Shown one piece after another: positions 1 through 40,345 of a stretch of DNA of 40,345 bases. A program made the translations under genes and the position numbers. The notes beneath the pieces are model-generated. The model worked only from the letters and a program-made list of their open reading frames with translations, did not search any database and was not told the DNA's origin. The number at the start of each line of letters is the position of its first letter. Position 1 is the stretch's first letter. The stretch comes from Candidatus Bathyarchaeota archaeon (GTDB lineage Archaea; Thermoproteota; Bathyarchaeia; Bathyarchaeales; Bathycorpusculaceae), in assembly GCA_937873375.1 (NCBI GenBank), contig CALMWK010000021.1:1-40345 (forward strand), in the 5' to 3' direction.

Positions 1-394
1 AAAGTATCCAGCATCGTTACATCTACACTACAACTGGTCCCTATTTTTCTTTTAAACACCATCGCATCAAATATTTTCAATATGTCCCCGCCTACTCCAA
101 ATCTGCTGCTCACGTTTAGCCAAAAATATCTGACAAGTGATTCCAAACTTGGTTACTACCATATCAACTTGAGCACACTTAAGGCTTCGCATAAAACAAT
201 GCACAAAATAACTAACAGAGTATGCTCTTGCCAACTCTTCCCTTCGCAAGGTCACAGATTCAGACAACAACCTTAAGTTGCACACTGTTTGGATAATTCC
301 ACAAGTCATAAAAACCATAATAACTTAGTTATACAGGAAAGCAAGGATAGCTTGAAAGAGAAAAAGTCAGCTTTTGTGAGAAGGAGGGCGATAC
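1..394. other. Left-end stretch without a recognisable gene
   Basis: Short open frames on both strands do not resemble any family I know and have no convincing ribosome binding site, so none is called. The palindrome ATAACT-T-AGTTAT at 320-332 lies about 60 nt before the first called gene and could be part of its promoter or an operator. That reading is inference. Confidence 0.5.
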
Positions 395-520
395 ATGAGT
401 AAGAAAGGCGAAACAGGAGAACAAGATCGGGGGAAACCTCAGCCTCAGAAGAAGAAGGATAGAGACGCTAAACGCAAGGAGAAAAAGTCTGCCCGACTCG
501 AAAGACAAAAGTCCAGATAG
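395..520 (+). CDS. Small highly basic protein, 41 aa
   Basis: The frame runs from ATG at 395 to TAG at 520. A strong Shine-Dalgarno sequence (GGAGGG, 383-388) sits 6 nt before the start, which is the main support for a real gene. The product is almost entirely charged: it opens MSKKGETGEQDRGKPQPQ and then alternates Lys/Arg with Asp/Glu/Gln up to a C-terminal QKSR. It has no hydrophobic core or membrane segment, so it is probably disordered and may bind nucleic acid or the ribosome. That role is inference from composition. I do not recognise a family. Confidence 0.5.
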   Translation: MSKKGETGEQDRGKPQPQKKKDRDAKRKEKKSARLERQKSR

Positions 521-625
521 ATGTACCTCTGTGCGCACACACGTTCAGCGCGCGCTAATAGTTAGCAATAACTAAAAAGAAAGGGGAAAGTATTATTCCA
601 GAAGACGTTTGGCAAAGTGGACCTT

Positions 626-766
626 ATGTCAGGAAGATATTATGAGCGTGATGAAGATTGGTTGATAACCTGTCCAGAATGCCACGGTAACGGCACAATA
701 GGCACAGGGGTTTCTAGAATAAAATGCCCAAAATGTAACGGTGCTGGAAGAATAAAACAAGAATAA
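626..766 (+). CDS. Mini DnaJ-type zinc-finger protein, 46 aa
   Basis: The frame runs from ATG at 626 to TAA at 766. It contains two CxxCxGxG repeats (CPECHGNG around residues 18-25 and CPKCNGAG around 36-43), the signature of the DnaJ cysteine-rich zinc-binding domain, where two such repeats hold one zinc ion. The protein is just this half-domain, with no J domain or peptide-binding domain. Free-standing two-repeat proteins of this kind occur in archaea, where they may be chaperone-like or bind RNA. The motifs are seen; the function is not known. No strong ribosome binding site was found. Confidence 0.65.
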   Translation: MSGRYYERDEDWLITCPECHGNGTIGTGVSRIKCPKCNGAGRIKQE

Positions 767-798
767 AAAGATAGAAGATTGTTCAAGTTCACATCTGA

Positions 799-1179
799 CT
801 ACAGCATTTGCATTATCGCAAATTGGTTTCCTTCAGGGTCCAAAGCCAAAGCCCACCAACCTACACCGGGAACCTCCATCTTGGGAACCACAACTTTGCC
901 GCCTAACGCTTCAATCTTCTTTGTGTATTCGTCGACAGATTCAACAGCAACATAGTTCACGGGTTTATGCTGGGGATTCTGCCGCTTCATCATTCCGCCG
1001 TTGACGCCATTGCGCAGAAGCATCCCGTTTTCATCCACAGGAACCGTCTGTATTCCCCAGTACTCGACAGGACCCGGCATCTTTAGGATTTGCCAACCGA
1101 ACAGCTTAGAATAGAAAGCGCTCAGCTTAGCTACATCATCTGCAGGGATTTCAAAATGCACAACCGTATGGTCAACCAT
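799..1179 (-). CDS. VOC (glyoxalase/bleomycin-resistance) family protein
   Basis: A 126-aa protein of the vicinal oxygen chelate fold. It opens MVDHTVVHFEIPADD, followed by FYSKLFGWQ, the usual first beta-alpha-beta unit, and ends with a DPEGNQFAIMQ strand typical of the C-terminal metal-site region. The ATG at 1179 is preferred over an in-frame TTG 12 nt upstream because GGTGA lies 5-6 nt before it. It is probably last in a minus-strand run with the flavodoxin gene (29-nt gap) and the UbiA gene. VOC members include glyoxalases, dioxygenases and drug-binding proteins; the substrate here cannot be deduced. Confidence 0.8.
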   Translation of the reverse strand: MVDHTVVHFEIPADDVAKLSAFYSKLFGWQILKMPGPVEYWGIQTVPVDENGMLLRNGVNGGMMKRQNPQHKPVNYVAVESVDEYTKKIEALGGKVVVPKMEVPGVGWWALALDPEGNQFAIMQML

Positions 1180-1208
1180 ACAATTCACCAAGGTGCGCCT
1201 ATAGCGGT

Positions 1209-1610
1209 TTATTCTTTTAAGATTTTGCTTAACTCAACCAAGCAATCTGAGAAATCGGCTTTACTTTGCCGCAGAACCCTCTTAGACAACTCCAAAACGG
1301 TCACATACCCCTTCTTGGCAAGCTCCGACTGCATGTTTTTGAGTGCCCCCGCCTTCGTTATAGCGTACGTGCAAAATACGATAGTCTTCTTGCCTGCACC
1401 TTCGGGCAAATTCTGCAAGAAAGCGGACACTTCAGGTGCAGGTCTGCCTCCCATGAGTGGCGTGCCTACAACCAGCAAATCAAAGTCGCCAGAAACAAAA
1501 CCTTCAGGCTTGGCGATGTCAAATATAGGTGCGTTCAAGTGACCTGCGATGGTTTCTGCCATGAGTTTGGTGTTGCCTGTTCGGGAGATGTACAAAACAC
1601 AAGCTTTCAT
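1209..1610 (-). CDS. Flavodoxin family protein
   Basis: A 133-aa flavodoxin-like protein. The N terminus MKACVLYISRTGNTKLMAE carries the FMN phosphate loop S-x-T-G-N-T, and 'VVGTPLMGGRPAPE' (about residues 46-59) matches the loop next to the flavin ring. It would carry electrons or act as a small FMN oxidoreductase in the cytoplasm. ATG at 1610 is chosen over an upstream TTG at 1619 because the family begins right at the first beta strand. It lies 46 nt after the UbiA gene on the same strand, so the two are probably co-transcribed. A link to lipoquinone redox chemistry is a guess from that neighbour. Confidence 0.8.
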   Translation of the reverse strand: MKACVLYISRTGNTKLMAETIAGHLNAPIFDIAKPEGFVSGDFDLLVVGTPLMGGRPAPEVSAFLQNLPEGAGKKTIVFCTYAITKAGALKNMQSELAKKGYVTVLELSKRVLRQSKADFSDCLVELSKILKE

Positions 1611-1656
1611 AACCCACAATGAGACACTTCAAATTAAATAATCTTCTTTTCAGCCA

Positions 1657-2568
1657 CTAAGCCAGCAACACAGCAAACAGCAAATACACAACCATGAGCG
1701 CGTTGAACAAAAACAAGGAAACAGTATTCAAGCCACTAAAAAACAGCACAGACCTCTCCCGAAAAACGCCCACAAACCCCACAACCCCTGCCAACAGCGG
1801 CACCAAAGAAAACAAGAAAACAACCCAAAAATCAACAACCACAAACAAACCCAACAAAGCACAAACAACAAACCCTAAACTAGCCAAGCAAGTCCCAGCC
1901 AAAACAACCCCAAAAACACTACGCTCGCCCTTGCGAACCACAAAATTCCGTTTCCCGCCTCTTAGGTCAATTTCGCGGTCAGGCGCCCCAAGACTCAAAC
2001 TCAGCATCAACCCATATAACACAAACGGAACCACAAAACAGGCAAACAACCAATCAAAACTCCCACGCACCGCCAAATAACCCACACCGGGAATTGCTAA
2101 ACCAACGACCACAGCCACCACAACCTCCCCGAGCCCCCTCGAAATCAGGCGCACAGGTGGAGCGGAGTAGAACCAGCCCAGAAAATTTGCCCCCACCGCA
2201 ATCACCAACAATTCAGCAGGCAACCCAAAGAAAACCACCAGCAAAGCAGCTACAGCATCTGAGAGAACCATCAACGCAATCGAAACCGACCACGCCAAAG
2301 ACCGCAAACTGGGGTAACTAACCAAAATGCGGCTACCCGAAAAAAACTTCCGCTGTCCACCAAACAGGTCAACATCCACGTCAAAATAATCATTACTAAA
2401 ATGCGTGGACAAATCCCCAAAAAACACCACTAAATAAACCAAACCCACACGCACAAAATCAAAACCGGCTCCGCCCACAGTTGCCAAGAGGGCGCCAAGC
2501 AAAAACGCCAAAGCACCCCCTGCCACAATGTGAAAACGAATTATCTGGAGGATTTTGGGGATTCTCAT
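1657..2568 (-). CDS. UbiA-family prenyltransferase, MenA-like
   Basis: A 303-aa polytopic membrane protein with about eight hydrophobic segments. It has both Asp-rich motifs of the UbiA superfamily, which bind the Mg-diphosphate of the prenyl donor: NDYFDVDVD (about residues 59-67) and DREIDLRGGKRN (about 197-208). The second, with its GKRN tail, is more like MenA (naphthoate prenyltransferase) than like the archaeal phospholipid enzyme. A role in making a prenylated quinone or another lipid is inference. It is divergent from a second UbiA-family gene at 2654, separated by 85 nt of AT-rich promoter sequence. The coding strand is rich in G and T, so the plus strand looks A/C-rich here. Confidence 0.8.
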   Translation of the reverse strand: MRIPKILQIIRFHIVAGGALAFLLGALLATVGGAGFDFVRVGLVYLVVFFGDLSTHFSNDYFDVDVDLFGGQRKFFSGSRILVSYPSLRSLAWSVSIALMVLSDAVAALLVVFFGLPAELLVIAVGANFLGWFYSAPPVRLISRGLGEVVVAVVVGLAIPGVGYLAVRGSFDWLFACFVVPFVLYGLMLSLSLGAPDREIDLRGGKRNFVVRKGERSVFGVVLAGTCLASLGFVVCALLGLFVVVDFWVVFLFSLVPLLAGVVGFVGVFRERSVLFFSGLNTVSLFLFNALMVVYLLFAVLLA

Positions 2569-2653
2569 ACGTTACTCGCTCAGATGTTTGAAGTATTATG
2601 CAAATAGCTTATTTATTTAAACAGATAATTAAGGCTAAAACGAGCCGATACCC

Positions 2654-3550
2654 GTGACAGAAACCCTCAAAGCCTACATGGACCTTGCACGTATTCATTT
2701 CTTCTTTGTCTGGCCCACCCTCTTCTGCGCTGGACTATTTCTTGCCTTCCAAAACTACGGCGGCTTCTCATGGACACTGGTTATCCAAGCCGTGCTGATT
2801 GGTTTGCTGGGCTTTGAGGCAGGACTCGTCCTGAACGACATCGTAGACAGTAACATAGATAAAAAAGAAACACAAACCGACAAACTCACCAAGTACTGGC
2901 GCGTCTTCGGAAAACGCCCCATCTCCCAAGGTCTAATCAGCCGCAAAAACGTAACCATACTCTTCGCTCTGCTCGTAGCTGCAACCACCACCATCATCTT
3001 CACGCTTCCGTTTCCAAACGCCCTTTACGTTGCAGGCATAATGGCAATCTGCTACTGCCTAGAAGTCTTCTACCAAATCAAAAAACGCAACCAAACCCTT
3101 CCCATAGCCCAACTAATCGGGCGCATAGACTTCACACTCTTCCCAGTTGCGGGATACCTGTGCATCGGCAGCCCAGACATCAACGTGCTGCTTTTCGCAC
3201 TGTTCTTCTATCCGCTGGCACAGGCCCATCTGGGACTCAACGACCTAATAGACGTAACAAATGACGAAGCAAAACAAATGAAAACCATACCTGTACTGTA
3301 CGGCATGAAGAAAACCACATACTGGATACTTGCCTTCACCGCCATTCACATTGTGACCGCGCTGATTTTCCTCACTGTCTTGGGGACTGTAGCAATCGCA
3401 GGTTTTGCAGTGGGATTCGTGCTCCTAATCATCGCAAACTACCGCATACAGAAAGAAAAAACCGCGGACACAGGCATGAAAGTCCTACCTATGTTCCACG
3501 TAACCATGCTGATTTATGCTCTATCAATCATACTGGAGTACTTCATCTAA
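2654..3550 (+). CDS. UbiA-family prenyltransferase
   Basis: A 298-aa polytopic membrane protein. The first Asp-rich motif is NDIVDSNID (about residues 61-69) and the second is NDLIDVTND (about 196-204). Both are intact, so an active prenyl diphosphate-dependent transferase is expected. GTG at 2654 is used as start because it directly precedes MTETLKAYMDLARIHFF, the usual first amphipathic helix. It is only distantly similar to the divergent neighbour, so the two probably use different acceptors. Candidates are a prenylated quinone, a heme-like tetrapyrrole or an ether lipid headgroup; the sequence alone does not decide. Confidence 0.8.
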   Translation: MTETLKAYMDLARIHFFFVWPTLFCAGLFLAFQNYGGFSWTLVIQAVLIGLLGFEAGLVLNDIVDSNIDKKETQTDKLTKYWRVFGKRPISQGLISRKNVTILFALLVAATTTIIFTLPFPNALYVAGIMAICYCLEVFYQIKKRNQTLPIAQLIGRIDFTLFPVAGYLCIGSPDINVLLFALFFYPLAQAHLGLNDLIDVTNDEAKQMKTIPVLYGMKKTTYWILAFTAIHIVTALIFLTVLGTVAIAGFAVGFVLLIIANYRIQKEKTADTGMKVLPMFHVTMLIYALSIILEYFI

Positions 3551-3634
3551 AAACAGACTTTTGAGCGAAAGCGCTACTCAAATATTCACCCAAGGCATCA
3601 ATATACTTAGTAAACTTGCACAACAGGTGACACC

Positions 3635-3793
3635 TTGACCACTAAAACTCTGCTTTGCGGATGCGTCTATGAAGAAAACGACTGGATGCTTGTAAGAATA
3701 AAAGAATGCGAAAAACACCACAAGCAACGAAACAAAAAAATAGAGTACAGGCCAAAAGCGGAATGCAACCGAAACGACACGAGAGGCGAATAA
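3635..3793 (+). CDS. Small Cys-containing protein, 52 aa
   Basis: The frame runs from TTG at 3635 to TAA at 3793. AGGTGA (3625-3630) lies a few nt before the start and supports it. The product has Cys at about residues 8, 10, 25 and 44 (LLCGCVYEEN, then KECEKHHKQ and AECNRND) and is rich in Lys and Arg. The CxC pair plus two later cysteines could bind a metal, but the spacing is not a standard zinc ribbon. I do not recognise a family, and the call rests on the ribosome binding site and composition. Confidence 0.45.
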   Translation: MTTKTLLCGCVYEENDWMLVRIKECEKHHKQRNKKIEYRPKAECNRNDTRGE

Positions 3794-3807
3794 CGCTTTA
3801 GCCCAAA

Positions 3808-3924
3808 GTGACCCGCGAAGAAGACCTATTCTTCATCCTCGCAGTCTTCACAATCGCAGTCGTCGCAATTCTCTTCTTCTTCCAATCCAAATCTGGGTAT
3901 AATCATCTGCAAAACCTAACCTAA
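3808..3924 (+). CDS. Possible single-pass membrane miniprotein, 38 aa
   Basis: The frame runs from GTG at 3808 to TAA at 3924. It begins with the charged MTREEDL and continues into one hydrophobic helix (about residues 8-25, FFILAVFTIAVVAILFFF), then a short polar tail. It starts 14 nt after the previous small gene. There is no clear ribosome binding site, so this is a tentative call based only on the membrane helix and position. Confidence 0.28.
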   Translation: MTREEDLFFILAVFTIAVVAILFFFQSKSGYNHLQNLT

Positions 3925-4112
3925 TGTAACGCAACAACCTAATAACCCTGACCATTCACAACAGCAAACTGCTTTTTCGCAGACAAAGGCAAATTCTCCA
4001 TGCCTACTCAGCAAAACCCAAGCATGCACTTTATAAGCATGGTTGTAACCTTACTATGAACGTGCAGAAACAACTTTTTGCACACAGAATATAACAGGAG
4101 TTGAAATAGCGA

Positions 4113-4253
4113 ATGTATAATAACAAAGAGATGCACAAGGCAACCTGTGCTGACTGCGGAAAAGAATGTGAAGTTCCTTTCAAGCCAGACGGCACTAGGC
4201 CAGTATACTGCCGAGAATGCTACTCAAAACGAAGACCACCACGCAGATACTAA
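4113..4253 (+). CDS. CxxC-CxxC zinc-ribbon protein, 46 aa
   Basis: The frame runs from ATG at 4113 to TAA at 4253. The product has CADC (about residues 12-15), then GKECEVPFKPDGTRPVYC and CREC (about 34-37), ending in an Arg-rich tail. The 'C-x2-C ... VPFKP-x-RPVYC-x2-C' pattern is a known small zinc-ribbon type in prokaryotes, found alone or fused to nucleic-acid proteins. AGGAG at 4096-4100 is about 12 nt upstream, a little far. A TATA-like CTTTATAAG lies near 4030-4040 and a T-rich terminator follows the gene. Nucleic-acid binding is inferred from the basic tail. Confidence 0.65.
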   Translation: MYNNKEMHKATCADCGKECEVPFKPDGTRPVYCRECYSKRRPPRRY

Positions 4254-4285
4254 GCTTTTAAGCTAACTATCTAACTTCGTTCTAA

Positions 4286-4311
4286 CAACTTTTTTTCTTT
4301 TTACTTTTTAT
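4286..4311 (+). terminator. Poly-T terminator
   Basis: A run dominated by T (4290-4309, broken by single C and A residues) starts about 35 nt after the stop of the zinc-ribbon gene. Archaeal RNA polymerase terminates at such oligo-T tracts on the non-template strand. Confidence 0.5.
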
Positions 4312-4509
4312 TCATCACTAAATGCTCCAGAACAGGTTCTGCTTTAACCACAAAAACCATCAAAAAGCACCCTGCTCGAAGTTACCCTAATATAGGGAAC
4401 ATCACATTATACTTTGTTCTTCAGGGACAAATCAAGAAGAGGCAATCTTCTACACTTAGACTTTGTTTTCGCAAGGTCGCCTTGACAGACAAATGGGGCA
4501 AAAGAGGAT

Positions 4510-5178
4510 TTGAAAAAGAAAAAGAATACATTAGGCGAGCAACTCGCGTTTCTTTCGGTCAATTACAGTGTTTACGTCGCGGAACTGTTTCAAGCACTAG
4601 TTTCAGCAAGGGACAGCGGAAAAGCCACTTGCGCCGAACTCTTAATTGAATACCGTGGCACAATAAAAAAAGAAGCCATCTTTTTAATAACCAAAAACAA
4701 TGCCGTAATAGTGCAGTTCCGAGTTGCCGAAGAACGGCTTCTAGAAAAAAATATCCACTTTGAAAACTGGATGCAAACCGACAAGATACGCAAACAGGTG
4801 GCTAAAAAAAACACATCTCAGCAGTCCAGCTTAATTGAAGGTTTACGAATTGGAATGAAAAAAGTCAACTTGGAAGCCAATGTTCTTGAGACACCAGAAC
4901 CCGCCGTAGTTCATACACATTTTGGAGCTAACGCCAAGGTAGTCAATGCCATAATAGGGGACTCATCTGGAAAAATCAAACTCTGCCTCTGGAACGAACT
5001 AGCAAACACCGTTACGGTCGGGGACACCATACAGATAAAAAATGCAACCGTTGCTGCTTTCAGAGGAGAACGACAACTGCGCATCGGAAAATCCGGAAGT
5101 CTCAACGTACTACAAAACAGCGCCGCCGCCAAAATAGAACAAAACAAAGACATCTCCAAAAACGTAATCTACACTTAA
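4510..5178 (+). CDS. OB-fold nucleic-acid-binding protein (SSB/RPA-like)
   Basis: A 222-aa protein. The C-terminal half (about residues 118-205) looks like an OB fold: 'ANVLETPEPAVV', 'AKVVNAIIGDSSGKIKLCLW' and 'VGDTIQIKNATVAAFRGERQ' follow the strand order of archaeal replication protein A and of related OB proteins. The N-terminal part (residues 1-115) is mixed helical with basic patches and is not a family I recognise. The start is TTG, with GAGG only 2-3 nt before it, so initiation may be leaderless or slightly different. Single-stranded DNA or RNA binding is the likely role. The upstream spacer holds a 14-bp palindrome (CAGAAC-AG-GTTCTG, 4328-4341). Confidence 0.7.
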   Translation: MKKKKNTLGEQLAFLSVNYSVYVAELFQALVSARDSGKATCAELLIEYRGTIKKEAIFLITKNNAVIVQFRVAEERLLEKNIHFENWMQTDKIRKQVAKKNTSQQSSLIEGLRIGMKKVNLEANVLETPEPAVVHTHFGANAKVVNAIIGDSSGKIKLCLWNELANTVTVGDTIQIKNATVAAFRGERQLRIGKSGSLNVLQNSAAAKIEQNKDISKNVIYT

Positions 5179-5209
5179 TCTGTTTTCGCTATTTTTCCTC
5201 TTTTAGAAA

Positions 5210-5788
5210 CTAAACCTTAGGAAGGTTTACTGCGCGCACTTTAAAGATCATTGTGTAAACATGCAGCGCCCGTGAACTATTTACAGATTGACTATGCGTG
5301 AAAGCAAAAAAATAATCCCGTGTCAACGCCCTAACCTTCTGCTCATCTGCAACGTACTTCAAGTGCAGTAACTCATGTATCAACGCAGCTCTCGCCCTAT
5401 TTCCAGCATACGCCATAAGAGTTTTCTTGTCAAATCTTTGCGTGAAAACCCTGCAAAACTTTCTGGACTTTGGGTAAATACGGATTTTTCCTTTGCCAAC
5501 ATCACAATTTCCAGCAAGCCCCTTACCGTTTTTCCTTCGCAACGGAAAAATCGTAACATACACACTTCTAACAATCTGCTCTTCAATGTTTTCTTTTTTC
5601 AGCATCCAACAAAGAAACTGCTGGAACGAAGGTACTTCTAAAACTCTGACTACGAAATAAGAGTATTTCATGTAGAAGTCAAAGTGTTTCTGAGAAAAAC
5701 ACCCAACTTTCTCAGAGTCAACAGTTATCTTCAGTTTACTTGAAAGCGAACTTGCCTTCGCCACTGGGGACATCTGCAAGTTTGACAA
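5210..5788 (-). CDS. Putative HExxH zinc metallopeptidase-like protein
   Basis: A 192-aa soluble protein. Residues 138-142 are HELLH, the zinc-binding and catalytic HExxH motif, embedded in 'RAALIHELLHLKYVADEQ' as in minimal metallopeptidases of the SprT/WLM/M48 type. Glu149 is a candidate third zinc ligand. No signal peptide or membrane helix is visible, so it acts in the cytoplasm. It starts 16 nt after a zinc-ribbon gene on the same strand (5805-6070), so the two are probably co-transcribed. The substrate is unknown, and proteolysis itself is inferred from the motif only. Confidence 0.6.
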   Translation of the reverse strand: MSNLQMSPVAKASSLSSKLKITVDSEKVGCFSQKHFDFYMKYSYFVVRVLEVPSFQQFLCWMLKKENIEEQIVRSVYVTIFPLRRKNGKGLAGNCDVGKGKIRIYPKSRKFCRVFTQRFDKKTLMAYAGNRARAALIHELLHLKYVADEQKVRALTRDYFFAFTHSQSVNSSRALHVYTMIFKVRAVNLPKV

Positions 5789-5804
5789 GATTAGGTCATT
5801 CTTT

Positions 5805-6070
5805 TCATTCGATATCCATTAAGAAAACCATGTTCTTGCTCGTTTTAGCTTGGGGACGCACTGTGGAACCAAGTTGTGAATCAGGACGCTTTGCCATGCT
5901 GTGGCTAGCAGAACACTGTATTCCGGCTGTTTTCTGGTCTGTTGAAACCCACACTACACGACCAATTCGGCTGCACTGGGGGCACTTCGTTTCGTCGCCT
6001 AGCTTGATGTCTTGCTTTCCCCTTTCTTCTTGTTATTGATGAAGACTTTCTTGGTTGTTTTCTTTCTCAT
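5805..6070 (-). pseudogene. Zinc-ribbon gene with an apparent -1 frameshift
   Basis: From ATG at 6070 the reading frame gives MRKKTTKKVFINNKKKG and then hits a stop at 5999-6001. The frame shifted by -1 in the run AAAGGGGAAAG (about 6017-6027) continues without a stop to TGA at 5805-5807. It encodes a coherent zinc-ribbon protein: ETKCPQC, then GRVVWVSTDQKTAGIQC followed by SASH, with a basic tail. That second frame has no start codon of its own. Joined, the product is 88 aa with a Cys-x2-Cys and Cys-x3-His zinc site. It could be an assembly error, a true frameshift or a programmed slip at the GGGG run. It lies directly upstream of the HExxH gene. Confidence 0.6.
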
Positions 6071-6531
6071 CGTACAATTAACTCGTATGGATGACTTACA
6101 TCTTCTACAGTTTTTCACTAACCCGGCTCTTAATATACACAATATAGTTTACCTCGATTGACACATTTGAAAAGAATCAGTTACCCGTAGGCCAAACCCG
6201 GAGTATAAGAGAGACTCTTCACTCAAAGATGAGCCGCCACGCTTATAAACGCATTTGCCAAAAAATCACATTCAGAATTTTTACAAAAATTCTTATGGCT
6301 CGCAATGACTAAATCATTTAAAAACAATAATTTGGAAATTCTTCAAAAACGAACACAAATCAGCGCGTTCCATGGTGCTACACTAATATAGGCGCTTCAT
6401 ACTTTGTTATACCTGTTAGAATTCTTTAGAGGAAGAGTTGGATCGGCTAAACGCACGCTTTGCTTTTTCTCCAGACTATTCTGATTGACAAATGTGACAC
6501 ATGAAAATGATGCCACATAAGGTGTCGAAAA
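6071..6531. other. Intergenic stretch between divergent genes
   Basis: No convincing gene is seen. A TATA-like GCTTATAAACGC lies near 6241-6252 and could start a short plus-strand transcript, but I see no ORF or known RNA fold behind it. At 6383-6408 there is CTAATATAGG followed by ATACTTTGTT. The same two blocks occur upstream of the OB-fold gene at 4387-4418 with a different spacing. Confidence 0.4.
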
Positions 6532-6837
6532 ATGGGTAGAAGAAAAGTCACAAATGAAAGAAAACAGGATCAGATGGTTCTGCCATCCAAAAATGATGTG
6601 CTAGGCATAGCCGTAAAAATGCTGGGCGCCGACAGAATCATGGTAAAGTGCCAAGATGGCAAAGAACGCCTGTGCAGAATTCGAGGCAAACTGAAACGGC
6701 GCGTATGGATCAGAGACGGAGACATCGTTTTGGTTTCACCGTGGGATTTCCAGTCAGATACACGCGGCGACATATTTTGGCGGTATAGGCAAAACCAAGC
6801 TGCTTGGCTGCGCGAACGCAATTACCTTACAATATAA
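6532..6837 (+). CDS. eif1A: Translation initiation factor aIF-1A
   Basis: A 101-aa S1/OB-fold protein, close to the usual archaeal length. It starts MGRRKVTNERKQDQ and has the family core 'VLGIAVKMLGADRIMVKCQDG', 'RLCRIRGKLKRRVWI' and 'GDIVLVSPWDFQ'. It binds the A site of the 30S subunit during initiation and helps mRNA scanning and start selection. It is followed 24 nt later by a small LysW-like zinc protein that is probably co-transcribed. Family assignment is firm. Confidence 0.95.
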   Translation: MGRRKVTNERKQDQMVLPSKNDVLGIAVKMLGADRIMVKCQDGKERLCRIRGKLKRRVWIRDGDIVLVSPWDFQSDTRGDIFWRYRQNQAAWLRERNYLTI

Positions 6838-6845
6838 GAGACAAA

Positions 6846-6858
6846 AGAGGGCGCCTCT
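6846..6858 (+). promoter_or_regulatory. Hairpin over a ribosome binding site
   Basis: AGAGG (6846-6850) and CCTCT (6854-6858) can pair around a 3-nt loop. The left arm contains the GAGG that would serve as the Shine-Dalgarno sequence for the ATG at 6862. Translational control is inference. Confidence 0.3.
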
Positions 6859-6861
6859 AAG

Positions 6862-7041
6862 ATGTTTGTTCTAAAGTGTTCAGAATGTGGAAATACATTC
6901 AAAGTTGACCGAATTAAAGACGATGAATTAGTCGCCTGCCCCGTTTGTGAAGCAGAGTATAAAGTACTGCTTAAAGATGGAAAAGTCACGTTAGAAGAAT
7001 TCGTCTACGAAAACGAAGACTTCGGTGAACTGACAAAATAG
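6862..7041 (+). CDS. Small zinc-ribbon protein with LysW-like layout
   Basis: A 59-aa acidic protein from ATG 6862 to TAG 7041. It has KCSEC (about residues 5-9) and ACPVC (about 25-29), then a beta-rich stretch and a C-terminal ENEDFGELTK. The two CxxC knuckles and the acidic ED-aromatic-GE end are the plan of LysW/ArgW amino-group carriers. In true carriers, however, the Glu of EDWGE is the last residue, whereas here Leu-Thr-Lys follow. No LysX, LysZ or other lysine/arginine pathway gene lies nearby. It may be a diverged relative or an unrelated zinc ribbon. It follows aIF1A by 24 nt. Confidence 0.6.
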   Translation: MFVLKCSECGNTFKVDRIKDDELVACPVCEAEYKVLLKDGKVTLEEFVYENEDFGELTK

Positions 7042-7189
7042 CATATGTTGCAAATCCTACAGGTAGGAGGGTATATTAACGGTACTGCCTATTTATGTAG
7101 GTAAGAATGAATTGAAGTTTTTGGACCGATAATGGTCTAATTGCTTTTGAGACAGGATTTGTCCGTCTCCACATTCTGAAGTTGGTAAA

Positions 7190-7741
7190 ATGAGTGTTGA
7201 AGATAAAGCGGAACTCATAATCGCTATAAGAAACTACAAATGTGAAAAAAGAAAAAAACGTGCCAACGGAATTGATTTTACAGCCTCAGACGCTACGTCG
7301 GACGAGAAAATACTCCTACGTTCTATAGAGCCACAAGCCAAAGCAGGATTTGTTGGCGTGGACGACGTCAAGAAAATGTGGAAAGTTATGAAGAGCGAAG
7401 ATTACGACCGCGGAGTTCTGATAAGCAAAAGGTTCACAGTTGCCGCAGTCGAGGAAATGGCGCAGGACAACATCCAACAAGTTTCCGACGAATACATGCC
7501 GCCGTTCAAACCCGAAAAACTCTACCTTACGATAAATAATTATGTAAAGAATCTCTGCAAAGCGAAGTGCGGCGATGTTCCCTTAAAGGAATCCGATTGC
7601 AAAAGCTACACAGATGAAAACGCTTGCAGAATCAGGGCAATCAGCCGCAACGCGTCATTCCATTTTGAAAAGGGCTGGATGAACCTTCTAAAAGACGACC
7701 TTAAACAACTGTTGACGCTAAATAAATTAGCGACCGCATGA
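7190..7741 (+). CDS. Mrr-like PD-(D/E)XK nuclease-fold protein
   Basis: A 183-aa protein. The segment 'VGVDDVKKMWKVMKSEDYDRG' to 'VLISKRFTVAAVEEM' (about residues 55-92) resembles Mrr-type domains, where a helix is followed by a '.RGVLI.. .FT..A' strand-helix. 'IEPQAKAGFVGVDD' could supply the Q and D of a variant active site, but a full D-x(n)-ExK set is not clear. The C-terminal third holds CKAKC and two further cysteines (SDCKSY and NACRIR), a possible zinc site. ATG at 7190 follows GTTGGTAAA without a strong ribosome site. Archaeal relatives are usually called restriction endonuclease-like. No methylase lies beside it, so a role in restriction is doubtful. Confidence 0.5.
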   Translation: MSVEDKAELIIAIRNYKCEKRKKRANGIDFTASDATSDEKILLRSIEPQAKAGFVGVDDVKKMWKVMKSEDYDRGVLISKRFTVAAVEEMAQDNIQQVSDEYMPPFKPEKLYLTINNYVKNLCKAKCGDVPLKESDCKSYTDENACRIRAISRNASFHFEKGWMNLLKDDLKQLLTLNKLATA

Positions 7742-7857
7742 GCAGGGTTTCTTTGGGCTAATAAGCAGGCTGTCAGCGATTTGTAGTTTTCATTAAAGTA
7801 GGGAACGTTTTACATAATTAATTTACACTTTAAAAGTTGAAAAGAAAAATTGGGATG

Positions 7858-8130
7858 TTAGTTCTGATTTGCCAATTCAACAAGTGAACCTATGGCTTGT
7901 CCTGGAACACCATGGGCGAATCTAACGCGAAGCATACCTTTTCTGCCATGTAAGCCGACTATTTTTCCAGCCAACTCGCTTTTTCCTTGTTTCCACAAAA
8001 CTTTTTGCCCTATGAGTTTGCTGGATAGAGAAACTGAATCAAACTGTTCGAATTGGATGAGGCATTCTCTTGGCGACTGCGCCTTTGGACCTGTTCGGTA
8101 GTTTGTTATTCTTCCGTTAACTTTTGTCAA
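7858..8130 (-). CDS. rpl35ae: Ribosomal protein eL33 (L35Ae)
   Basis: A 90-aa protein matching archaeal L35Ae: 'KVNGRITNYRTG' at the start, then 'SSKLIGQKVLWKQGK', 'GKIVGLHGRKGMLRVRF' and 'GVPGQAIGSLVEL' at the end. It binds 23S rRNA in the large subunit. The open frame extends 56 codons further upstream, but that part is not family-like. TTG at 8130 is chosen because GGTGA lies 5 nt before it and the length then fits the family. A TATA-like CTTTTAAAG at 8172-8180 is placed well for this start. Confidence 0.85.
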   Translation of the reverse strand: MTKVNGRITNYRTGPKAQSPRECLIQFEQFDSVSLSSKLIGQKVLWKQGKSELAGKIVGLHGRKGMLRVRFAHGVPGQAIGSLVELANQN

Positions 8131-8328
8131 AACATTCACCGGTTTTAGCGCTCCTCTTAAGGTGAATCGGGCTTTTAAAGCTGTGCTATGCAGAGCGCTG
8201 TTATCCGCAACAAGTACAGGCGTTACCAAGCAGTTGTCTAATATGAGTGTAGGCAAAGTAGTTGAGCTTAAAAGAAGCAACTCAGGGTTTATTAGCAAAA
8301 GCCACCCTAACCTTCCTCAGTGCTCAAA

Positions 8329-8700
8329 ATGCCTAAAGACCCCACAGCAACGACCCAAAAAGAGCCAAACCAAAGCGACGGACAAGTACGACTGCGCAAA
8401 TGGGAAGAATTCAAACAGCAAGTCATCGAGAAAAAACCGGGCAGCATTGTCTTCATTTTAGAGCAGAACGGCTTTACTCAAGACAAAGAAATCACAATCC
8501 TTCGGCTTATTATGATGTACGACAAAAAATACTACATATTCATAGACACCCCAAAAGGCGACACCCTCAGAGAAACTGCAATCTCACTGCACAAAGACAA
8601 GAAGGGCACCCGCTTTCTAGACGAGGACGAAGTCAAAAAATACCTAAAAAACCAGTTTGAAGGAGAAAAACTCGAAATCTACTCCTTCTGGACCACCTGA
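8329..8700 (+). CDS. Conserved archaeal-type protein of unknown function, 123 aa
   Basis: A soluble alpha/beta protein with no known motif. After a polar N terminus comes 'WEEFKQQVIEKKPGSIVFI', then 'ITILRLIMMYDKKYYIFIDT', 'PKGDTLRETAISLHKDKKG' and 'RFLDEDEVKKYLKNQFE'. The alternation of strands and charged helices suggests a compact domain. ATG at 8329 is preferred; an in-frame GTG lies three codons upstream. No ribosome binding site precedes it, so it may be leaderless. Its last 22 bp overlap the end of the convergent acr3 gene. I cannot assign a function. Confidence 0.65.
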   Translation: MPKDPTATTQKEPNQSDGQVRLRKWEEFKQQVIEKKPGSIVFILEQNGFTQDKEITILRLIMMYDKKYYIFIDTPKGDTLRETAISLHKDKKGTRFLDEDEVKKYLKNQFEGEKLEIYSFWTT

Positions 8701-9761
8701 GCTTTAGCATACTTTTTCCTTGGGAAGTACTTTCTAGTGCGCAGTCCAAGCCAGACAAGCGAAAGCATCAGCGGCACCTCCATAAGGGGACCAATCACCG
8801 TCGCCAAAGCAGCGCCTGAACCGATGCCGTAGAGGGTTGTGGCAACGGCTATTGCGACCTCGAAGTGGCTGCTGCTGCCTATGATTGTGGTGTCGATGGC
8901 GGTTTCGTATTTCCAGCCCAAGAAATAGCCCAGCAGGTACGTCCAAGTAATCATAACCGCATAGTGAATCAGGTTAGGCAAAGCGAGGTAGCCTACAAGT
9001 AACGGGTCGTTGAGGATTGTTTGCCCAGCGAACGAGAACAAAACCACCAGCGTAACCAGCAAAGCGACTATGGAGATTTTGCCTACAGCTGGATTGTACT
9101 TGTCTTTGAACCATTCTTCGCCTTTTCTTTTGATGATGAGCCTGCGCGACAAAGCGCCTGCGCCTACGGGAAGCGCAATGAAAAACAAAACGCTGACGGC
9201 GATTAAGTCCCATGGCACGGGGATACTGCTAACGCCCAAGTAAAGTGCCGCCAAAGGCGCATACAAAACCAACATAATCAATGCGTTGACGGCTGTGTTG
9301 ATTAGACCCTGTGCCATGTCGCCCTTTGCTAAAAACATCCACCACATAACCATAGCGGTACAAGGCGAGAGTCCCAGCAATATGACGCCTGCGATGTACT
9401 GGGGGTTGCCTGCTAGAAAAGTGTTGGCAAGCACAGTCATCAAAATTGGCGCAATCACCCAATTAGCAAAAATGGTAACCAGTAAAGGCTTAGGATTCTG
9501 GGCAGCCTTTTTTACGTCGCTGAATCGTATGCCCACCACCGTTGGGTACATCATAAAAAACAACAAAACGCCGATGGGAATCGAGAGCTGGGCAAACTTG
9601 AGGGAATCCATGAATTGCCCAAACTCAGGCAAAAACCTGCCCAACAACAAACCCGCGACTATGCATAAGGCTATCCAGAGCGTCAGGTACTTTTCCCAGA
9701 GCCCCAGCGATAATTCTTTTTTTATGTGTGAGGTTGCTTGTTTTTCATGCTCGGATGGCAT
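8679..9761 (-). CDS. acr3: ACR3-family arsenite efflux permease
   Basis: A 360-aa integral membrane protein with about ten membrane helices, exporting As(III) by exchange with protons. Family hallmarks are the Cys in 'LGLSPCTAMVMWW', essential in helix 4, and the Glu in 'SSSHFEVAIAVATT' of helix 9. ATG at 9761 is chosen because GAGGA lies 6 nt upstream and the preceding 18 codons overlap arsR. The arsR stop is 13 nt upstream, so the two form an operon that is presumably released by arsenite. Firm family call. Confidence 0.92.
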   Translation of the reverse strand: MPSEHEKQATSHIKKELSLGLWEKYLTLWIALCIVAGLLLGRFLPEFGQFMDSLKFAQLSIPIGVLLFFMMYPTVVGIRFSDVKKAAQNPKPLLVTIFANWVIAPILMTVLANTFLAGNPQYIAGVILLGLSPCTAMVMWWMFLAKGDMAQGLINTAVNALIMLVLYAPLAALYLGVSSIPVPWDLIAVSVLFFIALPVGAGALSRRLIIKRKGEEWFKDKYNPAVGKISIVALLVTLVVLFSFAGQTILNDPLLVGYLALPNLIHYAVMITWTYLLGYFLGWKYETAIDTTIIGSSSHFEVAIAVATTLYGIGSGAALATVIGPLMEVPLMLSLVWLGLRTRKYFPRKKYAKAQVVQKE

Positions 9762-9774
9762 GGTTTTTCCTCGG

Positions 9775-10101
9775 TCAGCAAACCATTTGTTCCAGGATTT
9801 TCTTGGTGAGAGCACTCGCCAGTTCGGGTGATATGTCGTCTATAATCTTGTAGATTCTATCATCTGTGACTGAATAAAGCCGTTTAGTGCCATCTTTTCT
9901 GTGTGCAACTAATCCGTTGTCTTTGAGGATTTTCAGATGACGTGAAACAACGGGCTGAATGAGATTTAGATGGGGCACTATTTCGCATACACATTTTTCG
10001 CCCTCACGAATAAACTCCAGTATCTCTAGTCTGACGGGGTCTGAGAGCGCGTAAAAAACCTTGGCTTTGAGTCTGTGTGGGTTATCTTGTTTTGGAGCCA
10101 T
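9775..10101 (-). CDS. arsR: ArsR-family arsenite-responsive repressor
   Basis: A 108-aa winged-helix protein. The order 'ALSDPVRLEILEFI', 'KCVCEIVPHLNL', 'IQPVVSRHLKILKDNGLV' and 'RKDGTKRLYSV' is the ArsR/SmtB domain. Cys37 and Cys39 (CVC) sit in helix alpha3, where As(III) binds in classical ArsR, and Cys108 is the last residue and could be a third thiol. It is first in the arsR-acr3 operon. The start ATG lies only 21-34 nt from the palindromic TATA element at 10122-10135, so the transcript is probably leaderless and the repressor may bind over the TATA box. Confidence 0.92.
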   Translation of the reverse strand: MAPKQDNPHRLKAKVFYALSDPVRLEILEFIREGEKCVCEIVPHLNLIQPVVSRHLKILKDNGLVAHRKDGTKRLYSVTDDRIYKIIDDISPELASALTKKILEQMVC

Positions 10102-10121
10102 ACCCCAATGGGAACCATAGC

Positions 10122-10135
10122 AATATTTAAATATT
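10122..10135. promoter_or_regulatory. Palindromic TATA element of the arsR-acr3 unit
   Basis: AATATTTAAATATT is a perfect 14-bp palindrome that includes a TATA box. It lies 21 nt from the arsR start and 40 nt before the divergent propeller gene, so it could serve both directions. A window of 20 nt around it is matched at 19 positions by 11593-11612 before the ferredoxin-arsC unit. Operator function for ArsR is inferred from this sharing. Confidence 0.6.
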
Positions 10136-10175
10136 TACATCTTCTGTTCTGGTTAACCATAACTGAGATGGAAAC

Positions 10176-11522
10176 ATGTCTGGCTGTCTGAGAGGACTAA
10201 AACCCAAAGACATCATCTGTGGTGTTCTTCTAATCTCGCTTGTATGTTCATTTTTCACTGTATCAGGAGCTTTTGCTAGTTCCTCCTCGGATGACTGGCC
10301 AATGTTTCATCATGACCTGAACCACACGGGTTACTCAACAAGCACTAATCCACCAACTTCCGCAAACAAACTATGGAATTACACAACTGGAAATGTGGTG
10401 TGGGCTTCGCCTACAGTTGTTAACGGCTACGTTTACATACCCTCTGATGACATCAGCATCTATTGTCTTAATGCTTCAACAGGCTCTAAAATCTGGAGCT
10501 ACCCAACCAGAGGTCCTATTGGTTCGTCTGCCGCCGTCGCCGACGGCTATGTCTACTTTGGGTCTTATGACAGAAACATTTACTGTCTGGACGCATCCAC
10601 GGGCGCTAAAATGTGGAATTTCACAACTGGCGCTTCAGTGGAGTCTTGTCCTGCGGTTACTGATGGCTACGTCTATGCGGGGTCTTGGGACAACAATGTC
10701 TATTGTTTTAATGCTTTAACAGGAGCTAAAACATGGAACTACACAACGAACGGCCTTGTGGAGTCTTCTCCTGCAGTAGCCAACGGCTATGTCTACGTGG
10801 GCTCTGTTGACGGCAACATTTATTGTTTTGATGCGTTAACTGGAGCAAAAATATGGAATTACACAACTGGGAATGTAATACAGTCTTCCCCTGCGGTTGC
10901 GGGTGATTACGTCTACATAGGGTCCGAAGACAACAGCGTTTACTGTCTTAACGCGGCAACTGGAGCAAAAATATGGAGTTATGCAACGCAAGGTTGGGTT
11001 GACTCGTCTCCCGCGGTAGCTAACGGCTACGTCTACGTAGGGTCTTGGGATGGAGACAACAATGTTTATTGCCTCAACGCTTTAACGGGCGAGAAAATAT
11101 GGAACTACACAGCTCAAGAAGGCGTGAATTCGTCTCCTGCGGTTGCGGGTGGTTATGTGTATGTGGGTTCTTGGGATGGTAACCTGTATTGCCTTGATGC
11201 TTTGACAGGGGCTAAGGTGTGGAGCTACCAAACGCAGTCTCATGTGAATTCTTCACCAGCGGTTGTCGGCAATCAGGTTTACGTGGGTTCTTGGGACCAT
11301 AACGTGTATGCTTTCGGAACCTCATCCGCCACAGATACCCCTTCGCCTTCAACATCGCCTACGCCAAGTCCTTCTTCCTTGCCTTCAGAGCAAACAACAC
11401 CTTCACCAACACCTCAACCAATCGAGTCCATATCCACAGAACTCATTTATGTGGTGGCTGCCGTAATCGCTGCAACAGTGATTGTTGCTGTAGTGCTCAT
11501 GTTTAGGCGAAGAAAACACTAA
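10176..11522 (+). CDS. Membrane-anchored PQQ-like beta-propeller surface protein
   Basis: A 448-aa exported protein. It has a signal segment (about residues 14-34), then eight near-identical 40-residue repeats (about 70-375) of the type SSPAVANGYVYVGSWDGN, followed by a Tyr-Cys, L(N/D)A-TGAK and W-Y strand. This is the PQQ-like/YVTN eight-blade propeller plan seen in BamB-like proteins. A Ser/Thr/Pro-rich stalk (about 378-412) and a C-terminal membrane helix with a RRRKH stop (about 419-448) anchor it outside the cell. Seven repeats keep a Tyr-Cys pair. The blades are also similar as DNA (about 120 bp), so unequal recombination is likely. It is divergent from arsR, and any link to arsenic is unknown. 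Confidence 0.85.
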   Translation: MSGCLRGLKPKDIICGVLLISLVCSFFTVSGAFASSSSDDWPMFHHDLNHTGYSTSTNPPTSANKLWNYTTGNVVWASPTVVNGYVYIPSDDISIYCLNASTGSKIWSYPTRGPIGSSAAVADGYVYFGSYDRNIYCLDASTGAKMWNFTTGASVESCPAVTDGYVYAGSWDNNVYCFNALTGAKTWNYTTNGLVESSPAVANGYVYVGSVDGNIYCFDALTGAKIWNYTTGNVIQSSPAVAGDYVYIGSEDNSVYCLNAATGAKIWSYATQGWVDSSPAVANGYVYVGSWDGDNNVYCLNALTGEKIWNYTAQEGVNSSPAVAGGYVYVGSWDGNLYCLDALTGAKVWSYQTQSHVNSSPAVVGNQVYVGSWDHNVYAFGTSSATDTPSPSTSPTPSPSSLPSEQTTPSPTPQPIESISTELIYVVAAVIAATVIVAVVLMFRRRKH

Positions 11523-11548
11523 CCGTCATTTACGCTGATGGAGTGTTT

Positions 11549-11560
11549 CTCTTTTTTTGT
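11549..11560 (+). terminator. Poly-T terminator
   Basis: The sequence CTCTTTTTTTG follows the propeller gene stop by about 27 nt. An oligo-T tract of this kind is a typical archaeal termination signal and separates the propeller gene from the ferredoxin-arsC unit. Confidence 0.45.
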
Positions 11561-11593
11561 GTTAGCAAGAGTGAATCGAGAAAACTTCATAAC

Positions 11594-11607
11594 AATATTT
11601 AAATATT
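11594..11607 (+). promoter_or_regulatory. Palindromic TATA element of the ferredoxin-arsC unit
   Basis: The same perfect palindrome AATATTTAAATATT as at 10122-10135, and the flanks match too (19 of 20 nt). It lies 63 nt before the ferredoxin start. The copy is best explained as a common ArsR-controlled promoter; that is inference. Confidence 0.6.
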
Positions 11608-11670
11608 TATATAGTGCATGGAAATGCGAAAGAACAAAACAGCTAACGAACGCAAGGAGACACTAAAAGA

Positions 11671-11964
11671 ATGCCTGAAGAAACATATCACGGAATTCCT
11701 CGAAGCAAGATACAATGGGGTCCAACAATAGACTATGAAAAATGCATCAACTGCGGAAAATGCGTGGACTACTGCACTCTCGGTGTGTACGAGTTTGAAG
11801 AGAAAGACGGAAAAAAGAGGTCAGTTGTAAAAAATCCGACTAATTGCGTAGTGTTCTGTACAGGTTGCGACGGAATATGCCCTGCCAGCGCCATCAAACA
11901 TCCTTCAAAAATAGAAACAAGAGAAATAATGCGAAAACTCAAAAAAGCTCAAATTAAAGAGTAA
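11671..11964 (+). CDS. Ferredoxin, two 4Fe-4S clusters
   Basis: A 97-aa iron-sulfur protein. The first cluster motif is CINCGKCVDYC (about residues 25-35), and the second set is C-x3-C-x2-C-x3-CP in 'NCVVFCTGCDGICP' (about 58-71). It would pass low-potential electrons in the cytoplasm. An AAGGAGA ribosome site precedes the ATG. It is the first gene of a unit with arsC-like and a small ORF under the ars-type palindromic promoter. This suggests it feeds electrons to arsenate reduction or to a thiol system, but that is inferred only from the arrangement. Confidence 0.85.
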   Translation: MPEETYHGIPRSKIQWGPTIDYEKCINCGKCVDYCTLGVYEFEEKDGKKRSVVKNPTNCVVFCTGCDGICPASAIKHPSKIETREIMRKLKKAQIKE

Positions 11965-11983
11965 CTTCAAAGGTCGCCAAGAC

Positions 11984-12397
11984 ATGAGGTATAACGTGAA
12001 GAACATTTTATTTGTCTGTGTGGAGAATGCGGGCAGAAGCCAAATGGCAGAAGCCTTCGCCAACTACTACGGGAAGGGGAAGCTAACCGCCCAAAGTGCA
12101 GGCATTAAACTTGCCGACAAAGTCAACCCCGTGGCAGTGGAAGCTATGAAGGAAAAAAGCATTGACATATCCAAAAACAAGCCTAAAATGCTTACGCAGA
12201 AGATGGCAGGCGAAGCCGACCTCATCATAACCATGGGCTGCGGGGCAGCAGAAATTTGTCCCGGGCCCTTCTTTAGGACCACGGTGGACTGGGCGCTTGA
12301 AGACCCAAAAGGCAAACCCATCGAGAAGGTCAGAAAAATTCGCGACGAAATTGAACGAAGAGTCAAAGAATTAATAGCAAAAAAAGAATCAGCTTAA
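11984..12397 (+). CDS. arsC: Arsenate reductase, low-molecular-weight phosphatase fold
   Basis: A 137-aa cytoplasmic protein. 'FVCVENAGRSQMAEA' holds the P-loop Cys-x5-Arg (Cys12, Arg18). Cys86 (MGCG) and Cys92 (ICPG) match the two resolving cysteines of thioredoxin-dependent ArsC, and 'WALEDPKG' carries the catalytic Asp-Pro. It reduces As(V) to As(III), which ACR3 then exports. ATG 11984 is used. GTG at 11996 has a better-spaced GAGGT and gives the more usual MKNILFVCV start, so the true start may be four codons later. It lies 19 nt behind the ferredoxin gene. Confidence 0.88.
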   Translation: MRYNVKNILFVCVENAGRSQMAEAFANYYGKGKLTAQSAGIKLADKVNPVAVEAMKEKSIDISKNKPKMLTQKMAGEADLIITMGCGAAEICPGPFFRTTVDWALEDPKGKPIEKVRKIRDEIERRVKELIAKKESA

Positions 12398-12416
12398 AGA
12401 GAGAGGTGAATTTATT

Positions 12417-12593
12417 TTGGGAATATTTGTTGGATTAAAAGCAAACGTAAAACCTGAAGTTTTTGAGGCGGAAGCAGAGCCAACTAAAGAAACGCATCCT
12501 CAATACGACATTATTTATGGTCCATTTGCATCGGCAGACGCAGTCCAGAAATACGTTGACGCCATGGGCGAGTTAGCCTGTGGGGAAGGCTAA
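12417..12593 (+). CDS. Small acidic protein in the arsenic unit, 58 aa
   Basis: The frame runs from TTG 12417 to TAA 12593. GAGGTGA about 8 nt upstream is a strong ribosome site, and the gene starts 19 nt after arsC. The product begins with MGIFVGLKANVKPEVFEAEA, has 'YDIIYGPFASADAVQKYVDAM' in the middle (a strand-helix unit) and ends ELACGEG with one Cys. I do not recognise a family. Its position suggests an arsenic-related or redox accessory role, which is inference. Confidence 0.6.
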   Translation: MGIFVGLKANVKPEVFEAEAEPTKETHPQYDIIYGPFASADAVQKYVDAMGELACGEG

Positions 12594-12635
12594 TGCCATT
12601 CTAGCAACATTAAATACCTGAGAAAAAAAGGAAGG

Positions 12636-13793
12636 CTATATTTGCGGTGTAGGTCTTGTGCCCAAGATAACGTTTACATCCACGGTGGTATTGTTTCTGA
12701 CGACAGTTACCACAACTAAATCGCCAGGCAACGTGTTTCCTTCAAGATAACTGCCCAAGTCGTCACTGTTTTTGATGGTGGTTCCATTAAAAGCAATTAT
12801 TACGTCACCAGCCTGCAATTTGCCATCTGAAGGACCACCAACGGCAACTGTGCCCACATACCTGCCGTATGTTACATTCAAATTTAATTCCTGAGCTAAA
12901 TCATAACTCATATCGCTCCTGCTTGGAGACGACGCAATGCCCAAGTAAGAGTGAGACAGATACCTTCCCGTGGTCACCAAAGACCCTACTTCCTTGAGTA
13001 TTGTGCTTGAGGGTATAGCGAAAACTAAACCCTGCGAGTCATAAACAGAAGCCGTGGTAATACCAACCACGTCACCAACAGCGTTTAGAAGTGGACCACC
13101 AGAATTTCCAGGATTAATAGGTGTGCTGGTTTGAATTATGTTAGCTATGGAAAAGCTCGTGTATTCCTCTTGAATTGAACGCCCAAGCGCACTAACCACG
13201 CCAGTGGTCAGCGAACCGACAAGTCCGTAAGGGTTTCCAATGGCAATCACTTGGTCACCCACACGTAACGCAGAGGAACTGACAATCTGAAGAGGCACAT
13301 ACTCGTTAAGAGGGGCATCATGAACTGACAGAACCGCTAAATCGGCGTACACATCAGAACCTAACACTGTTGCCGCGTAGCCTCGTCCACTGGAAAAAGT
13401 GACACTTACACTGGTTGTGTTGTAAATGACGTGGAAGTTCGTTATCACAACCATCATGCCTGAATAGTTATAAACGAAGCCTGAAGCCTGATATTCACCA
13501 TCGCTTGCGGTTGACTGAACAAGCACAACAGAAGCGCTAACCCTCTGATAGAGGTCAGCCAACCCAGCAGTACCGTTCTGGTAAATCGTAATTGTCTGAT
13601 TAGTAATGCTCTGATTTTGGGAACCGTTAAGATGTGCTATTTGATTCTGTAAATCGGTCACTTCACTGTTCAAATTACTGATTTGTCTGTAGTTTATGTA
13701 GAACACGGCTAAGCCGCCGACGAGCAATCCCATCGCAAACAATAAAGCTAGAAGGCTGCCGGATGCTTTACGAGAAATGAATAAGCGGAGCAT
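12636..13793 (-). CDS. HtrA/DegP-like membrane-anchored serine protease with PDZ domain
   Basis: A 385-aa S1C protease. One N-terminal membrane helix (about residues 12-33) places the rest outside the cell. A short coiled region and Asn-rich linker (35-78) follow. The protease core has His121 (NFHVIYN), Asp151 (YADLAVL) and Ser231 (PGNSGGP), a complete triad. A PDZ domain spans about 283-378. Such proteins degrade or refold damaged extracytoplasmic proteins. ATG at 13793 is chosen for GAGGT 8 nt upstream; an ATG seven codons earlier (13814) is the alternative. It is convergent with the arsenic unit. Confidence 0.88.
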   Translation of the reverse strand: MLRLFISRKASGSLLALLFAMGLLVGGLAVFYINYRQISNLNSEVTDLQNQIAHLNGSQNQSITNQTITIYQNGTAGLADLYQRVSASVVLVQSTASDGEYQASGFVYNYSGMMVVITNFHVIYNTTSVSVTFSSGRGYAATVLGSDVYADLAVLSVHDAPLNEYVPLQIVSSSALRVGDQVIAIGNPYGLVGSLTTGVVSALGRSIQEEYTSFSIANIIQTSTPINPGNSGGPLLNAVGDVVGITTASVYDSQGLVFAIPSSTILKEVGSLVTTGRYLSHSYLGIASSPSRSDMSYDLAQELNLNVTYGRYVGTVAVGGPSDGKLQAGDVIIAFNGTTIKNSDDLGSYLEGNTLPGDLVVVTVVRNNTTVDVNVILGTRPTPQI

Positions 13794-13864
13794 GGTGTCT
13801 AACCTCTTATCCATGCAAGTGAAAAATCGCGTAGATAAAAGTATTCCCAAATGAGGGGAAGAAG

Positions 13865-14866
13865 TTATTTTCTGCGGTCCACGATGTCTAAAGCGTCAGG
13901 TCCAGTGCCAATTAACGTCACGGGAACGCCTGTGCGCGTTTCAACTTCTTTAATGAACTGTTTCGCCTCAGCAGGTAACTCGTCAAAACGTCTTTTGCCT
14001 TGGCACGCAGGGAACAGAATATCAAGTTTTGTCATTGCAGCTTGGGTGGCACCGTTAATCTTCGCAGTTTTCTTAGCTAAATCAAAATCGAACGGAGCAC
14101 TGCGCCTGTCGCGACCTGTGCCCGCGGCAGTTTCAAACCATCCACGCTTCAGAGCTTCTTCCTTGGTTATTTCACCAGGCAAAGGTCCACCGCCAACGCG
14201 GGTTATGAAACTCTTGTAAACAATAATTACATCATCTACTCTTGTGGGACCAACACCTGCCTCGGAGGCTATGGCGGATGCGCCAGTGTCTCTTCCAGTC
14301 ACGTAGGGGTAACCTCCGCCTAAGAACAGGGAAAGCATGAAGCCTTGTGTGCCTTCGAGCAGAACTTTTTTGCCGTTGTCTAAGCCGTCGTTAATTTCTG
14401 TGATGGTGTCAACCACATAGGGTTTTAGTTCGGGGAGGTCTTTGGCGAGTTTTGCGGTGCGTCTTACGCGTTCCTCTATGGCGGGTCCAACACCCCAACC
14501 TGTGGTGCCTATGCCTTTGTTGACGGCGCTTGCCTTGTCCTGTGCAGAATGCTTTTCCTCGATTATAGACGCCTGCTGATCTATTCCTATGCGGTTGTGG
14601 ACTTTGGTGAGTTCCACTTCTTCAAAAAACTTGGCGACGTGGACGTTCGCGCCCGCAGCTATGAACAAACGAGATTTTGGATTTAAGAACGCTGCTGGAA
14701 CCATGTGGAGGGCATATTTTTTGCCTTCAACCCAGACTGTGTGTGCAGCGTTCACTGAGCCTGTGCGCACGCAATAATCCAAGTTGTCTTTCAGGGCGAG
14801 GTAGCTGATTATTTTTCCTTTGCCTTCATCTCCCCAGAAGGCGCCAACGATGACAGAACAAGGCAT
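13865..14866 (-). CDS. purA: Adenylosuccinate synthetase
   Basis: A 333-aa enzyme that joins IMP and aspartate using GTP, the first step from IMP to AMP. It has 'GAFWGDEGKGKIISYLA' (about residues 8-24), the GTP-binding GDEGKGK loop, and later 'GIGTTGWGVGPA' and 'LEGTQGFMLSL'. It is about 100 residues shorter than the bacterial enzyme, as usual for the archaeal form. ATG 14866 has GGTGA 6 nt upstream, and a TATA-like TTTAAATAATTC lies further up. Firm call. Confidence 0.95.
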   Translation of the reverse strand: MPCSVIVGAFWGDEGKGKIISYLALKDNLDYCVRTGSVNAAHTVWVEGKKYALHMVPAAFLNPKSRLFIAAGANVHVAKFFEEVELTKVHNRIGIDQQASIIEEKHSAQDKASAVNKGIGTTGWGVGPAIEERVRRTAKLAKDLPELKPYVVDTITEINDGLDNGKKVLLEGTQGFMLSLFLGGGYPYVTGRDTGASAIASEAGVGPTRVDDVIIVYKSFITRVGGGPLPGEITKEEALKRGWFETAAGTGRDRRSAPFDFDLAKKTAKINGATQAAMTKLDILFPACQGKRRFDELPAEAKQFIKEVETRTGVPVTLIGTGPDALDIVDRRK

Positions 14867-15017
14867 TTTAGTTCACCCTTGAAAGGGACTGCAAGAATTA
14901 TTTAAAACTGTTGGCATCTCCCATGTGTAGTTACCACGTTTTTGAGTTGTTTCAAAGGATACGAAAAACTGAGGTGCCCACAAGCCGCGGCTATAGTTTG
15001 GGTAAGTAAATTATGGT

Positions 15018-15392
15018 TTAGGTCCTTTGGGCTTCACGGTCAATTTTTTCCAGAAGCTTAAGCACTTTTTTGCCTTTCCGCTTCTTTTCTTGCTCAGTAA
15101 CCGTTCCGTGCGCATGACAAACAGTATCCGCAACTATACCATGGTCTTCATCGTAAATAACAGGATAAACACGGCACCCTGAAGGACGCTCAGCATAAAC
15201 GTCACATTGCAACTTTTCAGGGTTGTAAAAAACGCAGTGCCCTTGGTGATTCCGCAGGGTGACGTATCCGTCTTTGTCGTAGCTTGCAAAGAACTCTCTT
15301 GGGTAGCCTTTATTTTCTAGTCGCAGGATGTCTTCTGTGGAAAGAAGCATTTCGGTTTCTTGACAGCATGTTCCGCAACGTGTACAGCGCAT
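15018..15392 (-). CDS. YkgJ-type cysteine cluster protein
   Basis: A 124-aa protein beginning MRCTRCGTCCQETE, with later cysteines in HCVFYN, QCDVY, GCRVYPV and VCHAHG. This C-x2-C-x2-CC plus spaced cysteines pattern is the YkgJ (CxxCxxCC) family, thought to bind zinc or an iron-sulfur cluster. The C-terminal 30 residues are a charged Lys-rich helix. It lies 44 nt behind a minus-strand small gene, so it may share its transcript. The biochemical role of the family is unclear. Confidence 0.8.
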   Translation of the reverse strand: MRCTRCGTCCQETEMLLSTEDILRLENKGYPREFFASYDKDGYVTLRNHQGHCVFYNPEKLQCDVYAERPSGCRVYPVIYDEDHGIVADTVCHAHGTVTEQEKKRKGKKVLKLLEKIDREAQRT

Positions 15393-15436
15393 GAATGTAT
15401 TTTGTGCGACGGGTTATTTCAGCGTTTATTAAGAGT

Positions 15437-15691
15437 TTAGCTGAATACTTCGATAGGTTTGCTCATGAGGGTGAGGTTTACCAGTTCAGCATAGGCGACG
15501 TTTCTTAGGGGCATTCTGGCAAGCTTGTGGTTTCCGTAGGGAACGTATTCAACTTGGTTTCCCTTTCCAAGGTTGCCGCCTTTTTGGATGTTGGTCAGCT
15601 GTACGTTTATTATAACTGAGCCGTCTTTGAGGTGTAAGTTGACGTTTTTTCCTAGGAATGATTTGGCGCTGTTTATGCTAAAGTTCTCCAT
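15437..15691 (-). CDS. Small protein of unknown function, 84 aa
   Basis: It starts MENFSINSAKSFLGKNVNLH and continues 'LKDGSVIINVQLTNIQKGG', then 'VEYVPYGNHKLARMPLRNV', which reads as a small all-beta barrel, SH3- or Sm-like in rhythm. ATG at 15691 is chosen because GGTGA lies 7 nt upstream, and that GGTGA covers the stop of the preceding gene, so translation is coupled. I do not recognise the family. RNA or protein binding by a small barrel would be a guess. Confidence 0.65.
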   Translation of the reverse strand: MENFSINSAKSFLGKNVNLHLKDGSVIINVQLTNIQKGGNLGKGNQVEYVPYGNHKLARMPLRNVAYAELVNLTLMSKPIEVFS

Positions 15692-15698
15692 ATTCAAT

Positions 15699-15836
15699 TC
15701 ACCATTCAACGTCTTTCTCGGCTATGTGGGTCCAGCATTGTTTACAGATGGGCAACATTTCGCCTTTAACCATGATGTATAGTTTGATGCTTTCGCTGTG
15801 GCAACTATTTTTCCAAGGGTTTTTACAGTGTTCCAA
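15699..15836 (-). CDS. Small zinc-binding protein, 45 aa
   Basis: The frame is open further upstream, but the conserved-looking part is the last 45 residues: HCKNPWKNSCHSE, then 'IKLYIMVKGEMLPICKQCW' and THIAEKDVEW at the end. Two cysteine pairs (C-x7-C and C-x2-C) make a compact zinc site. TTG at 15836 is chosen for GGAGG 9 nt upstream. Its stop overlaps the ribosome site of the next gene, so the two are a coupled pair. Function unknown. Confidence 0.55.
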   Translation of the reverse strand: MEHCKNPWKNSCHSESIKLYIMVKGEMLPICKQCWTHIAEKDVEW

Positions 15837-15976
15837 TTTTGTTAACCTCCAACAGGTACGTTTAGCTTCTTTAGTTGAAGACGCTTTTAAGACTCGTTTA
15901 GAAACAACTGGTTGGTGCAGTGGGGAGAGGTGGGTTAAAGTGAAAATTTTTATTGCCAAACTGGGCAGTATACGTT

Positions 15977-16414
15977 ATGGATTATCATACACTTGTCGCC
16001 ACGGTCAGCCTGATTTTTCAGGTTGGGGTTTTTGGTTTGCTTTTGGGAAGTTTAATTCTTAAAGCGAAGCAGAAGATGTGGTTGCACGGCGTCACCATGC
16101 TATTTGGTTTACTGTTGCACTTCATATCCATAGGAGCCATTATGTGGCCTTCATTTGTCGGGGGCATAATTCCATTTGCGGCATCTTCACCTACGGATGC
16201 AACTGCTATACTTTCCTTTGTTCATGCAGCTACAGGAATCATTGCACCCGTACTGGCGGTTTGGATAATTGCCACGTGGCGGCTACGTAAATCACTTGAG
16301 TATTGTATGCCGAAAAAGAAGTGGATGAAAGCCACGTTGGCTGTGTGGTTGACCGCGTTGTTTTCGGGGTTTATTTTGTACCTTAGCTTTTACTGGACGC
16401 TTCTGTTCGGATAG
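15977..16414 (+). CDS. DUF420-like four-helix membrane protein
   Basis: A 145-aa protein with four hydrophobic helices (about residues 5-28, 36-58, 74-98 and 115-140). The last helix is preceded by MPKKKWMKATLAVWL. It resembles the DUF420/YozB family of small membrane proteins, some found near cytochrome oxidase genes. The same plan and the KKWM-before-helix-4 motif recur in the gene at 25900-26310, so the two are paralogues. ATG at 15977 has no good ribosome site; an in-frame TTG at 15953 is the alternative. Function unknown. Confidence 0.65.
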   Translation: MDYHTLVATVSLIFQVGVFGLLLGSLILKAKQKMWLHGVTMLFGLLLHFISIGAIMWPSFVGGIIPFAASSPTDATAILSFVHAATGIIAPVLAVWIIATWRLRKSLEYCMPKKKWMKATLAVWLTALFSGFILYLSFYWTLLFG

Positions 16415-16418
16415 AAAG

Positions 16419-16964
16419 TTAAACCTGAACTATTTCAGGGGTTATTGATTCCTTAGTTATCTTCAGCAAAGCTACAGTGGGCTTGTTGAGGAAGGGCGGT
16501 TCAGGGTTTGTGGGGCTGCCAGGGTTAATGTAAAGGGTTCTGCCCTCCCATTTTATGCTGGAGTTATGTGTGTGTCCGTAAACGAAAACGTTGAAACCGT
16601 TTTGTTTAACAAGAGTCCGCATTTTTCCCATCCCAAGCGCGGTGCTGGGGTCGTGCATGACGCCGATTTTCCAGTCAAAAAGTTTTAAAGAGTTAAGTTT
16701 AGGTAGTGCTCCGCTAACTGATGGACCATCCATGTTGCCGTGGACTGCCAAAACTGGGGCAAGCTGTTCCAGTTCATCTAAGACAGCTAACTCCACAAGG
16801 TCACCTGCGTGGATTATGTAGTCAACGTCTTGGAAGATTTGGAAAACATTTTTTGGGATACATCTTGCTCTGGCGGGGACATGGGTGTCAGATATTAGAC
16901 CCACTGTTTTTTCTGGTTTAAGAGTGGGTAATGTGTGGGGAATCTGTGCTTGTTCGTTTGCCAT
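16419..16964 (-). CDS. YfcE/MJ0936-type metallophosphodiesterase
   Basis: A 181-aa calcineurin-like phosphoesterase. All metal-binding motifs are present: LISDTHVPA (Asp26, His28), IIHAGDLVE, VHGNMDG, and YGHTHNSS near residue 130, followed by INPGSPTNP. Such enzymes hydrolyse phosphodiesters with two bound metal ions, but the physiological substrate is not known. The usual HG of the 'LxHG' motif reads VMHDPS here. It is convergent with the DUF420-like gene, 4 nt apart. Confidence 0.88.
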   Translation of the reverse strand: MANEQAQIPHTLPTLKPEKTVGLISDTHVPARARCIPKNVFQIFQDVDYIIHAGDLVELAVLDELEQLAPVLAVHGNMDGPSVSGALPKLNSLKLFDWKIGVMHDPSTALGMGKMRTLVKQNGFNVFVYGHTHNSSIKWEGRTLYINPGSPTNPEPPFLNKPTVALLKITKESITPEIVQV

Positions 16965-17011
16965 GTGTCTGCCCTCAGTGGAGTATTGTGTATGCTTTTC
17001 AAATGGAGTTT

Positions 17012-17035
17012 AAAGATAATAAAGATTTTATCTTT
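17012..17035. repeat. Inverted repeat in a promoter region
   Basis: AAAGATAA (17012-17019) and TTATCTTT (17028-17035) form a perfect 8-bp inverted repeat 48 nt upstream of the phosphodiesterase start and 89 nt from the divergent zinc-ribbon start. It may be an operator; that is inference. Confidence 0.35.
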
Positions 17036-17123
17036 CTTCGAAATAAACGCGAGTAGTGAACGATTTTATTTTGATTTTTGATGATGCTGTATAAACTTAA
17101 AAGTTAACTGTGGCATAGTTTAT

Positions 17124-17378
17124 GTGGGGATTTGTTTGGGCATAACAGATGCGGAGCGGAGAAAAAAACCATCAAAAAATGCTCAGGCGAAAAAGAAGCG
17201 GGCAGTGAAGTTTTGTCCGAAGTGCGGGTCAACCGAGGTGTTTTGGGCTCAGGGTATGCCACAGTTTTGGTCGTTGTGGCAGTGCAGTAACTGTGGTTAT
17301 CGTGGAGCATTCATCTTGGAAAACGGAAATCTTGCTGTGAAACTTCAGGAAGAATGGAAAAAAAGGGTTACCCGTTGA
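17124..17378 (+). CDS. Zinc-ribbon protein, 84 aa
   Basis: It has a basic N-terminal stretch (ERRKKPSKNAQAKKKRAV) and then a zinc ribbon with FCPKCGSTEVFW and WQCSNCGYRG (about residues 30-60), joined by 'AQGMPQFWSLW'. This ribbon, with aromatic residues between the knuckles, is common in archaeal small proteins. GTG at 17124 fits a leaderless start, as a TATA-like TATAAACTTAAA lies at about 17089-17100; TTG at 17136 is an alternative. Nucleic-acid binding is likely but not shown. It is convergent with the Lrp-type gene. Confidence 0.7.
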   Translation: MGICLGITDAERRKKPSKNAQAKKKRAVKFCPKCGSTEVFWAQGMPQFWSLWQCSNCGYRGAFILENGNLAVKLQEEWKKRVTR

Positions 17379-17415
17379 CACGCCTCCAATATGTTGGAAG
17401 CGGTCGGGTTTTAGT

Positions 17416-17922
17416 CTATTTTGATTTTGCCACGTATTTTAGGTGGAACGGCTTTATAGCTAAGCCTGATTTCAGGTCAGCTTGGAAACTTTGGCTTTCA
17501 ACTATCAAGTCTGAAAGCTCTGATTCTTGGGTTCTCTTGAACTTGGCAAAATCCGTGTAGTTCTCGTGGAGAGATACACAAATGGTGTCCCAGCCAAGTC
17601 CTTGACCCTCGGCAACCAAGACAACGTTGGGTTGTTTTGCGTACCAGTCTTTCATTTCCTTGAAAGCTTTTTCCTTTTCCTGACCTTTGAGGTGGTTAAG
17701 CTTGGTTTTAAGAAAGGTAAACGCGGTGATTTCGAACCCTATTTGTCCAAATTTAGGTACTACAGTGTACCCGTCGATTATGTTGTCTTCAAGCATGGCT
17801 CTCCTTCGGGTTACGGTTGGTTGAGAGATGCCTAATGCTTTGGCTAGTTGCCTGTCGCTCCGATGAGAATCTTTCATTAGTTCGAACAGGAGTTGATAAT
17901 CCAATGGTTTTAGTTCTTTCAT
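17416..17922 (-). CDS. Lrp/AsnC-family transcriptional regulator
   Basis: A 168-aa protein. The N terminus is a helix-turn-helix: 'DYQLLFELMKDSHRSDRQLA' followed by KALGISQPTVTRRRAML. The rest (about residues 60-168) has the mixed alpha/beta layout of a ligand-binding domain, longer than in classical Lrp. The upstream region has TATA-like repeats (CTATATAAACTATATTG, about 17962-17978) that could also be its own operator. Ligand and targets are unknown. Confidence 0.82.
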   Translation of the reverse strand: MKELKPLDYQLLFELMKDSHRSDRQLAKALGISQPTVTRRRAMLEDNIIDGYTVVPKFGQIGFEITAFTFLKTKLNHLKGQEKEKAFKEMKDWYAKQPNVVLVAEGQGLGWDTICVSLHENYTDFAKFKRTQESELSDLIVESQSFQADLKSGLAIKPFHLKYVAKSK

Positions 17923-18074
17923 TTGTATGCGCCTATTGAGGTTATTGCAGTTTTAATTTTCCTATATAAACTATATTGTAGACTAAATGAATTTGTTCCC
18001 TAATTAATCCCAAATCTACCAAAAAGTGGAAAATGCACGCAGGAAAATCTTAAGAGTACAACATGCCTTTGTAA

Positions 18075-19454
18075 ATGAAACGTGACACAGTAATGACTGT
18101 CCCGCTGATTAAGGAAGTTGAAGAGGAAGTTACAAGCCTGCTGAGCGAACTCATACAAATCGACACAACTAATCCGCCTGGAAACGAAACCAAAGCAGCC
18201 AAATACCTCGCCGAAAACCTCGGCAAAGACGGCTTTGAATGCGAAATTTTTGAGTCTGCTCCGCAGCGGGGCAGCGTCATTACGCGGTTGAAAGGTACAG
18301 GCGAAAAACCAAGTCTGCTTTTGCTGTCGCATTTGGATGTGGTGGCGGCTAATCCCGCGGAGTGGAGTGTAGACCCGTTTGGCGGCGTTGTCAAAGATGG
18401 TTTTGTTTGGGGTCGCGGCACATTAGATATGAAAGGCATGACAGCCATTGAAGCCATGGCGCTAAAACTCTTGAAACGGAACAATGTGAAGCTCAAGGGC
18501 GATGTGATTTTGGCTGCGACGGCTGACGAAGAGATGGGTGGTTCAAGTGGAGCCGATTACCTGCTGCAAAATTATCCTGAGAAGATTTTTGCCCCTTACG
18601 TTTTGAATGAAGGCGGTGGCTGGGCGATTCCTGCACGTAACAAAAACGTGTACACTGTGCAGACGGCGGAGAAGGGGTTGCTCTGGTTCAAAGTGAAAGC
18701 TAAAGGCATCCCTGGGCACGGGTCCATGCCTGACGCGGCTGACAACGCCATAATGCGCATGCACAAAGTCATAGAAAAACTTGGGAATTACCGTGGACCA
18801 GCATCATATGTACCGACTGTAAAGCAGTTTCTAGTCGAAATGGCAAAAGAAGACGAAAGCTTGCAGGAGCCCGTTTCCCGTTTACTGGCAAACCCCGAGT
18901 CAAGTGATGCGGTGTTGGATGAGTTGGCGAAAACTATGCCTGCTATCGCGGATGAGATTCGTCCCAGAATCCGCATGACCATAACGCCCACGATAATTCA
19001 TGGGGGCGTGAAAGAGAACATTATTCCGTCGGAGTGCGAAGCAGTTTTTGACTGCCGAGTGCTGCCCGAGCAGACGATAGGGCAAGCTCAAGCGTTAATC
19101 AGGCAGATGCTTGCAGAGGTTGGCTTGGACAAGTTGTCGGTTGAAACCATACAGGCGCAGGAGCCTTCAGCGTCGCCTGTTGAAACACCACTTTACCGCG
19201 TCATTTCAAGTGTTCTTTGGGATTTTGAGCCAGGTTGCGGGGTTGCTCCGTTGCTCATGACGGGAGGTACCGACTCGAGATTCTTTAGGCGAATGGGTAG
19301 CGTATGCTACGGTTTTCACCCAATGAAAAGCGAGACGCTCTATGGCGTTAAGGTGACTAGGCGTGAGCATGGCATAGATGAGAGGATTTCGGTGGAGAAC
19401 TTGGTTTTCGGGGCAAGCGTGCTGTACGAGACCATTAAAAGATTTATGGCTTAA
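18075..19454 (+). CDS. M20-family metallopeptidase (ArgE/DapE/CPG2-like)
   Basis: A 459-aa zinc enzyme. The metal-binding and catalytic motifs are intact: LLSHLDVVAA (His86, Asp88), GRGTLDMKGM (Asp118) and ATADEEMGGS (Glu152, Glu153). A dimerisation (lid) domain follows from about residue 205 (TAEKGLLWFKVKAKGIPGHG). The family removes acyl groups or cleaves dipeptides; the substrate cannot be told from the sequence. ATG at 18075 or 18093 (residue 7) may be the start. It stands alone between the Lrp-type gene and a 360-nt gap. Confidence 0.88.
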   Translation: MKRDTVMTVPLIKEVEEEVTSLLSELIQIDTTNPPGNETKAAKYLAENLGKDGFECEIFESAPQRGSVITRLKGTGEKPSLLLLSHLDVVAANPAEWSVDPFGGVVKDGFVWGRGTLDMKGMTAIEAMALKLLKRNNVKLKGDVILAATADEEMGGSSGADYLLQNYPEKIFAPYVLNEGGGWAIPARNKNVYTVQTAEKGLLWFKVKAKGIPGHGSMPDAADNAIMRMHKVIEKLGNYRGPASYVPTVKQFLVEMAKEDESLQEPVSRLLANPESSDAVLDELAKTMPAIADEIRPRIRMTITPTIIHGGVKENIIPSECEAVFDCRVLPEQTIGQAQALIRQMLAEVGLDKLSVETIQAQEPSASPVETPLYRVISSVLWDFEPGCGVAPLLMTGGTDSRFFRRMGSVCYGFHPMKSETLYGVKVTRREHGIDERISVENLVFGASVLYETIKRFMA

Positions 19455-19813
19455 GTTTTGACTTCTGATAGGTCCCTGTTGTTTCATCTACCTCTTCCTC
19501 CTCGGTTTTTCAGAGTTCCAACATGCTGTTGGGCTGAATATTCACCCCCCTCTCTGCCATGACCTACCCCCCTCTATAAATAGAGTCAACTTGCAAGTAA
19601 ACTACTGCTTGACGGCTAGACTGCTTTGGCAACCCTCTTGCTCTGCCTGCCCCTCCTTTACTGCATACAATCACTAATAGGCACCAAATATGAAGGCACA
19701 CACTTCCAAAAAGTCACTCCTTCGCCTGACGTAGCACCACTGTTAATTGTGTCATGCTTAAATATGCGCGGAGAGGTAATTATTACCGTTTTAATTTAGG
19801 AGGCTAAACAAGA
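19455..19813. other. Gap between the peptidase gene and the eL14 operon
   Basis: No gene is seen. Two copies of ACCCCCCTCT lie near 19543-19577, followed by the palindromic TATA-like CTCTATAAATAGAG. The right edge holds the eL14 promoter. A short non-coding transcript from the internal TATA cannot be excluded. Confidence 0.4.
19757..19787 (+). promoter_or_regulatory. eL14-cbf5 promoter with palindrome at the start site
   Basis: A TATA box (GCTTAAATATGC, 19757-19768) is followed by the perfect 13-bp palindrome GGTAATTATTACC (19775-19787), which falls just before the expected transcription start near 19788-19790. AGGAGG at 19798-19803 then precedes the GTG start. The palindrome may be an operator; that is inference. 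Confidence 0.5.
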
Positions 19814-20092
19814 GTGCCAGCAATTGAAGTAGGCAGAATATGCGTAAAAACAGCCGGACGAGAAACAGGCAAAAAATGCGTTATCATAGATGTCATGGAC
19901 AAAAGCTTCGCCATAGTCACGGGACCCAAAAAGGTCACAGGCGTAAAGCGTAAAAGAGTCAACCTAAACCACATCACAGCCCTCCAAGACAAACTTGAAA
20001 TTAAAAAAGGCGCGTCAGACGAAGAAGTCACCCAGAGCTTGGAGGCAGCAGGCAAACTCGCAGAGATGACGCAGCAACCCGCCGCGCAATAA
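19814..20092 (+). CDS. rpl14e: Ribosomal protein eL14
   Basis: A 92-aa large-subunit protein. It begins with 'PAIEVGRICVKTAGRETGKK', has 'CVIIDVMDKSFAIVTGPKK' and then VTGVKRKRVNLNHITALQ, as in archaeal L14e. GTG at 19814 follows AGGAGG by 10 nt. It is followed 56 nt later by cbf5, the usual archaeal order of eL14 and Cbf5, so the two are probably co-transcribed. Firm call. Confidence 0.93.
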   Translation: MPAIEVGRICVKTAGRETGKKCVIIDVMDKSFAIVTGPKKVTGVKRKRVNLNHITALQDKLEIKKGASDEEVTQSLEAAGKLAEMTQQPAAQ

Positions 20093-20148
20093 ACTAGACT
20101 CTTATACTTCCCTGTCTTTCTTTTTCCCGTTCAAGGAGCAACTATCTT

Positions 20149-21183
20149 ATGCCCAGAACCGTTCCCCCATGGGAAATCAAACGTGAACTCCACGTCAAAG
20201 CCGAAGATGAAACAGACCCAAAGTATGGGCACACACCCGCGGAACGCCCCGCAAAAGACTACATCCGCTACGGCGCCATAAACCTAGACAAACCATCTGG
20301 ACCAACCAGCCACGAAGTCGCCGCGTGGACCAAAAAACTCCTGAAACTTCAGGTCATAGGTCACGGCGGGACCCTAGAGGCTTAACCTCGAGTTAGCCAG
20401 GGAAATCCCAAAGTGACAGGCGTTTTGCCCATCACCTTAGAGGACTCTACGAAAGTTGTCCAAGCGTTTCTCTACAGCGGCAAAGAATACATCTGCGTCA
20501 TGAAACTTCACGGCGACGCCGAAGAAATCCGCATCCGCCGAGTCCTCACCGAATTCGAAGACGAAATCTTCCAGCGCCCCCCACTTCGCTCGTCGGTTAA
20601 GAGGCAACTTCGCACCCGCCGCATCTACTTCATCAACTACATCGAAACAGACGGCAGAAACGTGCTTTTCCGTGTCGGCTGCGAAGGCGGCACATACATC
20701 CGCAAACTCTGCTACGACGTTGGCGAAATCATAGGCGTAGGCGCCCACATGCAGGAGCTCCGCCGGACCCGCGCGGGACCCTTCAGCGAAGACAGCAAAA
20801 CCCATGTAACCCTCCACGATGTAGCATACTACTTCGGTGAGTGGCAAGAAAAACAAGACCCAAAAATTCTGCGCAAATTCATCCAGCCCATGGAAAGCGC
20901 TTTCGGGTTAATCCCAAAAATCATAGTCAGAGACTCAGCCGTTGACGCCCTGTGCCACGGAGCAAACCTCACCGCCCCCGGCGTCCTCTCAGTAGAAAGC
21001 CACATCAAAAAAGAAACCGTCGTCGCAATCCTCACCCTGAAAGGCGAAGCCATAGCCCTCGCCAAAGCAAACATGGCCACTGAAGAAATTCTAAACCTGA
21101 ACCACGGCACAGTCGCCACCCTTGAACGCGTACTTATGCCCCGAGGCACGTACCCGAAAGTTTGGAAAAGTGGCAACAAATAA
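20149..21183 (+). CDS. cbf5: Cbf5 tRNA/rRNA pseudouridine synthase, split by a BHB intron
   Basis: The catalytic subunit of H/ACA RNPs, also able to make pseudouridine-55 in tRNA. Read directly, the frame stops after GHGGTLEA at 20385. Removing the 27-nt intron 20378-20404 gives exons 20149-20377 and 20405-21183 and a 335-aa protein with the normal 'GHGGTLDPKVTGVLP'. Asp77, the catalytic residue, is encoded across the junction (G|AT). Exon 2 carries 'GGTYIRKLCYDVGEIIG' and 'HMQELRRTRAGPF', and a PUA domain covers about residues 250-330. AGGAG precedes the ATG. Without splicing no active enzyme can be made. An in-frame GTG at 20413 is not a real start. Confidence 0.93.
20378..20404 (+). other. 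27-nt BHB intron in the cbf5 mRNA
   Basis: The pre-mRNA folds into a canonical bulge-helix-bulge. The outer helix is GGGA with TCCC, the central 4-bp helix is CCCT with AGGG, the bulges are AGA (20376-20378) and AAA (20403-20405), and the inner helix GGCT/AGCC extends to a short loop. Cleavage after the second base of each bulge removes 20378-20404 and restores the conserved Cbf5 frame exactly. The substrate structure is that of the archaeal tRNA splicing endonuclease. Confidence 0.92.
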
Positions 21184-21797
21184 TGACCCCGCCCAAAGAC
21201 ACTGAGCACTATTATGCTGAGCAGCCAAAATCGGAAGCAAAATTCGGTTTAGTCCAAACACGCCTCAGAGGCAGACCGTTCGAGTTCGTAACTGCCTCCA
21301 GCGTTTTCAGCACCAAACGTGTGGACCTCGGAACCCGCGTGCTCATCGAAGCCATGAAGCTTCCCGACTTAGGCTGCGTCTTAGATGTAGGTTGCGGATA
21401 CGGCGCGGTCGGCATAGCAGCTGCTGCATTTAACCGAAAACTTCGCGTGGTCCTCACGGACATAAACAGACGCGCCGTCCTTTTAGCCCGACAGAACGCG
21501 GAACGCAACAGGGTCTCAAACGTGGAAGTGAAGCATGGCACTTTGTACGAGCCCGTGGAAGACCTGTGTTTTAACTGTGTCTTGTCAAATCCGCCTGTGA
21601 GCGCAGGCATGCAAACCGTGGAAGCCCTAATACGCGGCGCACCCGCCGTCATGGCAAGCAAAGCTACGTTCCAAATGGTTATCCGCTCAAAAATCGGCAA
21701 AAAAACCCTGCCCCAAGTCTTCACTGAGGCGTTTGGCAACTTTGAGGTTCTGGCAATAGAAAGCGGCTACCGCGTGTTGATGGCACAAAAACAGTAG
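21183..21797 (+). CDS. Class I SAM-dependent methyltransferase (RsmC/MTS-like)
   Basis: A 204-aa cytoplasmic enzyme. 'VLDVGCGYGAVGIAAA' (about residues 64-79) is the SAM-binding loop, 'VVLTDINRRAVLLARQNA' follows as motif II, and SNPPVSAGM (about 139-147) is the NPPx motif of N-methyltransferases that act on a base. The layout is that of the RsmC-like small methyltransferase domain. ATG overlaps the cbf5 stop (TAATG), so translation is coupled and an RNA target is plausible. An in-frame TTG at 21162 would lie inside cbf5. Confidence 0.82.
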   Translation: MTPPKDTEHYYAEQPKSEAKFGLVQTRLRGRPFEFVTASSVFSTKRVDLGTRVLIEAMKLPDLGCVLDVGCGYGAVGIAAAAFNRKLRVVLTDINRRAVLLARQNAERNRVSNVEVKHGTLYEPVEDLCFNCVLSNPPVSAGMQTVEALIRGAPAVMASKATFQMVIRSKIGKKTLPQVFTEAFGNFEVLAIESGYRVLMAQKQ

Positions 21798-21819
21798 CCG
21801 TCTCGTTTTAGTGCTTCAG

Positions 21820-22593
21820 CTATTTTTTAAGTTCCGCCACAAGCTTTGCGACCTGCTCAATCACGTAGTCGTTTATCATTTTGCCTTTACTCGCAGACGC
21901 GTTTGTGGGGTCGCCCATTACGCCGCTGGGAAAATACTTCTCTGGGTCAGAGACAACTTCGAACCGCGGCATGTTGGGGAAACTGGCTTTACCCTTCGCC
22001 TTGATTAAGTCTGGCCTTATCGCCATTACGCGTGAAGTTTCCACGTAACCTGCATGCCCGTCATTTTCAGGAATCTCAGGGTCTTTTACTTCGAACGCAA
22101 AGTCAAAGTCAGACAAAACCATTATCCGCGTCTTCCGCTTTGAAGGCACAGAAACATTTTGGGTCACGACGTTTTGAGCAGCCAACCGCAACGCAACCAT
22201 ATGCGTCGAACCAGCATGCCCACTCATAACGATGATACGGTTGAAACCGTTGCGCACCAACTCGGAAAGAATATCCCGCGCAATCAGGTACAGCGAATCA
22301 AACTCTATGGAGAGGGTTCCGGGAAAATTCCGCCCAGCATTACAAATCCCATACCTCAAAGGCGGAACCACAAGGCAACCGGTTTTTTTGGCAACCTCTA
22401 AAGCCACATACTCAGGCTGCACGCTATCGGTGCAAAGGGGCAAATGCTCACCATGCTCCTCCACGCTGCCCAAGGGAAAAATAACCACGGCGCCCGCGTC
22501 CGCAGCTTTCTTAGCCTCCACAGTGCTGAGTTCATCAAACCATAGGCAACTGGGCTTCTTCTCGCTTTTTGAAGATTTACTTGGTTTCTTCAT
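21820..22593 (-). CDS. Creatininase-family amidohydrolase
   Basis: A 257-aa protein of the creatininase/ArfB family. 'FPLGSVEEHGEHLPLCTD' (about residues 39-56) holds the metal-binding Glu, His and Asp residues, and 'IIVMSGHAGSTHMVAL' is the second motif. Archaeal members include ArfB, which deformylates an intermediate of riboflavin and F420 biosynthesis; creatinine itself is unlikely as substrate. ATG 22593 has AAGGAG 8 nt upstream, and an in-frame codon ten residues further up lacks one. The neighbours give no pathway hint. Confidence 0.8.
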   Translation of the reverse strand: MKKPSKSSKSEKKPSCLWFDELSTVEAKKAADAGAVVIFPLGSVEEHGEHLPLCTDSVQPEYVALEVAKKTGCLVVPPLRYGICNAGRNFPGTLSIEFDSLYLIARDILSELVRNGFNRIIVMSGHAGSTHMVALRLAAQNVVTQNVSVPSKRKTRIMVLSDFDFAFEVKDPEIPENDGHAGYVETSRVMAIRPDLIKAKGKASFPNMPRFEVVSDPEKYFPSGVMGDPTNASASKGKMINDYVIEQVAKLVAELKK

Positions 22594-22753
22594 GACTGCT
22601 ACTCCTTGAAGTCTCAGTTTCAATATTTAGTTTCCAGTTTATAAGCACGTTTCGTAACGCATTACCTGCTTAAACCTCATGAAACTTTAAAGATTTAAGT
22701 TGCTTGAAGAAACTATAATAAAAAGCTCAAACATAAATCCGTAGAAACATGTT

Positions 22754-22867
22754 GCCGGGATATCCTAGCCTGGTAGGGAGCAAGTCTGGAAATGCTTTGC
22801 ATACGCAAAACACCAGTTAGCTTGTGGCCTTACGGCCTCGGGGGTTCAAATCCCTCTCCCGGCGCCA
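22754..22867 (+). tRNA. tRNA-Ser(GGA) with intron
   Basis: Acceptor arms GCCGGGA (22754-22760) and TCCCGGC (22857-22863) pair fully. Discriminator G73 (22864) is followed by an encoded CCA. The D arm TCCT/GGGA, the anticodon stem CAAGT/GCTTG and the T arm with TTCAAAT are present. A long variable arm with GGCC-TTAC-GGCC marks class II, and with G73 this means serine. After removal of the 27-nt intron at 22792-22818 the anticodon is GGA, reading UCC and UCU. A TATA-like AT-rich block lies about 30-40 nt upstream. Confidence 0.93.
22792..22818 (+). other. tRNA intron at position 37/38
   Basis: The 27-nt intron lies in a canonical BHB. The central helix is CTGG (32-35) with CCAG (22813-22816), and the bulges are AAA (22790-22792) and TTA (22817-22819), with an inner stem TTTGC/GCAAA closed by ATAC. 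Cleavage after the second base of each bulge joins A37 to A38. Confidence 0.9.
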
Positions 22868-23041
22868 TTTGCCATTTTGGTGTTGAAACCTAAAAAAGAA
22901 CGGTAAAGACGCGTTTGTTGAAGGCAAAAGACTCGGGTATAGCCCAAGCAAACCTGAGACGAAAAAAGAGAAGTAAAAAACAGTTGTGCCAAAGCCAGTT
23001 CATAAAGACATTGCGCAAACTCAAATGGCTCTTAATACTGC

Positions 23042-23392
23042 CTACTCGTCATCGAAACACAGAAATTTTTTTATCGCCGCCATGATTTCCTGCAAACCCT
23101 CAGCGCTTAACGGAGGGTCATAAGGAATTCGAAGCACATCCCAACCCTGCAGTTCAAGCAATTCATCAATTTCTTCGTCACGTCGCTGCGCTTTATCCTT
23201 TGAATGCACCTGTACACCATCGAGAAACACAATTTTCCGTTTGTTGATCCAGCAGAAGTCAGGAATGGTAGACTTCAAAATTATGGTTTTCTGTGTCACC
23301 ATGTTCTCCGTTAGACCTGCTGCGCTTAAGGCTTTGAAAACTTCTATCTCGGCTTTGCTGACTTTCGGATGCATACGGTCTTTGTAGCTCAA
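23042..23392 (-). CDS. Vsr/DUF559-like endonuclease-fold protein
   Basis: A 116-aa protein with the PD-(D/E)XK layout of Vsr- and DUF559-type nucleases: 'IILKSTIPDFCWINKRKIVF' (Pro-Asp pair), then LDGVQVHSKDKAQRRDEE, and 'LELQGWDVLRIPYDPPLS', the typical strand that ends these domains. The second acidic residue and Gln of LDGVQ form a variant active site. It stands alone, without a methylase or repair partner, about 175 nt after the tRNA gene. Strand-nicking repair or a remnant of a mobile element are both possible. Confidence 0.65.
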   Translation of the reverse strand: MSYKDRMHPKVSKAEIEVFKALSAAGLTENMVTQKTIILKSTIPDFCWINKRKIVFLDGVQVHSKDKAQRRDEEIDELLELQGWDVLRIPYDPPLSAEGLQEIMAAIKKFLCFDDE

Positions 23393-23596
23393 TTTTTCCT
23401 GCCCTCAATTTCGTTTGCTATGAATGTGCACTTCTGCCTAATAACTTCAACCGCTTCTCCCAATTACAGAAATTAAACGCTATATGGACAGGTTGAAGCA
23501 AGTGATGTACAAATCTCTTTGTGTGTAGGGCAAAACCTAAATTCAACCTGCATTTCCACTGTAGCCAGTCAGCACCTCCAAACAGGGATGTTACAT

Positions 23597-24403
23597 ATGG
23601 CAGAAAGCACTCAAAACTACTTGTGGAACGCCAAAGACTACGCAAAAAACTCAACAAACCAGTATGAGTGGGCAAAAGAGCTCATCCCAAAACTGAAACT
23701 TACAGGCAAAGAAACCTTACTGGACATAGGCTGCGGCGACGGAAAAGTCACAGCCCTACTAGCCACGTACCTGCCACACGGCAAAGTAGTCGGCATAGAC
23801 AGCTCCGAAGAAATGATTACGCTGGCACGCAAAAACTTTCCCCAAGACAAACATGATAACTTGTCGTTTCTGCGAATGGACGCGCGAGAACTGACTTTCC
23901 GCGAACAGTTCGATGTGGCGTTTTCAAACGCGTCACTGCACTGGATTATCGACCACCAAAACGTGCTTGCTTGCGTAAATGAAAGCCTTGACAAACACGG
24001 GAAACTGCTGTTTCAGATGGCAGGAAAAGGCAACGCTCAAGACATAATCGCGGTTCTGGAAGAAATGATCAGCGAAGATTGCTGCAAATCTTACTTTAAA
24101 AACTTCACTTTCCCCTACGGATTCTACGGTCCCGAAGAGTACATCGTGTGGTTGCGCGAAGCAGGATTCAAACCCGAACGTATCGAGTTGCTGCCAAAGA
24201 CCATGAAACTTAAGGGAAAAGAAGGCTTAGCAGGCTGGATTAGAACAACGTGGCTGCCCTTCACCGAAAGAGTCCCCGTTAACCTAAGAGACGCATTCGT
24301 AAAAGAAATCGCCGAGAGATACATCGCCGCGTACCCGTTGGATGAAGCAGGCATGGCGAATGTTAATATGGTGCGGCTTGAAGTTCAAGCCACCAAAGCC
24401 TGA
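23597..24403 (+). CDS. SAM-dependent methyltransferase, trans-aconitate methyltransferase-like
   Basis: A 268-aa class I methyltransferase. 'LLDIGCGDGKVTALLATYLP' (about residues 38-57) is the SAM loop, VVGIDSSEEMITLARKNF is motif II, and FDVAFSNASLHWIIDHQNVL is the motif IV region. The early NYLWNAKDYAKNS and the C-terminal helical part fit the Tam-like group that methylates small carboxylic acids. ATG 23597 is preferred; ATG 23588 (three codons up) is also possible. The substrate cannot be told. It is convergent with the amidotransferase gene, 8 nt apart. Confidence 0.82.
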   Translation: MAESTQNYLWNAKDYAKNSTNQYEWAKELIPKLKLTGKETLLDIGCGDGKVTALLATYLPHGKVVGIDSSEEMITLARKNFPQDKHDNLSFLRMDARELTFREQFDVAFSNASLHWIIDHQNVLACVNESLDKHGKLLFQMAGKGNAQDIIAVLEEMISEDCCKSYFKNFTFPYGFYGPEEYIVWLREAGFKPERIELLPKTMKLKGKEGLAGWIRTTWLPFTERVPVNLRDAFVKEIAERYIAAYPLDEAGMANVNMVRLEVQATKA

Positions 24404-24411
24404 ATGTTTCA

Positions 24412-24960
24412 CTACGGTTTCAGTTGGATGAAACGTTTTATGATTTCTGTGTTTCGCACTTCAGGATGAAACAGCACCCCAAAAAGGGGCTTTTTCTTGT
24501 GTTTTATGGCTTGGATGCACTGTGCAGATTCCGCTAAAACTTCAAACTCGGCTGAGGGGTCCACGGAGTATTTATGCAAAGAGTAAGCTCTAAAAGATTC
24601 AGAGAAGAGGGGGTTCTCCTTGCGCGTGGTTATCTGTGTCATGCCTATTTCTAAGCAACTGGTTAACTGGGAACCGAAGACGACGCCTATGGCTTGGATG
24701 CCTGCACAGATGCCCAAAACAGGTTTGTCCACTTCTTTGAGCCAGCTGAATTTTTCAGGTTGATTTGATGCAACATTGTCCTTTAGTGCTGTGCCTGAAA
24801 GAATAATCCTGCTACACTGGCTTAGGTTTTGGTTGCTTACTTCTGTGTAGTGTTTGACCCTGCAATCGTCTAACTCATTGGCAACTGCGACTATGGGCGA
24901 GACGAATTCAAAAAAGCCCAGCGAATTCACCTTGCTGTTCATGTCAACAACCAGAATCAT
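24412..24960 (-). CDS. Class I glutamine amidotransferase (GuaA-subunit-like)
   Basis: A 182-aa GATase domain. The triad is complete: Cys85 (VLGICAGIQAIG), His165 and Glu167 (GVLFHPEVRN). It is close in plan to the stand-alone amidotransferase subunit of archaeal GMP synthetase, which releases ammonia from glutamine for a partner ATP-PPase. The start ATG at 24960 overlaps the stop of the Dph6 gene (ATGA), so translation is coupled. That points to a partnership with Dph6, itself an ATP-PPase that needs ammonia, although an ordinary GMP synthetase subunit is not excluded. Confidence 0.82.
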   Translation of the reverse strand: MILVVDMNSKVNSLGFFEFVSPIVAVANELDDCRVKHYTEVSNQNLSQCSRIILSGTALKDNVASNQPEKFSWLKEVDKPVLGICAGIQAIGVVFGSQLTSCLEIGMTQITTRKENPLFSESFRAYSLHKYSVDPSAEFEVLAESAQCIQAIKHKKKPLFGVLFHPEVRNTEIIKRFIQLKP

Positions 24961-25637
24961 TTGGGCGCCAACCTTGCCTGATTGATTCGGAAAACTCCTG
25001 AGTTGCCTTTCGCTTCTGTGGTGTAGTTGAGGATTTCGATTTTCTTTTTGAATAAGGGTGCATCTAAGACTGTGGTTTCTATTTCGCCGCCTTCGCCTGA
25101 GGGGCTCAAACCAATCTCTTGCTGGAGCGCCACCAGTTTTCTTATGATGTCGGCGTTGATTTCTTTTCCCAGCCACTTTTCATCAAGAGGGTAAGCGAAA
25201 ACTCCTGAGATTATAACTTTGAAACCTGCCCCAAAAAGCTCTTCTAGAAGAGCTTTTTGGTTTTGTTTCCAGAGGGGATTGAAGCACCACAGGTCTAGGC
25301 GGTTGCAGATGCGTTGGACGCGTTCGGCTTGGTAGACGGATTCCACTGCACCCGTGACTACGCCTTCGATGTGGAAGGTTTGTTTTGCCTCAGCGATGGC
25401 TTCCTGCAAATCATCAAGCTCCGCCTCCTTTTTGCCTTCAGTCACCTTCGCAACCAAAGGCAGACCTAAGGCGTGAGCTTGAAGCGTGGTGATGTCAATA
25501 TTGGGGGTGTGGAACATGTAGCTCTCTGGGTTTTTGGAACGCAAAGTGATTAGACAGCTAACCTCTTCTTTCTCAGCTGCCTTGTGCAGGGCAAGCGTTG
25601 AGTCCTTGCCGCCTGAAAACAAAACCCCCAGCTTCAT
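24957..25637 (-). CDS. dph6: Diphthine-ammonia ligase (Dph6)
   Basis: A 226-aa ATP-PPase that makes the final amidation step of diphthamide on elongation factor 2. The PP-loop is 'GVLFSGGKDSTLALHKA' (about residues 4-20). Further family stretches are 'GVVTGAVESVYQAERVQRIC' and LDLWCFNPLWKQNQ. This is the single-domain archaeal form, without the C-terminal RidA-like domains of eukaryotic Dph6. Its stop overlaps the start of a glutamine amidotransferase gene. Firm family call. Confidence 0.88.
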   Translation of the reverse strand: MKLGVLFSGGKDSTLALHKAAEKEEVSCLITLRSKNPESYMFHTPNIDITTLQAHALGLPLVAKVTEGKKEAELDDLQEAIAEAKQTFHIEGVVTGAVESVYQAERVQRICNRLDLWCFNPLWKQNQKALLEELFGAGFKVIISGVFAYPLDEKWLGKEINADIIRKLVALQQEIGLSPSGEGGEIETTVLDAPLFKKKIEILNYTTEAKGNSGVFRINQARLAPK

Positions 25638-25783
25638 GACTTATCGGAAACAGAAAACTCGCGGGTACACTTAGAGCTTATGGTTTCTCACTCGAAGGCT
25701 ATTCTGGAAAAAGTTTATGAGTTCAGGTAACTTCAAGTATGGGAATTGGAGTCGCATTCAAATTTTAGCTTGTCTTGAGGTGT

Positions 25784-25903
25784 ATGAGAAAGTTGTACGT
25801 GTTAGCCATGCCGCTTGACCCTGTCGGCAATGTAAGTTTGGCTCTCCAAATTGTGATTCTGTTCCTGCTGGTACTGGGGCTCCTAGAGGTGAAGCAGGTA
25901 TGA
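25784..25903 (+). CDS. Short leader ORF overlapping the DUF420-like gene
   Basis: A 39-aa frame (MRKLYVLAMPLDPVGNVSLA, then a hydrophobic run LQIVILFLLVLGLLEVKQV) ends with TGA at 25901-25903, overlapping the ATG at 25900. Its last part is the same 38-nt sequence that opens the next gene, in a different frame position. It may be a translated coupling leader, or the remnant of a tandem duplication of the gene start. GAGGTG before the ATG is too close to be a good ribosome site. Confidence 0.35.
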   Translation: MRKLYVLAMPLDPVGNVSLALQIVILFLLVLGLLEVKQV

Positions 25904-25955
25904 ACGAAGTTACAATACTCCAAATTGTGATTCTGTTCCTGCTGGTACTGGGGCT
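25844..25955. repeat. 38-bp direct repeat
   Basis: A perfect 38-bp repeat at 25844-25881 and 25918-25955, offset 74 bp. It encodes LQIVILFLLVLGL in both copies. As 74 is not a multiple of three, the copies lie in different reading frames of the plus strand. Confidence 0.9.
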
Positions 25956-26310
25956 GCCCCTTGTAAGAGGCGCAAACAGCAAAAAGAACATGATGAGGCA
26001 TGGTTATTTGGTTGCGCTTGCGGTTGTGTTACATACTGTTCTAATCTTTTTAGTTATGATTCCGACTTTCTCAGCGGGCTTCGATGGAATTGGCGGACTT
26101 CCAGTCTTGAACTTAGTTAACGTGTGGTTCCACGCTATTTTGGGAACAATTGCAGAAGTTTTAGGCATCCTTATGGTTGCCTCGTGGCTACGCAAGGGAC
26201 CTACAAAAATGGGGTGTGTCCGATGGAAAAAGTGGATGACGCCCACGTTCATTATCTGGACGGTATCCATAGTTAACGGTGCCCTCATACACATTCTGGG
26301 TATGCTTTAG
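25900..26310 (+). CDS. DUF420-like four-helix membrane protein (paralogue)
   Basis: A 136-aa protein with four hydrophobic helices, the first made by 'LQIVILFLLVLGLPLVRG'. Helix 4 is preceded by RWKKWMTPTFIIWTVS, like the gene at 15977-16414 (KKKWMKATLAVWL). GAGGTGA 7 nt before the ATG is a strong ribosome site and sits inside the upstream leader ORF. The gene start carries the duplicated 38-bp segment. Function of the family is unknown; DUF420 relatives lie near respiratory genes in other organisms. Confidence 0.7.
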   Translation: MNEVTILQIVILFLLVLGLPLVRGANSKKNMMRHGYLVALAVVLHTVLIFLVMIPTFSAGFDGIGGLPVLNLVNVWFHAILGTIAEVLGILMVASWLRKGPTKMGCVRWKKWMTPTFIIWTVSIVNGALIHILGML

Positions 26311-26423
26311 CCTGTTTTGATGTTGAAAAGCTCGTTTTAGAGATTGTTTCAAAACTGTTTCATTTCTGTTTCAGCCAACTACTATACCATGCGCAGACGT
26401 AGTTGTTTGTAGAGGTGTATAGA

Positions 26424-27260
26424 ATGAGAACTTGGAAAATAATAACAACATTGACCCTTGTGGTCGTTGCAGCCGCATTGATAACAACTTCAGCGTTTGC
26501 ATACATGGGCGGAAGATTCGCAGCAACACCATACAACAGCTACACTGGAACCGCAGGCACATACGGAGGCTACAGCGGTTTCGGTGGCGGAATGATGGGC
26601 GGCGGCATGATGGGTGGATACGGATACTACAACACTTACCCACAAACCACCATCCCAACAACGGCAACACCAACAACACCATACTACGGCAACGGCATAG
26701 GAGGCTGCGGAGGCATGCAATACCGATTTGGGTACGCCGCACCGCCAGCTTACTCCACTAACGCCCCGTTGAACATCACCACTGCCGTCACTTTAGCACA
26801 GAATTACCTAGCCCAAATTGGCAACCCTAACTTAGTCATAGCTCACGTGGAAGAGTACACATACAACTTCTACGTACAAATCAGAGAAGGAGACACGGGA
26901 ATCGGCGCTTTCGAGTTAATAGTTGACAGGTACACTGGAAGCATTGCGCCTGAAATGGGACCAAACATGATGTGGAACACCAAATACAGCGTAATGAACG
27001 GTATGATGGGCATCTACGTGACCACGCCAACAGCGACAATGCCAGTAATTGCTGAGCAGGCAAAAACCAACGCGCAACAGTACCTAACCAGCTACCTGCC
27101 AGGAACAACAGTCGGCGACATAACAACGTTCTACGGCTACTACACACTTGAAGTACTAAACGGCAGCAGCACATACGGCATGCTAAGCGTTAACGGCTAC
27201 ACGGGACAAGTCTGGTACCACACATGGCACGGAGCCTTCATACAAGAACTAGAACTCTAA
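26424..27260 (+). CDS. Secreted Gly/Met-rich protein with PepSY-like domain
   Basis: A 278-aa exported protein. A signal peptide (residues 1-26, ending AFA) is followed by a Gly/Tyr/Met-rich stretch with GGGMMGGGMMGGYGYY (about 51-67), a Thr/Pro linker and a region with 'AQNYLAQIGNPNLVIAHVEE' and YNFYVQIREG, which resembles PepSY-type domains. A second such unit (QAKTNAQQYLTSYLPG and 'TLEVLNGSSTYGMLSVNG') follows. GAGGTG precedes the ATG by 7 nt, and a stem-loop terminator lies at 27281. Binding of a metal such as copper by Met/His-rich parts is a guess. Confidence 0.72.
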   Translation: MRTWKIITTLTLVVVAAALITTSAFAYMGGRFAATPYNSYTGTAGTYGGYSGFGGGMMGGGMMGGYGYYNTYPQTTIPTTATPTTPYYGNGIGGCGGMQYRFGYAAPPAYSTNAPLNITTAVTLAQNYLAQIGNPNLVIAHVEEYTYNFYVQIREGDTGIGAFELIVDRYTGSIAPEMGPNMMWNTKYSVMNGMMGIYVTTPTATMPVIAEQAKTNAQQYLTSYLPGTTVGDITTFYGYYTLEVLNGSSTYGMLSVNGYTGQVWYHTWHGAFIQELEL

Positions 27261-27280
27261 AAAACAGAACCAGAAAAAAC

Positions 27281-27308
27281 GTAGAGAGAAAATTCTTTTT
27301 TTCTCTAC
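27281..27308 (+). terminator. Stem-loop and poly-T terminator
   Basis: GTAGAGA (27281-27287) pairs with TCTCTAC (27302-27308), the stem continued by A-T pairs, with a T-run on the 3' side. It lies 20 nt after the secreted-protein gene and 34 nt from the serA end, so it may work in both directions. Confidence 0.55.
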
Positions 27309-27341
27309 ATCTCTCGATTTTCTTTTAAACCGTTTTGGCGG

Positions 27342-28526
27342 CTAAATTTTGACGTCGCAGACGTTGGGGATTTTCTTTAGCACTTCAATAGTTTTAGCGT
27401 CAACTTTCTGATGTAACACATAAACTGAAATTGCATAGTCGCCTTTGCTGATTTGTCGGCTGTAGTTTGCGCGTATGTTTATGTTGCTGTCTGCGAGGAC
27501 CTTGTCGATGTTCGCGAATACTCCGGGGACGTCGTGGTGGTGAATAAACAGGGGGTAAACGGCTTTTTCTTCCAGTTCGATGCTTTCGCCTGCGTTCACG
27601 GCGTTCGTGAAGTCTCCACCTATGAGGTAGTTTGAGATGACCCGCGCCATTTCTATGGCGGTTTCCCGCTGAGCTTCCACGGTGGATGCGCCTAAGTGTG
27701 CGCTGAAAACTACGTTGCCAAGTTCGCTGAGTTGGTTTTTGAATTCTGTGCCTTCCGCTTTGGGTTCATTCACGTAAACGTCAAGGGCTGCACCCGCGAT
27801 TTTCTTTTCTTTGAGTGCTGTGTAGAGTGCGTTTTCGTCTATGTTCGCGCCGCGGGAAGTGTTAATAATGTAGGCAGTTGGTTTCATAATGGCGAGTTCT
27901 TTTTCGCCGATTAGGACTGCTTTTCCGCCCGTGTGAATGGTGATGAAATCTGCGTTTTTGAGGACTTCCTCTTTGGAGACGTATTTTATTTTTGCTTCGG
28001 CGCAGGGGCATATGTCGTAGCCTAAAACTTCCATGTCAAAACCTCGGCGGGCTAACTCGGCGACTCTTTGCCCGATTTTGCCGCAACCTAAAATGCCCAA
28101 GGTTTTGTATGAGAGTTCGGTTCCTTTTAGTTTGCCTTTTTCCCAAACGCCCTTCTTTAAGGAATGGTGTGCTTGCGGGATGTTTCTTGCTGCGCTTAGG
28201 ATTAAGCCGATGGTTAGTTCTGCGACGGCGTTTGTGTTGCCGAAGGGCGCGGTTTTTACCACGACGCCGTTTTGGGATGCTGCTTCCACGTCGATGTTGT
28301 CATAGCCGACGCCTGCGCGTCCAATAATTTTCAGTTTGCCTTTGGCGCCTGCTTGGATGACTTCTTTGGTGACTTTGGTGGCGCTTCTCACAATTAAAGC
28401 GTCAAACTGACCTATCTCGGCTATGAGCGCGTTTAAGTCCCGTTTTTTGGTGTCGGTTTCGATGCCGTAGTCTTCGAAGAACTTTAAGCCTTCTTTTTCC
28501 AAACCATCGTTTAGCAGTACTTTCAT
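27342..28526 (-). CDS. serA: D-3-phosphoglycerate dehydrogenase
   Basis: A 394-aa NAD-dependent dehydrogenase, the first step of serine synthesis. The Rossmann motif is 'TLGILGCGKIGQRVAE' (about residues 142-157). The catalytic set is Arg225 (NTSRGANID), Glu254 (VNEP) and His277 (SAHLGAS). Residues about 318-394 form an ACT domain ('HHHDVPGVFANIDKVLADSN'), the serine feedback site. It follows glyA by 39 nt on the same strand, so both are probably one transcript covering serine and glycine synthesis. Confidence 0.93.
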   Translation of the reverse strand: MKVLLNDGLEKEGLKFFEDYGIETDTKKRDLNALIAEIGQFDALIVRSATKVTKEVIQAGAKGKLKIIGRAGVGYDNIDVEAASQNGVVVKTAPFGNTNAVAELTIGLILSAARNIPQAHHSLKKGVWEKGKLKGTELSYKTLGILGCGKIGQRVAELARRGFDMEVLGYDICPCAEAKIKYVSKEEVLKNADFITIHTGGKAVLIGEKELAIMKPTAYIINTSRGANIDENALYTALKEKKIAGAALDVYVNEPKAEGTEFKNQLSELGNVVFSAHLGASTVEAQRETAIEMARVISNYLIGGDFTNAVNAGESIELEEKAVYPLFIHHHDVPGVFANIDKVLADSNINIRANYSRQISKGDYAISVYVLHQKVDAKTIEVLKKIPNVCDVKI

Positions 28527-28565
28527 TTCAACTGGCTCCTCATAAGTTGATTAACGAGTTTTCAC

Positions 28566-29903
28566 TTAAAGTTTTTTGATGTATGCTAAGGCGTCCTCTA
28601 CACTGTTAAAGCCGTACTTCACTGTGCTGAACTCCTTCTTGAGGGCAATGACGTCTGCTTGGACTTCAGATGGCTTGCGTTTGCCTTTGATTACGTCAAG
28701 CATAAGGTCGCAGAGGTGTTTTATGTCGCCTTCGCGAAAGCCTCTGCGGGTTACGTCTTGGAAGCCTATGCGCAAACCTGACGGGTCGCCTTTGCTGCTT
28801 TGGTCGTCGTAGGGTAGAAGGTTTTTGTTGATGATTATGTTGGCGTCTTCGAGGTCTTGAGCGATTTTGTTGCCGCCGCCAAAGCTACGGATGTCCACGG
28901 CAAGCTGGTGTGAGCGTGTGAAGCCTTTTTTCTCGCATATGACTTTGACGCCGTTCTCGTACAGGTATTGACCTGCAGTCTGCGCGTTCTTCACGATTTG
29001 GGTTGCCAGTTCCGCACCGAAAAGCTTCATTTCCAGAGCCGCAATGCCCAGTGCAGGTAGCCTGCCTAGGTGGGTGCTGGAAGCGCTCAGGGGAAAAACG
29101 GCGAACTGTATCTTTTTGATGGCTTTCTCCATTCGTGGACTGTTTAGGTTGCCCATGATGACGCCGCCTTGGGGTCCGGGGAACGTCTTGTGTGTTGAAG
29201 AGGTGATTATGTCTGCGCCTTCACGAAGTGGGTCTTGGAAAACTCCGCCCGCCACTAACCCCAGAACGTGTGATGCGTCGTAAGCTACGTATGCGCCGAC
29301 CTCATCGCAGACCTCTTTTAACTCTTTGATTGGGTGGGGGAAGAGGAAGAGGCTGCCGCCGAACGTGACTATGCCGGGTTTTGCGGCGCGGATGACATCG
29401 GCTGAGCGGTCGGGGTCTATGTTGAATTCGTCTATGTTGTAAACGTGATTGATGTTTTCTAATCCGAGGACGTTGCCTGCCAGACCCGTGTAGTCGTGGG
29501 AGATGTGGGCGCCGCAGCTTAGAGGGGTAACCACCATTTTGCGGTTTTTCGATGCCAACGATAAACCTTTGAAAGTGGCTAAGTTAGCATGGGTGCCCGA
29601 GACGATGCGGACGTCTGCCCAGTTACATTTGAACAAGCTTTTCATGAGGTCGGTGGCGTAATCCTCAATTTGAGACATGTACTTCTGACCTTGATAGTAC
29701 CGTTTCTTCACGTGTCCTTCAAGGTCGTTTTCGCCTTCGGCGTATCTGCCTTCTAGGTCGGAGGATAGGTCTTGCATTTGTTTGACTGCGGGTGATTTGA
29801 TGCCTTCGCTGGCAATCATGTTGATGCATTCTTTGTCTCGGTAGTATTCGTGGTTACGAGTAGCTTCTACGAGTTTGAGAACGAGCTCTGAGAAGTTTTC
29901 CAT
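28566..29903 (-). CDS. glyA: Serine hydroxymethyltransferase
   Basis: A 445-aa PLP enzyme that converts serine to glycine and passes the one-carbon unit to a pterin. The PLP Lys is Lys239 in 'DIITSSTHKTFPGPQGG'. 'YDASHVLGLVAGG' precedes it, and ASEGIKSPAV (residues 31-40) and GRYAEGEND (52-60) are the N-terminal signatures. ATG 29903 is chosen as it fits the archaeal length, with GAGGA about 10 nt upstream; an in-frame GTG at 29951 lacks support. It is first in an operon with serA. Confidence 0.93.
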   Translation of the reverse strand: MENFSELVLKLVEATRNHEYYRDKECINMIASEGIKSPAVKQMQDLSSDLEGRYAEGENDLEGHVKKRYYQGQKYMSQIEDYATDLMKSLFKCNWADVRIVSGTHANLATFKGLSLASKNRKMVVTPLSCGAHISHDYTGLAGNVLGLENINHVYNIDEFNIDPDRSADVIRAAKPGIVTFGGSLFLFPHPIKELKEVCDEVGAYVAYDASHVLGLVAGGVFQDPLREGADIITSSTHKTFPGPQGGVIMGNLNSPRMEKAIKKIQFAVFPLSASSTHLGRLPALGIAALEMKLFGAELATQIVKNAQTAGQYLYENGVKVICEKKGFTRSHQLAVDIRSFGGGNKIAQDLEDANIIINKNLLPYDDQSSKGDPSGLRIGFQDVTRRGFREGDIKHLCDLMLDVIKGKRKPSEVQADVIALKKEFSTVKYGFNSVEDALAYIKKL

Positions 29904-30072
29904 GTTTAAATCGTCCTCTGTTAGAGTAACAACCGAAAGTGTGTTCGGCACTATTTAGCCCTTACTGGAATCACGAAGAGTTTGCAAAGGTTTTCCTTGC
30001 GTGCCGATTTGAGGTTGTTTTTTGCAAAATAGTCATATACGCTTCAGGCGTCTAGTTTGTATTTGTAGTTTG

Positions 30073-30723
30073 ATGTGTATGAAGGATCTGTGGCGCAAAC
30101 CTTACCATGTGGTTTTGGAAGTGGAGAATCGGCAGTGTGCGATAGTTAAGAAGTGCGCGGCTTTGGGGCTGCGGCACCTGAAGGTTGTGGATGTGCGCAG
30201 TTCGAATAGGGGTTCGGTGAAGCATCTGGTTGAGTTGGACCCTGCCGAGGTGAAGAAGGTTAAGAATCCTCCTGCTGAGTTGAAGGCAATTGTGTCGAAG
30301 GGTAAGGGCGATGGGAAGGCGTCTATTTGGTTGGAAAGTGAAGGCTGCGGAGTCTGCAACACCATACTGTCCAGTGATGCTTTCCTTGTATCAGGCAAAA
30401 GCATAGAGGACTTCACGATTATGTACAGCTTCATGGTGCCCAGTTTTGAAGCCTACCAGAAAATTGTTTTCGCTCTAGAAGGCATGGGCCTTAAGGTGAA
30501 TGTGCTTAAGATGGGCAAGTTTGAGCCTCATGAGGGTGTTTTGACAGAGAAGCAGGAGCGGATTTTCTGGTTGGCACTAAAGGGCGGCTTTTTTGAATAC
30601 CCAAGAAAAATTGACGCAACCGAACTTGCTGCAAAGTTGGGAATCAGTCCGTCTACGTTGTCGGAGATTACGCGGCGAGGCATGCGACGACTGCTGGAGC
30701 ACTACTTCAAAGGCGAAGCGTAG
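30073..30723 (+). CDS. Bat-type HTH transcriptional regulator
   Basis: A 216-aa protein. The C-terminal 'LTEKQERIFWLALKGGFFEY', then 'KIDATELAAKLGISPSTLSE', is the HTH-10 (bacterioopsin-activator) DNA-binding domain (about residues 162-216). The N-terminal part has two Cys in EGCGVCNTIL and an alpha/beta layout that may sense a ligand or redox state. It is divergent from glyA and overlaps the end of the convergent isomerase gene by 22 bp. ATG 30073 or 30079 is the start. Targets are unknown. Confidence 0.82.
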   Translation: MCMKDLWRKPYHVVLEVENRQCAIVKKCAALGLRHLKVVDVRSSNRGSVKHLVELDPAEVKKVKNPPAELKAIVSKGKGDGKASIWLESEGCGVCNTILSSDAFLVSGKSIEDFTIMYSFMVPSFEAYQKIVFALEGMGLKVNVLKMGKFEPHEGVLTEKQERIFWLALKGGFFEYPRKIDATELAAKLGISPSTLSEITRRGMRRLLEHYFKGEA

Positions 30724-31424
30724 GCGTTGAATAGTTTGCCTAAGCAGGCGTGAAAATCTGGTTTGAGAACTTTTAGGGCTGCCCACAGAGTGGCGGAGTT
30801 GCTGCTTATCACGGGCTTCTGCAGTTCCTCTTCTAAGTCTGGTATGGCTTCAAAGGTACAAAAGTTGGTGCAACTTATGAAGACCACGTCGGCGCTGGGA
30901 ACATCGACAGTTCTGGCTAGACTTGCAGCGTCGGTTGGGGTTAGCTGTCCGATTTTGAGGTTTTCTTTTATGTTCAAAGACGCCGTTTTTACTACCCCAA
31001 AGCCGTATGCTTTCAGGAAGTCCACTTCCCGTTTGTTTATTTCCGCTATGTAGGGCGTTGCCAACGCGATACGTTGCGCTTGAAGCTGTTCGAGAGCGTC
31101 TATGACTGCGGTGGTGGTTACGACTGCGGGGCATTTTGCGGTTTTGGTTAGTTTCTCGGCTATGGCGATGTCGTGTCCTAAGCCGTTGAGCATGCTTCCT
31201 GAGGTGCAGGCGTAAACCACTGCGTCAACTTGGGCATCTTTGAGTTGCCGTGCGGCTGTGGTTGCTTGTTTTTCCATGGCGGCGAGTTCTGAGGCTGTGA
31301 CGTTGTTGAGGGGCATTCTGGCGGTGTGCAGGGTTATGTTGGAGCCGTGGAGGATGTTGGAGAATTCGGTTTCGACGGTGGTGTTTGAGGAGGGCACGAT
31401 TACGCCTAGGCGTTGCATGTGCAT
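30702..31424 (-). CDS. Maleate isomerase / Asp-Glu racemase superfamily protein
   Basis: A 240-aa enzyme. 'RLGVIVPSSNTTVETEF' at the N terminus, Cys73 in VVYACTSGS and Cys185 in VFISCTNFCTFEAIPDLEEE are the two catalytic cysteine positions of maleate cis-trans isomerases and arylmalonate decarboxylases. The substrate may be maleate or another 2-carboxylate; the neighbours do not decide. The end overlaps the Bat-type gene by 22 bp. ATG 31424 or 31418 may be used. Confidence 0.85.
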   Translation of the reverse strand: MHMQRLGVIVPSSNTTVETEFSNILHGSNITLHTARMPLNNVTASELAAMEKQATTAARQLKDAQVDAVVYACTSGSMLNGLGHDIAIAEKLTKTAKCPAVVTTTAVIDALEQLQAQRIALATPYIAEINKREVDFLKAYGFGVVKTASLNIKENLKIGQLTPTDAASLARTVDVPSADVVFISCTNFCTFEAIPDLEEELQKPVISSNSATLWAALKVLKPDFHACLGKLFNAYASPLK

Positions 31425-31544
31425 TGTTAGGTTTGGGTGGGTATTTCTTGTTTTCCCTGTTGGTGGTTTTAGGGGAAAAGTGTTAAAGGGCGTTTGTCCT
31501 TTATTGTGTTTTGGCAGTTAGGCTGCTTAGCGCATGTTTTGTAA

Positions 31545-31562
31545 TCCCTGATATGTTAGGGA
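31545..31562. promoter_or_regulatory. Imperfect palindrome upstream of hcp
   Basis: TCCCT-GATATGTT-AGGGA (31545-31562) is an inverted repeat of 5 bp arms with partial inner symmetry, 50 nt before the hcp start. It may be an operator for the nitrosative or oxygen stress control common to this gene. That is inference. Confidence 0.3.
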
Positions 31563-31611
31563 CAACATCTATGTGCGTTCGCAACTAACTGCATAGTAAG
31601 GTGAAACATGT

Positions 31612-33261
31612 ATGAGTCAAAAACAAATGTTCTGTTATCAATGTGAACAAACAGCGAAAGGCCAAGGCTGCACAGTTTTGGGTGTTTGCGGGAAAACCCC
31701 TGATGTTGCTGCGCTTCAAGATTTGTTGCTCTATTCTTTGAAGGGTCTATCGCAGGTTGCTGTTGAAGCCAAGAAAGTTGGCGTCCGAGATGAGAAAACC
31801 AATATTTTCACCTGCGAGGCGCTGTTTGCGCTTTTGACGAACGTGAATTTTGATCCAAACGCATTCATCGGATACATTCGGAAAACTGTTGAGCTGCGGG
31901 ATGCGTTGCGGCAAAAGGCGCAGGTCGCCGGAGAGTGCAATTGGTATGCGCTTGATTGTGGTGCTATCAATTTGGCTTTGGAGGATACCACTGAAGGTCT
32001 GATGGAGCAAGCTAAGCGTGTTGGGCTGAAGACTGAGGCGAATATTAACGATGACATTCTATCTCTTAAGTCAATACTGACTTACGGCTTATATGGCGTA
32101 GCTGCCTACACGTACCATGCGTACACTTTCGGTAAAAAAGACGACAAAGTTTTCGACTTCATCCACGAAGGTCTCGCTGCAACCATGGATAAGTCTCTGG
32201 GTGTTAACGACCTTGTTGGTTTGGCTTTGAAATGCGGTGAAATCAACATCCGGGCTATGGAGCTTCTGGATGCTGGAAACACTGAAGCGTTTGGTCACCC
32301 AACACCAACAAAGGTGCCCCTAGGCGCAAAGAAAGGCAAAGCAATTCTGGTCTCGGGTCACGACCTCAAAGACCTCGAGGAGCTTCTCAAGCAAACCGAA
32401 GGCAAAGGCATCAATGTTTACACGCACGGTGAGATGTTGCCTGCCCATGGGTATCCGAAGCTGAAGAAGTACGCACATCTGTATGGTCATTACGGAACTG
32501 CATGGCAGAATCAGCATCAAGAGTTTTCCGCGTTTCCAGGTGCCATTCTAATGACGACGAACTGCATCCAGAAACCGTTGGAAAACTACAAGGAGAATAT
32601 CTTCACTGCGGGTCCAGTAGGTTGGCCAGGAGTAACCCATGTAACTGGAGGCAACTTTAAGGCGGTCATTGATAAAGCGTTGGAGCTGCCTGGATTTGCT
32701 GAAGACAAAAGCGGCAAGACCGTGATGGTTGGGTTTGCTAGGAACGCTGTGTTGGCGGTGGCTGGTGCAGTGGTCGAGGCTGTTCAAAAAGGACACATAC
32801 GTCACTTCTTCTTGGTCGGTGGTTGCGACGGCGCTAAATCTGGACGAAACTACTATACAGAGTTCGTTGAGAAGGCACCCAAAGACACGGTGATTCTGAC
32901 GTTGGCGTGTGGGAAGTTCAGGTTCTTTGACATGGACTTAGGTGCAATCGACGGCATACCCAGACTGTTGGACGTTGGGCAGTGTAACGATGCTTACTCT
33001 GCTGTGAAAATTGCTCAGGCGCTGTCAGGCGTGTTCAAGGTTGGCATCAACGAGTTGCCGCTGTCGATGATTCTGTCATGGTACGAGCAGAAAGCCTGCG
33101 CCATATTGCTGTCGCTGCTGTACTTGGGCGTCAAAAACATCCGCTTAGGACCAAGCCTGCCCGCATTCATTACGCCGAACGTGCTCAAAGTGCTGGTGGA
33201 CAACTTCAACATCATGCCGACAAAGACAGCTGATGAAGACCTCAAGGCAATAATGAAATAA
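31612..33261 (+). CDS. hcp: Hybrid cluster protein (hydroxylamine/NO reductase type)
   Basis: A 549-aa iron-sulfur enzyme. The N-terminal cluster motif is C-x2-C-x8-C-x5-C ('CYQCEQTAKGQGC', then TVLGVC). The C-terminal half has the cysteines of the hybrid 4Fe-2S-2O cluster: 'GGCDGAKSG', ILTLACGKFRFF, and VGQCNDAYSA. It reduces NO or hydroxylamine and protects anaerobes from nitrosative stress. AAGGTGA precedes the ATG by about 7 nt, and a T-rich tract at 33271-33298 follows. Firm family call. Confidence 0.94.
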   Translation: MSQKQMFCYQCEQTAKGQGCTVLGVCGKTPDVAALQDLLLYSLKGLSQVAVEAKKVGVRDEKTNIFTCEALFALLTNVNFDPNAFIGYIRKTVELRDALRQKAQVAGECNWYALDCGAINLALEDTTEGLMEQAKRVGLKTEANINDDILSLKSILTYGLYGVAAYTYHAYTFGKKDDKVFDFIHEGLAATMDKSLGVNDLVGLALKCGEINIRAMELLDAGNTEAFGHPTPTKVPLGAKKGKAILVSGHDLKDLEELLKQTEGKGINVYTHGEMLPAHGYPKLKKYAHLYGHYGTAWQNQHQEFSAFPGAILMTTNCIQKPLENYKENIFTAGPVGWPGVTHVTGGNFKAVIDKALELPGFAEDKSGKTVMVGFARNAVLAVAGAVVEAVQKGHIRHFFLVGGCDGAKSGRNYYTEFVEKAPKDTVILTLACGKFRFFDMDLGAIDGIPRLLDVGQCNDAYSAVKIAQALSGVFKVGINELPLSMILSWYEQKACAILLSLLYLGVKNIRLGPSLPAFITPNVLKVLVDNFNIMPTKTADEDLKAIMK

Positions 33262-33270
33262 TTTCGCTCT

Positions 33271-33298
33271 CCTTTTTTCTCTGCCCTTTCTTTTATTA
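33271..33298 (+). terminator. T-rich terminator after hcp
   Basis: A pyrimidine tract with TTTTTT starts about 10 nt after the hcp stop and is followed by a second T run. It fits an archaeal oligo-T terminator. Confidence 0.45.
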
Positions 33299-33369
33299 GG
33301 TTGCTTTTGCATTTGCAATGCTTATTAACCAAAGTTGAGCTATGAGAAGGGAAAGGAGAAAAACAAGCT

Positions 33370-34281
33370 TTGCCTAATCTGTTTTCTAACCAGAAAAGCA
33401 AAGCCGTCTTTTTTACAATACTGGCAGGCGTCTTATGGGGCACGTCTTTTCCAATCATAAAACTTGGGCTATCAACAATTGACCCGTTTGCGTTTGTTTT
33501 CTGGCGTTTTCTATTTGCATCTGTTACATTGGTGGTGGTCATGCGGTTACTCGGGAAACTGGAATTTAAGATAACGGAAAAGAAACTGCTGGTTTTCTTA
33601 GGAATCGCCAACGCCTCAGGATACCTGCTGCAGTATGTTGGCATGAATTACACCACGGCGGCAAAGGCTGCGCTTTTCATAAATCTCAGCGCTATATGGG
33701 TTGCACTTTTAAGCCCCAGACTGCTGGGTGAAAGCTTTTCCCGCAAGAAAATTGTTGGCGTCCTCTTTGGTTTGGTAGGCATTATCTTTGTAAGCACTAA
33801 CCTAGATTTTTCAGGGTTAAGCGGTGGACAGCTTATCGGGGACTTGATGCTGCTTGTCTCCGGTGTTGCATGGGCATTTTTTATGGTTTATAACAAAAAG
33901 CTAATTATGGGTTCAACTTCGGCGATTTTTCAAGCTATGACTTGGGTGCTTGTGATAACACTGCTTTCAATTGTGCCCTTCTCAGTTTTGGCGGGACCTC
34001 GATTCTTTGATTTGTCGGGCACAGCGTGGGCAGCAATTATTTACACAGCAATTGTATGCTGGGTCATACCATACTACCTGTGGCTAGAGGGACTCAAACA
34101 TCTTTCCGCTTCCACATCTACGGTGCTGTTGTTGTCTGAAATAGTGGTGGCGGTTGTCGCCTCTGTGATTGTGTTGAAAGAGCCTATTACTGTGTTCTCC
34201 ACCATCGGAGCCTTCCTCATAATCATAGCTATAACACTCGTCTCGGTTAGAGACAAACAGCCAATTCGAGAGAAAAACTGA
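33370..34281 (+). CDS. EamA-family (DMT) transporter
   Basis: A 303-aa protein with ten membrane helices in two EamA repeats. The first opens 'GVLWGTSFPIIKLGLSTIDP' and has FVFWRFLFASV; the second has 'SGVAWAFFMVYNKKLI' and later 'VVAVVASVIVLKEPITVFST'. It exports metabolites such as amino acids or drugs, substrate unknown. TTG 33370 is used, with AAGGAG about 10 nt upstream. It lies 108 nt after hcp and 67 nt before the ABC transporter genes. Confidence 0.88.
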   Translation: MPNLFSNQKSKAVFFTILAGVLWGTSFPIIKLGLSTIDPFAFVFWRFLFASVTLVVVMRLLGKLEFKITEKKLLVFLGIANASGYLLQYVGMNYTTAAKAALFINLSAIWVALLSPRLLGESFSRKKIVGVLFGLVGIIFVSTNLDFSGLSGGQLIGDLMLLVSGVAWAFFMVYNKKLIMGSTSAIFQAMTWVLVITLLSIVPFSVLAGPRFFDLSGTAWAAIIYTAIVCWVIPYYLWLEGLKHLSASTSTVLLLSEIVVAVVASVIVLKEPITVFSTIGAFLIIIAITLVSVRDKQPIREKN

Positions 34282-34297
34282 AAAATCGGAATACGCT

Positions 34298-34310
34298 TAA
34301 ATTTAAATAC
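34298..34310 (+). promoter_or_regulatory. TATA box of the amino acid ABC operon
   Basis: TTAAATTTAAATAC at about 34298-34310 is a strong TATA element. Expected transcription start is near 34335, before GGGAGAAG and the ATG at 34349. Confidence 0.55.
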
Positions 34311-34348
34311 ATAAACCATTAAAATAAGACGTCTGGGAGAAGTTAAAT

Positions 34349-35182
34349 ATGGCAAAAATATTGACTATAGGTATAGTTGTAGTAATGCTCGTTGTGGGCT
34401 TTGTCATAGGCTTAGTTTCAAGCCCGTTCCTTATCGCGCAAAACTCGGCAACCACCGATACTGTTTGGGAAAACATACAAAAAACAGGCGTTATTAAAGT
34501 CGGTACCGACCCAACATGGCCGCCTTACCAATTGCGAGACACCGTCACCAACGAAATCGTAGGCTTCGAAGTGGATCTAGCAAACGCATGCGCCCAGAAA
34601 TTAGGGTTAACCATACAATGGAACGACGTAGGCTTCGACAACATCATCCTCTCCGTGCAGCAAGGCAGTCTCGACATGGGCGTCAGCGGCTTCTCTGTTA
34701 CGCCAGAAAGGTTAGACCAAGTTTCCTTCACTCTACCACACAGCACAACAGAAGGTCAAGTAGTAATGCTAACGAGCACCATGGCAGCCAAAGGCATAAC
34801 CACCTTAAACTCGCTGGAAGACTTCAAAAACTTAGGCATCACCGTAGGGGTACAAGCTGGAAACGTTGAACAAGAGGAACTTCAAAATGCAGGCGTAGAC
34901 ATCAGAACATGGAGTGACTCTGCATCACCATTCCAAGACCTGACTAGCGGAAACCCAAGCGTACAGGCGGTATACGCTGAAACGCCAATCACCACTAGCT
35001 GGATCGCAACGTTCCAAGCCCAAGGAAAAGACCTGGGTGTCGTCTACAGCCATCCATACTATCCAGTCGCGTTCCTCGTCGCTAAAAACTCACACACTCT
35101 GCTAGACAAAATGGACGGCGCACTCGCGCAACTTATCTACGACGGCACAGTAGACCAACTAAAAGCAAAATGGCATGCATAA
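34349..35182 (+). CDS. Polar amino acid ABC transporter, substrate-binding protein
   Basis: A 277-aa protein with an uncleaved-looking N-terminal membrane helix (about residues 4-27) that anchors it outside. The rest is a family 3 solute-binding fold: 'GVIKVGTDPTWPPYQLRDT', 'IVGFEVDLANACAQKLGLTI' and LDMGVSGFSVTPER, ending with a 'TVDQLKAKW' helix. It captures a polar amino acid for the two permeases. GGGAGAAG precedes the ATG. It is first of four genes in order binding protein, permease, ATPase, permease. Confidence 0.92.
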   Translation: MAKILTIGIVVVMLVVGFVIGLVSSPFLIAQNSATTDTVWENIQKTGVIKVGTDPTWPPYQLRDTVTNEIVGFEVDLANACAQKLGLTIQWNDVGFDNIILSVQQGSLDMGVSGFSVTPERLDQVSFTLPHSTTEGQVVMLTSTMAAKGITTLNSLEDFKNLGITVGVQAGNVEQEELQNAGVDIRTWSDSASPFQDLTSGNPSVQAVYAETPITTSWIATFQAQGKDLGVVYSHPYYPVAFLVAKNSHTLLDKMDGALAQLIYDGTVDQLKAKWHA

Positions 35183-35198
35183 ACCAACGTGATCAGTA

Positions 35199-35852
35199 TT
35201 GGACGTTTGGCAACAATTCATCATCCTATTGGAAGGAGTACCTCTAACTCTTTCCATTTCTATCTTTTCTTTCTTAATTGGCATAGTAGTAGGTTTACCT
35301 CTCGCATTCATCAGGGTTTACGAAAAAGAAATCAGCTTTGTAGTTGACGCATACGAAAAAATATTTCGTGGCGTCCCAGAAATCGTTTTGCTCCTACTTT
35401 TCTTTTTTGGTCTACGACCATTTTTCCCATTTCCATTCGGCAACGCTTTCTTTGTGGCATGTTTCGTACTAGGGTTGAGAAGCGCAGCCAATCAATCGCA
35501 GATTTATAGGGGCGCAATCCGAGGTGTTGGAGATGAACAGATGATTGCCGGCATGTCTGTCGGTTTCTCCAAGTGGAGGGCAATATGGTACATCATGATT
35601 CCACAGGTTTTCAATTTTTCCACTTCAGGTTTAGGCAGCGAGTATGCTCTGCTCATTAAAGATTCAGCTTACGTTTACGTCATCGGCTTAGCGGAAGTGA
35701 TGACGCGATCATTACAGTTAGCTAAGAGTGGACCTGGAGACTATGTTACACCGTTCGTGCTTGGCGCAGCAATTTACATCGCTTTAACGTTCCCCTTTGC
35801 CTTCTGGCTTGATAAATGGGGAAACAAGAGAAAGAAGAAAATAGGGTTGTAG
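35199..35852 (+). CDS. Polar amino acid ABC transporter, permease
   Basis: A 217-aa permease of the HisM/GlnP type with about five membrane helices. 'GVPLTLSISIFSFLIGIVVG' is the first, FRGVPEIVLLLLFFFGLRP is the typical segment after it, and 'GVGDEQMIAGMSVGFSKWRA' is the EAA loop that touches the ATPase. TTG 35199 follows GTGATC. Pairs with the permease at 36664 as a heterodimer. Confidence 0.9.
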   Translation: MDVWQQFIILLEGVPLTLSISIFSFLIGIVVGLPLAFIRVYEKEISFVVDAYEKIFRGVPEIVLLLLFFFGLRPFFPFPFGNAFFVACFVLGLRSAANQSQIYRGAIRGVGDEQMIAGMSVGFSKWRAIWYIMIPQVFNFSTSGLGSEYALLIKDSAYVYVIGLAEVMTRSLQLAKSGPGDYVTPFVLGAAIYIALTFPFAFWLDKWGNKRKKKIGL

Positions 35853-35856
35853 AAAA

Positions 35857-36660
35857 ATGGCAGACTTCGTAATGGAAGCAAGAAACGTATACAAAACCTA
35901 CAGCATCAAAAAAATCAAAAAAGGAGACGCCGCGTGCAACGTCCCCGTGAAGCATCAAGTAGAAGCGGTCAAAAACGTTTCACTGCAGATCAGGAAAGGC
36001 GACATCAAACTGATTTTTGGTCCCAGCGGCTCAGGAAAGAGCACTTTTCTGCGTTGCATGGCTATGCTTGACATTCCAGATAAGGGCGAAATCTACTTGG
36101 GAGATGAATGCTTAACCGCCCCTGGTGCCGACCTAAACAAAGCCCGTGCAAGAATCGGCTTTGTCTTCCAACACATTTACCTGTTTCGTCATCTCACGGC
36201 TTTAGGAAACGTGGAGTTGGCGCTTCGGCAGGTGCTTAAATTGCCTAAGGAAGAAGCCCGTAAACGTGCGTTGGATGCTTTGAATGAGGTGAAGGTTTCT
36301 GACTGCATCAACAAGTACCCTGCACAGATGTCGGGCGGACAAGCGCAGCGTGTAGGCATAGCCAGAGCCATAGCCCGTAACCCCGACATTATTCTCCTTG
36401 ACGAGCCTACCTCCGCGCTAGACCCAGAGCTCACAGGAGAAGTCATCGACACGCTACGCGACCTCGCAAAGGAAGGCACAACCATGCTGATAGTGAGCCA
36501 TGAAATGCCGTTTGCCCGTGAAGTAGCTGAGGAAATGATATTCTACGATGAAGGCAAAGTTGTCGAAACTGGGCCTCCGTCACTGTTCTTTAATGCTCCA
36601 AATACGGATCGAGCTAAACAATTCATGACACGAATCATAAATCGGACCACTAGGGAATAA
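35857..36660 (+). CDS. Polar amino acid ABC transporter, ATP-binding protein
   Basis: A 267-aa ATPase. Walker A is GPSGSGKST (residues 55-63), the Q-loop is VFQHIYLF, the signature is MSGGQAQRVGIARAI, and Walker B is DIILLDEPTSALDP. The N terminus has an insertion of about 17 residues (KKIKKGDAACNVPVKHQ) between the first strand and the core, which most family members lack. It starts 4 nt after the first permease gene, so the genes are translationally coupled. Confidence 0.93.
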   Translation: MADFVMEARNVYKTYSIKKIKKGDAACNVPVKHQVEAVKNVSLQIRKGDIKLIFGPSGSGKSTFLRCMAMLDIPDKGEIYLGDECLTAPGADLNKARARIGFVFQHIYLFRHLTALGNVELALRQVLKLPKEEARKRALDALNEVKVSDCINKYPAQMSGGQAQRVGIARAIARNPDIILLDEPTSALDPELTGEVIDTLRDLAKEGTTMLIVSHEMPFAREVAEEMIFYDEGKVVETGPPSLFFNAPNTDRAKQFMTRIINRTTRE

Positions 36661-36663
36661 GTG

Positions 36664-37341
36664 ATGTTAGAATTCCTCTTCAACCCAATGCATCAAGGGT
36701 GGATTGTTCAAGGGTTATTCCTGACAGTGGAAATTACACTTTTCGGGGTTCTGTTGGGGTTGGGCTTGGGGACTCTGCTGGCAATTGGCGACATTTACGG
36801 TAAAAAACCTGTCAAAGCAGCAATCGCCGTTTACGTAGAAATCTTTAGGGGAAGTCCGCTGTTTGTACAACTTTTTCTTGCAGTGTATACTGTGCCGACA
36901 ATACTTAATCTCCAGATTGATCATGCTATTTTGGCTTTTTTGGTTTTTGGATTAAACAGTGCCGGTTACCAAAAAGGCTACGTGAAAGGCGCAATGGAAA
37001 CCATATTGGATGATCAAATGCAGGCAGGTTTATCGACGGGGATGTCAAAAATTCAGACGCTTCGCTATGTGATTCTGCCGCAGGCTTATCGAATAGTAAT
37101 CCCCTCTTGGACCAACGAGTTCTGTTCCTTAACAAAAAGTACCGCCACCTTAGGCTACTTGGGTTTCATGGACTTGGTGGGTGCGGGTCTTGCAATTAAA
37201 GGCAGCAACTATGAAATCCTACCCGTGTGGATTGTTATTGGAGCAATCTATTTCGTGTGGATAACTGGTTTCGCCAAAATAATGGATGTAATTTATGAGA
37301 AAAAGAGGATACCCGGCGTGGAACTCGCAATGCAGTCATAA
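36664..37341 (+). CDS. Polar amino acid ABC transporter, second permease
   Basis: A 225-aa permease. 'GLFLTVEITLFGVLLGLGLG' is the first helix, FRGSPLFVQLFLAVYTVP the next signature, and 'LDDQMQAGLSTGMSKIQTLR' the EAA loop. ATG 36664 is preferred over an adjacent GTG because GGGA lies 7 nt upstream. Two different permease genes point to a heterodimeric membrane core. Confidence 0.9.
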   Translation: MLEFLFNPMHQGWIVQGLFLTVEITLFGVLLGLGLGTLLAIGDIYGKKPVKAAIAVYVEIFRGSPLFVQLFLAVYTVPTILNLQIDHAILAFLVFGLNSAGYQKGYVKGAMETILDDQMQAGLSTGMSKIQTLRYVILPQAYRIVIPSWTNEFCSLTKSTATLGYLGFMDLVGAGLAIKGSNYEILPVWIVIGAIYFVWITGFAKIMDVIYEKKRIPGVELAMQS

Positions 37342-37346
37342 AGCGG

Positions 37347-37934
37347 TTAGGCTTGTGTTTTCTTAAGTAGCCATGCCATGTTTCTGCCCAGGTCTTCCAT
37401 GGTTTTCATGCCTTCTTCATCGTTTTCTACGTCGCCCTTCTTTGAGCCCACGCCTATGTTCCAGTAGCTGCTTCCAGGCACTATCATTTGGCTTATGAAG
37501 AACAGGTGGTTAATCGCGTCGAACGTTGGCATGCCTCCTGCGCGGCGGACGGCGACGACGGCTGCGCCCACTTTGCGTTTGAACATGTCGTTGTTGGCTC
37601 TGGCGACGTAGCCTGCGCGGTCGATTAGCGTCTTCATTTCGGGCGTCATCATGCTAAAGTAAGTCGGCGAACCCAACAGGATGCCGTCGGCTTCCACCAT
37701 CTTGGCTATGTACTCGTTGACTTTGTCGTCCTCGATGATGCAGCGCTTGTTCTTGGTTTCGTAGCATGTTCGGCACGCGTTGCAGCCGCGGATGTTTTCG
37801 CCCGCAAGCTGAACCAACTCAGTTTCTATGCCTTCTGCTTCGAGAACTCTGAGGACACGTTTGAGAAGCAAAGCAGTGTTTCCGTCTTTTCGTGCACTGC
37901 CATTGAAAGCAACAACCTTCAAGTCAACAAACAC
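37347..37934 (-). CDS. Flavodoxin-fold iron-sulfur flavoprotein / NADPH reductase family
   Basis: A 195-aa protein. 'VVAFNGSARKDGNTALLLKR' is the FMN phosphate loop with the GSxRxxGNT motif. GCNACRTCYETKNKRCIIEDD has the compact C-x2-C-x2-C-x6-C cluster site of archaeal iron-sulfur flavoproteins. 'GILLGSPTYFSMMTPEMKTL' is the flavin loop. It transfers electrons, possibly in oxygen or peroxide defence. GTG 37934 is used. It is convergent with the ABC operon, 5 nt apart. Confidence 0.88.
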   Translation of the reverse strand: MFVDLKVVAFNGSARKDGNTALLLKRVLRVLEAEGIETELVQLAGENIRGCNACRTCYETKNKRCIIEDDKVNEYIAKMVEADGILLGSPTYFSMMTPEMKTLIDRAGYVARANNDMFKRKVGAAVVAVRRAGGMPTFDAINHLFFISQMIVPGSSYWNIGVGSKKGDVENDEEGMKTMEDLGRNMAWLLKKTQA

Positions 37935-38406
37935 ACTCCAAGCAATCTAAACGGGAAGAGAACAATAAAAAACTAACGCGCCAAAACCAGCCTTTTTGAG
38001 CCGAATTCCGCCGAAACGCGCCTTTCCCAGCCGCAGACTAAACCCGATTTGAATCCAGAATTAAAAAAGGGGCTCAAATCGGGGTTTCTAAAGGTAGGGG
38101 GGAGAGGGTAGGCAAAAGATAGGGGAGTCTACTAAGGGTCAAAACCTGTCAGCGTCAGACGCTAAAAAAGGGAAGGGGGTAGCAAAAACGATAGGGTCCT
38201 ATCAGAAGTCCGATTCTGTTGGTTCTGTACCGTCTGTGGTTATCTGTTTTCCATGCAAACTTTCAGTTAACAGTTTATACTGCAAACGGGAGTCTCGTGT
38301 TTTGAGTTGTCGTAGTTGTTGTGTTACACACATGAAATTATTAGTTGAAATTCACTTTGGGATTGTAGGGAAAAATCCTCTGCGAAATGCGCAGGAGGCG
38401 AATTGC
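37935..38406. other. Gap with inverted repeat and G-rich tracts
   Basis: No gene is supported before the ribosome site at 38391. An inverted repeat AAACCCGATTTGA (38040-38052) with TCAAATCGGGGTTT (38074-38087), one bulged base, can form a long hairpin. G-runs follow at 38096-38130 and 38171-38180, which could form a G-quadruplex. A non-coding RNA is possible but I cannot name one. Confidence 0.4.
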
Positions 38407-38634
38407 ATGGGAGATATTCTGCGAAGAATTTCGTCTTTCTTAGATTTGGATAGGGTAACGTGCAAGGACGCCCATTTGTGCGGCGAGTATTCTCCGTCAA
38501 GCTACACATGCGTCCACGGTGGAGGAAACTACTGTGGAAAATATCGGGCACTGAAGAAAAACGACCCGCAAAAGGCAAGCACTGAAGAGTCAGTTGATGT
38601 GGTTGTTGCTGAGCCAATGTGCGTAGAGACATAA
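38407..38634 (+). CDS. Cys-rich small protein, 75 aa
   Basis: The frame runs from ATG 38407 to TAA 38634. AGGAGG with 8 nt spacing is a very good ribosome site and fixes the start, although the frame is open further upstream. After MGDILRRISSFLDLDRV the protein has a cysteine set (VTCKDAHLC, SYTCVHGG, NYCGKYR at about residues 17-45) and then an acidic tail ending MCVET. The four central cysteines probably bind zinc or an iron-sulfur cluster. I do not recognise a family. Confidence 0.65.
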   Translation: MGDILRRISSFLDLDRVTCKDAHLCGEYSPSSYTCVHGGGNYCGKYRALKKNDPQKASTEESVDVVVAEPMCVET

Positions 38635-39204
38635 ACGTCTTTAGGCAAAACAGGAATTTGCCTTTCCGACACTTAGACGTACCTCACAGCCAAATCTGCT
38701 TTTTACTATCTACACAACCAAAATAGACCAACAAAACAAACTAAAAAGCAAAACGCAACCTAACAAACAGAGCCATAGAAGTTGTGTATAGCAATCAAAT
38801 TTCAACAACATCTAACCAAAAAACAACAAAACAAAACCCTAATCAGCCACCACCCCCATATACCTAGTACAACAAAACCACAGCAACCACCACTTTTACA
38901 CGCCAACAACACACAACACCACAAACAACCACACCAAAAACCGCAAACAACACCAACAAAAACCCCCACAAAACCCGCACAAACAACCCCACAACACTTA
39001 TATTACCGAAAAGCGCTTCTAAGACAATTCAGCAATCTATCATATACCATCAAAAATGCAACTCCCATCCCAAACAGATTGGAGTGAAGGGTGGATAGAG
39101 CCATCTTGACGCACAAGAAAAGCTCACATGACACCACGCATAGGCCAAAAGCGACGCAACAACATAGTATGTAAGGTTTCACCAAACGCCAATAGATACC
39201 ACCA
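38635..39204. other. A/C-skewed spacer and leader of the 23S gene
   Basis: From about 38700 to 39000 the plus strand is almost only A and C with very few G, and open frames in it are low-complexity (His, Thr, Pro, Gln, Lys) and are not called. A TATA-like TTATATTA at about 38998-39005 and another near 39038-39046 precede the rRNA. No tRNA or 16S sequence is present. 39060-39204 is probably the rRNA leader with processing sequences. Confidence 0.5.
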
Positions 39205-40345
39205 AGGCCCGAACATGCCAACGCTGTCTGGAGAATGGCTCGGCTTGAGAGCTGACGAAGGGCGCGGCAAGCGGCGATACAGCCACGGGTAGGCGCATGC
39301 AGCCATCGAACCGTGGATACCTGAATGGGACTTCCCAGTAATGCTCCCTCACGGAGCGGGAACCCCCCGAACGGAAGCATCTTAGTAGGGGGAGGAAAAG
39401 AAACCAAAACGGGATTCCCTTAGTAGCAGCGAGCGAAATGGGAAAAGTCCAAACCGAATCCCACAAGGAAACTTGCGGGAGATGTAGAGTTAAGGGCCCA
39501 GCTACCTCTTCACTGGTCAAGCTGAAGTGGCCTGAAAAGGCCTGCCAAAGAGGGTGACAGCCCCCTAAGCACAAACCAGAAAGAGTTGAGCAGGAGTCCC
39601 AGACTACCATTCCATGGTTTTGGAGTGGAAAATCGGAAGTCACCAACTTCCAAGACTAAATACGCCTCAAGACCGATAGCGCACTAGTACGGTGACGGAA
39701 AACTGAAAAGTACCCCGGAATGGGGGTGAAAAGTGCCTGAAACCAGACAGTTACAGACGTGTGCAGCCCAGAAGGGCAGATACCTCCAAAAGGAAACCGC
39801 TGTGAAGCGGCAGTACAAAGGAGGAGTACCAGGGTTGCACGTTCCGTCTAGAAACACGGGCCGGGGAGTTTATGGCTGTGGCAAGCCTAAGGGTTCAAAA
39901 CCCGTAAGCATAGGGAAACCAACAAGCGCGCAACTCCGCAAGGAGCCAGGCGCAGGGTCTGAAAGGGCCCGTAGTCACGGCTATACATACTAGAAACCAG
40001 ACGATCTATCCCTGGGCAGAGCGAAGTTAGGCGAAAGCCTAATGGAGGCTCGTAGGGGTTCTGACGTGCAATTCGTTCCTCAGACCTGGGGATAGGGGCT
40101 AAAGACCAATCTAGTCTGGTGATAGCTAGTTCCATCCGAAGTAGATCTCAGTCTAGTCCCGAGCGAGGTGGCTAGTGGGGTAGAGCACTGATTGGAAAAC
40201 AAGGAGCCGAAAGGTTCCACTTTTCTTTCAAACTTCGAATCCACTCGCGCCGTAGACCTTGGGAAACGGGTTAATGGGGGTAAGCTCCATGACCGAGAGG
40301 GGGACAACCCAGACTGAGGTTAAGGTCCCCAAGTGCTGGCTAAAT
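39205..40345 (+). rRNA. 23S rRNA gene, 5' part, cut by the window end
   Basis: The conserved 5' block 'ATGGCTCGGCTTGAGAGCTG' is at 39234-39253, followed by ACGAAGGGCGCGGCAAGC. Later domain I-II blocks are ATCTTAGTA with GGGGGAGGAAAAGAAA, GTAGCAGCGAGCGAAA, 'AAAGTACCCCGGAATGGGGG', TGATAGCTAGTTCC and GAGGTTAAGGTCCCCAAGTG at the end. The exact 5' end is approximate. No intron interruption is obvious in this part. No 16S gene lies upstream. Confidence 0.9.

Follow-up and report, generated by a model that had tools for sequence, protein, structure and literature searches.

Archaea of several lineages encode, next to dph6, a class-I glutamine amidotransferase (GATase) that is a real, conserved partner of Dph6 and most likely an amidotransferase subunit. 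Diphthamide is a modified histidine on translation factor EF2, and Dph6 performs the finishing step in making it. We found the pair in a 40,345-nucleotide stretch of DNA from a Candidatus Bathyarchaeota archaeon (the window), where the first-pass annotation had proposed that the two proteins form a two-subunit, glutamine-dependent diphthamide synthetase. We consider that this is probably what the pair is. The dedicated pairing stood up, through linkage, gene fusions and mutual exclusion with a class-II glutaminase, but glutamine dependence cannot hold for every member, as the catalytic Cys has been lost at least four times.

In the window, dph6 (diphthine--ammonia ligase; 24957..25637, minus strand) encodes a 226-aa N-type ATP pyrophosphatase (ATP-PPase) and is followed by the partner gene (24412..24960, minus strand), whose 182-aa product matches PF00117 with 76 bits (cut-off 22.8). 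The end of dph6 reads GCG CCC AAA TGA and the amidotransferase begins ATG ATT CTG, the ATGA common to both (24957..24960, minus strand) being the overlap, and the sign of translational coupling, that had been pointed out from the sequence. This overlap is not a matter of chance, because it is seen again in 129 of 157 distinct family members (118 with ATGA, 11 with GTGA). A 254-aa ORF opening at GTG is an in-frame upstream extension of the amidotransferase; it is the ATG in the overlap that is conserved as start. The full Cys-His-Glu triad claimed for the window protein could be read directly from its codons on the minus strand: the nucleophile Cys85, in the motif LGICAG, lies at 24706..24708, and His165-Pro-Glu167 (HPE) at 24460..24468 (His165 24466-24468, Glu167 24460-24462). 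Elsewhere in the window, positions 30702-31424 encode a protein of the arylmalonate decarboxylase / Asp-Glu racemase family (Pfam Amdase, 126 bits), here in an archaeal genome.

The window Dph6 scores 281 bits against TIGR03679, the diphthine--ammonia ligase equivalog (cut-off 197.3), and 226 bits against PF01902, its sole Pfam match, making it a stand-alone Dph6 and not one of the AsnB-DUF71 fusion type. It carries the PP-loop SGGKDS (residues 8-13; 25599..25616, minus strand) and the signature EGGEIE (residues 182-187; 25077..25094, minus strand), in which E187 corresponds to P. furiosus E188; the surrounding GEGGEIET is of the EGGE/D-x-E type rather than E-N-G-E-x-H. Passages of de Crecy-Lagard et al. 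(PMC3541065) assign the EGGExE signature to Dph6. The same genome encodes EF2 with the diphthamide His (VHRGPAQ), Dph2 and Dph5, and since all three are present the diphthamide pathway looks complete. A second EF-2-like protein (L181; G000:C61:32782-34875) lacks the diphthamide His loop. Because the genome encodes four DUF71 proteins, the pair might conceivably amidate a substrate other than EF2 diphthine while another DUF71 protein serves EF2. We regard this as improbable, however: the EGGExE signature occurs in the paired copy only, which is also the one with the high equivalog score, and in most Halobacteriota genomes no second strong Dph6 match accompanies the paired copy. In the other three (L039, L040 and L041), His replaces the Dph6 catalytic Glu, as in the B12-type group, and the signature rules them out as true Dph6. 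One of these three sits in a cobalamin-type locus.

To survey gene neighbourhoods we scanned public genomes with the amidotransferase alone as query, which retrieved 259 relatives. Among the best 80 of these 259, which were examined for neighbours, an EGGExE-type Dph6 lies immediately upstream in all 80; they come from Bathyarchaeota, Methanomicrobiales, Methanotrichaceae, Altiarchaeales, Theionarchaea, Thermoplasmata and several DPANN groups. We then assembled 157 distinct members, consisting of the best 80 plus samples from Halobacteriota and Nanoarchaeota, minus two generic GATases, L251 and L252, which scored 111-113 bits and have no Dph6 in the vicinity. These range over Bathyarchaeia, Methanomicrobiales, Methanothrix, Archaeoglobus-like genomes and DPANN, and 154 of the 157, including the divergent Archaeoglobus-like and DPANN ones, have Dph6 upstream on the same strand, immediately or very close by. 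Besides the members with a 4-nt overlap, there are 18 that adjoin dph6 in other ways, 4 that read as fusions (in one case across Ns) and 3 that lie within 0.4-2.5 kb on the same strand. The three exceptions are one unlinked within about 5 kb (L232), one with a dph6 fragment only (L199) and one that starts at a contig end (L250). Linkage of this extent, together with the retrieval of Dph6 in 80 of 80 cases by a GATase-only query, rules out a chance neighbourhood, and the pairing anticipated from the window is conserved across archaea.

In three Methanothrix genomes the two proteins form a single Dph6-linker-GATase polypeptide, the linker being about 30 aa long, and the whole-genome sequences of two of the three showed the fused frame once more. 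Other apparent fusions were discarded: in L117 the join passes through Ns, and the long open frames of six Halobacteriota GATases (L152, L155, L156, L162, L170 and L171) are in-frame upstream extensions that run over dph6 in another frame. At the contig-end ORF in Nanoarchaeota (L250:2-622), a Dph6-like C-terminal tail appears by eye to be joined to the amidotransferase, possibly a further fusion. In two partners that adjoin Dph6 (L239 and L240), HPE is preceded by inserts that are acidic or rich in serine and some 35 to 75 residues long.

The first-pass annotation had also likened the partner to the small subunit of archaeal GMP synthetase. Here the relatedness is real but membership is not. 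GuaA subunit A structures are the nearest solved relatives of the window amidotransferase, which lends some support to its being an ordinary GMP synthetase small subunit that sits beside dph6 by happenstance. Yet it scores 76.7 bits against the GuaA profile NF001975 (cut-off 198) and 71.9 bits against TIGR00888 (cut-off 172), it groups in our tree with its orthologues in a clade apart from GuaA (SH-aLRT 94), and some members of its family lack the Cys. Absence of any other GuaA from the genome had been named as the sign of an ordinary subunit; instead, a complete, fused GuaA of 516 aa (716 bits) is encoded elsewhere, and the remaining PF00117 matches resemble, by neighbourhood and motif, TrpG, CarA, PyrG, HisH and PurQ. 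Genome content thus already refutes the GMP synthetase reading, score and tree also speak against it, and we give it next to no credence.

Structure models are consistent with a dedicated partnership. A model of the amidotransferase (pLDDT 96.9) matches GuaA subunit A, and an AlphaFold2 model of a natural Methanothrix Dph6-GATase fusion reached a pLDDT of 90.9 and a pTM of 0.89 despite a 23-residue disordered linker, its domains matching PF0828/PH1257 (TM 0.94) and GuaA subunit A. The fusion model used an alignment of 25 rows, replacing an earlier large mixed alignment that had placed GATase rows on Dph6. For a two-domain chain, such a pTM implies that the predicted domains have a defined arrangement. 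Weak similarity to Pfam Peptidase_C26 raises the alternative of a merely co-transcribed gamma-glutamyl hydrolase or other small-molecule C26-type enzyme; the fusion to Dph6, the near-universal linkage to a single partner and the confident joint fold all argue against this, and we think it very improbable. Within Dph6, residue 117 (25287..25289, minus strand) is Trp in 124 of 155 paired proteins, in none of 38 solo ones and in none of 5 fused to AsnB. As its presence tracks that of the partner, Trp117 is a candidate interface residue, although paired Dph6 proteins without it are mostly from DPANN and phylogeny may account for part of the signal.

The partner is accessory to Dph6, and most archaeal Dph6 proteins are without one. 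Across 257 genomes of the window's class, 32 have the partner, a count set by a clear score gap (224 vs 80 bits), and 210 have Dph6 above its cut-off; the corresponding figures for 295 Halobacteriota genomes are 54 and 287. In two genomes with solo dph6 (L218 and L223) the next gene encodes the Lon-like ATPase that in relatives comes after the partner, from which it follows that the partner has been gained or lost cleanly in place.

Halobacteriota also have long Dph6 ORFs, 36 of them (636-763 aa) among the matches listed. In all five that were sampled, an AsnB-type region precedes Dph6 in the chain, and Pfam found Asn_synthase and Diphthami_syn_2 in both of the two searched, one of which also has a recognisable class-II GATase. 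The class-I partner was found in none of the 36 listed long-Dph6 genomes, with 54 partner genomes in the sample of 295. Two alternative ammonia suppliers would give just this pattern of mutual exclusion; the genomes are related, so it is not a statistical test. Two AsnB(class-II)-Dph6 fusions (L236, 2521-4428, minus strand; L238, 1522-3642, plus strand) lack the N-terminal catalytic Cys (MTGIVG and MHEIIG, respectively), and the GATase region of L236 no longer matches Pfam. Glutaminase decay apparently occurs in this unrelated fusion type as well.

The triad is kept in full by about 83% of class-I partners and is not conserved throughout the family. The Cys column holds G, D or S in 16 of the 92 relatives on the tree, which calls for at least four independent changes; four are needed, and well-supported branches force all four. 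Cys has become Gly in the f9 clade, which belongs to the window's own order, and in L121, Asp in Bathycorpusculum, and Ser in a Methanoculleus-type clade. HPE is invariant in all aligned members, Cys-less ones included, and the Cys-less genes keep their overlap with dph6 and evolve under purifying selection (dN/dS 0.11-0.36; 0.08-0.25 in Cys-containing pairs). Conservation extends to non-catalytic residues, SLxxxEF and GTALKD among them. The partner appears, in short, to have been converted repeatedly to a pseudoglutaminase, and since linkage and purifying selection outlast the loss of Cys, glutaminase activity is not its whole function. From these patterns there must be a further, non-glutaminase role, for which docking, activation or aid to the use of free ammonium are candidates.

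These losses, with linkage, HPE and purifying selection kept, and the conserved non-catalytic residues also favour a reading in which the partner serves in every lineage as a structural or regulatory subunit, acting in EF2 docking, in Dph6 activation or, in a Dph7-like role, in the release of Dph5, with glutamine hydrolysis a dispensable ancestral trait. However, most members retain the triad, the losses fall on few branches, and an unrelated class-II glutaminase has been recruited independently to Dph6; we judge this reading unlikely. Digesters or termite guts are the source of several Cys-less members, a hint, though no demonstration, of a link between Cys loss and ammonium in the habitat. 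A related and more ambitious proposal, which we put forward tentatively, is that many archaea amidate diphthine with an obligate enzyme of two subunits, the second of which is essential for something other than glutaminase activity (EF2 docking or Dph6 activation). Glutamine hydrolysis would then be a repeatedly lost add-on, shed perhaps in ammonium-rich habitats (digesters in the case of Methanoculleus, termite guts in that of Bathycorpusculum), leaving a conserved pseudoglutaminase.

Under the glutamine-dependent synthetase that we prefer, Dph6 would adenylate diphthine on EF2 while the partner, bound to Dph6, would hydrolyse glutamine through its triad and hand the ammonia to the Dph6 active site, much as the GATase subunit of GMP synthetase supplies its ATP-PPase. 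Lineages without the Cys would keep the subunit for a structural or activating role, their Dph6 probably using free ammonium. The simplest account is that the partner both supplies ammonia and physically supports Dph6; where free ammonium is ample, the Cys would become dispensable and the protein would stay. We count against glutamine dependence the repeated Cys losses, the many archaeal Dph6 proteins that have no partner, and the reported use of ammonium by Dph6 (PMC5354562).

Glutamine-dependent ATP-PPase ligases are known, and as far as we found the Dph6 version is apparently undescribed: the open-access literature that we searched yielded no description of a class-I GATase partner of Dph6. 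Passages of the 2012 Dph6 paper (PMC3541065) discuss AsnB and RidA fusions of Dph6 as possible ammonia sources, and a class-I partner is absent from those passages. Where Dph6 obtains its ammonia in the cell has been an open point since the enzyme was identified, earlier suggestions resting on these rare fusions; a widespread, dedicated class-I partner offers a direct, testable answer for many archaea. It would also correct the annotation that partner genes are likely to carry, GMP synthase subunit or generic amidotransferase, and several independent, natural pseudoglutaminases should be useful for separating the catalytic from the structural roles of such subunits.

The window Dph6 shares sequence, fold (TM 0.94), PP-loop and EGGExE signature with known Dph6 (TIGR03679; PF0828, PDB 3RK1), but the known enzyme is treated as a single, ammonium-using protein whereas this one has a dedicated amidotransferase subunit. 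The GATase subunit of two-subunit archaeal GMP synthetase (2A9V, 7YC6) has the same class-I fold as the partner (TM about 0.8) and the same triad layout, and likewise works with an N-type ATP-PPase; the Dph6 partner differs in having 22-30% identity to the solved structures, a score below the equivalog cut-off, a clade and an ATP-PPase of its own, and repeated loss of the Cys. Mammalian carbamoyl-phosphate synthetase I (CPS1) retains a Cys-less class-I GATase domain in an ammonia-using synthetase. It is thus a precedent for the Cys-less partners, but is a different ligase in a different pathway; it appears as a weak profile hit. In the AsnB-DUF71 fusion that passages of PMC3541065 describe in Methanohalophilus and relatives, as here, a glutaminase attached to Dph6 is the proposed ammonia source; that glutaminase, however, is an unrelated, Ntn-type class-II GATase lying N-terminally with an AsnB domain, and in the Halobacteriota sample it never shares a genome with the class-I partner. 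Eukaryotic Dph6 with C-terminal RidA domains, as presented in the same passages, likewise has an accessory domain proposed to supply ammonia, but RidA, unlike the class-I partner, is a deaminase unrelated to GATases.
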